A stretch of DNA of 64,000 nucleotides from contig NZ_WBKO01000001.1 in assembly GCF_032842345.1 (NCBI RefSeq), forward strand, positions 558,001 through 622,000, in the 5' to 3' direction. Source of the DNA: Methanoculleus caldifontis. GTDB lineage: Archaea; Halobacteriota; Methanomicrobia; Methanomicrobiales; Methanoculleaceae. Both the position numbers and the translations under genes were made by a program. Shown here in pieces: positions 1 to 64,000 of the stretch; positions within the stretch are counted from its first letter, which is position 1, and each line of letters opens with the position of its first letter. The notes beneath the pieces were generated by a model, which did not search any database, had not been told where the DNA came from, and saw only the letters and a program-made list of their open reading frames with translations.

Positions 1-352
1 GGAGGTAGAGGTTCGCGTGCACCTCTTCTGCCTTCATCGCGTGGGTGAAGACGATTGCGGCCTCGTTCTTCCGCTCCTCTTTCGCCTCGGCGACGAACGG
101 GGGATACATCTCCATGAACTCGTGGTTCTCCCCCTCCATCGCACCTTTCAGGTTCTCCTCGGTGCTCCCGACGGCATTCATGATAAAGAGAAGGCGCTTT
201 GCATGGATGGCTTCCGCCTCGCTTGCGGCGCGGAAGAGCCTTCCGACTGCTGCGTAGCCCTCAGCGGCGGCTTTTTCGGCAAAGACCGAATATTTCCTGT
301 TCGCCTGGGACTCCCCGGCGTATGCATTCCGGACATTCTCATCAGTCGACAT
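1..352 (-). CDS. Rubrerythrin-type ferritin-like protein (3' end outside window)
   Basis: Reading leftwards from the ATG at 352, the frame stays open to the window edge (at least 117 residues). It begins STDENVRNAYAGESQANRKY and carries ESQAN, EAEAIHAKR, EGENHEFMEMYP and KAEEVHANLY, the spaced Glu/His signature of the rubrerythrin four-helix di-iron domain. Known family role: reduction of hydrogen peroxide in anaerobes. The C-terminal rubredoxin-like domain, if present, lies outside the window. A TATA-like box 28 bp upstream of the ATG suggests a leaderless mRNA. It sits beside a redox-defence gene group, which fits the role. Confidence 0.9.
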   Translation of the reverse strand, partial: MSTDENVRNAYAGESQANRKYSVFAEKAAAEGYAAVGRLFRAASEAEAIHAKRLLFIMNAVGSTEENLKGAMEGENHEFMEMYPPFVAEAKEERKNEAAIVFTHAMKAEEVHANLYL

Positions 353-375
353 ATCAGGATCTTTCCGGGAGCGGC

Positions 376-385
376 GTATTAAACC
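376..385 (-). promoter_or_regulatory. TATA box of the rubrerythrin gene
   Basis: On the minus strand the box reads GGTTTAATAC, centred about 28 bp before the ATG at 352. At that distance an archaeal promoter would start transcription at or next to the start codon. The same AT-rich patch could also serve the plus-strand gene beginning near 420. Confidence 0.5.
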
Positions 386-419
386 TTTCACCCCCCTCCG
401 GAAACCCTATGCCGGGGGA

Positions 420-1394
420 GTGCCATTACCGCAGCGCATGCGGGACGACGCGTCGGGTCGGAGCTTGAGCACGGAAGATGCGAGTCCGGAGCCTCCGAAG
501 GCCGAAGGCCTTCGAGGTGGAGCACCGGAGGTGCGGGTCCGGGTGCAGCGGATCTTCATCATCGTTCTCGCTCTGAACCTCACTGTTGCACTCGCAAAAG
601 CAGTCTTCGGCCTCCTCGCCGGGTCGGTGAGCATGGTCGCGGACGCCGTCCATTCGGGCTTCGACTCGTTCTCAAACGTCGTCGGGATCGTTGCCCTCTA
701 CTTCTCGACGAGGCCTCCCGACCCGGAGCATCCCTACGGCCACGGCAAGATCGAGACGCTCGGAACCCTGGTCATCGGAGCGATGCTCCTCCTGACCGCC
801 GGCGCGATCGTCCTTGAGGGCTATCGGCGGCTCGTCGACACCGCCGTTCCCGACATCACCCCGGTCACCGTCGGGGTGATGGTCGCAACCCTCGCCATCA
901 ACCTCGCCGTCTCCACCTACGAGAGGAGAAAGGGCGAGGAGTACCGGAGCCAGATCCTCATCGCCGACTCCATGCATACGAGGAGCGACGTCTTCGTCTC
1001 GATCGCCGTCCTCGGCGGCTTCCTCGCCGTCACGCTCGGTTTTCCCGAAGCCGACCCGGTCATCGCTCTCGCCATCGGCCTCCTCATCGCGAGGATGGGG
1101 ATCGGGATCCTCCACAGCGCAGCAAAGGTCCTCACCGATACGATGGACCTCCCCTGCGACCCGGCGCTCATCCGGGCGGTGGTGATGGATACCCCCGGGG
1201 TTGCCGGATACCATGATTTCCGGTGCCGGGGGAAGCCGGGAGAGATCTTTGCCGATATTCACATCACCGTCGACCCGGTCCTCTCCGTCGCCGGGGCCCA
1301 CGAGATCTCCGAGGAGGTGGAACGGCGGCTCCGGGAGACGGTGCCGGGACTTGCCGAGGTCGTCGTCCACATCGAGCCGGACGGATTACGATGA
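420..1394 (+). CDS. Cation diffusion facilitator (CDF) transporter
   Basis: CDF-family metal/proton antiporter, 324 residues from GTG 420. TM helices follow the N-terminus; the metal-site motifs ADAVHSGFDSFSN (TM2) and ADSMHTRSDVFVS (TM5) are present, and the last ~85 residues form the cytoplasmic CDF dimerisation domain. Likely substrates are divalent cations such as Zn, Mn or Fe; which one cannot be read. The first 37 codons are low-complexity and contain two strong hairpins (492-534), so the true start may be GTG 531 (VRVRVQRIF, 287 residues), which would match the family length better. The last 9 bp overlap the convergent flavoprotein gene. Confidence 0.88.
   Translation: MPLPQRMRDDASGRSLSTEDASPEPPKAEGLRGGAPEVRVRVQRIFIIVLALNLTVALAKAVFGLLAGSVSMVADAVHSGFDSFSNVVGIVALYFSTRPPDPEHPYGHGKIETLGTLVIGAMLLLTAGAIVLEGYRRLVDTAVPDITPVTVGVMVATLAINLAVSTYERRKGEEYRSQILIADSMHTRSDVFVSIAVLGGFLAVTLGFPEADPVIALAIGLLIARMGIGILHSAAKVLTDTMDLPCDPALIRAVVMDTPGVAGYHDFRCRGKPGEIFADIHITVDPVLSVAGAHEISEEVERRLRETVPGLAEVVVHIEPDGLR
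492..534. repeat. Two adjacent hairpins at the 5' end of the CDF gene
   Basis: CGAAGGCC-gaa-GGCCTTCG is a perfect 8-bp stem (496-514), with a partly paired CCT/AGG extension. It is followed at once by GCACC-gga-GGTGC, a perfect 5-bp stem (522-534). They lie in the doubtful N-terminal extension of the CDF gene. Either they are a 5' leader structure and translation starts at 531, or they are a palindromic insertion tolerated in the N-terminus. Confidence 0.6.
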
Positions 1395-1994
1395 AGGGCT
1401 ACCGCCGGTGAGGGCCTGCCCGAGTTCGCGCCCCTTCCGGTACGCCGCCTCCATAACCTCAGGGCGCGTCGCGATGTCCCGGATGGTATCCATATCGTTC
1501 TGGAGCACCTCGCCCCAGAGGGGGCAGTCGACGATCTCCCCGAACGCGTGGACGGTCAATTTGACGCCATCAAAGACGTTCGGGATCTTCATCCCCGCGA
1601 TCGCTATGAAGAGCATCTTGCGTTCTTTGCGCCTCTCCGGAGAGATGAGGGATCGTCCCCGGTGGTATTTCGCCATGTAGAAGACCTGAAACCGGTCCAT
1701 GAAGGACTTGAGCCTGCCGGGGACACCCATCGTCATCACGGGGGTCGCGATGATCAGGCCGTCCATCTCCCGGAACTTCTGAAAGATCTCCGCCATCTCG
1801 TCCTGGATAAGACAGGTCTCGCTCTCCTTGCACTGGAAGAACTCCATGCAGGGCAGGACGTCCATGTGTGCGACCTCGATCTTCTCGACCTCGCATCCGG
1901 CTTCCTCGGCACCCCTGATGGCCTCATCGAGGAGACGGGCGGTGTTCCCATCGAGGATGGGGCTTCCGAGTAAGGCGATAACCTTCTTTCGCAT
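1386..1994 (-). CDS. Iron-sulfur flavoprotein / NADPH-dependent FMN reductase-like protein
   Basis: Flavodoxin-fold protein, 202 residues from ATG 1994 (RKKVIALLGSPILDGNTARL). The GSP..DGNT loop binds the FMN phosphate, and TPVMTMGVPGRLKSFMDR is the second flavin contact. The cysteine region CMEFFQCKESETC differs in spacing from the compact CxxCxxxxxxC of the two flavoproteins at 3568 and 4176. Family members move electrons in oxygen and peroxide detoxification of methanogens. There is no Shine-Dalgarno; a TATA box 28 bp upstream indicates a leaderless mRNA. Upstream in-frame codons are ignored for that reason. Confidence 0.82.
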   Translation of the reverse strand: MRKKVIALLGSPILDGNTARLLDEAIRGAEEAGCEVEKIEVAHMDVLPCMEFFQCKESETCLIQDEMAEIFQKFREMDGLIIATPVMTMGVPGRLKSFMDRFQVFYMAKYHRGRSLISPERRKERKMLFIAIAGMKIPNVFDGVKLTVHAFGEIVDCPLWGEVLQNDMDTIRDIATRPEVMEAAYRKGRELGQALTGGSPSS

Positions 1995-2016
1995 GGTGGA
2001 GGGATTATGCCCGGCC

Positions 2017-2027
2017 CTATTTATAAG
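2017..2027 (-). promoter_or_regulatory. TATA box of the flavoprotein gene at 1386-1994
   Basis: The minus strand reads CTTATAAATAG, centred about 28 bp before ATG 1994. That places transcription initiation at the start codon and decides this start over longer open-frame alternatives. Confidence 0.6.
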
Positions 2028-2121
2028 ATGGGAGGTTCCGGGATGCCGGACCCGGGCCGGCCCTGCCGGAGAGGATACTGCTAAATACCTTGAAAAGATA
2101 GTACCGCTCCGGTGACTTTCT

Positions 2122-2361
2122 GTGGCCGAACCAGAAGCCAGAACGACAGCAAAGGCAGGAGAGAGACCGGGGCCCGGCCGGTTCGTCTGTATCGACTGTG
2201 GACGGGAAGTCCGGATCGGCAGCACCGATGAGGACCTCGTCAGGTGCCCGACCTGCGCCTGCGAGATGTACAACTGCTTTCCGATGACGCACATCAGGCC
2301 GGACATCAAGACGCCCGAGGACGTCATGCATCCCCCCGAGCGGAAGAGCAAAGCGGAGTAA
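2122..2361 (+). CDS. Small zinc-ribbon protein
   Basis: 79 residues from GTG 2122. After a 20-residue polar tail comes a four-cysteine knuckle pair, CIDCGREVRIG...RCPTCACEMYNC, typical of a rubredoxin/zinc-ribbon metal site. I do not recognise a specific family. It is the first gene of a tight plus-strand run with desulforedoxin, AhpD-like, peroxiredoxin and flavoprotein genes, so a redox or metal role in oxidative-stress defence is inferred. A TATA-like CTAAATACC at 2081-2089 fits a short leader. Confidence 0.65.
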   Translation: MAEPEARTTAKAGERPGPGRFVCIDCGREVRIGSTDEDLVRCPTCACEMYNCFPMTHIRPDIKTPEDVMHPPERKSKAE

Positions 2362-2373
2362 CACGAGGTGAGA

Positions 2374-2502
2374 ATGATGGTGAACGTATCAGCAAAAGGG
2401 CAGGTCTACCACTGCGAGATCTGCGGAAACGTGGTCCAGGTCCTCGAAGCAGGCGGCGGCGAGCTGGTCTGTTGCGGCGAACCGATGGTGCTTGAGGAGT
2501 GA
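2374..2502 (+). CDS. Desulforedoxin-like mini-protein
   Basis: 42 residues: [20 protein letters not shown], then a loop, then [12 protein letters not shown]. The CxxC...CC arrangement is the desulforedoxin FeS4 centre, equal to the N-terminal domain of desulfoferrodoxin. It probably donates electrons in superoxide or peroxide reduction. The Shine-Dalgarno GAGGTGA (2365-2371) favours the second ATG (2377). The stop is 5 nt before the next gene's ATG, so the pair is probably co-translated. Confidence 0.85.
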
Positions 2503-2507
2503 GGGAT

Positions 2508-2864
2508 ATGGAAGAGAACCAGAAGCGCCTTGAGGAGAAGATCGGAAAGGTGCCCGAGATCTTCAAGGAACTCAAAGAAACGGATCCCGACCTCTACGCC
2601 CGGGTGATGGGGCTCGATCAGATGATCTGGGCCGACGGCGCCCTCTCAAGACAGACGAAGAAGATCATCGCGATCGCGATCGCCGCATCGCTCCGCGACG
2701 AGCATGCGGTCCGCGCGCAGATGGCCGGCGCGGGGAAACTCGGCGTCGCAAAGGAGGAGATCGAGGAAGGGCTCAGAGTCGCGTTCCTGCTCGCGGGGAT
2801 GCCGGCGTACGTCTACGGCAAGACCGCCCTCGAGGAGTACCTGGGCGACCGTCCGAGGAAGTGA
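2508..2864 (+). CDS. Carboxymuconolactone decarboxylase/AhpD-like protein
   Basis: 118 residues from ATG 2508 (MEENQKRLEEKIG). The helical CMD fold is visible: DQMIWADGALSRQTKKIIAI, then a helix pair ending in EEGLRVAFLLAGMPAYVYGK. Canonical AhpD proteins have a redox CxxC followed by His; here the segment reads ASLRDEHAVRAQM with no cysteine, so a direct AhpD disulfide-reductase activity is unlikely. It sits between desulforedoxin and peroxiredoxin in one operon, which still ties it to peroxide metabolism. GTG 2499 is an alternative start overlapping the previous stop. Confidence 0.8.
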   Translation: MEENQKRLEEKIGKVPEIFKELKETDPDLYARVMGLDQMIWADGALSRQTKKIIAIAIAASLRDEHAVRAQMAGAGKLGVAKEEIEEGLRVAFLLAGMPAYVYGKTALEEYLGDRPRK

Positions 2865-2867
2865 ACC

Positions 2868-3512
2868 ATGGAACCCGGAGAAGTACTTCAGATGCCGGTC
2901 ATCGGCGAGAAGGCACCGGAGTTTGATGCGCTGACCACCCATGGCCCCCTGAAACTCTCGGACCTCGCGGGGAAGTGGGTCATCCTCTTCTCCCACCCGG
3001 CGGACTTCACGCCGGTCTGCACCACGGAGTTCATGGCGTTCGCCGCGATCGCCGACGAACTCAAGGAGCTGAACGTCCAGCTCGTCGGCCTCTCGATCGA
3101 CAGCGTCCACTCGCACCTTGCCTGGGTTCGGAACATCAAGGAGAAGATGGGCGTGGAGATACCCTTCCCCATCATCGCCGACCTCGACATGAAGGTCGCC
3201 CGGCGCTACGGGATGCTCCACCCCGGTCAGAGCAGCACCTCCACGATCAGGACGGTCTTCTTCATCGACGACAAGGGAGTCATGCGGGCGATGCTCTACT
3301 ACCCGATGTCCAACGGCCGCTCCATGCCCGAGATCCTCAGGCTCACGAAGGCTCTCCAGACCTCCGATAAGCACGGGATCGCGACGCCGGCGAACTGGCA
3401 GCCCGGCGAGAAGGTGATCGTCCCACCCCCGAAGACGCCTGCGGAGATCGAGAAGCGGATGCAGGAAGGCTACGAGTGTAAAGACTGGTACCTCTGCTTC
3501 AAGAAGATCTGA
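2868..3512 (+). CDS. Peroxiredoxin (Prx6-type)
   Basis: Thiol peroxidase, 214 residues, reducing hydrogen peroxide and organic hydroperoxides. The peroxidatic site is HPADFTPVCTTEF (Cys about residue 50). RTVFFIDDKG and YYPMSNGRSMPEILR are typical of the archaeal Prx6 group, and the C-terminal YECKDWYLCFKKI supplies the resolving cysteines seen in Pyrococcus/Aeropyrum-type enzymes. It starts 3 nt after the AhpD-like stop and is the core enzyme of the defence operon. Confidence 0.95.
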   Translation: MEPGEVLQMPVIGEKAPEFDALTTHGPLKLSDLAGKWVILFSHPADFTPVCTTEFMAFAAIADELKELNVQLVGLSIDSVHSHLAWVRNIKEKMGVEIPFPIIADLDMKVARRYGMLHPGQSSTSTIRTVFFIDDKGVMRAMLYYPMSNGRSMPEILRLTKALQTSDKHGIATPANWQPGEKVIVPPPKTPAEIEKRMQEGYECKDWYLCFKKI

Positions 3513-3567
3513 TTCCCGCCGGAATTTTCCCGGCACTTTTTTGCCTCCGGCCGGAGATACTCCTTGT

Positions 3568-4179
3568 ATGACCATTGACGTCCTCGCGTTTGCGGCCTCT
3601 CCCCGCCGCCACGGCAACTCCGAGACGCTCCTCGACTGGGTGCTCGCGGCGATGGAGGCCGAAGGGGCCGCGGTCGAGAAGATCGTCGTCCCGGAGGTCG
3701 ATCTCAGGCCCTGCCGCGGGTGCAACGCCTGCGAGACGCTCAACCGGTGCGTCCAGCGGGACTACATGGACTATCTCCACGACAGGATCATCGCCGCCGA
3801 CTGCGTCGTCCTCGCGTCGCCCATCTACTGCATGGGGCTTGCCGCGCAGGCGAAGGCGCTGGTCGACCGGGCCCAGGTCTTCCGCTCGAGGAAGTACGTC
3901 CTCCACCTCCCGGTCGTCCCACCCGAACGGAAGGGTAAACGGGTCGGGATCTTCCTCTCGACCGCCGGGCAGAACTGGGACCACGTCTTCGACGCGGCGA
4001 TCCCGTCGGTGAAGTGCCTCTTTCACGTCGTCGATATCAGGAATGCGGATATCAGGTACCTGATGGTGAACGGCGTCGACGAGAAAGGGGCGATAGAGCG
4101 CCACCCCACCGCGAAGGCCGACGCGGAGGCTCTGGGGCGGGAGGTCATCGGACACCTGCGGGAGGTTCTTGCAGCATGA
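3568..4179 (+). CDS. Iron-sulfur flavoprotein (first of tandem pair)
   Basis: 203 residues from ATG 3568. Flavodoxin fold with FMN loop FAASPRRHGNSETLL, compact cysteine motif CRGCNACETLNRC for a [4Fe-4S] cluster, and ASPIYCMGLAAQAKALVDR. Methanosarcina Isf homologues reduce oxygen and peroxide with ferredoxin electrons. The stop overlaps the next gene's start by ATGA, and the next gene is a clear paralogue, so this is a tandem duplication read as one operon. Confidence 0.9.
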   Translation: MTIDVLAFAASPRRHGNSETLLDWVLAAMEAEGAAVEKIVVPEVDLRPCRGCNACETLNRCVQRDYMDYLHDRIIAADCVVLASPIYCMGLAAQAKALVDRAQVFRSRKYVLHLPVVPPERKGKRVGIFLSTAGQNWDHVFDAAIPSVKCLFHVVDIRNADIRYLMVNGVDEKGAIERHPTAKADAEALGREVIGHLREVLAA

Positions 4180-4802
4180 GCGAGACAGTAAAGGTCCTCG
4201 GCATCTCCGGCAGCCCCCGGCGGCACGGGAACACCGAGACCCTGCTCGACGCCGTGCTCGAGGGTGCCCGCGAGGCGGGGGCCGACGTCGAGAAGGTCGT
4301 CCTCCGGCCGCTCGACTACGCCCCGTGCCGGGGATGCAACGCCTGCCACAAAACCGGGGCCTGCATCATCAAAGACGACCTTACGGCGGTCTTCGAGAAG
4401 ATAACCGCCGCCGACGTCCTCGCCATCGCCTCCCCCATCTACTCGATGGGGATCACGGCAGAGCTCAAGGGGATGATCGACCGGGCCCAGTACTTCTGGG
4501 CGCGCAAGTTCATCCTGAAGAACCTGTATTTCACCGACGAGCACGTCCGCCGCCACAAGGGGATCTTCATATCGACAGCGGGGCTCGGCTGGGAGAACGT
4601 CTTCGATGCGGCGTTTCCGGCGCTCACCGCGTTCTTCAACACCACCGGGTTCGAGTACTGGGACAACGTCATAGCAAACGATATGGACCGCTACGGGGGG
4701 ATCGCGGGGCATCCGACGGCGCTCGCGGAGGCCCGGGAGAAGGGGCAAAAGGTCGTCGGCCTCGTGCGGGAACTGCAGGCGCCCGGTAAGACCGGGGCCT
4801 GA
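4176..4802 (+). CDS. Iron-sulfur flavoprotein (second of tandem pair)
   Basis: 208 residues from ATG 4176, overlapping the preceding stop by 4 nt. FMN loop GISGSPRRHGNTETLL, cluster motif CRGCNACHKTGAC, and ASPIYSMGITAELKGMIDR match its upstream neighbour along the whole length. The two copies differ mainly in the C-terminal third, where this one has FEYWDNVIANDMDRYGG; they may have different partners. It is the last gene of the oxidative-defence run. Confidence 0.9.
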   Translation: MSETVKVLGISGSPRRHGNTETLLDAVLEGAREAGADVEKVVLRPLDYAPCRGCNACHKTGACIIKDDLTAVFEKITAADVLAIASPIYSMGITAELKGMIDRAQYFWARKFILKNLYFTDEHVRRHKGIFISTAGLGWENVFDAAFPALTAFFNTTGFEYWDNVIANDMDRYGGIAGHPTALAEAREKGQKVVGLVRELQAPGKTGA

Positions 4803-4931
4803 CTTCTTCTGTCCCTGCCGGGGCCGGAAACGATAACCGAAATGTTTTAATAAAGATCAGCGGAGATCCCTCCTCAGTACATCTGCATCCACCCGATAGG
4901 CGCCCCTCCCGAACTGCAGAAGGATCTCCCC

Positions 4932-7784
4932 GTGACCTCAGCCGAGCCCCCGGAACGTCTTTGCGGCACGCCGCCGGATTACCTGATACTCGACGATCTC
5001 GACGAGGGCATCCTCGTAATCGGTGAGGACCACGGCGCCGTCCGGGCCAACCCTGCTTTTTACAGGATGATCGGGGACCCGATGGGAAAATCAGGGGAGA
5101 TCTTCCGCGCGATCCCCGGTCTCGTCGAGAGGCTCCACGCAGCGCCCGGAGAGAGGATCCCGGAGTTCGAGTGCCGGGTTCGTGCAGCAGACGGGAGAGA
5201 GCGCCGGTGCCTCTGTTCTGGCCGGAGGGGGCCGTCCGGTGAGTGCTGGGTGCTCCGGTTCAGGGAGCCCCCCGACAGGACGAAGGATTACGAGGCGATC
5301 GTCGAGCATACCGGGACGGCGACAATCCTGATCGAGGGCGACGGCATCATCTCGATGGCAAATACGGAGTTTGAGCGGCTTTCGGGGTACGCCCGGACCG
5401 GGATCGTCGGCATCAAGCGGCTTACCGACTTTGTCGCCTCCGGGGAAGAACGAGAGCGGATCGTGGGGTATCACACCCTCCGGCGGAGAGTGCCCGGGGC
5501 CGCACCCAAGAACTACTCGTTTACGTTCACCGACCGTTCGGGCAACCTGCATGCAATCGAGGCCACCATCGGCCTGATACCGGGCACGGCACGCTCGGTC
5601 ATGTCGCTTCTCGACGTGACCGGGCGGAGGCAGGCGGAACAGGCGCTGCAGGAGAGCGAGGAGCGGCTGAACCTCGCGCTCTCGGCGGCTAACGACGGGC
5701 TGGTCGACTGGGACGTCCGCAGCGGTGAGATATTTTACAGTTCCAGGAGTTTCACGATGCTCGGCTACGAGCCGGACGCGTTCGCGCCCACAATCCCGAC
5801 AATCCTCGCGCTCGTCCACCCGGAGGACCGCGGCCACGTCGAGGCGATGCTCGACGAACTGGTCACCGGGCGCCGGGACCGCTGCGAGATGGAGTTCCGG
5901 ATCCGTTCCGCCTCCGAAAAGTGGGTTTACATACTCGACCGGCTCAGGGTAGTCGGGTACGACGAGAGCGGCAGGCCGATCCGGGTCGTGGGAACCCATA
6001 CCGATATCACGGAGAGGAAGGAGGCGGAGAGGGAACTCCTGATCCGGAAGAGGGCAATAGAATCATCGTTTGCCGCCATCGCCGTCGCCGACCTCGACGG
6101 GCGCCTGACCTACGCCAACCGGGCGCTGCTCGCGATGGGCGGGTTCACCGATCCCTGCGAGGTGATCGGGAAGCACCTCTCGGAACCCTGGACGGATCCC
6201 GAAAAAGCCGAGAGGATCCTCCGGACGCTCAAAGAGCAGGGCAGGTGCACCGGGGAGCTCGTCGGCCGCAGGGTCGACGGGGAGGAGTTCATCGCCCATG
6301 TTACCGCGAACATCGTGACCGACGATTCCGGGACTCCAGTCTGCATCATGGCCACCGCGGTCGATATCACCAGAGAGAGGCGTATGAAGGAGGCGCTCCG
6401 GGAGAGCGAGGAGAGTTACCGGACGCTCGCCGAGTCGGCGCCGGATATCATCTTCCTCGTCGATCTCGAAGGGAATGTTCTTTATGTAAACGGCGCCGGC
6501 GGCCGCCTGCTCGGCACGGACCCGGAGAGCCTCCGCGGAGAGAACATCAGGGATCTCTTCCCGTCCGCCGTTACAGAGAGGTGGTTTGCGATGCTCCGGA
6601 CCGCGGCGGAGGCGCCCGGTAGGGTCCTCACCGATGAGACCCTGCTCCCCCGGAACGGCGGGGGCACCTGGCTCGAGACGCGCCTCATCCCGATCGCGGG
6701 ACGCGACGGGACCGTCCGGCACCTGCTCGGGATCAGCCGCGACGCCACCGCGCGGAGAGAGGCGGAAGAGCAGCTCCGGTTCCAGGCCCGGGTGCTCTCG
6801 CAGGTGGAGGACGCCGTGATCGCGGCCGATACAGAGGGGCGGATCACCTATATGAACCCGGCCGCAGAACGATTCCACGGGGTTTCTTCGAGCGAGGCCC
6901 TCGGCCGGCCCTGCAGGGAACTCTTCACCTGCGAATGGCTCAGCCCGAGCGATGAAGAAGAAGTCAGGACCTCCCTTTCGTCATCCGGGACCTGGCGGGG
7001 CGTCGTTCTCCTCCGAAAGCCGGACGGGGAGGCAATATTCGTCGACGAGACCATCAGCTCCTTAAACGACGATGAAGGAAGGGTTACCGGAACGCTCTGT
7101 TCTCTCCGCGACGTTACTGCCCGGAGGCGAGCCGAACTCGAGCTCCGGATCAAGGATATGGCGATAGCGTCGTCGCTCGACGCCATCTCTCTCACCGGTC
7201 TCGACGGGAGGATCATCTACGTCAATCGTGCCTCCCTTTCCATCCACGGGTGGGAGCGGGAGGAGGAGATCGTCGGACAGCCGGCTTCAGTGCTCTGGGC
7301 CGACCCGGAGGAAGTGGACCGGGTCATGGAAGTGTTCCGCAGGGACGGTGCCTGGTCAGGGGAGGTGACGGGCCGACGGCGGGACGGATCGACCTTCCCC
7401 ATGCAGCTCGCCCTCTCGATCGTCACCGACGAGTCGGGGAGAGCACTCTGCGCGATGGGGTCGGGGATCGATATCACCAGGCGCAGAGAAGCCGAACGAG
7501 AGCTCCGGATCCGGGATATGGCGATAGCCACCTCTTCGAGCGCGTTCACCATCGCCGGTCTTGACGGCTGCCTCACCTACGTCAACCAGGCGCTTCTCGC
7601 GATGTGGGGCTACGCCTCCCCCTCCGAGGTTATCGGAAGACCGGTCACGGGACTGTGGGACGACAGAGAGGAGGCCGCGGCCGCTCTCCGGACGCTCCTT
7701 GAGACCGGCAGGTATACCGGGGAGCGGGTCGCGAGGAGGCAGGACGGAACGACGTTTCACGTCATGTTCTCCGGAACCTGGTGA
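4932..7784 (+). CDS. Multi-PAS sensor protein, N-terminal part of a split histidine kinase
   Basis: 950 residues from GTG 4932, cytoplasmic (no TM segment seen). Eight PAS/PAC units follow one another. Units 4 to 8 carry repeats such as DLDGRLTYANRALLAM, DLEGNVLYVNGAGG, DTEGRITYMNPAAERF, GLDGRIIYVNRASLSI and GLDGCLTYVNQALLAM. The eighth PAS breaks off after DGTTFHVMFSGTW. In sibling units the equivalent strand runs on into ..IVTDESG..., and exactly that continuation (VTSDTGEPICLAAS) is found in the next frame from 7781. One base is missing in ACCTGGTGACG. Read together the protein would be about 1358 residues. Confidence 0.85.
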   Translation: MTSAEPPERLCGTPPDYLILDDLDEGILVIGEDHGAVRANPAFYRMIGDPMGKSGEIFRAIPGLVERLHAAPGERIPEFECRVRAADGRERRCLCSGRRGPSGECWVLRFREPPDRTKDYEAIVEHTGTATILIEGDGIISMANTEFERLSGYARTGIVGIKRLTDFVASGEERERIVGYHTLRRRVPGAAPKNYSFTFTDRSGNLHAIEATIGLIPGTARSVMSLLDVTGRRQAEQALQESEERLNLALSAANDGLVDWDVRSGEIFYSSRSFTMLGYEPDAFAPTIPTILALVHPEDRGHVEAMLDELVTGRRDRCEMEFRIRSASEKWVYILDRLRVVGYDESGRPIRVVGTHTDITERKEAERELLIRKRAIESSFAAIAVADLDGRLTYANRALLAMGGFTDPCEVIGKHLSEPWTDPEKAERILRTLKEQGRCTGELVGRRVDGEEFIAHVTANIVTDDSGTPVCIMATAVDITRERRMKEALRESEESYRTLAESAPDIIFLVDLEGNVLYVNGAGGRLLGTDPESLRGENIRDLFPSAVTERWFAMLRTAAEAPGRVLTDETLLPRNGGGTWLETRLIPIAGRDGTVRHLLGISRDATARREAEEQLRFQARVLSQVEDAVIAADTEGRITYMNPAAERFHGVSSSEALGRPCRELFTCEWLSPSDEEEVRTSLSSSGTWRGVVLLRKPDGEAIFVDETISSLNDDEGRVTGTLCSLRDVTARRRAELELRIKDMAIASSLDAISLTGLDGRIIYVNRASLSIHGWEREEEIVGQPASVLWADPEEVDRVMEVFRRDGAWSGEVTGRRRDGSTFPMQLALSIVTDESGRALCAMGSGIDITRRREAERELRIRDMAIATSSSAFTIAGLDGCLTYVNQALLAMWGYASPSEVIGRPVTGLWDDREEAAAALRTLLETGRYTGERVARRQDGTTFHVMFSGTW

Positions 7785-9007
7785 CGAGCGATACCGGAGA
7801 ACCCATCTGCCTCGCGGCGTCGCTCACCGATATCACCGACCTGAAACAGGCCGAGATGGAGGTGCAGGCCCACAACCGGGCGCTCTCGGCCTTAAACCAG
7901 ATCATCGGCATATCGACATCCGCAACAGACATCGACGAGATGCTGGAGAGCGTGCTCGCGGCAACCCTTGCCTTTCTCGACCTCCCCGGCGGGGGCATAT
8001 ACCTGATCGAGCCGGGGAAGCGGAGTGCAGAACTCATCTGCACGAGAGGGCTTCCCGAGGGCTTCCCCCGGCACTCGCGCATCCCGGACATCACCGTTCC
8101 ACCCTACGCGGAGGTGCTCGTGGCAGGCAGGTCCTTATTCTTCGATGAGCACCTGCAACTCCGCTACCCCGGGGAAAACGGCAGGAAGCCCCGCCAGTGT
8201 GCCAGCATCCCGATCATGGCGCACGGGAGGATCATCGGGGCCCTGAACGTGGTGCCGCGCGAAGATAGCCGGTTTGCCGACGCCGACCGGTCCCTCCTTA
8301 CGGCTATCGGGAGAGAGATCGGCACCTCGGTCGAGCGGACGATGCTGATCCGGCAGCTCGAGATGGCCGAGCGGGAGGCAAATCTCTATCTCGACATCCT
8401 CAGCCACGATATCAGGAACGCAGAGAACGTATCCGGCCTCTACGCCGACCTCCTCATCGATATCCTCGACGGGGAAGCCAGGGGCTACGCACAGAAGCTC
8501 CAGACAAGCATCAGGAAGAGCATCGAGATCTTGAGGAACGTCTCGACGATCCGCCGGATCCACCAGGAGTCTGCCGTGCTCGTGCCGGTCGACCTCGATC
8601 AGGTGATCCGGGAGGAGATCGGAATGTTCCCCGAGATCCGGCTCCACTACAGCGGCACGGATCTTGCGGTCCTGGCCGACGCCCTCCTCCCCGAGGTCTT
8701 CACGAACCTGATCGGGAACGCCATCAAGTTCGGGGGACCGACGGTCGAGATCGCGATCCGGGTGGAGGAGCGCGGCGGGATCCACATCTCGATCGAGGAT
8801 ACCGGGCCGGGGGTGCCGGACGAGATGAAAGAGACCATATTCATGCGATTCGGGCAGAGCAGGCATCGGAGGAGCGGCCAGGGCCTCGGCCTCTACATCA
8901 CCCGGATGCTTGTTCTGCGTTACGGCGGAAGGATCTGGGTCGAGGACCGGGTACCGGGCCGGCCTGAATGCGGTGCGGCGTTCCGGTTCTCGCTGAAGAA
9001 GGCCTGA
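7781..9007 (+). CDS. GAF-histidine kinase, C-terminal part of the split sensor
   Basis: 408 residues from GTG 7781. It opens with the missing half of PAS unit 8 (VTSDTGEPICLAASLTDITD), then a GAF domain (~45-195), the phospho-acceptor helix DILSHDIRNAENVSG (His about 209) and an HATPase: N box NLIGNAIKFGG, G1 IEDTGPGVPDEM, G2 SGQGLGLYITRML. The start GTG overlaps the upstream TGA as GTGA, so even if the frameshift is real the kinase half could be made by re-initiation. No response regulator is adjacent, so the partner is unknown. Confidence 0.87.
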   Translation: MTSDTGEPICLAASLTDITDLKQAEMEVQAHNRALSALNQIIGISTSATDIDEMLESVLAATLAFLDLPGGGIYLIEPGKRSAELICTRGLPEGFPRHSRIPDITVPPYAEVLVAGRSLFFDEHLQLRYPGENGRKPRQCASIPIMAHGRIIGALNVVPREDSRFADADRSLLTAIGREIGTSVERTMLIRQLEMAEREANLYLDILSHDIRNAENVSGLYADLLIDILDGEARGYAQKLQTSIRKSIEILRNVSTIRRIHQESAVLVPVDLDQVIREEIGMFPEIRLHYSGTDLAVLADALLPEVFTNLIGNAIKFGGPTVEIAIRVEERGGIHISIEDTGPGVPDEMKETIFMRFGQSRHRRSGQGLGLYITRMLVLRYGGRIWVEDRVPGRPECGAAFRFSLKKA

Positions 9008-9026
9008 AAACAGGAAGATGGATCCC

Positions 9027-9644
9027 TCAGACGAGGGAGAGGGACCAGAAGAGGAGCCCGACGGAGGAGATGATGAGGACGGCAAAGACGGCCGGGTTCC
9101 AGTCGAGGACTTTGCGCCCGTCTAGCACGCTGATCGGGAGCATATTGAAGGTGGCGATCATGGCGTTGATCCGGAGCCCGACGAGGGCCACGAGACCGAT
9201 GAGCCCGCCGCCGGAAAAGAGCAGCAGGGCCGCGAACGGTATGCAGAGGACGAGGTTCGTGATCGGCCCCGCCGCCGAGATCCACCCGTTCTCTCTCCGG
9301 GTCGCGTTTCCGTAGACGTAGGTCGCCCCCGGTGCCGCGAAGACGACCCCGACGAGCGCCGCCATCACCACGGCGACGAGGAGCATCTGGTTATCCTTCT
9401 GGAACTCCGCCCAGTAGCCGTAGCGCATGGCGACAAACTTGTGCGCGAGCTCGTGGAGGACAAAGGCGACCCCCACCGTGACGAGCGACATCACGAAGAG
9501 GATGACGAACGCGGTGAAATCCACTCCGCCGCGGACGTAGATCAGGGTGAAGGCGATCGAGATGGCGAGCCACGCGATCAGGAGGTCCTTGCGCTCGCGC
9601 AGCGGTATTCTTTCCAGCATCCGGTACCAGGTTTGTCCCGGCAC
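9027..9644 (-). CDS. Site-2-type intramembrane metalloprotease (M50)
   Basis: 205 residues, about six TM helices. The zinc motif is HELAHKF in an early TM helix (HExxH), and the second metal ligand is in NMLPISVLDGRKV (LDG motif) near the C-terminus. M50 enzymes cut membrane proteins within the bilayer, often releasing regulators. No PDZ or CBS domain is attached. The GTG start at 9644 follows GGAGGAGGGAAGG; the ATG 24 nt downstream is an alternative. It is divergent from the chorismate mutase gene, and its substrate cannot be told from context. Confidence 0.87.
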   Translation of the reverse strand: MPGQTWYRMLERIPLRERKDLLIAWLAISIAFTLIYVRGGVDFTAFVILFVMSLVTVGVAFVLHELAHKFVAMRYGYWAEFQKDNQMLLVAVVMAALVGVVFAAPGATYVYGNATRRENGWISAAGPITNLVLCIPFAALLLFSGGGLIGLVALVGLRINAMIATFNMLPISVLDGRKVLDWNPAVFAVLIISSVGLLFWSLSLV

Positions 9645-9716
9645 GATAATATCCTTCCCTCCTCCGGGGCTCGCCGACCCGCTGGATTTAATCCCGGCCG
9701 GGGCAACCTATGGTAC

Positions 9717-10001
9717 ATGTCCCTTGATGCCGTCAGGAGCGAGATTCGCGAGATCGACGAGAAGATCATCGATCTGGTTGCAGAGCGGCAGAGACTCGCG
9801 GCCGAGGTCGCCCGGATCAAGCAGGAGAAGAGCCTCCCCATCCACGACCCGGCACAGCGGCGAGTGGTCCTCGACCGGATCTTCACCTACGCCGTCGAGA
9901 GCCGGATCGATCCGGTCGCCGTCCGGAAGGTCTTCGAGATCCTGATCGAGATGAGCGAGGAGCGGCAGCGGGAGTGCAGCGGCGACGGCAACCTGCCGTG
10001 A
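9717..10001 (+). CDS. Chorismate mutase (AroQ type)
   Basis: 94 residues from ATG 9717: SLDAVRSEIREIDEKIIDLV, then AERQRLAAEVARIKQEKSLP and DPAQRRVVLDRIFTYA. These are the three helices of AroQ, with Arg, Lys and Arg/Gln residues at the expected active-site positions. It converts chorismate to prephenate for phenylalanine and tyrosine synthesis. TTTAAT about 28 bp upstream points to a leaderless mRNA, which supports this ATG rather than any upstream in-frame codon. Confidence 0.9.
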   Translation: MSLDAVRSEIREIDEKIIDLVAERQRLAAEVARIKQEKSLPIHDPAQRRVVLDRIFTYAVESRIDPVAVRKVFEILIEMSEERQRECSGDGNLP

Positions 10002-10034
10002 GAAAGGGTTACGGGCTGTCCCGGCCCGGGTCTC

Positions 10035-10105
10035 GCGCGAAGCCGCGAAAGCCGCGAAGAGGAAGCGCATTTGCTACGGGCTTCGCGTTCTTCGCGCCTT
10101 CGCGT
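10035..10105. repeat. Long imperfect inverted repeat between convergent genes
   Basis: The left arm (10035-10059) is built from GCGAAG units and the right arm (10081-10105) from CTTCGCG units. The arms are near-complementary over about 25 bp around a 21-bp loop. It lies between chorismate mutase and argB, where both transcripts end. It could be a bidirectional terminator or one copy of a dispersed palindromic element; which is not decidable from one copy. Confidence 0.7.
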
Positions 10106-10146
10106 GAATTAACAGCGCTTGAGAACTTGTAAAAGAAGAGGGATGG

Positions 10147-11016
10147 TCAGGGGACGAGCATCGTCCCGACGCCCTGGTCGGTGAAGAGCTCGAGGAGCAG
10201 GTTGTGCTCCCGGTTGCCGTTCACGACATGGGCGCTCACGACGCCGTTCCTGACCGCCTTCATGCACCCGTCGAGTTTCGGGATCATCCCTCCGCTGATG
10301 GTCCCGTCGGCGATCATCGCCTCCGCTTCGGTGAGCGCAAGGCGGTGGTAGACCATGCTCCGGTCGGCGTTCATCACGCCGTCGACGTCCGTTAAGTTGA
10401 TCAGCTTGAATGCGCGGAGAGCGATCGCGATCTCGGCGGCCGCCGTGTCGGCGTTGATGTTCAGGCTCCGGCCCTGCCGGTCGATGGCGATCGGGGCCAC
10501 AACCGGGATATAGTTCTGGGCGAGGAGGCAGTGGAGCACCTCAGGGTCGACCTCCTCGATCTCCCCGACTTGGCCGAGATCCACCTCCTGCACCACCTCC
10601 CCGACCTTTATCCGCTGGGGCTCCATCTTCCGGGCGATGAGAAGGTTGCCGTCGTTGCCGGAGATCCCGACCGCACGGGTGCCGCAGTTCGCGATGAGCG
10701 AGACGATCCCGTCGTTGATCTTCCCCACGAGGACCATCTGGGCGATCTCGAGGGTCTCTGCATCGGTGATCCGGAGGCCGCCGACGAATTTAGGCTCCTT
10801 ACCCATCGCCTGCATCTTCGCGGTGATCTCCGGGCCCCCGCCGTGGACCAGGACGACCTTCATCCCCACGTAGCGGAGGAGAACGGCGTCGCGGATCACC
10901 GTGTCGAGGATGTTCTGGTCGACCATCGCGTGGCCGCCGAGCTTGATCACGATCGTCTTGCCGGAGAACTTCTGGATGTAAGGGAGTGCCTCCATCAGCA
11001 CGTCTTCGCGTTTCAT
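10147..11016 (-). CDS. argB: Acetylglutamate kinase
   Basis: 289 residues from ATG 11016 ([19 protein letters not shown]). It phosphorylates N-acetyl-L-glutamate, the second step of arginine synthesis. Signatures: [20 protein letters not shown], the NAG-binding [12 protein letters not shown] and LTDVDGVM, and [10 protein letters not shown]. Length is normal. The start overlaps the argJ stop by ATGA; the frame stays open far upstream of 11016 but that part is antisense-like shadow of argJ and is not used. Last gene of the arg operon. Confidence 0.96.
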
Positions 11017-12164
11017 GTCGTATACTTCCCGTTGATCTCTACGTACTTCTCGGTGAGGTCGCATCCCCACGCCGTCGCCGATCCATCGCCCGCATCGAGG
11101 TCGAGGTCGAACGTGACGGTCTTCCCATGCATCGCGGCCTTTGCCGCTCCGAGGTCGGCGACGATCTCGCCGCGGCGGACGAGCGGCGTCCGCCCGGCGC
11201 CCTCGCCGACCCACAGGGAGACCGCGTAGGGGTCGAACTCCACGCCGGCTCTCCCGGCGGCCGCGACCACCCGGCCCCAGTTCGGGTCTTCGCCGTAGAT
11301 GGCGGTCTTGACGAGCGGGGAGGCGACGACGGTCCGGGCCACATCGGCTGCGGCCTCCTCGTCGGGGGCGCCGCGGACGGTCACCGTGAGGAGCTTCGTC
11401 GCTCCTTCGCCGTCGCGGGCGATCTGGACGGCGAGGTCCCGGCAGACGGCCTCGATCGCTCTCGCGAGTTCTTCCCGATCCACGCTCCCTGCAACGCCGG
11501 TCGCGGTGCAGAGGGCGACGTCGTTCGTGCTCGTGTCCCCGTCGACCACGACCCGGTTGAATGACCGCCGGGTCGCCTGGCGGAGGATATCCCGGAGGAC
11601 CGGGCCCTCGACCTCGGCGTCGGTGTAGAGGAACGCAAGCATCGTCCCCATATTCGGGGCGATCATCCCGCTCCCCTTGGTGATCCCGCCGACGGCAAAC
11701 GACTCCGTCTCGACGAGGGCGTGTTTCTGGAAGGTATCGGTCGTCATGATCGCCTTCCCCGCCGCGTCCTCGGCATCGGGGGTCCGTGCAATGAGCGGTG
11801 CGACCCGCCTGCACTGATCCCGGATGAGGGGCAGGTCGAGGTAGCGTCCGATCACCCCGGTGCTCGCGACGCCGATCGACTCCGGTGCAAGGCCGAGGGC
11901 TCCCGCCGCGATACCGCACATCTCCACCGCGTCGCGGTATCCCCGCTCGCCGGTGTAGGCGTTCGCGCACCCGCTGTTCACGACGACGGCGTCGAGCGTC
12001 CCTCTCTTCATCCGCTCCATCATCACCTCGACCGGGGCCGCACGCATTTTGTTCGACGTGAAGACCCCGGCCGCCGTTCCGCTCGCCCTGATCAGGGCGA
12101 GCCCGAACTTTCCTTCCTTGATACCCCAGGCACTGACGCCTTCGACTCCACAGATACTCTTCAT
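11013..12164 (-). CDS. argJ: Bifunctional ornithine acetyltransferase/N-acetylglutamate synthase
   Basis: 383 residues. ArgJ recycles the acetyl group from N-acetylornithine to glutamate. The autoprocessing threonine is in [20 protein letters not shown] (cleavage before the Thr of the GTM motif), and [21 protein letters not shown] and [13 protein letters not shown] are family landmarks. It overlaps both neighbours by 4 nt (CBS gene upstream, argB downstream), so the three are translationally coupled. Confidence 0.95.
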
Positions 12165-12643
12165 ACTTCTTCTCCTGAAGTCGCTCCAATCCCCCGGACG
12201 ATGTCGGCCCGGGTGACGATCCCGACCAATCTTCCGTCGCGGAGCACCGGGAGGCGCGCGATCCCCTCGTGCAGCATCTGACTTGCCGCGTCGACGATAT
12301 CGGCGTCCTCGTCGATGGCGACGACCGGGCTGCTCATTACCCGCCGCACCTCCATATTCCCGATATCGGCGAGCGCCCGCTTCGTCCTCTCCCAGTTGAT
12401 GAACTCCCGGACCGGGACCTCGATCACCTCGAGCGGCGAGGGGAGCCAGAGGTCTTCCGAGAGGTCGCCGGTATCGAGGAGCGAGAGGATATCGGTCTCG
12501 GTGACGATTCCCGCCACCCGCTCCCCGTCCATCACGGGGAGCCCGCCGATGTGATACTTCCGGAGCAGTCCCGCCGCCTCGCGCACCGGCGAGTCGACCC
12601 GGACGGTCACGGGGTTCTGGGTCATGACGTCCCTGACCTGCAT
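12161..12643 (-). CDS. CBS-domain pair protein inside the arg operon
   Basis: 160 residues from ATG 12643 ([20 protein letters not shown]), chosen because GAGGTGA lies 5 nt upstream. Two CBS motifs: residues ~1-60 ([20 protein letters not shown]) and ~95-160 ([20 protein letters not shown]). CBS pairs bind adenine nucleotides or S-adenosylmethionine and act as regulatory modules. There is no catalytic domain. Its position between argC and argJ, with a 4-nt overlap to argJ, suggests a regulatory link to arginine synthesis, which is inference only. Confidence 0.88.
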
Positions 12644-12653
12644 CGCCGTCACC

Positions 12654-13640
12654 TCAGGGGAGCATCCCGCCGCAGCGGAGACCGGCGTCTTCCGCAAACC
12701 CGCACATCAGGTTCATGTTCTGGATCGCCTGGCCGCTCGCACCCTTGACCAGGTTGTCGATCGCCGAGACCGCGACGACCCGGTCGCCCTCGCTCTCGAC
12801 CGCGACGTCGCAGAAGTTCGTCCCGCGGACGGCGGCGAGGGTCGGCTTCTGGTAGCGGACGAAGAACTCGTTCTCGTAGAACTTCTTATAGAGCGCCTCG
12901 ACCTCGTTCTGCCCCATCGGCTCATTGAGAAGGATGTGGGCCGTCGTGAGGATGCCCCGGTTCACCGGGAGGAGGTGCGGCGTGAAGTAACACCGGGCGT
13001 TTGAACCGAGCCGGGCCGCCTCCTGCTTCATCTCCGCGAGATGCCGGTGGGTCGTCCACTTGTAGGCGCTGAAGTTGTCGCCGACGTTTCCGTAGTGGGT
13101 GGTCGCGGAGGGGGAGTTCCCGGCCCCGGATACCCCGGTCTTTGAGTCGTAGATGATGGTGTGGGCGTATTTTGCGAGCGGCGCCGCGGCAAGGGTCGCC
13201 CCCGTGGGGAAACAGCCGGGGTTCGCGACGAACGAGGCTCCCCTGACCTCGTCGCGGTGGAGCTCGCAGAGGCCGTAGGGGGCCTCGAAGTATGCCTCGT
13301 GCGGCACGCCGTAGGTCTTCTCGAAGATCTCTTTCGCGAGCCGGTAATCGGCCGAGAGGTCGACGGTCTTGATCCCCCGTTCCATCAGCGTCCCGGCTAC
13401 CTTCATCGCGGCCGTGTGCGGCACGGCGAGGAAGACGAAGTCGGCATCGATATCGCCGGCCTCGGTGTTCCGGAAGACGAGATCGGTCAGTCCCCGGAGG
13501 TGGGGGTGGACCGAGGCGACGGGGGTGCCGTCCAGGCTCCGGGATGTCGCCGCGACGACATCTGCGGACGGGTGCTGCAGCAGAAGCCGCATCAGCTCGC
13601 CGCCGGTGTATCCGGATGCACCGATAATCGCAATTTCCAT
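12654..13640 (-). CDS. argC: N-acetyl-gamma-glutamyl-phosphate reductase
   Basis: 328 residues. NADPH-dependent third step of arginine synthesis. It opens with the Rossmann loop [16 protein letters not shown], has the catalytic cysteine in [14 protein letters not shown] and the substrate site [14 protein letters not shown]. Length is normal for the short archaeal type. First arginine gene of the operon argC-CBS-argJ-argB; the other arginine genes are not in the window. Confidence 0.96.
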
Positions 13641-13666
13641 AAGAAAGAGGTGTCGTTTATAGAATC

Positions 13667-14572
13667 TTAAGGCTTTGTGGTATACCGCCCATACAGGCGG
13701 GCGGCCGCCGACTCGATCTCCTCCCGCCCCTCGAGCCCTGCGAGGAGATCCTGCGGAAGGGCCGACTTCCCGTAGACGGCACCCGCGTAGGCCCCGCAGA
13801 TGAGCGCGATGGTGTCGGTGTTCCCCCCGACGTGCGCCGCGGTGGAGAACAGCGTCGTTACGTCCCGTATCCGGCTGATCAGGAAGAAGGCGAGCGGAAC
13901 GGTCTGGTAGACGGTGACGTCGTTCCCGATCACCGATAACGCGCTCTCGAGGCTGATCCCCTCGTCTGCGAGGCGGAGAGCGGCGCGGATCTTGTTGCCG
14001 AGGGTGACGTCCTCAAGACAGGCATGCTTCTCGGCGAGGGAGAGGGCGTCGGAGCGGCCGCGGACGGCGTGGTGGACGAGCATCGCGACGGTGACGGCTC
14101 CCGCATGCGCCGCGGGGTGGGTGTGGGTGACGCTGCAGGCCTGGACCACCCGCTCGGTGACGTCGACCGGATCGCCGTAGGCGAGCCCGAAGGGGATGGC
14201 GATGCTGATGCAGCCGGCGGTGTTCGAGGCGACGCCGGCCGGCTTCTCACCGGAGAGGAGGAGGTGCCGGCACGCGGCGTCGACGGCGCCGTCGGGGAAC
14301 CGGAGCTCTTCGTTCATGTACATCCGGGCAAGGGCGGCCGCGTACTCCTTTTCCGCGTAGGTGCCGTCGGCGAGCATCCCGGCCATGAGAAGCATCATCT
14401 GGGTGTCGTCGGTAAACTGGCCGGGTTTCAGCCCCGCGTTCGGGTGCCCCCGCCACGCCCGGCGGTATCCCTCGTGGAGGCGCTGGAGATCGGGCGGCGT
14501 GCTCTCCCGCGCCATGCCGAGCGCGTCCCCGATGGCGGCGCCGAGGAGACAGCCCTTGAACTGGTCGAGCAT
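13667..14572 (-). CDS. ADP-ribosylglycohydrolase family protein (DraG-like)
   Basis: 301 residues. The N-terminal [15 protein letters not shown], then [13 protein letters not shown] and the C-terminal [20 protein letters not shown] are the three di-magnesium binding motifs of the ADP-ribosyl-hydrolase fold. The family removes ADP-ribose from arginine or from small molecules. The stop lies 26 nt before argC, so it may be the first gene of the arginine transcription unit. No ADP-ribosyltransferase is nearby. Confidence 0.92.
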
Positions 14573-14741
14573 CTTAGATAGTATCTCTCCAAGGGTCCCA
14601 CTTAAGGATTGTTATGTAGCGCGCGGGATCGCTCATGGGGCATCTCCGTCTTCAGCCCCCGCCCTTACCGCTCCGATCGACCCCCGGCTACTCGACCACA
14701 GGTATGCAAGACGGTTCCGGACGACCGGACGACCGGCACCC

Positions 14742-15149
14742 TCAGGAGAGGCCGTGCTCACGGAAGCAGTCGGCGTAGCGCACGTCCGATCCCCGGATGT
14801 GGTTTGCTACCCAGTCGCGGAGGAAGCCCATGACCTGGATCGAGAGGCCGAGCCTGCCCTCCTCGAACCCCTTTGCGAACTCGCCGACCCTCGCGACGAA
14901 GGCCTGGTGCTCGCGCCGGTGCGCGGCAAGGCCGGCGTAGCCGAACTTCTGCATGTACTGCTCCTCGGTCGAGAAGTGGTACTGCGTGTAGGCGGCGAGG
15001 TCCGCGAGCACCTTCCCGAGGACATCTTTTCCGCGTTTTTCGAGCATCGCGTCGTGAAGGTCGTTGATGAGCGATACGAGGTTCCGGTGCTGGCCGTCGA
15101 TCTCGCCGACGCCGACGGAGAGGTCGTCGGACCATTTCATGAACGTCAT
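14742..15149 (-). CDS. Bacteriohemerythrin
   Basis: 135 residues. The di-iron oxygen-binding set is complete: GEIDGQHRNLV, HFSTEEQYM (HxxxE), HRREHQAF (HxxxH) and HIRGSDVRY (HxxxxD). In methanogens such proteins are thought to bind or sense oxygen. A TATA box 27 bp upstream of ATG 15149 gives a leaderless mRNA and fixes this start over the ATG three codons inside. Confidence 0.95.
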   Translation of the reverse strand: MTFMKWSDDLSVGVGEIDGQHRNLVSLINDLHDAMLEKRGKDVLGKVLADLAAYTQYHFSTEEQYMQKFGYAGLAAHRREHQAFVARVGEFAKGFEEGRLGLSIQVMGFLRDWVANHIRGSDVRYADCFREHGLS

Positions 15150-15170
15150 GATAAGGGATAGGAAGTCCTT

Positions 15171-15200
15171 GCGTATAATTTGTTCGCTATTCTACGAACA
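15171..15200 (-). promoter_or_regulatory. Hemerythrin promoter with upstream inverted repeat
   Basis: The minus-strand TATA AAATTATACGC (15171-15181) abuts a perfect 6-bp inverted repeat, TGTTCG-N8-CGAACA (15181-15200). A palindrome touching the upstream edge of a TATA box is a natural operator position in archaea. No regulator gene is adjacent. Confidence 0.5.
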
Positions 15201-15308
15201 TAACTTGAGCAGAATTACGAAGAAGGACTCGTCATCGCGACGGACAACCGGAGAGGTGCTGATAGTGAGCCCATATCTCTAAATCACCTCCTTTCCTAAC
15301 GTGATACG

Positions 15309-16124
15309 ATGCACTCGAAGGTGTGGGTCTGGCTCGGTTTCGGCGCCGTTCTCGTTCTTGCCGTGGCCAGCCTCGCCATACTCGCCGCCTTCCCCGCGGA
15401 TCAGCACACGCAGGAACCGGTCAAGCGGGTGGACTGGATACTGCCATTCGGACCGGGGTTCGATTACCGCGGCCCCGGTGAGAGCCTGGTCATCGTCTAC
15501 GACGCCGATAGCGAGACCTGGCATCTCAAGGACGCCACCACCTGGAACCGGACCATCTCCCTCGGCGACCGCTACAGCCTCGATCCGGCACATCCGGAGG
15601 ATATCCGCTACACCCCCGATACCTTAGTCGAGGGCGACAAGATCAGCCTCAACTTCTTCGTCCGGAACCTTGCGGGTGAAGACTGCGCCCATGCCGATCT
15701 TGCCGTGACAACGGAGGTCGCGAGCCTGAACGCCGCCACCGGGTCCCCGGAAGGTGATATCCTCCCCGGCGCCGTGATCGCGCTATCCATCGACGACCTC
15801 GCCGCCGGCGAATGGCGCGAAGTGCGGGTGACGGCGGACCTCCCGCGACACGCTCCAGAGGAAGTCCTCTCCCTGACGATCGGTCTTGCCGCCCCGTACA
15901 CCTTCACGGCCCCGAACGGCACGCCGATCACCTTTGATTTCTGGCGGATGAACGTCGTTTCTGGCCCCGGCCCCGCCTCCACCAGTGGAGATGTAGTCGA
16001 TCCCGGCTATACTCCGGACCCCGACTACAACAGGGCCCGCCTCCCCATGGGATCAGCGACGTTCGTCGTAGCCGGGATAGATGCACCGGAACCGGTCCCG
16101 CGCCCGACCCTCCAGGCGGGTTGA
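15309..16124 (+). CDS. Membrane-anchored exported protein, unknown function
   Basis: 271 residues. One N-terminal TM segment (about residues 5-29, WLGFGAVLVLAVASLAILAA) and a large extracytoplasmic part with beta-rich, CARDB-like character: GDKISLNFFVRNLAGEDCAH, then ADLAVTTEVASLN and AGEWREVRVTADLP. I do not recognise the family. CTCTAAAT centred 28 bp upstream suggests leaderless transcription. No link to the next gene is apparent. Confidence 0.7.
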   Translation: MHSKVWVWLGFGAVLVLAVASLAILAAFPADQHTQEPVKRVDWILPFGPGFDYRGPGESLVIVYDADSETWHLKDATTWNRTISLGDRYSLDPAHPEDIRYTPDTLVEGDKISLNFFVRNLAGEDCAHADLAVTTEVASLNAATGSPEGDILPGAVIALSIDDLAAGEWREVRVTADLPRHAPEEVLSLTIGLAAPYTFTAPNGTPITFDFWRMNVVSGPGPASTSGDVVDPGYTPDPDYNRARLPMGSATFVVAGIDAPEPVPRPTLQAG

Positions 16125-16187
16125 ACGAGCAGAACCGTAAAGGTTGAGCAGCACCCACACTGGTGAACCGGACGGAGCGGCACCCTC

Positions 16188-17120
16188 ATGAACGGCGCGA
16201 TCACGGACTTCCTGATAGTCGCAGACCAGATCTTCATCCTGGTCCTCCTGATCGCCGCCGGCTACGTCGCCGTCACCACGAAGATCGTCGACCCCCGGGC
16301 CACCCGGGGGCTCTCGGGGCTTCTGATCAACATCACCATTCCGGCGCTGATCATCGCCTCGATGCAGGTGCCCTTCACCCCCGAGCGCCTCGCGGGCGCC
16401 CAGACCCTGATCCTCGCGACCGGGGCGCTCTACGTCTTCTCGTTCGCCCTCGCCTGGGCCGTCTCGAAGGCCATGCGGGTCCCGCCCGCGGAGGAGGGGG
16501 TCCTCCAGTTCGCGATCGTCTTCGGGAACGTGGGGTTCATGGGGTTCCCGGTCGCCCTGACGCTCTTCGGGGAGGAATCCCTCTTCTACGTCGCGATCTT
16601 CAACCTCATCTTCAATATCCTCGTCTTCTCGGTCGGGATCATGATGCTCACCGGCGGGAGAGGAAAGAGGTTCGACCCGCGGCTGCTCCTGAACCCCGGG
16701 ATCGCGGCCTCCGTCGTCGGGTTCGCCCTCTTCCTCGGCTCCGTGGAGATCCCGTCGCCGTTCATCGACTCGATCGACCTCCTCGGCGGGGTGACGACGC
16801 CGCTTGCGATGATCATCGTCGGGGCGATGCTCGCGACGTTCCCGGCGCGGGAGATGATCGGGGACTGGCGGATCGGGGTGGCGAGCGCCATCCTCCTCCT
16901 CGCCGTCCCGATTGCCTACTGCTACCTCCTCGCCCCGGTCTTTGCCGACCCCTACATCAACGGGATCATGATCACGATGGCCGCGATGCCGGCCGCGGCG
17001 AACACCGTCATCTTCGCGGAGCAGTACGGCGCTAATTCCCGGCTCGCGTCACAGATAGTCTTCGTCTCGACGATCGGGTCGCTCGTCACGATCCCGCTCG
17101 TCACGACGGTACTGTTGTAG
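16188..17120 (+). CDS. AEC (auxin efflux carrier) family transporter
   Basis: 310 residues, about ten TM helices in two inverted halves. IAAGYVAVTTKIVDPRATRG, then LLINITIPALIIASM (half 1) and GGVTTPLAMIIVGAMLAT (half 2) are the AEC signature regions with the substrate-site proline/glycine breaks. Archaeal and bacterial members export malate, malonate or other small organic acids; the substrate here is unknown. Stands alone. Confidence 0.9.
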   Translation: MNGAITDFLIVADQIFILVLLIAAGYVAVTTKIVDPRATRGLSGLLINITIPALIIASMQVPFTPERLAGAQTLILATGALYVFSFALAWAVSKAMRVPPAEEGVLQFAIVFGNVGFMGFPVALTLFGEESLFYVAIFNLIFNILVFSVGIMMLTGGRGKRFDPRLLLNPGIAASVVGFALFLGSVEIPSPFIDSIDLLGGVTTPLAMIIVGAMLATFPAREMIGDWRIGVASAILLLAVPIAYCYLLAPVFADPYINGIMITMAAMPAAANTVIFAEQYGANSRLASQIVFVSTIGSLVTIPLVTTVLL

Positions 17121-17135
17121 GACAGTAATGGGCCC

Positions 17136-17399
17136 TCACCGGTCCCCCGGATCGTTCAGGCGCCGCTCGATCTCCCCGACGGTCTTTTCCATGGACGCAA
17201 CCGATTCTTCCAGGTCCGCCACGCCGGTGGCGACTGCCGCCGAGAGCAACCGGACCTGCTGAAGCATCTCGGCGGCGATCAGGATCAGCACCACCAGTGC
17301 GACGATGAGGATCATCAAGATCCACTGGTAGGTGAGCGCCGCATACAGGCCGGCCACGATGCCGAAGAAGATCAGCACGACGAGGGATCTGCGCTCCAT
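17136..17399 (-). CDS. Small two-TM protein with C-terminal coiled coil
   Basis: 87 residues from ATG 17399 (MERRSLVVLIFFGIVAGL), chosen for GAGGTG 8 nt upstream. Two hydrophobic segments (~5-22 and ~26-45) are followed by a heptad-like helix, VADLEESVASMEKTVGEIER. No known family. It lies about 115 bp downstream of the exported paralogue at 17516-18172 and may share its transcript. Confidence 0.65.
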   Translation of the reverse strand: MERRSLVVLIFFGIVAGLYAALTYQWILMILIVALVVLILIAAEMLQQVRLLSAAVATGVADLEESVASMEKTVGEIERRLNDPGDR

Positions 17400-17515
17400 C
17401 AAGAGCACCTCACAACCGGTACCATGATGAGCGGCCCTGCCCGGGCCGCTCCCATTCTCTCCGGATTCATAGTTACTCACTCCTTCGGGCGCCGGCAGTT
17501 CACCCGTCTCGTCTG

Positions 17516-18172
17516 TCAGAACCGGATACCCCCGGCAACAACCTGGTATTCGGCCGGGACCGGGACAAATCCCGACGCTGCGCCCGGCACGGTAGTATCC
17601 ACCGTCGCCGTCCAGGTATCCTCTTTGACCAGGTGTTTCATGCCCCCGCCGCCCCGGTACTCTAGAGTGAACCTGACCGGGGCTGCATCCTCCGACGGTG
17701 GGACGAAGCCGTCGAGGAAGACGACCGAGGTGTATGTTCCACCAGGCAACCGGCTGAACTCTTCAATGTTCATGTCGGGCGTCGCGAGGACCGGCACGAG
17801 CAACCGCGGCTCCTCCCTCTTCTCGAACTCACCGGACGATACGGAGATATCGGGCGCGTAGCTGCCTGTCGTCGTGAACGCGAGCATCCTCCCATAAGGC
17901 GTCTCCCGGACCGCCGTCTGCCACCCGAAGGCCTGATGCCGACCGGTAAGCATCTCCTCCGAGATGGCCGGAACCGGGACCATGACCGTGGCGGTGCCGT
18001 TCACGACAAGATCGGACAGGCCGGTGATCTTGATCGCGTAGGAGTTGTTCGGCATGGTCGTCTCGACGGACCCAGCAGCAAGGAAGAGCAGGAAGACCAC
18101 CACGGCGAGGAACCCGACCGCTATGAGCAGGTTCAATATGGTCTTCCCGGTCTTTCGACGGTCTTTGCCCAT
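17516..18172 (-). CDS. Exported protein of the ITGLS/VPVPA paralogue family (copy A)
   Basis: 218 residues from ATG 18172 (MGKDRRKTGKTILNLLIAVG); GGTGAG precedes it, as in its paralogues. One N-terminal TM anchor (~12-32), then an extracytoplasmic domain with IKITGLSDLVVNGTATVMVP, GRMLAFTTT, GGTYTSVVFLDGFVPP and ASGFVPVPAEYQV. It aligns over its full length with the proteins at 29633 and 31786 and more distantly with 28795 and 33183. Function unknown; a cell-surface role is inferred. It is driven by copy A of the shared promoter repeat. Confidence 0.8.
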   Translation of the reverse strand: MGKDRRKTGKTILNLLIAVGFLAVVVFLLFLAAGSVETTMPNNSYAIKITGLSDLVVNGTATVMVPVPAISEEMLTGRHQAFGWQTAVRETPYGRMLAFTTTGSYAPDISVSSGEFEKREEPRLLVPVLATPDMNIEEFSRLPGGTYTSVVFLDGFVPPSEDAAPVRFTLEYRGGGGMKHLVKEDTWTATVDTTVPGAASGFVPVPAEYQVVAGGIRF

Positions 18173-18230
18173 CTTCTCACCAGACTCTGGCACGTGCCTG
18201 GGCACCGGCACCTACGGGTGAGAGGTCGAC

Positions 18231-18270
18231 TTTCCCCTATAAACCCTTTCCGTGACGCCCGTCTACTCGA
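18231..18270 (-). promoter_or_regulatory. Shared envelope promoter repeat, copy A
   Basis: Reading on the minus strand: GTAGA-N6-TCACGG-N6-TTTATA, then GGGGAAAGTCGAC and CTCTCA. Spacing is identical to the other copies, while the second box has two changes (TCACGG for TGACAG). TTTATA is the TATA box. It lies about 60 bp before ATG 18172 and serves the paralogue gene there. It is 12 kb from the other copies, so the element works in trans. Confidence 0.8.
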
Positions 18271-18351
18271 CAGACCACTATAACCAGCCCTTTGGAGAAA
18301 ATGTGGCTTCCTCGGGCCCTGAATGCAGGTCCTGCAAAAGAATGCCCAGTT

Positions 18352-19206
18352 CTACCACGCCACCGTCCGGAGGGTCGCAAGAAGAAAGACAAGCCCCCCG
18401 AGGCCGGTGTTGATATACGGGAGGTACCAGTAGACCCGGTCGATGGAGAGGCTCTTCCGTAAGAGGAGTGCGAGGGGGACGACCGGATAGATCAGGACGA
18501 GCAGGCTGAGCGGATTCCAGCCGGAGAGCCGGATGACGAGGGCGGCAAGCCCCGACCAGAACGCCAGGCAGAGGAGGAGCGAGCGCCGTTCCCTGAGGAC
18601 GACGGCCGTGGTCGTCATCCCCGCGGCCTCGTCGCAGCCGATGTCGGGGATCGCGGAGAAGAGGTGCATCGCGGCGATGTGGAGGTAGCCGGCGAGGACC
18701 AGGGCAGGCGGCGGGAGGGTTCCGCTCGCAAGGTAGTAGCCCAGGATCCCCGGGATCACGTAGAGCATGTTCGAGGAGAAGTCAAGGACCGGGACCTCCT
18801 TGAACCGCAGGGGCGGAGCGCTGTAGAAGTAGGAGAGGAAGAGGAACGCGAGGAGGAGCGCCCGCCCGACGGCGTCAAGGACGAGGAGGAGCGCGAGGCT
18901 GACGGCGCCCGATAGGCCGAGGAGGAGGAGCAGGTTTCGGCCGTCCGCCTCGCTCATGCGGTACTCCTTCACGTCCTTTTTGGGGTTGAACCGGTCGGTC
19001 TCCTGGTCCCACCAGTCGTTCACCCCGTAGATGAAGAGGTTTGCCGGGAGGAAGAAGTAGACGAGGAAGAGGGCGTATGCAGGGGCAAAGAAGGCCGACC
19101 AGGAATCCATTCCGAGGGCGTAGCCCACCACGTAGGTCCCGCCGGTGTAGATCCAGAACCGGAACCGCGAGACCCGCCAGGCGAGCGAGAGGAGCCGCGG
19201 CGCCAC
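18352..19206 (-). CDS. UbiA-family prenyltransferase, probable lycopene elongase
   Basis: 284 residues from GTG 19206, about eight TM helices. The prenyl-diphosphate/Mg motif NDWWDQETDRFNPKKD and the second acidic motif SAIPDIGCDEAAGM are those of UbiA enzymes. The FW..TGGTYVVGYALG opening resembles the lycopene elongase (LyeJ/CrtEb) group. Beside crtB, crtI and a CruF-like gene, addition of C5 units to lycopene to form a C50 carotenoid is the best-supported role. It starts 6 nt after crtB. Confidence 0.85.
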   Translation of the reverse strand: MAPRLLSLAWRVSRFRFWIYTGGTYVVGYALGMDSWSAFFAPAYALFLVYFFLPANLFIYGVNDWWDQETDRFNPKKDVKEYRMSEADGRNLLLLLGLSGAVSLALLLVLDAVGRALLLAFLFLSYFYSAPPLRFKEVPVLDFSSNMLYVIPGILGYYLASGTLPPPALVLAGYLHIAAMHLFSAIPDIGCDEAAGMTTTAVVLRERRSLLLCLAFWSGLAALVIRLSGWNPLSLLVLIYPVVPLALLLRKSLSIDRVYWYLPYINTGLGGLVFLLATLRTVAW

Positions 19207-19212
19207 GGCGGG

Positions 19213-20037
19213 TCACGCCTTCAGGGTGTTTGCCGTGACGCCGGTGACGATCCGCGCCACCGACGGCTTCACCTTCCGGCGGTGGACGATGGCCGGGTCG
19301 TGCTCGATCGTCCGGGCCGTCCAGCGGTACATGTCCGATGCTGTCCGGATCGGGATCAGGTAACGCCGCGGGATGAACGCAAAGCCGGTCTCCGCCTGCT
19401 CCTGCCAGGCCCGGTATCGCCCGATCTGGTACCGGACGAACGCCCCGAACCGGCCGGGGTGCCGGGCGGCGGTTGCCGCCGAGAGGTCGTCGAGCCCGAA
19501 CAGGTCCATCTCGTCGAGCGGGAAGTAGGTCCGGCCCAGGGTGAGGTCTTCGGCGATGTCGCGGATGAAGTTGACGTACTGCATCGCCCGGCCGAGGTTC
19601 TGTGCCGCAATGTGCGACTCCGCCGGAAGATCGAGGACGCGGGCCATCATCAGCCCGACCACCTCTGACGAGCCGTAGAGGTAGTCTTCCAGGTCGCGGA
19701 TCGTCCGGTAGGAGGCGACCGTGATGTCCCTCTCCATAGAGTGGAGGAACGCCTCCGTCCAGGCCGGATCGAACCCCTTCCGCCCGGAGAGCTCGACGAA
19801 CGAGTCGACCACTACGTCTCCCGTCGCCTCGCCGGCGGCCGCCGAGGCATACCGTTCGGTGAGGGCATAGAACTCCTCGACCTCCTGCGGCACCGCGTCC
19901 ACGTAGTCGTCGGCCGTGCGCACGAAACTGTAGAGCGCAAAGACGTCCTCCCGTGCCGCGGGAGGGAAGAAGAGGGTCGAGTAGAAGTAGGTCCTGCTCC
20001 CCCGCCTGAAGATGTCGTAGATGGTCCTGTCGATCAC
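19213..20037 (-). CDS. crtB: Phytoene/squalene synthase family enzyme
   Basis: 274 residues from GTG 20037 (IDRTIYDIFRRGSRTYFYST), chosen because GAGGTG sits 4 nt before it; GTG 20049 (overlapping the crtI stop) is possible. Aspartate-rich motifs: YSFVRTADDYVD and NFIRDIAEDLTLGRTYFP. It condenses two geranylgeranyl diphosphates to phytoene. The neighbouring desaturase makes phytoene rather than squalene the likely product. Confidence 0.92.
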   Translation of the reverse strand: MIDRTIYDIFRRGSRTYFYSTLFFPPAAREDVFALYSFVRTADDYVDAVPQEVEEFYALTERYASAAAGEATGDVVVDSFVELSGRKGFDPAWTEAFLHSMERDITVASYRTIRDLEDYLYGSSEVVGLMMARVLDLPAESHIAAQNLGRAMQYVNFIRDIAEDLTLGRTYFPLDEMDLFGLDDLSAATAARHPGRFGAFVRYQIGRYRAWQEQAETGFAFIPRRYLIPIRTASDMYRWTARTIEHDPAIVHRRKVKPSVARIVTGVTANTLKA

Positions 20038-20045
20038 GCAACACC

Positions 20046-21518
20046 TCACCGGTAGCGGCCGGTCAACTCGCGGGCAACGATCTGGGACGAGATCAGGGTC
20101 ATCGGCACCCCGATCCCGGGATGGGTATACTGGCCGGTGTAGTAGACGTTGCCCACCTTCTTGCTCCGGTGCGCGGGGCGCCAGAGCGCCGTCTGCCGGA
20201 GGGTATGGGTGAGGCCGAGCGCCGTGCCCCGGTAGGCGTTGTAGCGGTCGGCAAAGTCGGAGAGGGCGAATATCCGCCGGGTCACGACCGAGTCGCGGAC
20301 ATTCTCGCCGAGAATCTCCTCCATCCGGCTCATGAGGAGGTTGTAGAACCGCTCGCGCAACTCCGGGGTGTCCTCAAGGCCGGGGGCGAGAGGCGCGAGG
20401 ACGAAGAGCGTATCGGTGCCTTTCGGGGCGGCGGTCGTATCCGTCCTCGACGGAACATTGACGTAGAACGAGGGGTTCTCCGGCCAGGCGGCTTTTTTGG
20501 GGTCGAAGATCGTCTCGAACCCCTCCTCCCAGTCGGGCTCGAGGAAGATGTTATGGTGGGCGAGCTTCGCGATCTCCCGGTCGACGCCGAGGTAGGCGAC
20601 GAACGTGGACGGGGCGAGGACCTTCTTCTCCCAGTAGGAGGCAGGGTAGGACCGCGAGTTCCCGGGAAGGAGGTGCATCTCCGCGAACGGGTAGTCCGCG
20701 TTGATCACGACGATGTCGGTCTCGTGAGCGCCGAGGGGAGTGACGACCCGGCGGGCGGTCCCACCCTCGACGTCGATTGCGGTCGCCGGTTCGTTGTAGC
20801 GGTACTCGACGCCGAACTCCCGGCCGAGCGTGACGAGCGCCTCGACGACCGCCCGCATGCCACCTTCAGGATACCACACCCCCATGTTCATGTCGATATG
20901 TGTCATGATGTGGTAGAACGAGGGGGTGTTCCGGGGGGAGCCGCCGAGGAAGCCGATGGAGTACTGGACGATTTTTCGGGCCTCGTCGCTCGCGAAACGG
21001 TTCCTGACGTAGGTCTCCAGGTTCTCGAAGGGGCGGAGTTTCCTCCCCCTGGAGAGGAGGCGCCAGTCGAAGAAGTCGAAGATGCTCCGGTAGTCCCGGT
21101 AGAGGAGGTCGTCCATCGTGGTCCGGTAGGTCTCCTCCGACTCGGCGAGATAGCCGCGGAGTTTCTCCGCCCCTTCCGGCTCGAACGTATCGAAGAGCGC
21201 GTAGTTCTTCCCGAGATCCGCCGAGATGTCCGCAACCCGCTCGTCGGCGAAGAAGACCCGGTACGATGGGTCGAGCCGCGCGAGCGGGAAGTAGTCCGTG
21301 GGCCGTCGCCCAAACTCCGCGAAGAACCGGTCGTAGACGTCCGGCATCAGGTACCATGACGGCCCCATATCGAACGTGAACCCTCCGTCGCGGTGAACGC
21401 TCGCCCGGCCCCCGGGCTGCTCGTTCTTCTCGATCACCGTGACATCAAAGCCGCCCTTTGCAAGAAGGGCCGCGACGGAGAGTCCCCCGAACCCGGCCCC
21501 GACAATTACAGCCCGCAT
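20046..21518 (-). CDS. crtI: Phytoene desaturase family FAD enzyme (CrtI/CrtD)
   Basis: 490 residues from ATG 21518 with GGGGGAG upstream. FAD-binding GxGxxG at the N-terminus, VIVGAGFGGLSVAALLAKGG, then VIEKNEQPGGRASV, and the C-terminal carotenoid signature YYTGQYTHPGIGVPMTLISS. Length is normal for CrtI. It desaturates phytoene to lycopene; a CrtD-like role in bacterioruberin ends is also possible since only one desaturase is present here. It has its own TATA box, so it can be transcribed separately from the upstream cruF-like gene. Confidence 0.93.
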   Translation of the reverse strand: MRAVIVGAGFGGLSVAALLAKGGFDVTVIEKNEQPGGRASVHRDGGFTFDMGPSWYLMPDVYDRFFAEFGRRPTDYFPLARLDPSYRVFFADERVADISADLGKNYALFDTFEPEGAEKLRGYLAESEETYRTTMDDLLYRDYRSIFDFFDWRLLSRGRKLRPFENLETYVRNRFASDEARKIVQYSIGFLGGSPRNTPSFYHIMTHIDMNMGVWYPEGGMRAVVEALVTLGREFGVEYRYNEPATAIDVEGGTARRVVTPLGAHETDIVVINADYPFAEMHLLPGNSRSYPASYWEKKVLAPSTFVAYLGVDREIAKLAHHNIFLEPDWEEGFETIFDPKKAAWPENPSFYVNVPSRTDTTAAPKGTDTLFVLAPLAPGLEDTPELRERFYNLLMSRMEEILGENVRDSVVTRRIFALSDFADRYNAYRGTALGLTHTLRQTALWRPAHRSKKVGNVYYTGQYTHPGIGVPMTLISSQIVARELTGRYR

Positions 21519-21566
21519 AAACTCCCCCCACCGTAACGGAAACCGGATGCAGGAGGTCGTATCTTG

Positions 21567-21575
21567 AATATAAAT
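21567..21575 (-). promoter_or_regulatory. TATA box of the crtI-crtB-elongase operon
   Basis: The minus-strand box ATTTATATT lies about 53 bp before ATG 21518, which gives a leader of roughly 25 nt containing GGGGGAG. It separates crtI from the upstream CruF-like gene at 21616. Confidence 0.5.
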
Positions 21576-21615
21576 CTTGGTGTCGGGGTCGGGAGACCCG
21601 GCAGCGCTGGGGCGT

Positions 21616-22350
21616 TCACGCCGGAGACTCGTCGCGGAAGACGACCCGGAGGGTCGCAAGGGCGAGTGCCGCCCCGAGGAGCGCCGGAATCACGAGACCG
21701 TTCCGGGTAAGGTAGCCGGTCCAGAACGCCAGGATCAGAAGGAGGCTCGCCGCCACCGCGCCGGGGATCGGCCGGCCGCCTGCGATGAGCCGGAAGAGGG
21801 CGATGTAGACCGCTCCCGTCAGGACCCAGCCCGCGAAGTTCGAGACCGGGATCCCGTAGTAGGCGCCGCCCTCAGTCCAGACCCAGAGGCCGGCGTGGAC
21901 GACTGCCGGGTCGATGACGAGGTCGACGAGGAGGAGGGCGAGGGTCCCGGCCGGGACCAGGCGGCGCCAGGAAGTCCCGACGGCGGCCCCGGCGAGGGCG
22001 GCGGCGCCGAGGAGCATCGGGAGGTAGGCGAAGGCGACCGTCCAGGGGACGAGACCGAAGGCCCGGTGGCCGAGGTCGGCCGAATACGTGAACCGGCCAT
22101 ACGGGAAGCCGGTCGCGACGGCGTATGCCTCGACGGCGAGCGGGAGGATGCTCAGGAGGAGGAGGAGCGCGATCCCGCGGGCGGGGCCGAGCCAGCGGAC
22201 GAGGGCGACGTAGGAGGGGAGGGCGAGGGCGACCATGAAGAGGACCGGGACGGCGGACGGGACTGCCGGGTCGTCGAACCGGACCACCAGGCAGGCGGCG
22301 AGGAAGAGGGCGAGGGCGGTGAGGAGGAGGGCCGGCCGGGTGATGCGCAT
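21616..22350 (-). CDS. CruF-like carotenoid hydratase (DUF422 family)
   Basis: 244 residues, about seven to eight TM helices. The family landmark GFPYGRFTYSADLGHRAFG and the later acidic/His region LLVDLVIDPAVVHAGLW are those of CruF/bisanhydrobacterioruberin hydratase proteins, which hydrate the end groups of acyclic carotenoids. With a lycopene elongase, crtB and crtI beside it, the set matches halophile bacterioruberin genes. It is not overlapped with crtI (97-bp gap). Confidence 0.8.
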   Translation of the reverse strand: MRITRPALLLTALALFLAACLVVRFDDPAVPSAVPVLFMVALALPSYVALVRWLGPARGIALLLLLSILPLAVEAYAVATGFPYGRFTYSADLGHRAFGLVPWTVAFAYLPMLLGAAALAGAAVGTSWRRLVPAGTLALLLVDLVIDPAVVHAGLWVWTEGGAYYGIPVSNFAGWVLTGAVYIALFRLIAGGRPIPGAVAASLLLILAFWTGYLTRNGLVIPALLGAALALATLRVVFRDESPA

Positions 22351-22402
22351 GGGCGGGGGAGGGCGGCGGGGGGGATAAAAGTGCCCATGTACCAGGAGGA
22401 GG

Positions 22403-23527
22403 TTAGGCCCTCTTCAACGCCCGCACAAACCGCTCCCGGATCTCGGCCGGGGCAAGCGGAATATTCGGGACCGCGGCGTTACCAGGCTTCAACACAACGT
22501 GAATGAAGTTCGGGCCCCGCCCCCGGGCCTCCCAGGCCTCCGCGAGCTCCCGCTCGTCCTGCACCTTGCAGGTCCGCCGGAGCCCGGCGGCACGAGCGAG
22601 GAGCTCCATATCCACCTGCCCGGAGGCCGGGGTGGGCTGGTTCCCGGTGCTCCCGAAGGTCCCGTTGTCCAGACAGACGATCGTGAGGTTCTCCGGGTCT
22701 TCGGCCGCCACCACCGGGAGGACGGCGGTCCCGAGCAGGCTCCCGTCGCCGTCGAGGACGACGACGTCCCGGTCGGTCCCGATGGCGAGGCCAAGCCCGA
22801 TCGGGGTCGCCTGGGTGTAACTCCCGAGCATGTAAAAGTTGAGGTCCCGATCACGGGCTGCGTAGAGTTCCTTTGAGGGGACGCCGATGTTCGCGACGAC
22901 CGCCTCCCCATCCAGGCCGCCCGCGATCGCCCTTATCGCGTCGTTCCGGGTCATCACCGGCTCGCGGAACGTCCGTCGGTAGTCCACCACGGACTCCCGG
23001 GCCCGGGCCGGAGCGATTTCCCCCGCCGGGCAGGCCACGTCAGTCCCCTCCCAGAACGAAGGGAGGATCAGTCCCACGTGCGGGCGCATGGAGGTGTAGG
23101 CGTCGCGGACGACCGTATCGATCAGCGCCTCATCCCCGGGATCGCGGATGATCGTATATGGAATCCCGAGCGCCGCGAGCACCTCCGGGACCGCCCGGTT
23201 GAACGGCACCTGGGCCGGGATCGCCTCCCGGTAGACGCCCCGCCAGCTCGCGAGGATCGGGAGGGGGAGGCCGAAGGTGACGGTGAGGGACATGATGGCA
23301 TTCAGGGAGTTCCCGAGCCCCGAACTCTGCATATGGAGCACCGGCCGCCTTCCGGCCATCGCGAGACCGGCGCAGATCCCGACGCCGTCCTCCTCGCGGG
23401 TGAGGTCGACCGCATGGAACCGTTCCGGGATCAGGGCGCAGAGGTCCTGCGTCCGGTCGCAGGGGAGGCTCGCCACGGTATCGACGCCGAGGGCGCCGAG
23501 CCGGTCCAGAACACAGCCTTCACGCAC
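22403..23527 (-). CDS. comDE: Sulfopyruvate decarboxylase, fused alpha and beta subunits
   Basis: 374 residues from GTG 23527 (VREGCVLDRLGALGVDTVAS), overlapping the cysteate synthase end by 8 nt. The N-terminal half is the ComD-like Pyr domain (DLTREEDGVGICAGLAMAG carries the conserved Glu that activates thiamine). The C-terminal half is the ComE-like domain with the Mg-thiamine-diphosphate motif VLDGDGSLLG...CLDNGTFGSTG. It converts sulfopyruvate to sulfoacetaldehyde in coenzyme M synthesis. Separate subunits in some methanogens, fused here. Confidence 0.92.
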   Translation of the reverse strand: MREGCVLDRLGALGVDTVASLPCDRTQDLCALIPERFHAVDLTREEDGVGICAGLAMAGRRPVLHMQSSGLGNSLNAIMSLTVTFGLPLPILASWRGVYREAIPAQVPFNRAVPEVLAALGIPYTIIRDPGDEALIDTVVRDAYTSMRPHVGLILPSFWEGTDVACPAGEIAPARARESVVDYRRTFREPVMTRNDAIRAIAGGLDGEAVVANIGVPSKELYAARDRDLNFYMLGSYTQATPIGLGLAIGTDRDVVVLDGDGSLLGTAVLPVVAAEDPENLTIVCLDNGTFGSTGNQPTPASGQVDMELLARAAGLRRTCKVQDERELAEAWEARGRGPNFIHVVLKPGNAAVPNIPLAPAEIRERFVRALKRA

Positions 23528-24815
23528 GGGCGGCCACCCCCGCCTGCTCCGTGAGCCAGTCCCGGACGGCATCCCGCACATCCCCCGCAAAGGCCTCACC
23601 GGCCCGGACTCGGAGAGAGGGCTCGACCGGGTAGCGGTCGAGGTCTTCCGCCGCACGCTCGTAGCCGCCGCCGGTGACGTTCAGGAGCACGTGCTCCTCC
23701 GGGCCGACGAGCCCCTCTTCCGCCGCCCGGAGGAGCGACGCGACCGCGACCGCAGCCGCCGGGTCGAGGTCGATCTCCTCGGTCTCGGCAAAGAGTCTCC
23801 CGGCAGACCAGGCGTCGCCGTTAGAGACCGCATACATCCGCCCGCCCGATGCCGCGAGGGCGTCGCGGACCCCGCCCCGGACCCCCCAGGGCGGGTGGCG
23901 GTTCGTCAGGACGTCGGCGGAGACCCGGGCGATCGCGGCCTCAGCGTCGGGCATATCCTCGGCGGGGACGATATCGATCCTCCCCGCCTCCCAGGCCCGG
24001 ACCATCGGGACGAAGGGGAGGTTCTGGGAGAGGTGGAGGGCCGGGAGGCGGAGGCCGAACCGGCCGTCGGCGACGAGCCGCTCCGCCGCCTCCCACGCGG
24101 CGATCCCCCCGGTCCCGCTCCCGACCGCCTGGAAGTAGCAGTCGGGGAGCCGGCCGGCGGCGAGAGCCCCGTCCAGCATCACCGTCCCCATCCCGTCCCG
24201 ACGGGCGACGTTCTTCGCCCCGCCCTCCGGGACGACCCCCGGGAGGGAGCAGACCTCCCTCCCGAACGCTATGGAGTCGGAGTAGTCCCCGTCCACCGTG
24301 ATGAGGCAGACGTTTGCAGCCGGAACGGTCGTCCAGAGCCTCCCGGCGGCGGCCGCCGGGACCACCACCACGACCGGGGCCCCGGTCAGGCCCGATATCT
24401 GGCAGAAGGCCCGGCCGGTGTTCCCCGCCGAGGAGACCTGGAGGACACCGGCCCCTTTCTCCCGGAGGCGGAGGACCGTCGGCTGCGCCTCGAGTTCCTT
24501 GAAGGAGCAGGTCTCCATTCTCCCGCCCCGCTCGGGCCAGTAGCCGGAGAAGACGACGGTGAGGTGGGAGAGGCCGAGTTCCCGGGCGAGCCCGACGCTT
24601 TCGTAGGAGACCGGGCCGGCGTCGAGGCGGAGATGGCCCTCGATGGGGAGCCAGTCCTTGTAGCGGAAGATGCCGGGGAGGTCCCGGAGGATGAGCTGGC
24701 GTTCTCGATAGACCGTCCGGAGGAGGGCATCGCACCCCGACGGGCAGTCGAGGGTGTAGCGGTCGGGGAACGACCGGCCGCACCCCGGGCACCGGAGGAG
24801 GTACTTCTCCCTCAC
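23520..24815 (-). CDS. Cysteate synthase (threonine-synthase-like, PLP)
   Basis: 431 residues from GTG 24815. A zinc-ribbon-like RCPGCGRSFPDRYTLDC opening is followed by a fold-type II PLP domain: PLP lysine in RMETCSFKELEA, phosphate loop VSSAGNTGRAFC, and the Gly-rich GSGTGGIAAWEA. Paralogous to threonine synthase, but placed between ComDE and marker 16. This identifies it as the enzyme making L-cysteate from phosphoserine and sulfite, the entry to coenzyme M in Methanosarcina-type methanogens. Both ends overlap neighbours. Confidence 0.88.
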   Translation of the reverse strand: MREKYLLRCPGCGRSFPDRYTLDCPSGCDALLRTVYRERQLILRDLPGIFRYKDWLPIEGHLRLDAGPVSYESVGLARELGLSHLTVVFSGYWPERGGRMETCSFKELEAQPTVLRLREKGAGVLQVSSAGNTGRAFCQISGLTGAPVVVVVPAAAAGRLWTTVPAANVCLITVDGDYSDSIAFGREVCSLPGVVPEGGAKNVARRDGMGTVMLDGALAAGRLPDCYFQAVGSGTGGIAAWEAAERLVADGRFGLRLPALHLSQNLPFVPMVRAWEAGRIDIVPAEDMPDAEAAIARVSADVLTNRHPPWGVRGGVRDALAASGGRMYAVSNGDAWSAGRLFAETEEIDLDPAAAVAVASLLRAAEEGLVGPEEHVLLNVTGGGYERAAEDLDRYPVEPSLRVRAGEAFAGDVRDAVRDWLTEQAGVAARA

Positions 24816-26053
24816 CGCCCCCCGCCCCCGGTGAAGGTGAACCGGGAGTCAAGGATCCGCTCTTTTAAGTCCCGGCAGAGGTCCTCCGCAAGCGTCCGGC
24901 CGGACTGGCGGAGCGTGATCGGGACCTTCCGCCCCCGGACCCGGAGCGAACCCTCGCCGGCCTCGAAGGCGTCGTTTTGGCAGGCGGCAACGCAGGCGGT
25001 GCAGGCGAGGCAGCGGTCGCGGTCGAGCCCGGTCTCGCGGGCAAACGCGCCCGTCGGGCAGACCGCGGCCGCGGCGCAGGTCGAGCACTCCTCGCACCAT
25101 TCGGGGTTGTAGGCCACCTCCCGGTCGGCCCGCTGCCAGACGTCGGCATAGGTCGCCTCCCCAAGGACGGTCCGGGTGTTGATGTCGGCGACCGGGAGGA
25201 GGATCTCCTCGTCGAGGACGCGGAGGGCCGCGACCTGCCGGTCGTCGAGGACCGGGATCGCGACGCCGAGGCTCGTGATGCACTCCGGGCCGGCCGAGGT
25301 CGCAAACCCGCCCATATAGCGGGGCTGCATCCCGGCCATATCGGCGATGGCCGTGATGTTGGGGCGCTCGGGACTGCTCCGGGTCCCTTCGCCGGTCACG
25401 ATGCCGGCCGAGCCGTTCAGGAGGACCGGTGTCCCGTCCCGGATCGCGAGCCTCGCCGGGTCGTTCTGGAGGGGATTGATCTCGCCGCACCCACTGACCG
25501 AGGCCTCCCGGCAGGGCCCCTCAAGCCCCGTGACCGAGAAGATCGTCTTCACCCGGGTCGGTTGAGTGTTCAGGTAGGCAGTGTAGTTCCTGAAGGCGCT
25601 CCGGGTGGTGAAGAGCCGGGCGTAGGCGAAGTCGTCGAGGGTCACCCGCGCCTCGACCGACCGGTCGGCGGCCTCCACCACCACCTCGATCTCGCGGCCC
25701 TCGACGATATCGCGGAAGAGGTGGCCGCCCCCGTAGCCGGCCCCGGCGTGGGCGGTCCCGGAGACGATGACGTCGAGGAGCCCCAGCCGCTCGTTCGGGC
25801 AGGGGCCGGGCATGCAGGGGACCCCGTTCAACCAGGCCCGCTCCGCCCGCTCGAAGGTCCCCGGCGCCGCGACCGGGACCGAGAGGATCGCCGCGGTCCC
25901 CGACATCACCCCGCACGTCCCGGTGGTGACGACGTCGACCTCCGCGGCCGTGACCTCCGCACCCTCGCGGATGAGGCGCTTGAACTCAGCAGCCGTGTAG
26001 ACGACCGCCGAACCGTTCCGGATCTTCTCCTCGATCTCTGCTATCGTCTTCAT
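24812..26053 (-). CDS. Methanogenesis marker 16 metalloprotein (COG1900/DUF39 with ferredoxin domain)
   Basis: 413 residues. Residues ~1-300 are a COG1900 (DUF39) domain with conserved cysteines in TTGTCGVMSGTAAI, VPCMPGPCPNERLG and GPCREASVSGCGEINPLQND. Residues ~310-370 hold two [4Fe-4S] ferredoxin motifs, CEECSTCAAAAVCPTGAF and CLACTACVAACQNDAF. COG1900 relatives insert sulfide into homocysteine. In this operon the natural inference is the thiol-forming last step from sulfoacetaldehyde to coenzyme M. Its ATG overlaps the small upstream ORF by ATGA. Confidence 0.88.
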   Translation of the reverse strand: MKTIAEIEEKIRNGSAVVYTAAEFKRLIREGAEVTAAEVDVVTTGTCGVMSGTAAILSVPVAAPGTFERAERAWLNGVPCMPGPCPNERLGLLDVIVSGTAHAGAGYGGGHLFRDIVEGREIEVVVEAADRSVEARVTLDDFAYARLFTTRSAFRNYTAYLNTQPTRVKTIFSVTGLEGPCREASVSGCGEINPLQNDPARLAIRDGTPVLLNGSAGIVTGEGTRSSPERPNITAIADMAGMQPRYMGGFATSAGPECITSLGVAIPVLDDRQVAALRVLDEEILLPVADINTRTVLGEATYADVWQRADREVAYNPEWCEECSTCAAAAVCPTGAFARETGLDRDRCLACTACVAACQNDAFEAGEGSLRVRGRKVPITLRQSGRTLAEDLCRDLKERILDSRFTFTGGGGR

Positions 26054-26226
26054 GATATCCAGTGCTCCTCCGCCCGGGCAACGCCCCCGATTCCAGCGGT
26101 CTGGTATGCCTCGATCTCCTTAAACCCTCCGTTCGGCAGGAACGGCGACGGCAGAGCGGCCGCAACCCGCCGCAGGATCCGCGGTCGGGGGAGGGGATTA
26201 CACATCAGATCGGTGTTCTTGACCAT
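26050..26226 (-). CDS. Small ORF heading the coenzyme M operon
   Basis: 58 residues from ATG 26226 (MVKNTDLMCNPLPRPRILRR) ending ...ARAEEHWIS. Its stop overlaps the marker-16 ATG as ATGA, the same coupling used through the rest of the operon, and a TATA-like box 33 bp upstream fits a near-leaderless start. The composition is protein-like but I recognise no family. ATG 26205 is an alternative start. It could instead be an untranslated leader with a chance frame. Confidence 0.5.
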   Translation of the reverse strand: MVKNTDLMCNPLPRPRILRRVAAALPSPFLPNGGFKEIEAYQTAGIGGVARAEEHWIS

Positions 26227-26228
26227 AT

Positions 26229-26264
26229 CCGGAAAGATGTTATTCCGGTGATGATACTATAGTA
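26229..26264. promoter_or_regulatory. Divergent promoter with two palindromes (coenzyme M operon / HTH gene)
   Basis: CCGGAA-N8-TTCCGG (26229-26248) is a perfect 6-bp inverted repeat. TACTATAGTA (26255-26264) is a perfect 10-bp palindrome that also reads as a TATA box on the minus strand, 33 bp from ATG 26226. Both lie between the small ORF and the divergent HTH regulator at 26270, so they are candidate operators for it. Confidence 0.55.
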
Positions 26265-26269
26265 GATCG

Positions 26270-26755
26270 ATGCTCTCGCGAAAGATCTTTGAGACCGAGT
26301 TCGCCGAGGCGCTCCAGGAGGAGCTCGCCCGGCAGGATATGAGCATCCGCGACCTCGCGGACCGGGCAGGAATCCCGGCCGCCACCCTCTACAAACTGAC
26401 GTCAGGGAGGGCGGACCCGCGCCTCTCGACCGTCCGGCGGATCGTCAACGTCCTCGAGCCCCGCGAGAAGAGTTTCATCGCGGTGATCGCGGCCCGGTTC
26501 CTCCTCGACGATATCGACAACCGGGATCTCCAGATCGACGGGCGGAAGTACCGGATCCGGGGCTACCCGGCAGACACCCTCGAGGAGTGCATCGCCGCCG
26601 CGGCACGGGCGGAGAAGGAGGGGGCGCTCGGGATCGTCTGCGCCCCGATCCTCGCCTCGATCGTGGAGAAGATCGTCGACTGCCCGGTGGCGATCATCAA
26701 GCCGCAGCAGCAGACGATGATCGAGGCGATCGAGACGATAGGAAAGAGGGTTTAG
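26270..26755 (+). CDS. XRE-type HTH regulator, likely of the coenzyme M operon
   Basis: 161 residues. Residues ~20-75 form an XRE helix-turn-helix (MSIRDLADRAGIPAATLYKL then TSGRADPRLSTVRRIVNVLE). The C-terminal half (ADTLEECIAAAARAEKEGAL, GIVCAPILASIVEKIVDCPV) looks like a ligand-binding alpha/beta domain, reminiscent of PrpR-N-type sensors; the ligand is unknown. It is divergent from the coenzyme M genes with a 43-bp spacer to the small ORF, a layout typical of a local regulator. Confidence 0.82.
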   Translation: MLSRKIFETEFAEALQEELARQDMSIRDLADRAGIPAATLYKLTSGRADPRLSTVRRIVNVLEPREKSFIAVIAARFLLDDIDNRDLQIDGRKYRIRGYPADTLEECIAAAARAEKEGALGIVCAPILASIVEKIVDCPVAIIKPQQQTMIEAIETIGKRV

Positions 26756-26801
26756 GGAGCGACAGGACGAACCATGCCGCCGGAGACGGGCAAACGGAAC
26801 C

Positions 26802-27185
26802 TCATCTGTCTCCGGCCCACCTGTCGTTTAACAGCACCATCCGGATATGGTCCTCCCACTTTCCGTTCACCAGAAGGTACCGGTGTGCGAGGCCCTCATA
26901 GTGAAATCCGAGTTTCTCTACAACCCGCAGAGAGGGGCCGTTGCCGGGGAGGATATTTGCTTCAACTCTATGCAGGCGGCACTCCCCGAACAAGACCCGT
27001 ATCGCCTCCCTCAACGCCTCGGTCATGTATCCCCGGCGTACCTCGGCATAGTCCAGACGATACCCGAGGAAGCAGGACTGGAACGGACCTCTGATGATGG
27101 TGTTGAAGCTGACGGTGCCGATCATCCGGGCCGGGTCCTCCTTCTTCACGATCCAGAACTTGAGTAACTGCCCATTTTCCATCAT
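26802..27185 (-). pseudogene. GNAT acetyltransferase, N-terminally truncated (probable remnant)
   Basis: 127 residues from ATG 27185. It contains the acetyl-CoA core of RimJ/RimL-type GNATs: EVRRGYMTEALREAIRVLFG, then VEANILPGNGPSLRVVEKLG and FHYEGLAHRYLLVNGKWEDH. The first ~55-60 residues of the fold (strand 1, helices 1-2) are missing. Upstream codons stay in frame for only about 23 residues (..SDLPDDVEYQAGEILRERR) before a TGA. A truncated, likely inactive gene is the simplest reading; a short functional variant cannot be excluded. Confidence 0.65.
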
Positions 27186-27445
27186 CCTTCGCTCGCGCAG
27201 GATCTCGCCTGCCTGATACTCGACGTCATCCGGCAGATCCGAAATTGATGCAGGTCAAGAATGCGCCGATGCCGAAGAGAAAACCAGAAGACCCGGTTGA
27301 TGGAAGACACAGGGGATGTGTAGAGGTGGATCAGGAAGATCGCCACTACAAGGACGGTATCAACTGACTTCTCGATGACGACCTTTCTCCAGATACTCTT
27401 CAGGGTTACTATCCGATGCCCCCACCGCCGGAGGCAAAGGGCTGT
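27186..27445 (-). other. Gene-poor stretch with possible membrane-protein remnant
   Basis: No complete gene is seen. On the minus strand an open frame without a good start reads LKSIWRKVVIEKSVDTVLVV and continues AIFLIHLYTSPVSSINRVFW, which looks like one TM segment and its flank. It abuts the truncated GNAT. Together they suggest decayed sequence left by a rearrangement. Confidence 0.3.
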
Positions 27446-28798
27446 TCACCCCCCCGTGCGGTACTCCTTCACCACGAAGAGCAGGCGTGCATCCCCGTTC
27501 AGCCGCTCGGCGAACAGCTCCCGCCCGTTCCGGTCCCCGGGATACGCGGTCATGCGGGCAAACCGCATCTCCTCGAGCGGGAAGCCCTCCGCGAGGAGCA
27601 GGCTCGTGATATCCTCTTCTTCCATCTCTGGCGGGTTCTGGCCGATGTCGAAGAGCCAGAGCGTACGATCCCCCACGGTTCTCGGGCTCTCAAGGAGACT
27701 CATAAAGAAAGCCCGGTTGGCATCAACCACCAGGACGGTTGCGTGGTTCTCAAGACGGGCCCGGTATCCGGCGAACTCTGCGGTCGTCGCGTTGAGGCAG
27801 AGCCAAGTGTACGCAGGTCCGGTCTCGATACCTCCCGGGATGGAACCCCCGGCAAGGTGCCCTTCGATGACGGCAGAGATCTCGTCATCGGGCATCCCGG
27901 CATCGTAGGCAACGGCGATCTCCCACTCCGCCGTCCGCTGCCATTCTTCCAGTTCCTTCTGCCGCGCGATCAGCTCCGACTCGGGTATGGGAGTGCCGGG
28001 AGGCGGTGTCCGTGGCGGCGACACCTTCCGGGCCTTGAAGAACTCCTCATAGAGCTCGAAGTCCTCCCCCGAGAGGGGTTGCCGGAGATCGATCCCGTGG
28101 TCCTCTGTAAATGCGAGGATCTCGCGATACTGCGCATCGGTGCTGCGCCAGTCGGCGACCCTCTCCTCGACCTCGTCCTGGTTGAGGACACGTCCGCGAT
28201 GATCGACGACGGCGGCACCTTCGTCTGCCGGTTCCCGCTCCACCATCATCCCGGATACCGGGTCAATCAGGAGGAGGGTCCCGGTATCGTTCGCCGTCAT
28301 CGCCCGTACCAGGACGCCGGTGACCGGCGGGGCGTAGCAGGGGAGAGCGTCCCGGATGTTCCAGCCGGGGTACGCGCGTTCTGCTGCGGCGACGGCCAGA
28401 GGTATGGCGTCCTCGGGGTCAAAGGTCGACGGCGTAGTCCCGTACTCCATCATCCCACCGCCGAGGACCGTCCGGGCCGGGACCTTGATGCCCCCGATCG
28501 CCACGCCGCCGCTCTCCACCGGGTAATGGTAGACGAACGGCCTCCCGTTGCGGTCGAAAAAGAGCACGGATTCGGCACCGATCGTGGCGTTCCGCCAGGC
28601 CTCCCCTTCGGCGAGCCCCGGACCCGCGACGATGAACCCGACGAGCGCCGCGGTCGCGTGATCGCGGGCGGTCTCCTCGGGGATGAGATGCGGGTCTGCA
28701 GGCTCCACTCCGGCCGGAGGGAAGGTCATGAGGACGATACTCACAAGAACAATGCACACGATGCAGGCAACGGCAAGGATCTGACTCCGTCCGGTCAT
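27446..28798 (-). CDS. Membrane-anchored exported protein, unknown function
   Basis: 450 residues. N-terminal TM (~8-25: LAVACIVCIVLVSIVLMTF), then an extracytoplasmic part with VFFDRNGRPFVYHYPVESGG-like and DPVSGMMVEREP-like segments that recall PepSY-type repeats, an acidic helical middle (~220-300) and a C-terminal beta-rich part. Family not recognised. Its ATG overlaps the stop of the 28795 gene (ATGA), so it is the third gene of the operon started by promoter copy B. Confidence 0.72.
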   Translation of the reverse strand: MTGRSQILAVACIVCIVLVSIVLMTFPPAGVEPADPHLIPEETARDHATAALVGFIVAGPGLAEGEAWRNATIGAESVLFFDRNGRPFVYHYPVESGGVAIGGIKVPARTVLGGGMMEYGTTPSTFDPEDAIPLAVAAAERAYPGWNIRDALPCYAPPVTGVLVRAMTANDTGTLLLIDPVSGMMVEREPADEGAAVVDHRGRVLNQDEVEERVADWRSTDAQYREILAFTEDHGIDLRQPLSGEDFELYEEFFKARKVSPPRTPPPGTPIPESELIARQKELEEWQRTAEWEIAVAYDAGMPDDEISAVIEGHLAGGSIPGGIETGPAYTWLCLNATTAEFAGYRARLENHATVLVVDANRAFFMSLLESPRTVGDRTLWLFDIGQNPPEMEEEDITSLLLAEGFPLEEMRFARMTAYPGDRNGRELFAERLNGDARLLFVVKEYRTGG

Positions 28799-29526
28799 GA
28801 TATCACCTCTGCCGGGATACCGGTCCCGGCACCCATGCGCGAGCCGACGTTCTCTTCCAGAGGACGGAAGGCTTCGCGAAAACTGTCGCGATAGTAGATC
28901 CGCGGCTCCACGGGGATAATGCCGGTCCTTCCCGGCGGGATCTGCTCCACGATCGAGATCAGGTAGTCGGGCCTGTGCTCACCGAAGGTTGTACTCCCGA
29001 ATACGGTAACGTTGATACTTATCGAGATGGGGCCCGGATCGCTCGATACGGGGCGGAGCGAGTCCGGGATGATGATGTATGGGGAGGCATTCGCCGTCTC
29101 AGAGGGCCATAAGGAACTCGGTACAAACACACCTTCCTGCACCTCTTCAAGCGAGGGATCTTTTGAGAAATCCCGTGATTTCGCGGCAGAGATGTCTGTG
29201 AGATCTGTACCGACCAAGCGCAATGCGAGCATTTCTCCATCCTTTGTCATAACAGGCAGGGGCGTACAGTTACCAGAGATCATCCGCTGGAGGTCCTTTT
29301 CAGAAAAAACCGGTGAACCGCCAATTGCAGGGATAGGAACAACAACCTCCGTGATTGGATCTCCTTGGTAGTCGGACAATCCAGTAATGGAAACGACGTA
29401 TGAGTAATGCCCCGGCACCGTTGGATAATAGTGGACGAGAATATTCCCGCCGATAGCGATAACTGCGATCGCGAGAAGCGAGACACCGATGACTTTGCCC
29501 AAAAAGGGGATTATCGAGGGGACCAT
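28795..29526 (-). CDS. Exported protein, distant ITGLS/VPVPA paralogue
   Basis: 243 residues, one TM anchor (~10-32). YSYVVSITGLSDYQGDPITE, VVVPIPAIGG, DGEMLALRLVGTDLTDI and IPPGRTGIIPVEPRIYY line up with the protein at 33183 and, more loosely, with copies A-C. Function unknown. Second gene of the promoter-B operon, 106 bp after 29633 and overlapping the next gene by 4 nt. Confidence 0.75.
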   Translation of the reverse strand: MVPSIIPFLGKVIGVSLLAIAVIAIGGNILVHYYPTVPGHYSYVVSITGLSDYQGDPITEVVVPIPAIGGSPVFSEKDLQRMISGNCTPLPVMTKDGEMLALRLVGTDLTDISAAKSRDFSKDPSLEEVQEGVFVPSSLWPSETANASPYIIIPDSLRPVSSDPGPISISINVTVFGSTTFGEHRPDYLISIVEQIPPGRTGIIPVEPRIYYRDSFREAFRPLEENVGSRMGAGTGIPAEVIS

Positions 29527-29632
29527 CTTCTATTCACCTCCTGACGTCTGATCCGCAAGACCGGAGGAGCACACGGTCGGGAGATCGCGACGCTCACGGT
29601 CCGCCGTGGGATTCTCCGCACGGGATCGTCCA

Positions 29633-30310
29633 TCATAATAGCATGATACCCCCGGCAGTGACATAGTAGTCGGCCGGCACCGGAACAAATCCCGACGTTG
29701 TGCTCGGAACGATCGTATCCACCGTCGCCGCCCAGATATCCCCCTTGATCAGATGTTTCATGCCCCCGCCGCCCCAGTAACTGAGGTCGAACGAGATCGG
29801 GGTCGCATTCTCCGGCGGCGAGACGAAGCCGTCGAGGAAGACGACAGTGGTGTAGGTCCCGCTCGAAATCCGGGTGAACTCGGTGACGCTCGCGTTGTCC
29901 GGGGTTGCGAGGACCGGCACGAGCAGTCGCGGCTCTTCTTTCGTCTGGGATTCGCCGGACGGTATGAAGATATCCTGCGCGTAGTCTTCCGTCGTCGTGA
30001 ACGCGAGCATCTTCCCATACTGTGTCTCCCGGATCGCCGCCTGCCACCCGGCGGGCTGGCGGACGCTGGACGCCTCGAACATCACCAGCTCGCCCTCCGC
30101 GTTTGCCGGAATCGGGATCATGACCGTGGCGGTGCCGTTCACGACAAGACCGGAGAGACCGGTGATCTCGATCACGTAGGAGTTGCCCGGCATAGCGGTC
30201 TCGACGAACGCAGGAAGGAGAAGGAGCAGGAAGATCACCACGACGAGGATGGCGACCGCTATCAGCAGGGTCAGGAGCGTTTTTACGGTCTTGCGATAGC
30301 TCTCGTCCAT
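29633..30310 (-). CDS. Exported protein of the ITGLS/VPVPA family (copy B)
   Basis: 225 residues, N-terminal TM (~10-35), then IEITGLSGLVVNGTATVMIP, RETQYGKMLAFTTTEDYAQD, SGTYTTVVFLDGF and GGGGMKHLIKGDIW, ending SGFVPVPADYYVTAGG. It is very close to copy C (31786) along its whole length, pointing to a recent duplication. GGTGAGAAA precedes the ATG as in copy C. Role unknown; surface-exposed by topology. Confidence 0.82.
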   Translation of the reverse strand: MDESYRKTVKTLLTLLIAVAILVVVIFLLLLLPAFVETAMPGNSYVIEITGLSGLVVNGTATVMIPIPANAEGELVMFEASSVRQPAGWQAAIRETQYGKMLAFTTTEDYAQDIFIPSGESQTKEEPRLLVPVLATPDNASVTEFTRISSGTYTTVVFLDGFVSPPENATPISFDLSYWGGGGMKHLIKGDIWAATVDTIVPSTTSGFVPVPADYYVTAGGIMLL

Positions 30311-30375
30311 TTTCTCACCATCGCCCGGCTTGGGGGGTCCTGTGTTCCGGAGTGCCAGTATCTACGCATGAGAAG

Positions 30376-30445
30376 TCAACGTTCCCCTATAAACGATTTC
30401 TGTCAAACCTCTCTACACGTTGAGGCGTTTCGTCCGTTTTGCTTC
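30376..30445 (-). promoter_or_regulatory. Shared envelope promoter repeat, copy B
   Basis: Minus strand: AGCAAAACGGACGAAACG, CAACGT, then GTAGA-N6-TGACAG-N6-TTTATA, then GGGGAACGTTGACTTCTCA. It lies about 80 bp before ATG 30310 and drives the three-gene operon 29633-28795-27446. The part upstream of GTAGA is also shared with copies D, C and G. Further right, to 30580, no gene is seen. Confidence 0.88.
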
Positions 30446-30580
30446 CGAAAGCATCCCGCATTCGATCGGAGATCCATACTGTGCCAGCTCGATAGGAATC
30501 TTCGCTGTGCAAGCACCCCGTGTCAATGCTGGCCGATACAGGCCAGTGCTGACGCGGTGTATCCCTAAACTTTTGCGGGC

Positions 30581-31789
30581 TCAGGTCTTCGTATACATAC
30601 CGAGCACCGCAAATCCTTCATCTGAGGTCTGCACGACATCTGTAACGATATTCACCGCCGCCCTCGTGCCGGTTTGATTCCGAGTGATCTCACCGCGATC
30701 ATCGAATCTCACGATATGGATCGGCGACCCGAGATAGTTCCCGAAGGTGTAACCGTCGCTCTGGGAGCTTTCAAGGCAGGCACAGGCATAGCCCCCGCCG
30801 GAGGTCCGGGCAACCGGACAGGGCGTATAAAACTCTGTTACGCTCATATCCGAGCCGTCCCGGTCAAGAGATCGGTCGACCGTGACCGATCTTCCGACAG
30901 CCTCTCCCTCCAGAGTCCTACCTACCCTATAGAGCAGATCCACGCTACTGTCCGGCTTCTCCCGCACCGAGTATACGCGGTAAAGCGTGACCCCGGCAAA
31001 CTCAGGCCCTTCCTCGAAGGTGCGGCTCCAGATGACGTTACCCTCTCTATCGAGCCGCATCACCCAGAGCGAATGGCTATCCGTCGCCCCTGCAACGATG
31101 CACCCCCCGTCCGATGCCGAAGCGACCCCCAGGGCTCGTCCTCGACCGAGGGCCGAGTAGGTCTGTTCCCAGAGGAGCGACCCGGTATCATTCACGACCG
31201 CCACCCAGACATCCCTATCGTTCTTGCTCCCTACAGCCACGATATCTCCGTCCGGCAGACCGGAGACTCCAAGCACAGACCCCGATACGCGGCTGCTCCA
31301 GACCGGTGTCCCGTCGCCGACCACCCGGAGTAGAGACCCGTCGGCCGTCCCGGCGGTGAAATTGCCGTCGGAGTGGGCGGCGACTGCCTCAACGCCATAC
31401 CTTGTCGGGAAAGACCGGTTCCACTCGATCCGGCCGTCCTCCGCGATCTTGAGCAGCAGGGCCTGCTCGTCGCTTCCGGGAGATTTTTTGACCGACCCTC
31501 CGACAAGCAGACCGCCGTCCGAAACTGGCAAAAGAATGGTGCCGTATTCATCGCCCCCTTCATCAAAGACAGTGTGCCAGATCTCGTTACCGGCGGCATC
31601 GGTTCGGGTGACGGTGAGATCATGACGGTCGCCGACAATGTCGCTTGACAGGCATCCCGATACGGCAGTGAAGACGATGAGGGATAAAAGAGCAAGAGAA
31701 ACCGCCTTTTTACGGACTGCATGAGTTTTGCCGTCAACGAGAATACGTTTCAATCGATGGAAATCTTCTCTCTCGAAGTCGGTCATCAT
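30581..31789 (-). CDS. Beta-propeller-like lipoprotein
   Basis: 402 residues from ATG 31789, overlapping the stop of copy C by ATGA. The N-terminal region has a hydrophobic segment ending FTAVSGCLSSD, a lipobox-like site. About seven repeats follow with a GG.I..G pattern: DGGLLVGGS, DGDIVAVGSKNDRDVWVAVV and DGGCIVAGATDSHSLWVMRL, each paired with WSRTF/WEQTY-type strands. This is a blade pattern as in PQQ-like propellers. Probably a surface binding protein; no catalytic motif. Basic residues before the hydrophobic segment may mean the true start is at a later in-frame codon. Confidence 0.78.
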   Translation of the reverse strand: MMTDFEREDFHRLKRILVDGKTHAVRKKAVSLALLSLIVFTAVSGCLSSDIVGDRHDLTVTRTDAAGNEIWHTVFDEGGDEYGTILLPVSDGGLLVGGSVKKSPGSDEQALLLKIAEDGRIEWNRSFPTRYGVEAVAAHSDGNFTAGTADGSLLRVVGDGTPVWSSRVSGSVLGVSGLPDGDIVAVGSKNDRDVWVAVVNDTGSLLWEQTYSALGRGRALGVASASDGGCIVAGATDSHSLWVMRLDREGNVIWSRTFEEGPEFAGVTLYRVYSVREKPDSSVDLLYRVGRTLEGEAVGRSVTVDRSLDRDGSDMSVTEFYTPCPVARTSGGGYACACLESSQSDGYTFGNYLGSPIHIVRFDDRGEITRNQTGTRAAVNIVTDVVQTSDEGFAVLGMYTKT

Positions 31790-32457
31790 AGATTGATACC
31801 CCCGGCAATAACATGGTATCCGGCCGGAACCGGGACAAAACCGGACGCTGTACCCGGAACGGTCGCGTCCACCGTCGCCGTCCAGGTATCTTCCTTTATC
31901 AGGTGTTTCATACCGCCGCCGCCCCGGTACCTGAGGTCGAACGAGATCGATGTGGCGTTCTCCGGCGGGACGAAGCCGTCGAGGAAGACGACCGTGGTGT
32001 AGGTGCCGCCCGATCCCCGGGTGAACCCGGCGACGCTCGCGTTGTCCGGGGTCGCGAGGACCGGCACGAGCAGCCGCGGTTCTTCTTTCGTCTCGAACTC
32101 ACCGAACGGCATGAAGACATCCTGCGCGTAGCCCTCCGTCGTCGTGAACGCGAGCATCTTCCCGTACTGCGTCTCCCGGACCGCTGCCCGCCACCCAGTG
32201 GGCTGGCGGACGCTGGACGCCTCAAACATCACCAGCTCGCCCTCCGCGTTTGCCGGGACCGGGATCATGACCGTGGCGGTGCCGTTCACGGCAAGATCGG
32301 AGAGACCGGTGATCCTGATCTCGTAGGAGTCGTTCGGTAGGGTGGTCTCGACGAACGCAGGAAGGAGAAGGAGCAGGAAGATCACCGCGGCGAGGATGGC
32401 GACCGCTATCAGCAGGGTCAGGAGTGTTTTTACGGTCTTGTGATAGCTCTCGTCCAT
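31786..32457 (-). CDS. Exported protein of the ITGLS/VPVPA family (copy C)
   Basis: 223 residues, TM anchor ~10-35, IRITGLSDLAVNGTATVMIP, GKMLAFTTTEGYAQDVFMPF, TYTTVVFLDGFVPPENAT, GFVPVPAGYHVIAGG. Near-identical to copy B through most of its length, including the leader GATGGTGAGAAA. First gene of a two-gene operon with the propeller lipoprotein, under promoter copy C. Confidence 0.82.
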   Translation of the reverse strand: MDESYHKTVKTLLTLLIAVAILAAVIFLLLLLPAFVETTLPNDSYEIRITGLSDLAVNGTATVMIPVPANAEGELVMFEASSVRQPTGWRAAVRETQYGKMLAFTTTEGYAQDVFMPFGEFETKEEPRLLVPVLATPDNASVAGFTRGSGGTYTTVVFLDGFVPPENATSISFDLRYRGGGGMKHLIKEDTWTATVDATVPGTASGFVPVPAGYHVIAGGINL

Positions 32458-32510
32458 TTTCTCACCATCGCCCGGCGGGTGGGCCCCGCCTTCCGGATCT
32501 ATGCATGAGA

Positions 32511-32575
32511 ACTCAACGTTCCCCTATAAACGATTTCTGTCACGATCCTCTACTCATCGGGTGCTTCGAGCCTAT
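32511..32575 (-). promoter_or_regulatory. Shared envelope promoter repeat, copy C
   Basis: Minus strand: GTAGA-N6-TGACAG-N6-TTTATA, then GGGGAACGTTGAGTTCTCA. Upstream AGCAAATAGGCTCGAA is a diverged version of the extension in copies B and D. About 70 bp lie between TATA and ATG 32457. The rest of the gap to 32736 holds only a T-rich tract (minus strand, near 32715) that could terminate the neighbouring TPR transcript. Confidence 0.87.
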
Positions 32576-32736
32576 TTGCTCCCGGATCGAGGCGTAGCAT
32601 TTCCAGAGGAGGTCCAGTAAGGAGCAGTCGGTACTGCAATCAATCGTAGGTGTATTCAGTGGAACACCGTTCATCCCAATCACTGCTCACTGACCGGTCT
32701 GAACAATTACTTTTACAAAAATTTTGTTACGCCACC

Positions 32737-33186
32737 CTAAATTCGGGAAAGACGTGGATTTATCTCCTGAGCCCTGGTGTAACAACGATCCGCCTCATCG
32801 GGTTTTCCAGAACTCGACAGTATCTCCCCTTTTATATACCAAGCTTCAGCATACTCCGGATCAAGTTCAAGAGCCCTGTCTATGGATTGGAGCGCATCCT
32901 GGAACCGTCCCAAGTTGTAGAGTGCGACACTTTTACCCCGCCAGGCTTCTTCAAATTGGGGGTCAAGTTCGAGAGATTTGTTAAAACATTCCAATGCCTG
33001 CTCAAACTGGTTATCATAGGAATTGAAGTGCAATCCCTGTCTGTACCATTCCATCGCGGCGCTTTGCTGCGTACATCCACAACTACAGAATGCGGCCAGC
33101 ACTATGATCGTTAAAACGAGGTATTGTTTCACGTTTGCTCTTTTTCTCAGCTTCATGGAAATTACCTGCTCTGCACGTAGTGTCAT
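32737..33186 (-). CDS. TPR lipoprotein
   Basis: 149 residues from ATG 33186, which overlaps the upstream stop as ATGA; ATG 33156 (MKLRKRANVKQYLVLTIIVL) is an alternative giving a more classical signal peptide. The signal ends AAFCSCGCTQQ (lipobox-like). Residues ~60-149 carry about two and a half TPRs: EQALECFNKSLELDPQFEEA and DALQSIDRALELDPEYAEAW. Exported protein-binding scaffold by inference. AT-richer than the window average. Confidence 0.8.
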   Translation of the reverse strand: MTLRAEQVISMKLRKRANVKQYLVLTIIVLAAFCSCGCTQQSAAMEWYRQGLHFNSYDNQFEQALECFNKSLELDPQFEEAWRGKSVALYNLGRFQDALQSIDRALELDPEYAEAWYIKGEILSSSGKPDEADRCYTRAQEINPRLSRI

Positions 33187-33911
33187 GATCTGGAGAGTAT
33201 GGGGATGCCCTCCTCGTTTACTGGAACCCAATTTCCATCCAGGTACTTCTTGACATGAACGCTAATCGGGATCGCTCCGCGAATTTCAGGCGGAATACAC
33301 TCATGAATGCTTATCCGGAATGTATCCCCCGAGATGGAGTGATGGATACCTTCAGATACGGTTAATTCCAGGCTAACGCCGATATCTGGTGCATTCGCAT
33401 TCAAAGGTATGAGGTCTTCTGGAAAGAAGAGCACTGATGTGTAGTTGGATCCCTCCTGCGTGCTGGAATTCCATCTTACAGGGGTATCCAGACCCCCACT
33501 CATGAGCGGGGAGAGAGACTCATTCTGAAGGTCTGTCAACTTTAACTCACCCGGATCAAAGCCTTTGAAGAATTTTGCGTGGATATCGGTAAGGTTCGCG
33601 TCGACCGATTGAAACGCAAGCATTTTGCCATGGGGAGTTACAACAATTACCGATTTCCAGTTGCCGAATTGCTTGTACTGGAGTTCTTCTTCCGAAAAAA
33701 CCAGATTGCCGTCCCTCATAGGCATCGGCACGATGATATCGGTCGCAGGCTCGCCGGTATAGTTGGAAAGGCCATCTACTGTGACCGCATATCTATAATA
33801 GCCCGGGTTTGAGTTGATCCAGGCGACCCCGAACAGAGTAAGGGATATCATAAGAATGACGGTAACTGCAGCCACCAAAAATAGGATTTTGAGTTTATTC
33901 AAAGACACCAT
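33183..33911 (-). CDS. Exported protein, distant ITGLS/VPVPA paralogue
   Basis: 242 residues, TM anchor ~9-31. YAVTVDGLSNYTGEPATDII, VPMPMRDG, TPHGKMLAFQSVDANLTDIH, NYTSVLFFPEDL and CIPPEIRGAIPISVHVKKYL match 28795 best. Start supported by GGAG 10 nt upstream. It lies in the AT-rich segment, with a small leader ORF (33932-34027) and a degenerate promoter upstream, and is coupled to the TPR lipoprotein. Confidence 0.75.
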   Translation of the reverse strand: MVSLNKLKILFLVAAVTVILMISLTLFGVAWINSNPGYYRYAVTVDGLSNYTGEPATDIIVPMPMRDGNLVFSEEELQYKQFGNWKSVIVVTPHGKMLAFQSVDANLTDIHAKFFKGFDPGELKLTDLQNESLSPLMSGGLDTPVRWNSSTQEGSNYTSVLFFPEDLIPLNANAPDIGVSLELTVSEGIHHSISGDTFRISIHECIPPEIRGAIPISVHVKKYLDGNWVPVNEEGIPILSRS

Positions 33912-33931
33912 CGTATCTGTGCTCCTTTGGT

Positions 33932-34027
33932 CTATTTAGGAACAGGTAACACAGTTTTTCCTTCAGTCTCTTTCGCCGGAGGCAGGAGAGGCATCCCTTC
34001 AAGTATGGGAAGAGCACACATTCCCAT
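33932..34027 (-). CDS. Small leader ORF, homologous to the one at 36039
   Basis: 31 residues: MGMCALPILEGMPLLPPAKE then TEGKTVLPVPK. The core LPILEGMPLLPPAK aligns in the same frame with VPCVLESMLHLPPGK of the 29-residue ORF at 36039-36128. The DNA around it carries CCGGAGGCA and TGCCTCCGG arms about 45 bp apart in both copies. Whether the peptide or the RNA structure is what is conserved is open. It precedes the exported paralogue gene at 33911. Confidence 0.45.
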   Translation of the reverse strand: MGMCALPILEGMPLLPPAKETEGKTVLPVPK

Positions 34028-34229
34028 TGCCTCCGGGCACGTGGGACATTCACCCGGACGTTTGGCAAACCGGCTGGGTGAACCTCCGCACACTGGTGCA
34101 GGCGACGCCTGCGGTACCCACGATTGTCCACTTGGACGTTTCAAGATAAACCGTTTATGGGACAAACACCAACCCAAAACCTACCTTTAGAGAGAAAAAC
34201 AGGCTGCGGCCCTGGGGATTGTGACCTCC
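34028..34229 (-). promoter_or_regulatory. Leader and degenerate promoter for the 33183 operon
   Basis: Near 34141-34160 the minus strand reads CCATAAACGGTTTATCTTGA; the GTTTATCTTGAAACGT part resembles GTTTATAGGGGAACGTT of the shared repeat, but the GTAGA and TGACAG boxes are absent. Transcription from this TATA would begin about 34122 and give a leader of roughly 95 nt before the small ORF. No other gene is seen between 34028 and the stop at 34230. Confidence 0.45.
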
Positions 34230-34784
34230 TCAAGTTGCACCGCATAGACGCATCCACCTTGAGAGATCCGTTTGAGGACCAAGGATCAACTCCGGCGGAG
34301 AAAAGAATATCGTGAACTTCACCGGGATATTCTCAATTCCTATCTCCCTTGCCCGCCCGTCAAGCATCGTATACACTGCCTCTATTGAAGGAACGTTCTT
34401 TGGCGGAGGTGGACCGCTCCAGATACTCACCCGGAGATACCCGTCAACGTCGTAGCCGAAACCGATAAGAGACCCGTTGGGATAGAGATAGCGTTCCCGT
34501 ATCTGATCTCCTATGACGGTGGTGAAGTTCTCCAGGTCCGGGTACGACGCAGTTTTTCCGCCCTTCGAGAAGGGAAGCCCTCCGAGCGTGATGATAACGG
34601 GCTCCCTTCTGTTCAGACTGACCTTTAGGAGCTCAACGTCATTTTCGGTGAATATTGGTTGCAATGATTGGAATCCCCCGACCAACGTTGCAGACCCCTG
34701 ATCGTGGAGACCTTCCGAGAGATACAACCCTGTGGAGAGGCTAATCACAAAAACAAAAATTATTGGGATCGAGAGGTTACTCAT
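34230..34784 (-). CDS. Stand-alone propeptide-like protein, probable partner/inhibitor of the adjacent protease
   Basis: 184 residues, N-terminal signal or anchor (~5-24). Residues ~95-165 (YLYPNGSLIGFGYDVDGYLR, then YTMLDGRAREIGIENIPVKF) align with the pro-region of the protease encoded just upstream (YLYPDGPIIGFGYDIEGYVG, CTMLNEEASKSGIEDVPVKV). The catalytic domain is absent. It starts 13 nt after the protease stop. Pro-regions of streptogrisin-type proteases act as folding chaperones and tight inhibitors, so a protective or maturation role is inferred. Confidence 0.72.
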   Translation of the reverse strand: MSNLSIPIIFVFVISLSTGLYLSEGLHDQGSATLVGGFQSLQPIFTENDVELLKVSLNRREPVIITLGGLPFSKGGKTASYPDLENFTTVIGDQIRERYLYPNGSLIGFGYDVDGYLRVSIWSGPPPPKNVPSIEAVYTMLDGRAREIGIENIPVKFTIFFSPPELILGPQTDLSRWMRLCGAT

Positions 34785-34797
34785 ATGTAATGCAGCC

Positions 34798-35928
34798 TCA
34801 ACCAGTTATTGGAAGAACGCCTAGTTCACTCTGCACACCAGACACTGGTGAAAAGTAATTTTCACCGTTAAAACTACCGGAGTAAAGTCCTACAACAATC
34901 CTATCATGATCCGGTTCAACATGGTAAACTGGTGCTCCACTATCTCCATTTGTAGCACTGAATGAAGCAAAGTGCTGATTGTAGAGATATTTCTTTGTAC
35001 CGCCGTCAAATACAATGTCCTTCCGTATAGTCACCCCCGATGTCGTACCTGTAACGGCTCCAGATTTGTAAACGGACAATCCTACTCCACAGTCAGCATA
35101 ATAGCCTTTCACAGTTTCCTGTACCCCTCCACTACCATAGATTTTTGCCGCAACGTTACTATATGGAACCCAAGCTGCGTCTGCATAGGAACTTTGACTC
35201 GGCCACTGAGTGTCAGCGGCCACCGTACCAACGGTATTTGATGCACTTACACTTGGTTGGTATATTGTTTCTCCAACACCATCGGAGCAATGTCCGGCAA
35301 TAACGTAACCAAGGGTTCCAGCAGTGTTTTGAGCAGCCCAACCAATTGTTCCAGTTCCAGTTGAACTGCCTAAGATCGCCTGCATCTGCACTCCTCCAAT
35401 CACGGGACGGAATCTGTCGCTTGCACTGTGAAGTACCAGGCTGTCAGGGTCGACAGATCTAACCTTGACGGGGACATCTTCTATCCCTGATTTACTTGCT
35501 TCTTCATTCAGCATTGTGCAGATCTCGTTCACTGCAATATCTGCTTTATCCTGAGAATATCCCTCCACAACACCGATTCCGACATACCCTTCAATATCAT
35601 ACCCAAAACCGATGATGGGACCGTCTGGGTAAAGGTAGGGTTTTACAGAGTCGAACATGTCGCTCGTGAGGTTGTCCAAGACATTATACCATGCACGTCG
35701 ATGCTGTGCGTCTTTGAACTCCGGCAGATAGCCACGCTTATCAATGACGTTCTCTTTCGATTTGAGGAACTCAATGGCCGTCATGTACTCATTACTTGTA
35801 AGTTCCCCACGTTCGGTGTCTATACCATACTCATCGGCAACCGGGTTCGCAGAAGCAAATCCCAGACAGGCCGTCACTGTCAGCATGAGTATAACAAATG
35901 CTGGCAGGAATTGCTGTTTTTTCTCCAT
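34798..35928 (-). CDS. Secreted chymotrypsin-fold serine protease (streptogrisin-like, S1)
   Basis: 376 residues: signal peptide (~1-27, ending GFASA-NP), pro-region (~30-170), catalytic domain (~175-376). The triad is visible: His in GYVIAGHCSDG, Asp in SSYADAAWVPY, Ser in TNGDSGAPVYH. Additional cysteines may form disulfides. Such proteases are common in actinobacteria and haloarchaea but unusual in methanogens. Strong GAGGTGA overlaps the end of the preceding 34-residue ORF. The gene is conspicuously AT-richer than its surroundings, which suggests acquisition by transfer. Confidence 0.88.
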   Translation of the reverse strand: MEKKQQFLPAFVILMLTVTACLGFASANPVADEYGIDTERGELTSNEYMTAIEFLKSKENVIDKRGYLPEFKDAQHRRAWYNVLDNLTSDMFDSVKPYLYPDGPIIGFGYDIEGYVGIGVVEGYSQDKADIAVNEICTMLNEEASKSGIEDVPVKVRSVDPDSLVLHSASDRFRPVIGGVQMQAILGSSTGTGTIGWAAQNTAGTLGYVIAGHCSDGVGETIYQPSVSASNTVGTVAADTQWPSQSSYADAAWVPYSNVAAKIYGSGGVQETVKGYYADCGVGLSVYKSGAVTGTTSGVTIRKDIVFDGGTKKYLYNQHFASFSATNGDSGAPVYHVEPDHDRIVVGLYSGSFNGENYFSPVSGVQSELGVLPITG

Positions 35929-35937
35929 TTCTTCACC

Positions 35938-36042
35938 TCAGTCACGATTGGCATCCGTAGCCATCGCCGGCACCATCATCACACCCACCAGCAGCACTGC
36001 GAAAAGCAGGGGAAGTGCCCGCGTTCCAATCTTTCTGCTCAT
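35938..36042 (-). CDS. 34-residue ORF that is almost only a signal peptide
   Basis: It begins MSRKIGTRALPLLFAVLLVG and ends VPAMATDANRD: a basic n-region, a hydrophobic core, an AMA-type cleavage site and a six-residue tail. The stop is 9 nt before the protease ATG and its ATG overlaps the stop of the 29-residue ORF (ATGA). It may be a secreted heptapeptide-scale product, a translational coupler, or the remnant of a larger exported gene. Confidence 0.55.
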   Translation of the reverse strand: MSRKIGTRALPLLFAVLLVGVMMVPAMATDANRD

Positions 36043-36128
36043 TTGCTTTCCTCTGATAACTTCCCCGGAGGCAGGTGAAGCATACTTTCAAGTACACAGG
36101 GCACGTACACTCTTTTGCCTCCGGGCAT
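36039..36128 (-). CDS. 29-residue leader ORF, homologous to the one at 33932
   Basis: MPGGKRVYVPCVLESMLHLP then PGKLSEESK, ending ATGA-overlapped with the signal-peptide ORF. Homologous in frame to the 33932-34027 ORF. The flanks CCCGGAGGCA (36115-36124) and TGCCTCCGGGG (36064-36074) are complementary, so the transcript can fold into a long-range stem over the ORF. Coding versus structural role is unresolved. Confidence 0.45.
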   Translation of the reverse strand: MPGGKRVYVPCVLESMLHLPPGKLSEESK

Positions 36129-36214
36129 GCAGGACGTTCACCCATCCGATTCGCTCTTGGCCGGGTGGACCGCCCTGCGCTTCGGGATACCGGTCCCGGT
36201 ACCCATATGTGAGA

Positions 36215-36300
36215 AATCAACGTTCTGCTATAAACGATTTCTGTCGATCCTCTCTACACGTTGAGACTGTTCGATCCATTTTGCTTCCGAAAACATCCCG
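36215..36300 (-). promoter_or_regulatory. Shared envelope promoter repeat, copy D (protease operon)
   Basis: Minus strand: AGCAAAATGGATCGAAC, then CAACGT, GTAGA-N6-CGACAG-N6-TTTATA, then GCAGAACGTTGATTTCTCA. The predicted start near 36204 gives a leader of about 76 nt before the 29-residue ORF. It drives 36039, 35938, protease 34798 and 34230. The upstream extension is near-identical to copy B for about 70 bp. Confidence 0.87.
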
Positions 36301-36498
36301 CAGTCGACCGGGAACTCACACTGCGCCGACCGATAATAAATCCCCGCGGCAAAGGGAAAATCGATACCGGATATCGTATCCACGTCACAGACGCCTATTT
36401 TGCAGGAGGGCCCGGCACCAGCGCCCACCCCGATCGACAGGCCCCCTCCACCATTGCTCGACACCGATTCCCGGGCGGCCAGCCTGCCCCAACCGGAG
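36301..36498. other. Spacer between divergent promoter copies D and H
   Basis: About 200 bp between two divergent copies of the repeat. Open frames run through it but no start, ribosome site or family is convincing, and any minus-strand frame would run into the promoter D boxes. I see no gene here. Confidence 0.5.
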
Positions 36499-36531
36499 AA
36501 CGTGTAGAGAGGATCGACAGAAAACTTAAGT
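36499..36531 (+). promoter_or_regulatory. Shared envelope promoter repeat, copy H
   Basis: Plus strand: ACGTGTAGAGAGGATCGACA then GAAA; this 24-nt stretch is identical to that of divergent copy D. The TATA position differs (CTTAAGTG instead of TTTATA), and the downstream GGAACGTTGA block is absent. The start codon at 36563 is about 35 bp from the TATA. The identity of the upstream boxes despite the different core promoter marks them as the conserved, presumably regulatory, part. Confidence 0.8.
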
Positions 36532-36562
36532 GGGCATATTTGAGAAGTTCTCCCGTGGTACG

Positions 36563-36997
36563 ATGACATACAACCGCATCTTTGCACTGGTGCTTGCACT
36601 GGTCCTGATGGTGCCGCCGGCTTTTGCCGGAGGCAGCGAATGTGGCGTGAACACCGCTTCGGAAGAGGAGAGCCCGGCAGGCGATGCTGGGATACATGCA
36701 ATTTACCTCATACAGCAGGGAGAGACACACTATCACAACACGTACGCACCTCCAGGCAGCTCAACGCTGTTTGTGAACCTGGACTGGTTCGTCCCCCAGC
36801 AGTCGTTGACGCTGAAGATCATCTCGCCGAGCGGAAGCACGTACGCCTACTATCACGACACCGATCTGGATGGCCATAAAGACGCACAGATCCGCACGGG
36901 GATCACCTCGCCGGAGGCCGGAACATGGCGGTTCCAGGTCTATGGAGAAATAGTACGGGGCACGCAGGATTATACATTTGAAGCCACGGCGGGATAA
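36563..36997 (+). CDS. Small secreted protein with PPC-like beta domain
   Basis: 144 residues from ATG 36563. Signal peptide ~1-24 (MTYNRIFALVLALVLMVPPA-FAGG). The mature part is beta-rich: THYHNTYAPPGSSTLFVNLD, QQSLTLKIISPSGSTYAYYH, EAGTWRFQVYGEIVRGTQDY. This resembles bacterial pre-peptidase C-terminal (PPC) or proprotein-convertase P-like domains. YYHDTDLDGHKDAQI may bind calcium. The regulator gene 37038 follows 40 bp downstream with its own promoter. Confidence 0.75.
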   Translation: MTYNRIFALVLALVLMVPPAFAGGSECGVNTASEEESPAGDAGIHAIYLIQQGETHYHNTYAPPGSSTLFVNLDWFVPQQSLTLKIISPSGSTYAYYHDTDLDGHKDAQIRTGITSPEAGTWRFQVYGEIVRGTQDYTFEATAG

Positions 36998-37008
36998 ATC
37001 ACATATTT

Positions 37009-37016
37009 TTTATACT
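37009..37016 (+). promoter_or_regulatory. TATA box of the membrane-anchored regulator gene
   Basis: TTTTTATA, centred 26 bp before ATG 37038, predicts a leaderless mRNA and fixes this start. Transcription can therefore be independent of the secreted protein gene upstream. Confidence 0.6.
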
Positions 37017-37037
37017 TCCGGCCGCCTGTTCTTCTTA

Positions 37038-37772
37038 ATGTCGAATCCACTCCCTCTCGTGAGGAGCACACTGCTCTTCATCGTCTTCCTGTCCGCAATA
37101 ACCCCAGGGAGCGCTGTTGGCACCGGAAACAGCGAATGGGAGTTTCCGGAGGCGATATCGGACGATACGACCCCGGAATATATCTGGAATGTGCCCCTGA
37201 AACTGGTCCTGCTCGACTTTGTCTTCATGACCGCTCCCCTGCTCTTCCTCCCGGTCCAGTTCCTTATAGCAGCAGCGGCATGGCTCTGGCTCGGGCATAG
37301 AAGAATCTCCCGAAAGAATGCCCTCGATCATGATACCCGTCGTGCGGCGTACCTCTGCATCCGGGAGAATCCTGGAATTAACCATGCTACCCTCTCACGC
37401 ATGCTGGGGGTTAACATTGGAACGCTCCGGTACCACCTCGCAACCCTCTGCGAGACGGGAAAGATTCTCGCGGAGCGCGACCACGGACAGTTGCGGTATT
37501 ACGCGAACGGCAGGGCAGCCCGTGAAGGAGAGGGCTACCCCCTCAACGGGACACGGAAGCAGATCCTCGATCTCCTCGCACAGGACCCTGGAATGATGCG
37601 AAAAGAAGTTGCATCCGCGCTCGGTATCGCCGGCGCATCGGTGACATGGCATATGGCGCTGCTCATCCGGGAGGGGGCCGTACGGAGCGAGAGAGACGGA
37701 AGGATGATGCGCTACTTCCCCCGGCGGGATGTCGTATCCCGGGCAGATAGGGGCGTGGACGTAACCGGTTAG
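37038..37772 (+). CDS. Membrane-anchored double winged-helix regulator
   Basis: 244 residues. Signal-like TM (~7-28), a short outside loop, a second TM (~62-92, MTAPLLFLPVQFLIAAAAWL), then two cytoplasmic winged-helix domains: ~105-165 (NPGINHATLSRMLGVNIGTL) and ~180-235 (DPGMMRKEVASALGIAGASV), both ArsR/MarR-like. This arrangement could pass an envelope signal to DNA. Encoded in the middle of the shared-promoter operons, it is my best candidate for the factor acting on the repeat. Confidence 0.82.
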   Translation: MSNPLPLVRSTLLFIVFLSAITPGSAVGTGNSEWEFPEAISDDTTPEYIWNVPLKLVLLDFVFMTAPLLFLPVQFLIAAAAWLWLGHRRISRKNALDHDTRRAAYLCIRENPGINHATLSRMLGVNIGTLRYHLATLCETGKILAERDHGQLRYYANGRAAREGEGYPLNGTRKQILDLLAQDPGMMRKEVASALGIAGASVTWHMALLIREGAVRSERDGRMMRYFPRRDVVSRADRGVDVTG

Positions 37773-37827
37773 GTCTTCATCACCCGGGAGCAGGGTGACC
37801 AAAGCCCGGCTTCGGATGCCGGTCAAT

Positions 37828-38511
37828 TTACCCATAGACTACGGACCCGGCCCCCGCGATATCCTGCCGGGTGAACGCAATAATACAGTCGGGAAGTTCT
37901 CCCGGAGACGGCGGAGACCCCCGGTGGGGAGTGATCGTGATGGTGTACCAACGTGCATCCGGGCCGAACGTCACCTCTTTTACCGGGCGGAACACCCCGT
38001 TCGAGACCTCGTAGAGCCTCCCCCGGGTCTCGTCGTATTGGTCCCCGTACGCGTTCACACTCACAAGAAGCCTCATACCCCGCTCCCGGAAGGAGAGATC
38101 CTCCAGAGCGATGGCGTCGACCTCCCGTAAGAGGGCGAGGGGGTGCACCCCCTGCACGGGAAACTCAAGTTTCTGCGATTTGATAGTCACGGTTCCGCCC
38201 GGCCCCACATACGCCTCGTAGGCGTGCTGCTCGCCGCCCTCCTCCCCGTAGAAGAAGAGCCATATCACCCGGACCACACCGTCTCCGGCGAGATCGACTT
38301 CCAGCCGTCGCAGTACCGCCGACTCGTTCTCGACGCCGGTCTCCCCAACGGCGATATCCCAGAGGTCCAGGACGGCCGGGTTGTATGCCGGAGAATTCAG
38401 GCAAGTTACATTCTCGATGCGGGTAACGTCCGGGGCCTCCGGCAGGACGAAGAAGTGCATGCAGGCATAGATGAGCGTTATTCCCACGACAACGGCAAGG
38501 AGCGGTCTCAT
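37828..38511 (-). CDS. Membrane-anchored exported protein, unknown function
   Basis: 227 residues from ATG 38511 (MRPLLAVVVGITLIYACMHF); GTG 38541 is an in-frame alternative. One N-terminal TM, then an outside domain with paired beta strands (EVDLAGDGVVRVIWLFFYGE, HAYEAYVGPGGTVTIKSQKL). No family recognised. Convergent with the regulator gene at 37038; no copy of the shared promoter is seen before it. Confidence 0.68.
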   Translation of the reverse strand: MRPLLAVVVGITLIYACMHFFVLPEAPDVTRIENVTCLNSPAYNPAVLDLWDIAVGETGVENESAVLRRLEVDLAGDGVVRVIWLFFYGEEGGEQHAYEAYVGPGGTVTIKSQKLEFPVQGVHPLALLREVDAIALEDLSFRERGMRLLVSVNAYGDQYDETRGRLYEVSNGVFRPVKEVTFGPDARWYTITITPHRGSPPSPGELPDCIIAFTRQDIAGAGSVVYG

Positions 38512-38699
38512 AATCGAAGTCCCCGGCCAGGTGAGATGCACGGCCTAAACCAGTAATGGGGTTGTCTGCCCTTGAAATTTTCGAGATCGGGCATCGGTTC
38601 CGGGGTTTCCTTCGCTATCGTATACACGAGGTTCGTGCGGATGGATATCCGGCGACCGCTCGTGAGAGAGGGGGCCGTGCGCCCCGGTCGCTTCGTACC

Positions 38700-38762
38700 A
38701 TCGAGAGAAAAAGATCGAAACCCCAACGTGTAGACGATCATGACAGAGAACGTTTATAGGAG
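38700..38762 (+). promoter_or_regulatory. Shared envelope promoter repeat, copy F
   Basis: Plus strand: AGATCGAAACCCCAACGT, then GTAGA-N6-TGACAG-N6-TTTATA (GAGAAC spacer), then GGAGAGGATCGATTTCTCC. TATA to ATG 38832 is about 76 bp. The remaining gap 38512-38699 has no recognisable gene; a GTATAC palindrome near 38616 is the only other structure. Confidence 0.85.
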
Positions 38763-38831
38763 AGGATCGATTTCTCCTTCATCGATACCGAAACCGGACG
38801 GGTGAGTGCCGTCGTCCGGGGAGGAGGGAAC

Positions 38832-39380
38832 ATGCCGACAGGGATATCACAGGAAACGATCTTCTCCGGCCCACGGCGCCGTTTTCAGCAACTCAATGAA
38901 AAGCCGTTGCGCGACGATCTCGTATTCTACTTCGCGATCGTCGCCGCCGTATCGGTCCTATTCATGGCGCTACCCCTCCTTACGGGAGAGGCGGTGGATA
39001 TTGACGGAATGCACCGGATCTGGTTTATCGCGGCAGGCACCCTTATCACCCTGATGCAGGGCCTGATAAACGGGAGCGTCGCCCTCCTCGCGGTCAGCCT
39101 CGTCGAGCACTTCTTCCTGCTCTTCGTCGACGTCCACAGGGAGTTTGAGAAGACGATGAAGTCGACGGTCTACGCCCTGTCACCGCTCATCCTCTTCTCC
39201 TGGGCGGTCCTCCTGGGGGTTCCGTTTGCCGGCCTGCTGCTCCTCGTCTGGTTCTGCCTGTTGACCTACTTCGGCGTACGGGTATTTCACGAGAAATCGA
39301 AGGACCGGGCCGTCTTCGTCGCACTTGCAACCGGTGTGGTCCTCGCATACTACCTCCATCGCGCGGTGGGAATCGTATAA
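38832..39380 (+). CDS. Five-TM membrane protein (Yip1-like topology)
   Basis: 182 residues from ATG 38832 after GGAGGAGGGAA. Residues ~1-25 are cytoplasmic and polar (ISQETIFSGPRRRFQQLNEK), followed by about five TM helices with short loops. Length and layout resemble Yip1-domain proteins (compare 57626-58282) but no motif is decisive. First gene of the promoter-F unit. Confidence 0.7.
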   Translation: MPTGISQETIFSGPRRRFQQLNEKPLRDDLVFYFAIVAAVSVLFMALPLLTGEAVDIDGMHRIWFIAAGTLITLMQGLINGSVALLAVSLVEHFFLLFVDVHREFEKTMKSTVYALSPLILFSWAVLLGVPFAGLLLLVWFCLLTYFGVRVFHEKSKDRAVFVALATGVVLAYYLHRAVGIV

Positions 39381-39392
39381 CCGGTGGCGATC

Positions 39393-39593
39393 ATGAACTG
39401 CAACCACCTGTCGCTCTTATGGAAACTCCTGCTGGTCCTTGCCGCAGTCGTCCTCGGGGTCAACTTCTACCAGGATATCATCCTGCACGGCCGGCCTGAC
39501 GCCCTTACCCGGTGGCTGTTTCCCATCCTGCTGTTTGGCAGCATCATCGTGCAGATCGCAAGCAGGCGATGCGAGGAGAAGCAATCGGGCTGA
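39393..39593 (+). CDS. Small two-TM membrane protein
   Basis: 66 residues from ATG 39393 (MNCNHLSLLWKLLLVLAAVV), with GGTGG upstream; GTG 39384 is an alternative. Two hydrophobic helices (~10-27, ~42-58) joined by YQDIILHGRPDALTRW. No family recognised. It follows the five-TM gene by 12 nt and belongs to its transcript. Confidence 0.65.
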   Translation: MNCNHLSLLWKLLLVLAAVVLGVNFYQDIILHGRPDALTRWLFPILLFGSIIVQIASRRCEEKQSG

Positions 39594-39679
39594 ACACTAC
39601 GCCGTGGAGGACCCCTTCTACCGCCGGCCGGCACCCCGGCCCTTCGACCTCTCGGAGAGATTGCCGCCCGCTCGGGGGC

Positions 39680-39752
39680 AGAACGGATCAAGGCGCCTTG
39701 ACATGTAGACGATCGTGACAGAAATCGTTTATAGAGGAACGTTGACTTCTCA
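39680..39752 (+). promoter_or_regulatory. Shared envelope promoter repeat, copy G
   Basis: Plus strand: GCAGAACGGATCAAGG, then ACAT, GTAGA-N6-TGACAG-N6-TTTATA, then GAGGAACGTTGACTTCTCA. It matches copies B and C closely although it lies on the opposite strand. About 62 bp separate the TATA box from ATG 39793. Confidence 0.88.
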
Positions 39753-39792
39753 CGCAGGGCTGCGGAGGGAACCCGGCCCACGGCGTGATACA

Positions 39793-40338
39793 ATGCAGAA
39801 CATCTCTCTTCCCCGGCGCCGGCTATCCCCGGCGATCCCGCCGCTCGTCGCGGTCGCGGCGTGCACAGCCTGGGCACTTGTCGCCGTGACCGTCTCCGGG
39901 ACCCCGGGGCCGGCGCCGCCATCCGTCCTCCCCGTCTTCATCCTCGCGATCCTCACCATTGCCGTCGCGGGAGCCGCGACACCGCTCCCGCTCATCAAAG
40001 GCGCCGTTCCTATCCGGAGGCAGCGGCAGGCGATGCTCGTCGCCGTTGCAGCCTCGTTCCCGTTCGTCGCCGCCCTCCTGATAAACCCGGACCGGTGGCC
40101 GGGCGGGTCCGCCCCACTGATCGCGGGCAGGGTGCCGGTCTTCGGGTGGCTCTTCGATGGCGTCATGGGCGTCCTGCCGCTCGGGGTGGATACGCCTGCA
40201 TACAAACTGGCCTTCTCCGCGCTCACAGACCTCGGGTTCTATCTCGAGTGCGTGCTGATCGCCGCGGTTATCTACGTTGCTCTCCGGATAGTCGCCGGCC
40301 AGGGGATCCGGAGAGAAGACCGGGTAGAGGAGGGGTAG
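39793..40338 (+). CDS. Four-TM membrane protein, unknown
   Basis: 181 residues from ATG 39793. TM helices at about 14-34, 42-62, 78-98 and 147-168; a loop VFGWLFDGVMGVLPLGVDTP lies outside the third. No family recognised. First gene under promoter G and followed 2 nt later by a six-TM gene, so the two may form a complex. Confidence 0.68.
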   Translation: MQNISLPRRRLSPAIPPLVAVAACTAWALVAVTVSGTPGPAPPSVLPVFILAILTIAVAGAATPLPLIKGAVPIRRQRQAMLVAVAASFPFVAALLINPDRWPGGSAPLIAGRVPVFGWLFDGVMGVLPLGVDTPAYKLAFSALTDLGFYLECVLIAAVIYVALRIVAGQGIRREDRVEEG

Positions 40339-40340
40339 GA

Positions 40341-40931
40341 ATGGCCCTGGAGAGACAAACCCTCGCACTCGCCCTCACCGCGGCCCACTTCATCGCCGTC
40401 CCCGTGGTCGGCGGGTATGCCCGGCTCGCCGCCCCGCCCGGTCAGTCCGCACACCTGGTTGCAGAACTCTCGCCGGTGCTCCTCCTCTTCTGTGCCGCCT
40501 CCCTCGCAGGAGTGGTACTCTTCGCCGTCACCGTGCGGGAGGAAGAGGGCAGGTGGTGGGCGGCGATACCCCTCGCAGGGCTCCTTCTCTCGCTCGCCGT
40601 CTTCGGGCCGTCGCCCTGGTCCTCCGGGCTCAGCCTGCTCGCGACCGTGCTCCTCGCCCCGGCGGTCTTCGTTCTCCTGCTCGGAGCGCTCCCGCTCGAG
40701 AGGGGATCGACGGCATGGTTCGCGGCCATTGAGGCAGCATTCATCAGCATCCCCGGCCTGCTCTGGGCATACGGCCTCTTCCTCGCCCCGCCGCTTCCGG
40801 CAAACATCAGGGTCGACTCGCCGTCGCTCTACGAGTTCGCCGGAGCAGCCTACATCCACGCCGGGCTCCTGTGCCTCGGCATCCTGCTTCTCGTCCTCGC
40901 CTGGCGGCAGACCACGGCACACCGCCCATAA
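40341..40931 (+). CDS. Six-TM membrane protein, unknown
   Basis: 196 residues from ATG 40341 after GAGGAGGGG. Six hydrophobic helices; the loop between the last pair reads PPLPANIRVDSPSLYEFAGA. No conserved charged residues inside the helices that would suggest a transporter. Co-transcribed with 39793. Confidence 0.68.
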   Translation: MALERQTLALALTAAHFIAVPVVGGYARLAAPPGQSAHLVAELSPVLLLFCAASLAGVVLFAVTVREEEGRWWAAIPLAGLLLSLAVFGPSPWSSGLSLLATVLLAPAVFVLLLGALPLERGSTAWFAAIEAAFISIPGLLWAYGLFLAPPLPANIRVDSPSLYEFAGAAYIHAGLLCLGILLLVLAWRQTTAHRP

Positions 40932-41013
40932 AATCCCATGTAACGGCATCTCCCGCCGGCGATCCATTTAGAGAATTATTTCAGAGCGGAGGCTCCATAC
41001 TCCTCGAACAGCA

Positions 41014-42792
41014 ATGGTCCCGTGGGAACTCCTATTCGCCATCATTCCCGGCCTGATCCTCTTCTTCTACGGAATAGAGAACTTCTCGCGGGAGATCCTC
41101 GCGGTCGCGAAGGGCAGCTTCGCCCGGATCCTCGGCAGGCTGACGTCGCGGCCGGTCGCCGGTGCGCTCCTCGGCGCCGTCGTCACCGCCATCGTCCAGT
41201 CGAGCGCGGCGACGACGATCATCACCGTCGGCCTCGTCAACGCCGGGACGCTCTCGTTCCTCCAGAGCCTCGGCATCATCATCGGCTCGAACATCGGGAC
41301 GACCGTCACCGCCCAGCTCGTCGCCTTCAAGATGACGGCCTTCGGTCAGGTCCTGATCCCGGTCGGGTTCCTCGTCGGGATCTTCGGGAGGCAGTACAAA
41401 TTCCTGGGTAAACCCCTCTTCTACTTCGGCCTCGTCTTCTTCAGTTTGAACCTCATCTCCACGGCGCTCGCACCCTTCCAGGACGACCCCGAGCTCATCG
41501 GGCTCATCACCGGGTTCTCGGCGCTCCCGCTCGCCATCCTGATCGGGTTCCTCTTCACCACGATGGTCCAGTCGAGCTCCGTGACGACCGGACTCGTCGT
41601 CATCCTCGCCCAGCAGGGCCTCCTCACCCTCCCGCAGGCGATCCCGATCCTGCTCGGCGCGAACATCGGTTCGACCACGACGACCCTGATCGCCTCCGCC
41701 CGGATGAACCTCTACTCCCGGCGGGCGGCGGCGGCCCACTTCATCTTCAACCTCGGCGGCGTCCTCCTGATCCTCCCCTTCCTCGTGCCGTTCACCGACC
41801 TCGTGACGACGCTCGGCGGGACGGAGGCGCAGATGGTGGCAAACGCCCACCTCATCTTCAACATAATCGCGGCCGCGGTCTTCCTCCTTCTCATCGCGCA
41901 GTTCGGGAAGCTTGTCGAGCGGGCGGTGCCCGGAACCGAGCCCGAGATCCTGATGCGGACACGCCACCTCGAGGGCGGCATCCCCGACGACACCCGCCTC
42001 GGCTTTGACCTGATCCAGCAGGAGCTCAGGCACGCCCATGAGGTCACGCTCGACCTCTTCCGGGCGGCGACGACCTATCTCGTCACCTCAAAGGAAGCCG
42101 ACTACCAGATGCTCGAGAAGCTCAAGAGCCTGAACAACTACCTGGACCGGAGGATCGAGCAGGCCCTCCGGCAGATCTCGGCAAGGCAGCTCGCAGACCA
42201 CGAGGCGACCGAGGTGGTCTTCCTCGTCCGGATGTCAAACGAGATCGAGCGGCTCGGCGATCTCGGGGCGGACCTCGGCGAGTTCTTCCGCAGGGCGTCG
42301 CGGAACGGAAGCGGCGTCCCCCCCGGTCTCGTCCGGCTGACGGAGAGCGTCTACCGGATCCTCGATGCGAACATCGTCGGGCTCGGCCTCCTCTTCCCCC
42401 GGATCCAGGATACGACCGTTGCGGAGCTCCGCGGCCGGGATATCGAACTCCAGCTCGCCATCAACGAGCGTTACCGCCAGCAGCTCGTCAATCTCAAGAA
42501 GGAGGGCGACCTCGCCGACAGCCGCTACCTCGAGGTCCTCTCCGTCATCGAGGCGGCCAACGCCAAGGTGCGGGACCTCAGGAAGCTCGCCGAGCAGTAC
42601 TCGCGCGAGAAAGCGGTCGAAGCGGCGTCATTCCGGGTGGAGGACCCTTTTGCGTTGCGCAATCCGGTAGCCGGAGATGACCTGAAGGGAGTCGCCGATC
42701 TCCCGGTCGAGCGCCGGATCCCCGGAGTCGACGTACAGGAGGGGCGTCCCGGCGAGTTTTCCCGGGGTGGCGACCACGATCAGGTTCGATAA
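41014..42792 (+). CDS. Na/Pi-cotransporter II family protein with PhoU-like domain
   Basis: 592 residues. Two inverted PF02690 repeats with QSSAATT (~66) and QSSSVTT (~189) motifs, followed by GSNIGTTVT and GANIGSTTTT. Residues ~330-545 are a PhoU-like helical bundle. Role: sodium-dependent phosphate uptake or export. The last 55 codons (from 42628) are antisense to the end of the opposite NAD-kinase-like gene and look non-native (RNPVAGDDLKGVADLPVERR), so a stop may have been lost near 42628. Confidence 0.9.
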   Translation: MVPWELLFAIIPGLILFFYGIENFSREILAVAKGSFARILGRLTSRPVAGALLGAVVTAIVQSSAATTIITVGLVNAGTLSFLQSLGIIIGSNIGTTVTAQLVAFKMTAFGQVLIPVGFLVGIFGRQYKFLGKPLFYFGLVFFSLNLISTALAPFQDDPELIGLITGFSALPLAILIGFLFTTMVQSSSVTTGLVVILAQQGLLTLPQAIPILLGANIGSTTTTLIASARMNLYSRRAAAAHFIFNLGGVLLILPFLVPFTDLVTTLGGTEAQMVANAHLIFNIIAAAVFLLLIAQFGKLVERAVPGTEPEILMRTRHLEGGIPDDTRLGFDLIQQELRHAHEVTLDLFRAATTYLVTSKEADYQMLEKLKSLNNYLDRRIEQALRQISARQLADHEATEVVFLVRMSNEIERLGDLGADLGEFFRRASRNGSGVPPGLVRLTESVYRILDANIVGLGLLFPRIQDTTVAELRGRDIELQLAINERYRQQLVNLKKEGDLADSRYLEVLSVIEAANAKVRDLRKLAEQYSREKAVEAASFRVEDPFALRNPVAGDDLKGVADLPVERRIPGVDVQEGRPGEFSRGGDHDQVR

Positions 42793-43731
42793 CCCGGCCT
42801 TCCGGAGGACGGGCGGGCTGATCTGCTGGTTCCCCCGGCCGAGGACGAACCCCTGGGCACCGATGGGGCTCACGACGATCTTCGCCCGCGGGTGCTCGTC
42901 GAGGAGGGCGAGAAGCGTCCGCTCGTCGGCGTCGCGGGCGAGAACCTCCCCGTTTTGGACAACGTCGATGCCGAGCAGGGTAGGGGCGAGATCGAGCCGC
43001 TCCATGATCCGCGCCGTCGTGCTCCCGGCGCCGATGATATAGATGGTCTCCGGCAGCATGATCTCAGCCATGAACGCGGCAATATCGTCCTTCGCCCGCT
43101 CCTCGTCCTGCTGCTCAAAGACCTGCTTCCCTCCTTGCGTCCGCTCGGGGATGTAGGGGACGCACGCGTAGCCGTAGAGCCGGGCGGAGAGACGGCCCGA
43201 CCGATAGGCCTCTTCATCGACGTCCATCACCTCGGAGTCCCGGCAGGGGATCCGCCCGGCCTGCCGGATGAGGTCGGCCGCCGCTGCCGGGTTGACCGCA
43301 AAGACCGCGGAGTACATCTTCACCCCGGCCGGGATGCCGAGGATCGGGATCGATCGCTCCACCGCGTCAAAGACGTCGCGGGCCGTCCCGTCCCCGCCGC
43401 AGAAGACGACGAGATCGACCCCGGCGTCGAGGAACGTCCGGCAGGCAGCCTTCGTATCGCTGGCGGCGGTCGGAACGCCGGGCCGGTAGAGGACGGTGGA
43501 GCGGTCGATGCCGGCACGCTCGAGGACATCTTCGCCCATCGATCCTGCGCAGGTATACCACGCGATATCGTCGTCACGGAGGAGGGAGAGGGCCTGCACC
43601 GCACGGTCGCAGGCGTGCGGGACCGCGCCGCGCCGGAGCGCTTCCGCCACGTGTCCGTCCGTCCCTTTAAGCCCCACGGCACCGCCCAACCCGGCGACCG
43701 GGTTGAGCAGGAACCCGACGGTCTGTGTCAT
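42628..43731 (-). CDS. ATP-NAD kinase family protein (COG3199)
   Basis: 367 residues. GFLLNPVAGLGG opening and VVFCGGDGTARDVFDAV, the GGDGT phosphate-donor motif of NAD/diacylglycerol kinases, then GIPAGVKMYSAVFAV. The C-terminal ~200 residues (KIVVSPIGAQGFVLGRGNQQ) are typical of the longer COG3199 type. Probable NADP supply. Its start is 27 bp after trpA, so it may be read through from the trp operon. Confidence 0.87.
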   Translation of the reverse strand: MTQTVGFLLNPVAGLGGAVGLKGTDGHVAEALRRGAVPHACDRAVQALSLLRDDDIAWYTCAGSMGEDVLERAGIDRSTVLYRPGVPTAASDTKAACRTFLDAGVDLVVFCGGDGTARDVFDAVERSIPILGIPAGVKMYSAVFAVNPAAAADLIRQAGRIPCRDSEVMDVDEEAYRSGRLSARLYGYACVPYIPERTQGGKQVFEQQDEERAKDDIAAFMAEIMLPETIYIIGAGSTTARIMERLDLAPTLLGIDVVQNGEVLARDADERTLLALLDEHPRAKIVVSPIGAQGFVLGRGNQQISPPVLRKAGLSNLIVVATPGKLAGTPLLYVDSGDPALDREIGDSLQVISGYRIAQRKRVLHPE

Positions 43732-43758
43732 CCCTCTACTCTTTCCCGCCGGGGTATA

Positions 43759-44565
43759 TCAGGTTCGGGATCGGGGAACGAGCCCGCCACGTAGCGACCG
43801 GACCGCGGTGCGGAGGGCATCCTGCATCCCCGCCTCGTCGCCCACGTGCTCCTCGATCGCCCGGACGAGAGCGCTCCCCACGATGACGCCGTTCGCGCCG
43901 GCCTCGACGACCGCCGCCACATGTTCCGGGCGCGAGACCCCGAACCCGACGGCGATGGGAAGATCCGTCTTCTCCCGCACCGTGCCGACCAGCCCGGCAA
44001 GGTTCGGGGGGAGCCGGTCGCGCTCCCCGGTCACCCCCTCGAGCGAGATGAGGTAGACGAATCCCGAGGCTCCGCGAAGGATCGCGTGCTGCCGCTCCGC
44101 CGAAGTCGTCGGGGCGATGAGGGCGATCCGGTCGATGCCGTGCCGGAGGGCGGAGGGCGCGACCTCGCCCGACTCCTCGGCGGGAAGGTCGACGACGAGG
44201 ACGCCGTCCGCACCGGCGGCGGCGGCATCCGCGAAGAACCGGTCGGTTCCCCGGTGGTAGATGATGTTGTAGTAGGTGAAGAGGACGATGGGGAGCAACG
44301 GCGCGTACTCCCTGACCCGCCGGACGAGAGCGAAGGCGTCGTCCGGGGTGGTCCCCGCCCGGAGAGCCCGTACGTGCGCCCGCTCGATCACGGGGCCGTC
44401 CGCCACGGGGTCGGAGTAGGGGAGGGCGATCTCGAGGAGGTCGACGCCCGCGTCGACCATCGCCGCCGCCGCCCGAAACGACGCCTCGATGCCGGGGTCC
44501 CCGGCGACGGTAAACCCGATGAAGGCCGGGTTCTTCCGGGCAAAGAGCGCCCTGATCCGGCTCAT
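43759..44565 (-). CDS. trpA: Tryptophan synthase alpha subunit
   Basis: 268 residues. Cleaves indole-3-glycerol phosphate. The catalytic Glu is in [19 protein letters not shown] together with the catalytic Asp; [15 protein letters not shown] and [12 protein letters not shown] (phosphate site region) follow. Starts inside the trpB stop (4-nt overlap). Confidence 0.96.
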
Positions 44566-45734
44566 GCTGCACCGCCGTGGAGGCTTGCAACGTCGGCGAC
44601 ATCCTTGTCGCCCCTCCCGGAGAGGTTGATGACGAGAATCCCGTCCCGGTCGAGGTCGTCCGCCGCCCGGAGGGCGTAGGCGACCGCGTGGGCGGACTCG
44701 AGCGCCGGGATGATCCCCTCGGTCCGGGAGAGGTGGCGGAAGGCGTGGAGGGCTTCGGCGTCAGTGACCGCCTCGTAGCGGACCCTTCCGGAGTCCTTTA
44801 ACATGGCATGCTCGGGCCCGACCGAGGGGTGGTCGAGGCCTGCGGCGACGGAGTGCGTCTCGAGCGCCTGGCCGTCGCCGTCCTGGAGGAGGTAGGAGAG
44901 CGCACCCTGGAAGACCCCGATCGAACCGGCCGAGAGCGAGGCCCCGTGACGGCCGGACTCGAGCCCCTCGCCGCCCGCCTCCACGCCGACGAGCGCCACG
45001 TCGTCGTTCACGAACGGGTAGAAGATCCCGATCGCGTTCGAGCCCCCGCCGACGCAGGCGACGACGGTGTCGGGGAGCCTCCCCTCCCTCTCGAGTATCT
45101 GCCGCCGCGCCTCCTCGCCGATGACCGACTGGAAGTCCCGGACGATCCGGGGGAAGGGATGCGGGCCGACGCAGGAGCCGAGCAGGTAGTGGGTCTCCCG
45201 GAGGTTCGCCACCCAGTCGCGCATCGCCGCGTTGATGGCGTCCTTCAGCGTCCGCGTCCCCGAGGCAACCGGGACGACCCGGGCGCCGAGGAGCTCCATC
45301 CGGAAGACGTTCAGCGCCTGGCGCCGGGTGTCCACCTCGCCCATGTAGACTTCGACGGGGAGGCCGAGGGCCGCCCCCGCGATTGCCGTCGCGACACCGT
45401 GCTGTCCGGCGCCGGTCTCGGCGATGAGCCGGCGCTTGCCCATGAACTTCGCCATCAGCGCCTGGCCGAGGGTGTTGTTCAGCTTGTGCGCACCGCCGTG
45501 GAGGAGGTCCTCGCGCTTCAGGTAGACCCGGCAGCCGAGGTCGCGGGAGAGGTTCCCGCAGTAGGTGAGCGGGGTCTCCCGCCCGGCATACTCGTGAAGG
45601 TACCAGGAGAGCCGGCGGGCGAACTCCGGGTCCGCGGAGACGCGGGCGTAGGTCTCCTCAAGCTCGATCAGCGCGCTCATCAGGGTTTCGGGCACGTACT
45701 GCCCGCCGTATCTTCCGTATCGTCCTGCTATCAT
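44562..45734 (-). CDS. trpB: Tryptophan synthase beta subunit
   Basis: 390 residues from ATG 45734 ([20 protein letters not shown]); the frame is open further upstream but that part overlaps trpF and has no family match. PLP lysine in [28 protein letters not shown], and the phosphate loop GGGSNAIG. Condenses indole with serine. Overlaps trpF by ATGA. Confidence 0.96.
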
Positions 45735-46303
45735 GAATCGATCGTCCTGCATATCTTCACGAACGCCCGCATGAGGCGCTCGTCCTTGACCCCCGGCGCC
45801 GCCTCGACGCCCGAGCAGACACCGACGGCGTAGGGCCGCACCGTCCGTACTGCATCGCCGACGTTTCCGGGGGCGAGCCCGCCCGCGAGGATGACCGGCA
45901 CCCGCGAGGAGGCAACGCATTTCCGGGCATACTCCGGGTCGAACGCCCGCCCGGTGCCGTGGCTGGAATCGACGATCACCGCGTCGCAGTCGTCCCGAAG
46001 GGGGTCGCCGGGCGCGAGCATCCGGATGACCCGGACCCCCGCGTCGGGCGGGACGGCGAGCCTGCCCGCCACCTGCACGGCATCCGGCCGCGAGGAGAGG
46101 ATCGCCGAAAGGTCTTCTTCCCGGTCGGTCGAGGTGACGGCGACCGTGGTCACGAACGGCGGGACCGCCGCAAAGATCGCCCGGGCCCGATCCGGGCTCA
46201 CCGACCGGGGAGAGGGGCTCGCGAGGACCACCCCGATCGCGTCGGCTCCGGCCGCCGCGGCGGCACGGGCGTCGCCGGGGCTCGTCATCCCGCAGATCTT
46301 CAC
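45731..46303 (-). CDS. trpF: Phosphoribosylanthranilate isomerase
   Basis: 190 residues. The hallmark [20 protein letters not shown] at the N-terminus carries the catalytic Cys; VQVAGRLA and [15 protein letters not shown] (phosphate-binding) follow, and the conserved Asp is in [15 protein letters not shown]. Length normal. 4-nt overlaps at both ends. Confidence 0.95.
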
Positions 46304-47058
46304 GCGAATAGGAACCCCTCCAGTCGCTTTCGCCGGTCCCGTGCCGACATCAGGGCGGACCCGATCAGGAACGCATCGCAGTGCCGGGAGAGGCGACGGA
46401 CGTCGTAGGGCCAGAGGATGCCGCTCTCGGAGACCACAGTCCTCCCCTCGTCGCGTGCCGCCTCCGCGAGGCTGACCGTCGTCGTGAGATCGATCGCCAG
46501 CGTATCGAGGTTGCGGTTGTTGATCCCGATGAGAGCCGTCTCCGTCGCAAGCGCCCGCTCCATCTCGCCCCTGTTATGCACCTCGACGAGCGGCTCGAGA
46601 TCGAGCGCGAGCGCCATTTCAACGAACGCCGGGAGCCGGTCGCCGAGCACCCTGACGATCAGGAGGACGGCATCGGCGCCGATTGCCCGGCTCTCGGCGA
46701 GCTGGCGTTCGTCGATGATGAAGTCTTTCCGGAGGATCGGTATAGAGACCGCACGTCGCACCCGGACGAGGTTCTCCGTACTCCCCCCGAAGTAGGCGGG
46801 TTCGGTCAGCACCGAGAGCCCGGCGGCCCCGGCGGCGGCGAACTCGCCGGCGATCGCTTCAGGGGTGCAGCCGTCGTGAAGCCTCCCGCGGGACGGGGAG
46901 GCGTACTTCACCTCGGCGATGACCGCATTTTTCTCCCGGCACGCCCGTATCGACTTTTCAAGGCTCCGGTGGGGCAGAGCGTCGGGATCAAAGGCCGGAA
47001 GGGCCTCGAGATCCCTGAGGCGCTCACCGGTCGACCGGACGATCTCATCGAGGATCAT
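46300..47058 (-). CDS. trpC: Indole-3-glycerol-phosphate synthase
   Basis: 252 residues. [15 protein letters not shown] (catalytic Lys), [34 protein letters not shown], and [14 protein letters not shown] are the IGPS motifs; VVSESGI closes the phosphate site. Overlaps trpD and trpF by 4 nt each. Confidence 0.96.
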
Positions 47059-48071
47059 GCCGCGCCTCCGGTCGCTTCGACCAGGCGGCGGAGCCGCTCG
47101 AGCGCCGCCCCCGAGTCGATCGAAGCCTCAGCCCGTGCTATCCCGCCGGCGATGCCCCCGGCCTTTCCGCCGAGGTAGATCGCCGCCCCGGCGTTGAGGA
47201 GGACGATATCCCGGGCGGGCCCCTCGTCGCCCGACAGAACGGAGAGGAGGGTCGCCGCGTTCTCTGCCGGCCCGCCGCCCCGGATGGCGGCAAGAGGCGA
47301 GTGCGGGATCCCGTACTCCGTGCAGTCGAGCGTATACGTTACGACCTCGCCGCCCCGGAGTTCCGCGACCGTCGTCGGGCCGGCCGTCGCGATCTCGTCG
47401 AGGCCGGCGCCGTGGACGACCATCGCCCGCTTCGCGCCGAGGTCGGCGAGGACCCGGGCGACCGGGGCGGTCAGACGGGGATCGTAGACGCCGAGGAGGT
47501 GCGCTCCCGCACCCGCCGGGTTCGCCAGGGGGCCGAGAAGGTTGAAGACCGTCCGTATCCCGATCTCCTGCCGGGCCGGCCGGGCGTGCTGCATCGCCGG
47601 GTGGTAGGCCGGGGCGAAGAGGAAGACGATCCCCGCGGTCGAGAGGACCTCCGCCACCCGGTCGGGCGGGATCGCAACGGAGACGCCGAGCGCCTCGAGG
47701 ACGTCGGCGGAGCCGCACCGGCTCGATACGCCGCGGTTCCCGTGCTTCACGATCGGAACCCCGGCACCGGCCGCGACGAAGGCGGCCGCGGTGCTGATGT
47801 TGAAGGTTCCAGCACCGTCGCCCCCGGTCCCGCAGGTATCCACCCGCGCATCGGGGGCCGGGAGGGAGACCGGGACTGCCGCCGCCCGCATCACCCGGGC
47901 GAGCGCCGCGATCTCCGCGACGGTCTCCCCCTTCATCCGGAGCGCCGTGAGGAACCCGCCGATCTGGGCGGGGGTCGCGGCACCCCGCATGATCTCCTCC
48001 ATCACCCCTCCCGCCTCGGCGGGGGTGAGGTCCGTGCCCGAGGAGACCCGGGCGATCGCCTCGCGGATCAT
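47055..48071 (-). CDS. trpD: Anthranilate phosphoribosyltransferase
   Basis: 338 residues. VDTCGTGGDGAGTFNISTAA is the PRPP-binding GTGGD motif and KHGNRGVSSRCGSADVLEAL the anthranilate site. Length normal for a stand-alone TrpD (no fused glutaminase). Coupled to trpG and trpC through ATGA overlaps. Confidence 0.96.
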   Translation of the reverse strand: MIREAIARVSSGTDLTPAEAGGVMEEIMRGAATPAQIGGFLTALRMKGETVAEIAALARVMRAAAVPVSLPAPDARVDTCGTGGDGAGTFNISTAAAFVAAGAGVPIVKHGNRGVSSRCGSADVLEALGVSVAIPPDRVAEVLSTAGIVFLFAPAYHPAMQHARPARQEIGIRTVFNLLGPLANPAGAGAHLLGVYDPRLTAPVARVLADLGAKRAMVVHGAGLDEIATAGPTTVAELRGGEVVTYTLDCTEYGIPHSPLAAIRGGGPAENAATLLSVLSGDEGPARDIVLLNAGAAIYLGGKAGGIAGGIARAEASIDSGAALERLRRLVEATGGAA

Positions 48072-48646
48072 GCCCCGCCCTCCGTCGTGGAGAGGAAGTT
48101 TGCCATCAGCCGACCCCCTTCGGGGGTGAGGATGCTCTCCGGGTGGAACTGTACCCCCTCGATCGGGAACTCCCGGTGCCGGACGCCCATGACCGCCCCG
48201 TCGTCGCTCTCTGCCGTCACCGCAAGGCAGTCCGGGACCGTTGCCGGGTCGATGACGAGCGAGTGGTAGCGGGTCGCGACGAGGGGGCTTGCCACCCCCG
48301 CGTAGATCCCCGCACCGTCGTGCCGGACGACCGACCGCTTCCCGTGCATCAGCCTCTCAGCGCGGGCGATCCCCGCACCGAAGGCGAGGCCGATCGCCTG
48401 GTGGCCGAGGCAGACGCCGAGCGTCGGGACCGTCCGGCTGATCGTCGAGAGGACCTCCCGGTAGAGTCCGCACTCGCGGGGATGCCCCGGACCGGGGGAG
48501 AGGACGACCCGGTCGAAGGCGAGGGATGCGATCCGCTCGTATGGCACATCGCTCTTCACCACGACCGGCTCCGCGCCGAGCGCCCCGATCTGCTGGCAGA
48601 GGTTGAACGTGAAACTGTCGTAACTGTCGATGACGAGCACCCGCAT
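48068..48646 (-). CDS. trpG: Anthranilate synthase glutaminase subunit
   Basis: 192 residues from ATG 48646; an adjacent ATG at 48649 adds one Met, but GAGGTGG is better spaced to the second. Class-I amidotransferase triad: Cys in LGVCLGHQAIG, His-Glu in GVQFHPESIL; oxyanion strand LSPGPGHPREC. Supplies ammonia to TrpE. Confidence 0.95.
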   Translation of the reverse strand: MRVLVIDSYDSFTFNLCQQIGALGAEPVVVKSDVPYERIASLAFDRVVLSPGPGHPRECGLYREVLSTISRTVPTLGVCLGHQAIGLAFGAGIARAERLMHGKRSVVRHDGAGIYAGVASPLVATRYHSLVIDPATVPDCLAVTAESDDGAVMGVRHREFPIEGVQFHPESILTPEGGRLMANFLSTTEGGA

Positions 48647-50148
48647 CATTCCACCTCCGCCGCACCGAGCGCCGCAAGCATCGCCCGGCCTTTGTTCTCG
48701 GTCTCGGCCCATTCGCGTTCGGGATCGGAGTCGGCCACGATCCCCGCCCCCACCTGGACAGAGGCAAGGCCGTCCTGCACCACGACCGTCCGGATGGCTA
48801 TCGCGAGGTCCATCGTGCCGGAGAAACCGAGGTAGCCGACGGCTCCGGCGTAGATCCCGCGCCGGAGCCCTTCCGTCTCGTCGATGATCTGCATCGCCCG
48901 GACCTTCGGGGCGCCCGAAACGGTCCCCGCCGGGAAGCAGGACCGGAGGGCGTCGAACCGGTCGCACCCCTCCCGGAGCCTGCCCGATACCGTCGAGACG
49001 ATGTGCTGGACGTGCGAGAACCGCTCGACGGTCATGAACCCTTCGACCGAGACGCTCCCGTAGGCAGATACCGCCCCGACGTCGTTTCGTGCGAGGTCGA
49101 CGAGCATGATATGCTCGGCCCGCTCTTTCTCGTCGCTGAGGAGCTCTGCCGCGAGCCGGTCGTCCTCCGCCGCCGTCCGCCCCCGCGGCCGGGTGCCGGC
49201 GATCGGGACCGTCGTCACCTGCCCGTCCTCCACCCGGACGAGCATCTCGGGACTGCTCCCCGCGACCGTCAGGTCGCCGAAGTCCAGGTAGTACATGTAG
49301 GGGCTCGGGTTCCTCGTCCGGAGCCGCCGGTAGATCCCGAACGGGTCGCCGCCCGTCCGGCAGGTCAGCCTCCGGGAGAGGACCGCCTGGAAGATCTCGC
49401 CTGCTGCGATATGCTCCTTGATCCGGAGGACCGCGTCCGAGAACTCCTCGCGGGTGCAGGACGACGATGCCGCGACCCCGGAGGGGTCCGGGCCGGCCGG
49501 ACCGGCGGGGCCGAGACCGCGTATCCGGGCGATCACTCCGCCGACCGCCTCGGCAGCCCGGCAGTACCCCTCCTCCGGGTCGGCCCCGTCGGCGAGCAGG
49601 TTCCGGATGACCGTAAGCCGCCGCTCCCGGTGGTCGAGGGCGAGGCAATCCAGCGCCAGCATGAACCGGGCGACGGGCTCGTCCGGATCCTCCGCCGCAC
49701 CCGGCCGGACCGTCGGGTGGATCGACGGGACGAGGTCGTAGGAGAAGTAGCCGGCAAGCCCTCCCGAGAATCGCGGGAGCGACGAGGGAACGGCCAGGAA
49801 CCGGTCCATGAACGAGCGGACGGCATCGACCGGGTCGTCCGCCTCGATCTCTCCGGCAACCTCCCGGATGTGTGAATCACCGGAGACCGTCACCGCCCCA
49901 TCGGCGGCGACGGCGATCTCAGCGGCCGGTGCGGTGCAGATGAACGAGTACCGGGCAGCCTTCCCGCCCCCCTCGAGCGACTCCAGCAGGAACCCGGGAC
50001 CATCCCGGAGGGAGGCATAGAGGTCCGCCGGAGGCAGGGCCGGGAGCGGGATCTCACAAAATACCGGGACGATGAGAGGCCGGCCGCTGTACGCAGCAGC
50101 CTCTTCGCGCCCTATCTTCAGGTTGTGCTCTCTTCGAGCGCTGTCCAT
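48646..50148 (-). CDS. trpE: Anthranilate synthase component I
   Basis: 500 residues. The chorismate-binding core includes IAGTRPRGRTAAEDDRLAAE, HIMLVDLARNDVG and FPAGTVSGAPKVRAMQIIDE. The N-terminal LLES (in GPGFLLESLEGG) is the tryptophan feedback site, so the enzyme is probably allosterically inhibited. Starts 10 bp after trpB2. Confidence 0.96.
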   Translation of the reverse strand: MDSARREHNLKIGREEAAAYSGRPLIVPVFCEIPLPALPPADLYASLRDGPGFLLESLEGGGKAARYSFICTAPAAEIAVAADGAVTVSGDSHIREVAGEIEADDPVDAVRSFMDRFLAVPSSLPRFSGGLAGYFSYDLVPSIHPTVRPGAAEDPDEPVARFMLALDCLALDHRERRLTVIRNLLADGADPEEGYCRAAEAVGGVIARIRGLGPAGPAGPDPSGVAASSSCTREEFSDAVLRIKEHIAAGEIFQAVLSRRLTCRTGGDPFGIYRRLRTRNPSPYMYYLDFGDLTVAGSSPEMLVRVEDGQVTTVPIAGTRPRGRTAAEDDRLAAELLSDEKERAEHIMLVDLARNDVGAVSAYGSVSVEGFMTVERFSHVQHIVSTVSGRLREGCDRFDALRSCFPAGTVSGAPKVRAMQIIDETEGLRRGIYAGAVGYLGFSGTMDLAIAIRTVVVQDGLASVQVGAGIVADSDPEREWAETENKGRAMLAALGAAEVE

Positions 50149-50158
50149 TCCACCGGCA

Positions 50159-51517
50159 TCACCCCGTCGCAGGAAGCCTGGCGAGCGACTCCTTGATCAG
50201 ATCCGCCGGGTATTCGTAGTCGACGAGCTTTCCGGCAAAATAGGCCTCGTAGGAGGAGAAGTCGAAGTTGCCGTGTCCGGAGTTGTTGAAGAGGATCACC
50301 TTCGCTTCATTGGTCTCCCGGCACCGGAGGGCCTCGTCGATCGCGGCCTTCACGGCGTGGGCGGCCTCGGGCGCGACGATGATCCCCTCGGTCCGCGCAA
50401 ACGTCACGGCGGCGTCGAAGACCTCGTTCTGGCGGTAGGCGACGGGCCGCGCGACGCCGTCGCGGACGAGGCGGGAGACGAGCGGCGCCATCCCGTGGTA
50501 GCGGAGTCCTCCGGCGTGGATCGCCGGCGGGACGAAGTCGTGGCCGAGGGTGAACATCCGCAGAAGCGGCGTCAGCCCTGCGACGTCCCCGAAGTCATAG
50601 GCGTAGAGCCCCTTCGTCAGGGTGGGGCAGGCGGCCGGCTCCACCGCGATGATATCGGTGTCGGGGTGCTTCCCGGTCATTTTGTCGCCGGCGAACGGGA
50701 AGGAGAGCCCGGCAAAGTTGGTGCCGCCGCCGACGCACCCGATCACGACGTCGGGGTAGGCGTCCTCCATCGCGAGCTGCTGCTGTGCTTCCTGGCCGAT
50801 GATCGTCTGGTGGAGGCAGACGTGGTTGAGGACGGAACCGAGGGCGTAGTTGGTGTTCTCGTGGGCGGCCGCGTCCTCGACCGCCTCGGAGATGGCGATC
50901 CCGAGCGAGCCCGGCGTATCGGGGTCGCGGGCGAGGATCGCCTGACCCGACCGGGTCTTCTGCGACGGGCTCGGAATGCACTCGGCGCCGTAGACCTGCA
51001 TCATGCTCTTCCTGTAGGGCTTCTGGTCGTAGGAGGACCGGACCATGTAGACGGTACACTCCATATCGAAGAGGCCCGTTGCAAACGCAAGCGACGAGCC
51101 CCACTGCCCCGCCCCGGTCTCGGTCGCGAGCCGCTCTACCCCCGCCTCGCGGTTATAGTAGGCCTGGGGGATGGCGGTGTTGGGCTTGTGCGACCCCGGC
51201 GGGCTCACGCCCTCCCATTTGAAGTAGATCTTTGCCGGGGTCTTTAAGGCCTTCTCAAGCCTTCGCGCCCGGTAGAGGGGGCTCGGCCTCCAGAGGGTGA
51301 GGATCTCCCGGACCTCGTCGGGAATATCGATGTAGCGCTCCGTGCTCATCTCCTGCCGGATCAGTTCCATCGGGAAGATGTGGCGGAGGTCGTCGGGAAC
51401 CGCCGGTTTCCCGGTAGCCGGGTGGAGAGGCGGATCCATGGGTGTGGGGAGGTCCGCCTGAACGTTATACCACCGTTTCGGCATCTCTCCCTCGTCAAGG
51501 AGGATCTTCGTCTGCAT
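50159..51517 (-). CDS. trpB2: Tryptophan synthase beta, TrpB2 type
   Basis: 452 residues from ATG 51517 ([20 protein letters not shown]). Recognised as the long TrpB2 form: N-terminal [13 protein letters not shown] lysine in [30 protein letters not shown], and [10 protein letters not shown]. TrpB2 can use free indole or O-phosphoserine and does not bind TrpA well. It heads the operon that also has a normal trpB. A TATA box 29 bp upstream predicts a leaderless mRNA. Confidence 0.92.
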
Positions 51518-51530
51518 ACAGCATAGTGCT

Positions 51531-51572
51531 CCCTGAACAAATATATACATTGCGGACTATTTTTGTTCAGGG
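51531..51572 (-). promoter_or_regulatory. trp operon promoter inside an 11-bp inverted repeat
   Basis: CCCTGAACAAA (51531-51541) and TTTGTTCAGGG (51562-51572) are perfect complements 20 bp apart. The TATA box (minus strand ATGTATATAT, 51541-51550) lies immediately inside the gene-proximal arm, so a dimeric factor bound to both arms would straddle the TATA/BRE region. Candidate tryptophan-responsive operator; its sequence is not the TGTACA box of Methanothermobacter TrpY. Confidence 0.72.
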
Positions 51573-51661
51573 TAGGATAAATTAGTACAGCGAGATCGAG
51601 AGGATCCACGGTCGTCCCCTGCCGGGAGGGGCACAGAGAAAGGTCCGGGGAAAAAGAGTTT

Positions 51662-52270
51662 ATGATCGTCCTGCCACTTGAGAGCGTGTACCTTCTCGCT
51701 CATGCCATGGCCGGAATCCTCGTCGGGATCGTCCTCGCGGCGATCGTCGGCGATCGAAGGGTCGTCGCGCTCGCCGCGCTGGGCGCCGTGCTCCCCGACC
51801 TGATCGACAAGCCGCTCGGCCATATCTTCCTCGCCGGAACGGTAAACTACGGCCGGATCTATTTCCACGGCCTCACCGTCCTCTTTCTGGTCCTCATCGC
51901 CGGCCTCCTCCTCTACCGGTACAGGGGTCAGGTCGGCCATCTTGCCGTGGCCGCCGGAATGGCGAGCCACCAGTTCCTCGACGCAATGTGGCGGCACCCC
52001 GTCGAGTGGTTCTGGCCGTTCCTCGGCCCCCTCCCCCGGCACGACTACGCGGAGGACTACTTCTGGGACGCCCTCCTGCGGGAACTCGCCCAGCCGAGCG
52101 AGTGGCTCTTCTTCTTCCTGATCGCCGGTCTGTTCGCCTACCTCTACCGGCGGGAACTCGGAGCCCTCCTCGCCCGGCTCACGGACCCTTCCACCCGTCA
52201 CGTGCTCGTTGCGGCGCTCGGCCTGACCATCATCGCCGCACTGGTCGCGGGCAGACGATTCCTGCCGTGA
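51662..52270 (+). CDS. Membrane-bound metal-dependent hydrolase (DUF457/YdjM-like)
   Basis: 202 residues, about five TM helices. Metal-ligand pattern of the family: HAMAGILVG, LGAVLPDLIDKPLG, and ASHQFLDAMWRHPVEWFWPF. Function of the family is not settled; phospholipid or teichoic precursors have been suggested for relatives. A TATA-like GGATAAATTAG at 51574-51584 gives a leader of about 55 nt. Divergent from the trp operon. Confidence 0.8.
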   Translation: MIVLPLESVYLLAHAMAGILVGIVLAAIVGDRRVVALAALGAVLPDLIDKPLGHIFLAGTVNYGRIYFHGLTVLFLVLIAGLLLYRYRGQVGHLAVAAGMASHQFLDAMWRHPVEWFWPFLGPLPRHDYAEDYFWDALLRELAQPSEWLFFFLIAGLFAYLYRRELGALLARLTDPSTRHVLVAALGLTIIAALVAGRRFLP

Positions 52271-52277
52271 AAGGACT

Positions 52278-53123
52278 TCACCCCCGCTTCCGCCACCAGA
52301 TAGCGGCGTAGGTAGAGAGGCCTGCGAGGGCGAGGCCGTCGTCTCGCCGGACGAGGTGGGTGCGAAGGTAGTCCCCGAGGACCGCCCGCTGCTCCGGAGT
52401 CTCCGCACCCATCCGGGGGGCGAAGTGCTCGACCGCGTCCTCGACTGCCGGAAAGAGGGTGGTGCCGTCGAGCGGGCGCATCAGAACATTCGGGTAGATC
52501 CCCATGCCGTAGAGGACGTTGAAGAGGCAGTCGGCCTTCGGCTTCGGGTGGTAGGGCGCCCCGTGCAGGTCCTCCCAGAGCGCCAGGTAGAGCCGCTCCC
52601 AGAGCGGTTCGTCGGCAAACCAGTAGAGGTGGACCGACCCGGAAGCGGCCGCGTCCATCGCGGCAAGGGCAGACCGGAGATCCGGCATCGCGAGCGAGAA
52701 CGAGGCGACCACCCGGTCGTAGGGCGGCTCAAGGTCGCGGTCAGGATCGATCTCCTCCCAGGGGGCCCGGACGGTGGTGACGCCGCCGATCCCCTCCTGC
52801 TCCGCGGCCGCCCGGAGTTCGGCGAGCATCCCTTCCGCCGGATCGACCGCCGTAACCGAGGCGCCGGAACGGGCGAGCGGGAGGGCGAGAGTCCCGGGGC
52901 CCGACCCGATATCGAGCACCCGGTCGCCGGGAGAGACACCGAGATCCGAGAGGATCTCCGCGACCCGCCGGACGCGGCCGGGTTCCGACCGGGCGGCGTA
53001 CTGCCGGGCCTGCTCCCGCCTGCCCCAGAGGCCGGCCCCTTCCCGGAACCCCGGTGTCGAGCGGTTCAGCGCAAGCCCCGCCTTCCAGAGCTCGTTCCAG
53101 TCGGGGAGGTTACCTTCCTTCAT
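52278..53123 (-). CDS. Class I SAM-dependent methyltransferase
   Basis: 281 residues. SAM-binding motif I RVLDIGSGPGTLALPLARSG, acidic end of strand 2 VTAVDPAEGMLAEL, and motif IV region YDRVVASFSLAMPDL. The N-terminal GLWGRREQARQYAARS helix is found in a methanogen/anaerobe subgroup whose substrate is unknown. Convergent with the membrane hydrolase (7-bp gap). Confidence 0.85.
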   Translation of the reverse strand: MKEGNLPDWNELWKAGLALNRSTPGFREGAGLWGRREQARQYAARSEPGRVRRVAEILSDLGVSPGDRVLDIGSGPGTLALPLARSGASVTAVDPAEGMLAELRAAAEQEGIGGVTTVRAPWEEIDPDRDLEPPYDRVVASFSLAMPDLRSALAAMDAAASGSVHLYWFADEPLWERLYLALWEDLHGAPYHPKPKADCLFNVLYGMGIYPNVLMRPLDGTTLFPAVEDAVEHFAPRMGAETPEQRAVLGDYLRTHLVRRDDGLALAGLSTYAAIWWRKRG

Positions 53124-53205
53124 CGGTCTTCCGGTCGCCGTCCCGGCGTAAGAAGGTATTCATGCACCTTGCCAGACCTCCTCCGGCCGCCGGCAGACCC
53201 AAACA

Positions 53206-53214
53206 ATTATATAT
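53206..53214 (+). promoter_or_regulatory. TATA box deciding the start of the GerW gene
   Basis: ATTATATAT is centred about 27 bp before GTG 53237. An mRNA starting there would exclude the in-frame ATG at 53213, so the GTG (leaderless) is preferred. Confidence 0.5.
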
Positions 53215-53236
53215 GAGGCCGCAGACTGGAATACCT

Positions 53237-53722
53237 GTGGTGAATGGTGTGACTGGCGAATCAATGCTTCAGATAACCGTCGATCAGCTTGCACGAACAC
53301 TCTGCGCGAGCGCGATCCTCGGTGCCCCGATCGATACCGGCGACCGGGTTATCATACCGATCGCCGAATTCGGGTTTGCGTTCGGCGGCGGAGAAGGCTC
53401 CGGAGGGGATAAAATGGGCCACCAGGGCGGTGGTTCCGGGACCGGCGGCGGCGGAGGCATATCGGCCGTCGCTCTGGTCGTCGTCACGAAAGGTGTCACC
53501 GGTCCTGACGGCATCCAGGTGATCTCGCTCAAGAAGAAGAGCCAGATGGCAGAGGTGATCACGACGATCGGGGAGACGGTCGGCCCGCACATCTCACAGG
53601 TTCTCGAGAAGGGCTCGGAGATCGTGCAGAAGGCCCCGGAGATGATGCAGCAGAAAGGCAAGGGATCGCAGGGACAGAAAGAAGGGACCGAGATCCCGGT
53701 CAGCGGCGAGGGAGAGGCGTAA
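53237..53722 (+). CDS. GerW/YtfJ family protein
   Basis: 161 residues from GTG 53237 (ATG 53213 possible). Family core: GAPIDTGDRVIIPIAEFGFA, a glycine-rich loop, GGISAVALVVVTKGV and GIQVISL. The C-terminal ~40 residues are charged and low-complexity. In Bacillus, YtfJ (GerW) is a sporulation protein encoded beside YtfI (DUF2953); the same pair is here in a non-sporulating archaeon, so a general envelope function is likely. Confidence 0.88.
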   Translation: MVNGVTGESMLQITVDQLARTLCASAILGAPIDTGDRVIIPIAEFGFAFGGGEGSGGDKMGHQGGGSGTGGGGGISAVALVVVTKGVTGPDGIQVISLKKKSQMAEVITTIGETVGPHISQVLEKGSEIVQKAPEMMQQKGKGSQGQKEGTEIPVSGEGEA

Positions 53723-53743
53723 GCCCCTCTCGTCCTCCTCTCC

Positions 53744-54418
53744 ATGGCCGCGACACTTCTCTTTTTCGTCCTGCTGGCCGTTGCCGTCATCTTCCTCCTC
53801 GTTCTGCTTGCCCTCTACCTGGTCCCGGTGACCGTTGAAGCGGCAACCGACTGCACGCGGGAGAGCGCCCGGGCGAAGGCAACCGTAACTTGGGGCATCG
53901 TGGGGGTGCGGGTCCGGGTTACCGGCGACCTCCAGGTGGTCGAGATCCTCCTCGCCGGCCGCCCGGTCATGACCCGCGACCTCGCGGAGATGGCAAAACC
54001 CTCCCCGCCTGAGGAGAGAGAGGAGAAGGAACGGCGGCCCGCTCTCTCCACAAGCGAGTACCTCAGCGCCGCCGGGGACCTCTGGCCCCACGTCAAAGAG
54101 ATCATCGCCGCCTTCTTCCGGTCCCTCTACCTCGAGCGGCTCTGGGGGGATATCACCCTCGGCCTCGAAAGCCCCGCCACTACCGGGACCGTCTACGGCT
54201 ACTGCACCGCCGTTCGCTACGCCCTCTGGCCGGCGGACGCGATCGACTTCGTGATGACTCCGGTCTTCGACCGGGAGGTCTTCGAAGGCGCTGTTCTGCT
54301 CCGGCTGCAGATCCGCCGCCCGCTCCTGATCCTGATCCCGGTCGTGCGGGCTCTTCTGCAGAGGCCGGTCAGAGAGCGGCTCCGCCAGGTATCGGGAAGA
54401 GGTGCTGTCGGTGTCTGA
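53744..54418 (+). CDS. DUF2953 membrane protein (YtfI-like)
   Basis: 224 residues. N-terminal TM (~4-27), then the DUF2953 layout: a beta region VTWGIVGVRVRVTGDLQVVE, a charged linker (PSPPEEREEKERRPALSTSE), helices, and a second beta part GTVYGYCTAVRYALWPADAI. Function unknown. It lies 22 bp after GerW and its stop overlaps the next start, so three genes form one unit. Confidence 0.83.
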   Translation: MAATLLFFVLLAVAVIFLLVLLALYLVPVTVEAATDCTRESARAKATVTWGIVGVRVRVTGDLQVVEILLAGRPVMTRDLAEMAKPSPPEEREEKERRPALSTSEYLSAAGDLWPHVKEIIAAFFRSLYLERLWGDITLGLESPATTGTVYGYCTAVRYALWPADAIDFVMTPVFDREVFEGAVLLRLQIRRPLLILIPVVRALLQRPVRERLRQVSGRGAVGV

Positions 54419-54665
54419 AGAGGCCGATCTCATCGTCGGCAGCGGCCGCAGGGTCGACGGCCGGTGCGTCATCCCCATCGTCAGGGTCTTCACGGTCTGT
54501 GCGGGGAAAACAGCCGCGGTCAGCCTGATCCCGGTCGCGCTCCTCGTTACCGAGGGAGACGGCGAGTACCTCATGCTCTTCCCCGGTGCGCCCCCGGCAA
54601 CGAGGGAGATCGTCAGCACGCTCCGCGACGATATCGAGCGTCAAAAAGAAGGGTGTGCCGGGTAG
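54411..54665 (+). CDS. Mini-GerW paralogue
   Basis: 84 residues from GTG 54411, with GAGGTGC 6 nt upstream. SGRRVDGRCVIPIVRVFTVC and AVSLIPVALLVTEGDGEYLM align with the GerW core of the first gene (GAPIDTGDRVIIPIAEFGFA; ISAVALVVVTKGVTGPDGIQ) without the glycine loop or tail. It overlaps the DUF2953 gene by 8 nt. A partner subunit to GerW is the natural inference. Confidence 0.68.
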   Translation: MSEEADLIVGSGRRVDGRCVIPIVRVFTVCAGKTAAVSLIPVALLVTEGDGEYLMLFPGAPPATREIVSTLRDDIERQKEGCAG

Positions 54666-54668
54666 GCG

Positions 54669-55814
54669 TCACTCGTGGCGCAGCGCCTGGATCGGGTTTA
54701 ACTGCGCCGCTTTCCATGCCGGGTAGAGACCGGAAGCCACGCTCGTGAGGACGCCGAACCCCATCCCGAAGACGATGTAGAGGAGGCTCGTCGGGTTGAA
54801 GAGGTAGTCCGGGTTCCCGACGAAGACCGCCGTCACTGCATACCCGGTGACGAAACTGAGCACTCCCCCGATGGCGGCGCCCGCAAGACCGAGGAGGAGG
54901 GCCTCGTAGATGAACATCCGCATCACCTCGCTCCGGCGGGTGCCGATGCTCCGTAGGACGCCGATCTCCTTGATCCGCTCCGTCACCGACATCAGCATCA
55001 CGTTCAGGATCGAGACCCCGGCGACGATGAGCGATATCGCGCCGATGCCCGAGAGGAAGACCGTGATCGAGTCCGCGGCCGCAAAGATGCTCTCGAGGAT
55101 CCCCCGGGTGTCCATGACGTTGACCGTATCTTCGCGCCGGTTCATCCTCTGCTCGATCGACTCCTTGACCGCATCGATATCGTTGACGTCCCGGACCTTC
55201 ACGATGACCTGGTCATAGTCCTCCTCATTGTAGTGGTTCGAGTACCAGGAGTAGGGAACGATGATGGCGTAATCCGGGTTGATATCAAACCCCATCCCCC
55301 GCTCCTCGAGCACGCCCACCACCCGGAGGGTCTCGCCGCCGATCCTGACCCGGGCGCCGAGTTTCAGGCCGTTCTCCCTGCTGTTCGCGGCAAGCTGGCT
55401 CCCGATCAGGCATCCGGCGCCGGTCTCCTTCGGGTAGGACCCCGACTCCACTTTGAGCAGAGAGGGAATATCCCCGGCGGGGATCGCGTAGATCATCGCG
55501 GCGCTCTCCTTATCGCCCACGGCTATCCTATCGGCAGTGCTTGAGAACGGTATCGCCACGTTCGAGCCGATCGCGCGGGTGATATCGGCCACCTGCCGCT
55601 CGGTGAGTTTGCCGCCGCCGGTACCCATCGCCGGGGAGACGATGATGGTGTCGCCGACGTCGCTGACCATGTCGCCGAACATGAGGCCGATGCTGTTGCC
55701 CATGATGCCGAGGGAGGCGATCGCGATGACGCCGATGACGATCCCGATGACCGCAAGGGTCGATCGGAGCCAGTGGCGGCTGACGTTTCGGCGGGCAAGA
55801 TCAAAGAAGGTCAT
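54669..55814 (-). CDS. ABC transporter permease (MacB/FtsX type)
   Basis: 381 residues: TM1 ~20-42 ([20 protein letters not shown]), a large outside MacB-PCD domain (~45-255), then three TMs ~260-370 with [20 protein letters not shown]. Such permeases are mechanotransmitters that move lipoproteins or peptides from the outer face rather than across the membrane. Coupled to its ATPase by a 4-nt overlap. Confidence 0.92.
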
Positions 55815-56482
55815 GTTGCCACCTTCCCGTCGACGAGCCGGATCGTCCGGTCGGCGTACTCCGTCATACGGGGGTCGTGGGTGACCATGACGATCGTCTT
55901 ACCCTCCTCGCGGTTCATCCGGTCGAGAAGATCCATGATCGCGGTCCCGGTCTTAGAGTCCAGGTTGCCGGTCGGCTCGTCGCAGAGGAGGAAGTCGGGG
56001 TCGTTGACGAGCGCCCGGGCGATCGCCACCCGTTGCTGCTGACCGCCGGAGAGCTGGCCGGGTTTATGGGTGAAGTGGGATTCAGCGATCCCTACTGCCT
56101 TGAGGACCTCCTCGGCCCGTCCGCGGGACCCGTTTCGCCCGCCTTTCAGGATGAGCGGGTACTCGACGTTCTCGACCACGGAGAGGAGCGGGATCAGGTT
56201 GAACTGCTGGAAGATGAACCCGATGTGGTCGCGTCGCATGAGAGTCAGTTCATCGTCGTCCATCCTGCCGATATTTTTTCCCGCGATGGTGACCTCTCCG
56301 GAGGTCGGGACGTCGAGCGATCCCATGATGTTTAAGATGGTCGATTTCCCCGACCCCGACGGCCCCATGATCAGGACGAACTCGCCCTGCTCGATGGCGA
56401 TATCGACCCCGGCGAGCGCCACGACGTCGCCGGCGGGAAGGGGATAGACCTTCGTGACGCTCTCGAAACTGATGACCGGCAT
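55811..56482 (-). CDS. ABC transporter ATPase (LolD/MacB type)
   Basis: 223 residues. Walker [18 protein letters not shown]-loop [20 protein letters not shown], signature [20 protein letters not shown], Walker [18 protein letters not shown]-loop MVTHDP. Complete and typical. Overlaps the permease gene and follows the COG1361 gene by 5 bp. Confidence 0.95.
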
Positions 56483-56487
56483 CGTTC

Positions 56488-57624
56488 TTACGTCCGTCTC
56501 CAGGAGTAGTAGATAGCACCGGCTATTCCGAGCGCGACAAGCGCGACGACGATGATGCCGGCGATCGGGAGGCTGCCGTCCTGCTCGTTCACCGGCGCCG
56601 CTGCAACCCTGCCTACCTCGACCATCGTCGTCGCCGTATAGCGGTTGCCGTCGTTGTCGCGGTACTCGACGACGACCGGGACCTCCGTTGTCCCTGCGTC
56701 GGCGCGGAACGTCACCTCAAACGAGGAGATGTCGTCGGGGTCGAGCGTCCCGACGACGTAGACACGGAAGGGGTCGGTGGGCGTCGCGGGCGCACCGGGG
56801 CTGACCAGGACCGAGCGGGCGGCCTCAAGCCCGGCGTTCATGACGTCGCCCACGATCCGGTAGCCCCCGGCGATGGGAGTGACCTCGACGTTGGTGACGA
56901 CCGGGTCGGCTTGCCGCTTGTCCTCGCCGAAGGTGACGGGGAGGACGAGATCGGTGGTGTGGGTGTTGATGCCGTTGCGCCAGACCACCTGGAACGTGAC
57001 GTCGGCCTCCGTTGCCGGGGTCAGGTTGAACCCGACGGTCGCCGAACCGTCGGCAGCGAGAGCCCCGATGAACCCGCCGGTCGGGGTGACGGCAAAGCCC
57101 GTCCCCTGCGGGACGACCTGGACGCCTGAAGCGGCGTTCGGGCGCGGGTTGCCGACCCTGACGATGATATCGGCCGTCCTACCCTCCGCAAAGGCGTCCG
57201 GCTTCGCGATCACCGATGCGCTGAGCGGGGTGTTCTCGACCTGGACCGGGATCGGGTAGCGGAGGCTGCCGCCGTCGCGGAAGTCAAGGATAAACGTGGG
57301 ATAGAACGTCCCCTCCCCGCCGCTCGCCCGGACGGTGAAGGTGAACGTCTTGTTGTTCCGTGCGCCGATCTCTCCTACCGACGGGTAGGGGTCGCTCGTG
57401 GCCACGACCCCGTCGTTGTAGAGCCGGGCGCTCTTGATGGCGACAGGTTCGACGCCGTTGTTCTGGATCACGACCGTGAGCGTCCCGGTGTCGCCCTTCA
57501 TCAGGACGGAGGGTTCAAGCGAGGAGGAGACTACGGTGATGTCGGCCGGGCCGGCGGAGGCCGGGCCGGCGACCGCGGCGACGGTGCATATGAGTGCTAT
57601 GATACACAGGTAAAGAGATTTCAT
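56488..57624 (-). CDS. COG1361 (S-layer/NEW3-like) exported protein
   Basis: 378 residues from ATG 57624 (MKSLYLCIIALICTVAAVAG). Signal peptide, three Ig-like NEW3/CARDB domains (GDTGTLTVVIQNNGVEPVAI; EGRTADIIVRVGNPRPNAAS; GDVMNAGLEAARSVLV) and a C-terminal TM (~352-374). In archaea these surface proteins are regularly encoded with MacB-like ABC genes and are presumed substrate or adaptor. The stop-to-start gap with the Yip1 gene is 1 nt. Confidence 0.87.
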   Translation of the reverse strand: MKSLYLCIIALICTVAAVAGPASAGPADITVVSSSLEPSVLMKGDTGTLTVVIQNNGVEPVAIKSARLYNDGVVATSDPYPSVGEIGARNNKTFTFTVRASGGEGTFYPTFILDFRDGGSLRYPIPVQVENTPLSASVIAKPDAFAEGRTADIIVRVGNPRPNAASGVQVVPQGTGFAVTPTGGFIGALAADGSATVGFNLTPATEADVTFQVVWRNGINTHTTDLVLPVTFGEDKRQADPVVTNVEVTPIAGGYRIVGDVMNAGLEAARSVLVSPGAPATPTDPFRVYVVGTLDPDDISSFEVTFRADAGTTEVPVVVEYRDNDGNRYTATTMVEVGRVAAAPVNEQDGSLPIAGIIVVALVALGIAGAIYYSWRRT

Positions 57625-57625
57625 G

Positions 57626-58282
57626 TTACAGCCATCCGGCAAGTGTGGTGAGTGAGTAGAGGATGTAGAGCCCGACGGGTATCCCGACGGTGAGGGCCGC
57701 GTCCCGCGTGGAGAGGCTCCTTGCGTATTTCATACCGAATACCCAGATGTTCGCGCTCCAGATCATGAAGAGGATGCCCACGAGTCCGGCGATCTGCGCA
57801 AGGGGGTCCGCCACCAGTGCGCTCGCTATGCTCTCGGAGAACTCCGCGATCTGCTCGGGGCTCGTTGCGACCGGGATGGTTATCTTCGAGATGAGTTGAT
57901 AGGAGAAGAACGCCCCGATGATACCCCCAAAGACCTGGGGCAGGAACCCGTAGCCCGTAACCTCCAGCGTCCTCTTGAACGATCCTTTGCCCTTGAATGC
58001 CATCGAGATGAGGTAGAAGACGATCCCGAAGGCGATCCACATCACGAAGCCCCCGATGACGCCGAAGACCGCGGCAAGGATCACCCCGATCAGCCCGAAG
58101 ATCTGCGCCTCTGCCGGGAGGAACCCGATGAACATGTTTGCCACCAGCGCCGCCGAGACCGCACCGATAACACCGATGACGAGCGCGATCAGCGCCGGAA
58201 CCTTCAGACTCGGCTCTTCCTGCATACGCGCTTCAAAGAAACGCCCGGGGTTGAGCAGCACCCGGAGAAATCCAGCTTCCAT
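57626..58282 (-). CDS. Yip1-family membrane protein
   Basis: 218 residues. LLNPGRFFEARMQEEPSLKV at the N-terminus is the Yip1 signature (NP..F), followed by five TM helices and TLEVTGYGFLPQVFGGIIGA. First gene of the operon Yip1-COG1361-ATPase-permease; conserved company for this exporter type. A possible TATA (minus strand GGTTTATGG, 58320-58328) would give a leader of about 16 nt. Confidence 0.87.
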   Translation of the reverse strand: MEAGFLRVLLNPGRFFEARMQEEPSLKVPALIALVIGVIGAVSAALVANMFIGFLPAEAQIFGLIGVILAAVFGVIGGFVMWIAFGIVFYLISMAFKGKGSFKRTLEVTGYGFLPQVFGGIIGAFFSYQLISKITIPVATSPEQIAEFSESIASALVADPLAQIAGLVGILFMIWSANIWVFGMKYARSLSTRDAALTVGIPVGLYILYSLTTLAGWL

Positions 58283-58610
58283 GATAAGTGTGCCTCATAT
58301 ACTCGTGGCAGATGAGAAGCCATAAACCTTTTCTGGATGACTGCAACGGATTCCGGATAAATCATGACATTTCACGAGATTTCCGGCGAAATTCAGCCAG
58401 AACGAGGAGATAGGTCCGGCCTTGCCGGAACACCGCTCCCACTGTACATCCGTATCGCGTTCTCATCGCTTCCGAGTTATGTATATCTAACAATGTGTTA
58501 GAAAAATATAACTTTTCCGATCGAAAACGGCCCGCTCCGGGATGCGCGACGCTAATTCGTCCGGGAGTCCGGGATGAGCGGTTACCGCATGCGAAGAGGC
58601 GTCTCCGGGA
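58283..58610. other. Intergenic region with a perfect 17-bp palindrome
   Basis: TCTAACA-ATG-TGTTAGA (58486-58502) is a perfect 7-bp-arm palindrome within an AT-rich patch. Around 58420 CCGGC-CTT-GCCGG can form a short hairpin. The region separates the Yip1 operon promoter from the 3' end of radC. No coding sequence is convincing. The palindrome could be an operator or part of the radC terminator. Confidence 0.55.
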
Positions 58611-59276
58611 TTAAAGGTGCCCGAGCTCTTTGAGGCTCGCGTAACCTTTTTTCGTGACGATGATGTGATCGAGCACCCGGATGCCGAGGATCGAGCCGGC
58701 CTCGACGAGCTGCCGGGTGATGCCGATATCCTGCGAGGAGGGGTCGAGCGTTCCCGACGGGTGGTTGTGGACCAGGATGACCGAGGCGGCACGGTCGGTG
58801 ATCGCCTCGGCAAAGACCTCCCGGGGGTGGACCAGGCTCTGGTTCAGGATCCCGACGGTGACGGTCCGGCGCTCGATCACCTCCCCGGCGCCGTTGAGGG
58901 TGATGCAGAAGAAGTACTCCTGCTTTCTGTCCCGCCACTCCGCAACCAGCGGGAGGACGTCTTCGGGGCGGGTGATCCGGTGCCCCGACAGATCTTCTCC
59001 CCGGTAACGCCGCCCGATCTCAAAACAGGCCATGATCTCACAGGCTTTGGCGGAGCCGACCCCCTCTATCCCAAGGAGCCCGTCGTACGAGGGGGCGCCC
59101 CCGTTCCCGTCCAGGTAGCGCACGACATCGCCGGCGACCTGCGAGACATCCCGTCCCTTCGTGCCCCTCCCGATGAGAAGAGCGATCAACTCCTGGTTGG
59201 TGAGCGCCTCCGGTCCCCGTTCCGCCAGTTTCTCGCGTGGACGGTCGTGGCTGGGGAGTTCGCGCATCCTCTTCAT
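58611..59276 (-). CDS. radC: RadC/JAB-domain protein
   Basis: 221 residues from ATG 59276 (MKRMRELPSHDRPREKLAER); an in-frame ATG at 59312 lies before the transcription start expected from the TATA box at 59328-59335. N-terminal helix-hairpin-helix (LLGIEGVGSAKACEIMACFE) and a C-terminal MPN/JAB domain with the zinc motif ILVHNHPSGTLDPSSQD plus upstream Glu in HPREVFAEA. Historic DNA-repair annotation is doubtful; the function is unsettled. Confidence 0.9.
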   Translation of the reverse strand: MKRMRELPSHDRPREKLAERGPEALTNQELIALLIGRGTKGRDVSQVAGDVVRYLDGNGGAPSYDGLLGIEGVGSAKACEIMACFEIGRRYRGEDLSGHRITRPEDVLPLVAEWRDRKQEYFFCITLNGAGEVIERRTVTVGILNQSLVHPREVFAEAITDRAASVILVHNHPSGTLDPSSQDIGITRQLVEAGSILGIRVLDHIIVTKKGYASLKELGHL

Positions 59277-59461
59277 GATCATCCCGGCTGCAGGGGTATC
59301 CCGACTCTCCATTTAGAACCCGGAGCATGTATAGGTTGCCAATCGATCCCGGATGCCGGGTCGACCCGGCGCCGGGAAGAGGTATGCGGGAGAAAGGTTT
59401 TCGCCCCCGGCAAGGAGAGGCTACCTGATCCATATCGAAACCCTTTTCAGCGGCCATCGCT

Positions 59462-61129
59462 ATGACTCACAAAATGGAGCTTCCCTGGAGGAGTGCCGAC
59501 GCCTGGTACAGGAAGGGAGAGACGTTCTGCCGGCAGGGGCAGTACGACCGGGCCGCCGAGTGCTACGACCGGGCGGTCGGCCTGAACCCCGGCGCCGCCA
59601 CCGCCTGGTACCGCAAAGGCCGGGCCCTGGCCCTCGGCGGGCGCCACCGGGAGGCAGCCGAGTGCTTCGATCAGGCCATCCGGATCGATCCGACCTCGGC
59701 CAGCTTCTGGTACGCCCGGGGACAGGCGCTCTATGACCTCAGGGAGTATGAGGAGGCGGCCGGCTACTGCGGTCAGGCGGTGAAACTCGCCCCTGACTCC
59801 GCGGGTGCCTGGCTTGTCCGGGGGCACGCCTTCAGGAACATGGGCCGGACCGCCGACGCGGTCGCCTGCTACGACCGGGTCGTCACCATCGAGCCGGGCA
59901 GGATCGAGGCCTGGCTCGCCCGGGGGACGGCGCTCGCAGCCGAACGCCGGTACGACGGGGCAGTCGAGTGCTACGACCGCGTCATCGCGCTCGACCCCGA
60001 GAACGCGACCGCCTGGTACGCCAGGGGAACGATCCAGGCCATCCTCTCCCGGCACAGAGAGGCTCTCGCGAGCTACGACCGGGCGGTCGTCATCGACCCG
60101 GACCGCGCCGACGCCTGGTACGCCAGGGGATGCACGCTCGCGGCGCTGCTGCGCCATGACGAGGCCGTGGGGTGCTTCGACCGGGCGCTCGGCCTCCGGC
60201 CCGACGACGCCGATGCCTGGTACAACCGGGGCCGGGCGCTCCAGAGCCTGGAGCGTTACGAGGAGGCGATCGACTGCTACGACCGGGCGTTCCGGATCCG
60301 GCCGGGCCGTGCGGAGATCTGGTGCAATAAAGGCACGGCGTTACAGAAGCTGAAGCGCTACGACTCGGCGCTCGTCTGCTTCGACCGGGCGCTCAGGGAG
60401 GGCGCGGCCGACCCGGATGCGTGGCACCAGAAAGGCCGCGTCCTCTTCATCCTGAAGCGCTACGGGGAGGCGATAGAATGCTTCGATCAGGTGCTCAGGC
60501 TCCGGGCCGATCACGCCGATGCGGCCTACTACCGGGGCGAGAGTTATTACGCCCTCGGCGACTACGCGATGGCGGCAGCCTGCTTCCAGGCGGTTGTCCG
60601 GGCAACGCCGGAGAACGCCGTCGCCTGGAACAACTACGGCAACGTGCTCTACCGGCTCGAACGCTACGAGGAAGCCCTCGTCTGCTACGAGCGGGCGCTC
60701 GAGATCGACCCGGAGAACCCCCGGGTCTGGAGCAACAAGGCGAGCGTCCTCTCGGTCCTCTCGCACTACGATCGGGCGCTCGTCTGCTACGACCGCGAAC
60801 TCCTGGCCCACCCGGAAAACGGGGGCGCCTGGTACAGTAAAGGCCTTGCACTCTTCATTCTCGGGCGCTACAGCGAGGCCGTCACCTGTTACACGCGGGC
60901 GCTGGAGGTCGATCCCGTGCGGAACGAGGTCTGGACCATGAAAGGGAACGCCCTCGTCATCCTCGAGCGCTGCGAGGAGGCGATCGGCTGCTACGACAGA
61001 GCCCTCGCCGCGAACCCCGACGACGCCGAGGCACTCAAGGGAAAAGCGATGGCACTCGTCTACCTGGAACGCTCCGCCGAGGCGGTCAGGTGCTACGAGC
61101 GGCTGAAGCGGTTGCCGGGACGGTCCTGA
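59462..61129 (+). CDS. TPR protein with about sixteen repeats
   Basis: 555 residues consisting almost wholly of consecutive 34-residue tetratricopeptide repeats of the type AWYRKGRALALGGRHREAAE plus CFDQAIRIDP. Consensus positions (W, G, Y/F, A, P) are kept in all repeats, and Cys recurs at the same position (..ECYDRA, ..VCFDRA). No signal peptide or other domain. Protein-interaction scaffold; partner unknown. The DNA repeats are diverged enough to be stable. Confidence 0.92.
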   Translation: MTHKMELPWRSADAWYRKGETFCRQGQYDRAAECYDRAVGLNPGAATAWYRKGRALALGGRHREAAECFDQAIRIDPTSASFWYARGQALYDLREYEEAAGYCGQAVKLAPDSAGAWLVRGHAFRNMGRTADAVACYDRVVTIEPGRIEAWLARGTALAAERRYDGAVECYDRVIALDPENATAWYARGTIQAILSRHREALASYDRAVVIDPDRADAWYARGCTLAALLRHDEAVGCFDRALGLRPDDADAWYNRGRALQSLERYEEAIDCYDRAFRIRPGRAEIWCNKGTALQKLKRYDSALVCFDRALREGAADPDAWHQKGRVLFILKRYGEAIECFDQVLRLRADHADAAYYRGESYYALGDYAMAAACFQAVVRATPENAVAWNNYGNVLYRLERYEEALVCYERALEIDPENPRVWSNKASVLSVLSHYDRALVCYDRELLAHPENGGAWYSKGLALFILGRYSEAVTCYTRALEVDPVRNEVWTMKGNALVILERCEEAIGCYDRALAANPDDAEALKGKAMALVYLERSAEAVRCYERLKRLPGRS

Positions 61130-61150
61130 CCGGGAAAAAGAGGCGGGTCG

Positions 61151-62281
61151 TCAGACCCGCGCTATCCGTTCCACGGCCTCTTTGAGGTTCTTCATCGAGG
61201 TCGCGTAGGAGAGCCGGAGCCAGCCGGGGGTGCCGAAGGCGGCGCCCGGGGTGACCGCCACATGGGCATCTCTGAGCCAGGAGCGGGCGATCGCCATGTC
61301 GTCGCCCTCGACCTTCACGTAGGCATAGAACGCCCCGTCCGCGGGGGCGGTGGCGTAGCCGAGGTCGCGGAGCGCCGGGATGAGGTAGTCGCGCCGGCGC
61401 TCGAACTCGCGGCGCATCGACTCGACGCAGTCCTGGGGGCCCTCGAGTGCCGCGACCGCGCCGAACATCGCAAACGTCGTCGGGCTCGAGATGGTGTGCT
61501 GCTGGACCTTCTCCATCTGCCGGACGATCGACCGGGGAGCGGCCGCGTAGCCGATCCGCCACCCGGTCATCGCGTAGGCCTTCGAGAACCCGTTGACGGT
61601 GATCGTCCGCTCCGCCATCTCAGGAAGGGAGGCAAGCGAGATATGCTCCTTCCCGTAGACGAGTTTCTCGTAGATCTCGTCGGAGAGCGCATAGAGGTCG
61701 TGGTCGCGGCAGATATCCGCCACCAGCCGGAGCGAGTCCCCGTTTAACACCGCGCCGGAGGGGTTCGAGGGGGTGTTGACCACGATCATCTTCGTCCGGG
61801 GGCCGACGGCCTCGAGCAGGCTGTCGTCGACCTGGAAGGTCTCCGCAGAGAGCGCGTGGTGCCGGGCGGCGGCACCCGCGAGCTGCGCGCAGGGCTCGTA
61901 GGAGACCCACGCGGGGTCGAGAATGAGCGCCTCGTCGCCGGGGTTCAGGACGGCCTCCATCGCCTCGTAGATAGCGTCCTTCGCGCCGCAGGTGACGATC
62001 ACCTCGTCGGGCTTTGCGGGGATGCCGTTCTCCCGGTTGAGTTTCTCCGCGATCGCTTTCGTCAGCGCCGGGATCCCGGTGCTCGGCGCGTAATGGGTCT
62101 CGCCCCGCCTGATCGCCTCGATGCAGGCGTCCTTGATGTGGACCGGGGTGTCGAAGTCAGGCTCCCCGATGGAGAGGCTGATGACGTCGACGCCTTCCTG
62201 CGCCATCCTCTTTGCGGCGTTCGAGATCTCGATCGTCGCGGAGGGGGCGATGGCCGCAATCTTCTCCGAGAGGCCTTTCAT
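61151..62281 (-). CDS. Class I PLP aminotransferase (aspartate aminotransferase-like)
   Basis: 376 residues. [51 protein letters not shown] and the PLP lysine in [18 protein letters not shown]; the substrate carboxylate Arg is in [10 protein letters not shown]. Broad-specificity aspartate or aromatic transaminase; the exact substrate is not readable. Its start overlaps the ribH stop by 4 nt. Confidence 0.92.
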
Positions 62282-62685
62282 CCCAATCGCTGGACCATCT
62301 TCACGGCCGATTCGACGGCACGCTTGGCGTAGTCGATACGCTCGGTCGCTTCCATCCGGGTCATTCCCGGCCCGGAGATGCCGAGGGAGACGGGCTTGCC
62401 GAACTCGAGGGAGAGATCGATGATCTTACGCGCCGCGTGCTGGACGACGATCTCGTCGTGCTGGGTGGCACCCTCGATGACGCACCCGATCGTGACGACC
62501 GCGTCGATGCTCTCGTCCTTGAGCAGCTTCTTGATCGCAAGCGGCATGTCGTAGGCACCGGGGACGTAGATCGTCCCGGCTACTTCGGCGCCGAGGAAGC
62601 CCGCATGCTCCCTGGCCTCGATCTCCATCATGTAGGTGATGTCGCGGTTGAACTCCGCGACGACGAATCCAAGTCTTATCGTCAT
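62278..62685 (-). CDS. ribH: 6,7-dimethyl-8-ribityllumazine synthase
   Basis: 135 residues. [16 protein letters not shown] opening, [36 protein letters not shown] (catalytic His region) and [16 protein letters not shown]. Penultimate step of riboflavin synthesis. A TATA-like TACTATCA about 25 bp upstream suggests its own leaderless promoter, separate from ribC 58 bp upstream. Confidence 0.95.
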
Positions 62686-62743
62686 GTCAATCCTTCCCGT
62701 GATAGTACTCGCACCGGATACTGATAATCATCGCTTTTTTGCA

Positions 62744-64000
<1,257 letters not shown>

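What the first reader, a model, noticed from the sequence alone, without database searches (positions are those of the whole stretch)
34230..35928. Secreted serine protease paired with a free copy of its own propeptide domain
The 34798 protease has an intact His-Asp-Ser triad and a pro-region with YLYPDGPIIGFGYDIEGYVG. The next gene encodes a separately anchored or exported protein with the same domain (YLYPNGSLIGFGYDVDGYLR) and no catalytic part. Pro-regions of this protease class are foldases and inhibitors, so this looks like a protease with a dedicated trans-acting inhibitor, possibly a self-protection pair on the cell surface.
Basis: partly seen in the sequence, partly recalled or inferred. 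Interest (0 to 1): 0.78.

Follow-up and report, generated by a model that had tools for sequence, protein, structure and literature searches.

The report
Methanogen protease paired with anchored pro-domain
A methanogen gene pair encodes a secreted protein-cutting enzyme and, directly downstream, a membrane-anchored, non-cutting relative of that enzyme's own pro-domain; the same pairing recurs, co-inherited, in a second class of archaea, so it is probably a real enzyme-plus-partner system, although the partner domain is also often found alone.

Summary
Window 34798-35928 (-) encodes a secreted serine protease of the alpha-lytic/streptogrisin type with an intact His213-Asp250-Ser330 triad. Thirteen bases downstream, 34230-34784 (-) encodes a membrane-anchored protein with the same pro-domain (33% identity, E 1e-18) and no catalytic part. 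The domain has no Pfam or NCBIfam family.

The pairing is real and recurrent. In a second family of the phylum (another class), 17 of 17 proteases are followed by one to three catalytic-free pro-domain proteins, mostly with C-terminal membrane anchors. Proteases and partners diverged together (r = 0.85; 4 of 2304 within-genome permutations as high). In the window's order it is 6 of 22, and a single origin of all partners is rejected.

But the free domain is not tied to the protease. In Methanoculleus it occurs in 22 of 35 genomes, the protease in 2. Deletion scars show that the protease was lost while the free gene stayed under purifying selection. Related domains are also extracellular parts of membrane-bound transcription regulators, and 19 of 22 proteases in the order sit beside such a regulator gene.

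Best reading: an anchored pro-domain partner that binds and probably restrains the protease, like SpeB-Spi. Binding and inhibition are untested.

The parts
34798..35928 (-). Secreted serine protease, 376 aa: signal peptide (about residues 1-27), pro-domain, catalytic domain
   Evidence: alpha-lytic profile E about 1e-10; fold Z 22
35449..35808 (-). Pro-domain of the protease (residues 41-160; motif YLYPDGPIIGFGYDIEGYVG)
   Evidence: profile alignment A1; AF2 model pLDDT mostly above 90 in this range
34801..35415 (-). Catalytic domain (residues 172-376); triad H213 (35290-35292), D250 (35179-35181), S330 (34939-34941)
   Evidence: invariant columns of alignment A2
34230..34784 (-). Free pro-domain protein, 184 aa, no catalytic part
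34290..34649 (-). Pro-domain of the free protein (residues 46-165)
34719..34769 (-). N-terminal hydrophobic stretch of the free protein (residues 6-22): signal or signal-anchor
   Evidence: sequence; helix in model; cleavage not tested
34785..34797 (-). 13-base gap between the two genes, Shine-Dalgarno-like GAGG overlapping the protease stop
   Evidence: sequence
36978..37772 (+). Divergent gene for a membrane-anchored winged-helix regulator (family C1, HVO_0163 type), possible regulator of the pair
   Evidence: Pfam HTH_HVO_0163_N 5.8e-18; linkage to protease loci
36530..36997 (+). Small secreted PPC-like protein (family C7) found with the C1 regulator at several of these loci
35938..36042 (-). 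34-codon secretion leader MSRKIGTRALPLLFAVLLVGVMMVPAMATDANRD, remnant upstream of the protease
   Evidence: similar leaders are fused to free pro-domains in relatives

Best explanation
The locus is a two-gene operon. The first gene makes a secreted alpha-lytic-type serine protease with an N-terminal pro-domain. The second makes a membrane-anchored, catalytic-free relative of that pro-domain. The most likely mechanism is that the anchored domain binds the mature or folding protease at the surface of the producing cell, using the interaction that the pro-domain makes in cis, and restrains it there, protecting the producer's envelope. Because it harms nothing when alone, it can outlive the protease, which explains the many orphan copies. 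Shown: domains, triad, gene order, recurrence, co-inheritance, loss of the protease with retention of the partner. Predicted only: the anchors. Inferred: binding, inhibition and self-protection.
For: Same domain in both genes. In a second family, all 17 proteases found are followed on the same strand by a free pro-domain gene, gap 11-658 bases measured between open frames, mostly ending in a PGF-type or other C-terminal hydrophobic anchor. Protease and partner trees match: r 0.85 for catalytic domain against partner; only 4 of 2304 within-genome re-pairings reach it. Partners are old, 24-36% identical to their neighbour's pro-domain in 20 of 21 pairs, and do not share one origin (AU p 1e-51), so the arrangement arose more than once. 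In Methanomicrobiales, 6 of 22 proteases have the partner next door, always downstream. G063 and G073 keep the last ~20 codons of a deleted protease in front of an intact free gene. Orphan free genes have median dN/dS 0.32. The P0001 model matches the C-domain of the alpha-lytic pro region (weak). Precedents: SpeB-Spi and SUB1-ProM.
Against: Most free copies live without the protease, so its binding cannot be their only role. Three Methanomicrobiales genomes with the protease show no free copy (G133, G165, G175), so the partner is not obligatory there. The tail after the pro-domain, which reaches the active site in alpha-lytic protease, differs between free and protease-linked domains. dN/dS of the free gene is about the same with the protease (0.37, one pair) as without (0.32). 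Matched trees also follow from tight linkage alone. Several orphans are broken (G078, G062, G075).
Confidence: 0.47

Rival explanations
1. The free domain is an extracellular sensing module rather than an inhibitor. It detects the protease, its released pro-domain or a peptide, and works with a neighbouring membrane-bound winged-helix regulator that controls the locus.
For: 19 of 22 distinct protease loci in the order have a membrane winged-helix regulator gene (C1 or C2) within 1.1 kb. Related domains form the outside part of membrane winged-helix regulators in five genomes of family f3; profile-profile probability 97.3%, E 2.7e-11, against at most 0.6% for shuffled columns.
Against: The fused sensors are in genomes that mostly lack the protease. 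In the second family only two of the 17 fetched protease loci show a C1-type regulator gene (L256, L267), yet the partner is always there. A linked regulator can simply control transcription.
Confidence: 0.24
2. The free protein is a surface tether or trans-foldase: it helps the protease fold or holds it on the envelope, without inhibiting it.
For: Anchors on the partner (N-terminal here, C-terminal in the second family); pro-regions of alpha-lytic protease are foldases (established knowledge).
Against: Each protease already carries its own pro-domain, so a second foldase looks redundant; orphans are common.
Confidence: 0.19
3. The free genes are leftovers of truncated protease duplicates, kept by chance or decaying.
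For: G185 and G158 have near-copies of a protease's pro-domain that run into the first residues of the catalytic domain; G046, G074 and G079:C6 are deletion fusions; several broken copies.
Against: Purifying selection, old separate clades, 17 of 17 linkage and matched trees in a second class.
Confidence: 0.1

Closest known systems
SpeB-Spi (streptococcal C10 cysteine protease and its adjacent propeptide-analogue inhibitor)
   Same: Protease gene next to a gene for a stand-alone analogue of its own propeptide; proposed to protect the producer (as described in PMC2873492).
   Different: Cysteine protease of another class, bacterial; inhibition measured there, not here. Here the partner is membrane-anchored, recurs in two archaeal classes and often persists alone.
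SUB1-ProM and other stand-alone subtilisin propeptides (MEROPS I9)
   Same: Stand-alone propeptide-like protein, gene syntenic with its proteases, potent trans-inhibitor (PMC6993865).
   Different: Subtilase (S8) propeptide fold, eukaryotic; no membrane anchor or operon.
Alpha-lytic protease / streptogrisin (S1) zymogens
   Same: Catalytic domain: profile E about 1e-10, Z about 22. Pro-domain: weak fold match to the C-domain of the alpha-lytic pro region (4pro_C, Z 5.0, 74 residues).
   Different: No sequence match of the pro-domain to any Pfam family. I know of no free-standing pro-region partner for this protease type (memory, not a search).
Rice NAL1
   Same: Model residues 79-376, i.e. most of the pro-domain plus the protease, align with NAL1 92-446 (Z 21, 272 residues, 4.3 A).
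   Different: Plant protein, 13-14% identity; only one of 22 members gives even a weak Pfam Nal1_C match (E 0.04).

Membership tests
Alpha-lytic/streptogrisin-type S1 protease | Chymotrypsin fold closest to bacterial alpha-lytic/streptogrisin enzymes | tested here: met
   phmmer streptogrisin B 6e-6; profile alpha-lytic 1e-10; VIA Z 22
Alpha-lytic/streptogrisin-type S1 protease | His-Asp-Ser triad with GDSG | tested here: met
   H213, D250, S330 invariant in 15 homologues
Alpha-lytic/streptogrisin-type S1 protease | Proteolytic activity | not testable with these tools
   needs an assay
Alpha-lytic pro region (Pro_Al_protease) | Sequence match to the curated family | tested here: not met
   no Pfam family for either protein or for the 25 rows of A1 at a meaningful E-value
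Alpha-lytic pro region (Pro_Al_protease) | Same fold as the pro-region C-domain | tested here: inconclusive
   4pro_C Z 5.0 and 3pro_C Z 4.8, level with unrelated ferredoxin-like/KH-like chains
Protease plus propeptide-analogue inhibitor pair (SpeB-Spi type) | Inhibitor homologous to the protease's own pro-domain | tested here: met
   33% identity, E 1e-18
Protease plus propeptide-analogue inhibitor pair (SpeB-Spi type) | Adjacent gene, conserved as a pair | tested here: met
   17 of 17 in one family, 6 of 22 in the window's order; matched trees
Protease plus propeptide-analogue inhibitor pair (SpeB-Spi type) | Co-transcription | tested here: inconclusive
   13-base gap, same strand; no transcript data
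Protease plus propeptide-analogue inhibitor pair (SpeB-Spi type) | Partner inhibits the protease | not testable with these tools
   needs purified proteins or complex prediction

The most novel reading that the evidence does not exclude
A previously unnamed extracellular domain of methanogens serves three linked roles: cis pro-domain of secreted S1 proteases, membrane-anchored trans-inhibitor or immunity partner encoded next to them (retained as orphan immunity after protease loss), and sensor domain of membrane-bound transcription regulators, so that protease production, self-protection and sensing use one interaction module.
Probability: 0.25. Interest if true: 0.82.

Novelty: new variant of a known kind. 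Interest (0 to 1): 0.62.

Why it matters
If the anchored partner inhibits the protease, this would be, as far as I know, the first propeptide-analogue inhibitor system for chymotrypsin-fold proteases and the first in archaea, evolved more than once and testable in laboratory methanogens. It would give methanogens a defined protease-immunity system on the cell surface and explain an unannotated domain present in up to 14 copies per genome. The same domain in membrane regulators would link extracellular proteolysis to transcription.

Tried and rejected
Recent tandem copy: rejected for the window, because the free gene is in a separate clade. It does hold for G185. Free domain as pure junk: against purifying selection, old clades and conserved pairing. 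Other serine proteases as the constant target in orphan genomes: subtilases are patchy (20 of 35) and the HtrA-like Trypsin_2 gene is near-universal whether or not a free domain is present (31 of 35), so neither explains the pattern. Viral spread: no relative found in viral contigs. A class-level search returned only the same 232 genomes. The first profile scan of genome contigs failed for lack of a conserved stretch; the second gave 7 loci and the genus names. A 'Bacillota' contig with the pair (L221) is 99% identical to the Methanoculleus genome G079 and is judged mis-binned. One origin of the partners within the second family is not rejected (p 0.15), so I claim several origins only across the whole set. 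I could find no held paper on NAL1 structure or on these proteases. Foldseek alone gave no significant match for the free protein. No Rfam match near the pair.

Full report
OBSERVATION. P0002 (34798-35928, minus, 376 aa) has a signal peptide, a well-modelled pro-domain (residues ~41-160) and a catalytic domain. P0001 (34230-34784, minus, 184 aa) has an N-terminal hydrophobic stretch and one domain. The domains are 33% identical over 154 columns, E 1e-18, and have the same predicted order of helices and strands. The stop of the first gene and the ATG of the second are 13 bases apart, with a GAGG over the stop.

THE PROTEASE. A profile of the family finds alpha-lytic protease at about 1e-10 and streptogrisin B at about 1e-6. 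The model aligns with streptogrisin B, L5 protease and alpha-lytic protease at Z 21-22. H213, D250 and S330 are invariant among 15 homologues.

THE PRO-DOMAIN. It has no Pfam or NCBIfam family. The model of P0001 matches the C-domain of the alpha-lytic pro region (4pro_C, Z 5.0, 74 residues), but unrelated ferredoxin-like and KH-like chains score the same. The identity with that pro region is therefore suggestive, not shown. Rice NAL1 aligns over most of the pro-domain and the whole protease (Z 21).

DISTRIBUTION IN THE WINDOW'S ORDER. The window is from Methanoculleus (named relatives). Among 232 genomes of the order, the pro-domain is in 68 and the catalytic domain in 28. In the genus it is 22 against 2 of 35. 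A Fisher test links protease and free domain across genomes (OR 12, p 3e-7; classed by hand and not corrected for relatedness), but most genomes with the free domain lack the protease. Other serine proteases in the genus (subtilases, a near-universal HtrA-like gene) do not follow the free domain.

HISTORY IN METHANOCULLEUS. G079 has the same pair (85% DNA identity over 3.5 kb). G076 has the same flanks without the protease; its place holds other DNA that includes a secreted zinc protease gene. G063 and G073 keep YFPPIPGVQREPGALPLTK/T-stop, the end of a deleted protease, in front of the free gene. G046, G074 and G079:C6 join the protease's leader to the free domain. So a pair existed in ancestors and the protease was lost. 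P0001 lies in a 24-row all-free clade (SH-aLRT 100), while its neighbour's pro-domain groups with G079's protease and with G051 and G054 genes in which the catalytic domain is replaced by a C-terminal membrane segment. Orphan copies show median pairwise dN/dS of 0.32, against 0.37 for the one paired-paired comparison.

THE PAIR ELSEWHERE. In the order, a free gene follows the protease in G000, G079, G159, G185, G210 and G227 (in G227 the protease is frameshifted and a regulator gene lies between): 6 of 22. A sample of the phylum showed the domain in a second family, f8, which lies in another class; names are hidden, and PGF-type tails and genome sizes suggest Methanosarcinaceae (inference). 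Up to 14 copies occur per genome. I fetched essentially all listed f8 hits large enough to be proteases. All 17 proteases there, in 8 genomes, are followed on the same strand by a catalytic-free pro-domain gene. The list was cut near E 1e-8, so weaker loci could be missing. Catalytic-domain distances and partner distances correlate at r 0.85; re-pairing within genomes reaches this in 4 of 2304 cases, mean r 0.15. Linkage alone could produce matched trees, so this shows stable co-inheritance, not contact. A single origin of all partners is rejected (AU p 1e-51); a single origin within f8 is not (p 0.15).

LINK TO MEMBRANE REGULATORS. In the window's order, 19 of 22 distinct protease loci have a gene for a membrane-anchored winged-helix regulator within 1.1 kb; here it is 36978-37772. 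Such genes number only a few per genome, so roughly 3% would be expected (my estimate; loci are related by descent, so no exact probability is claimed). In family f3, membrane winged-helix regulators carry one or two related domains outside the membrane; profile-profile probability 97.3%, E 2.7e-11, best of 60 column shuffles 0.6%.

MECHANISM. I commit to an anchored partner that binds the protease and restrains it at the producer's surface. The supporting facts are recurrence, order, co-inheritance, predicted anchors and retention after protease loss. Binding, inhibition and protection are inferred. The asymmetry (in f8, 0 of 17 proteases without a partner, many partners without a protease) is what a harmful enzyme and its immunity protein would leave, but three Methanomicrobiales genomes have the protease and no free copy, so it is not absolute. 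Rivals are a sensing role, a tether or foldase role, and remnant status.

COMPARISON. SpeB-Spi is the closest precedent: protease gene next to a propeptide-analogue inhibitor (PMC2873492). SUB1-ProM is another (PMC6993865). What differs is the protease class, the domain of life, the membrane anchors, the repeated origin and the frequent orphan state. I found no paper describing this pair in the held library. Verdict: new variant of a known kind.

Noticed in passing
window 36040-36200 and 33955-34190: A repeat (76% alike over 86 bases) flanks the pair; the copy before the protease folds into strong hairpins (z -3.4), has no Rfam match, and relatives of it appear in 19 fetched loci, all Methanoculleus as far as named. 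It may mediate the deletions and fusions seen there.
   Followed up: partly
window 35938-36042 (-): A 34-codon secretion leader ending in a stop lies just upstream of the protease; similar leaders are fused in frame to free pro-domains in G071, G056 and G057.
   Followed up: partly
L228-L232, L237-L239: Membrane-bound winged-helix regulators, in tandem arrays in G027 and G044, with one or two pro-domain-like domains outside the membrane.
   Followed up: yes
L240, L242-L247, L250, L253: HEAT-repeat proteins with a C-terminal pro-domain, several with a C-terminal anchor, no protease of this family in the fetched stretch.
   Followed up: partly
L123:1644-3074 (+): A secreted M12-type zinc protease gene lies in the stretch that replaces the serine protease gene at the syntenic locus of G076.
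   Followed up: no
L221: Contig labelled Bacillota (JAAYAB010000313.1) is 99% identical to the Methanoculleus genome G079: apparent mis-binning.
   Followed up: yes
window 37828-38541 (-): Unannotated anchored protein whose homologue is fused to the free pro-domain in G054 (L141).
   Followed up: no
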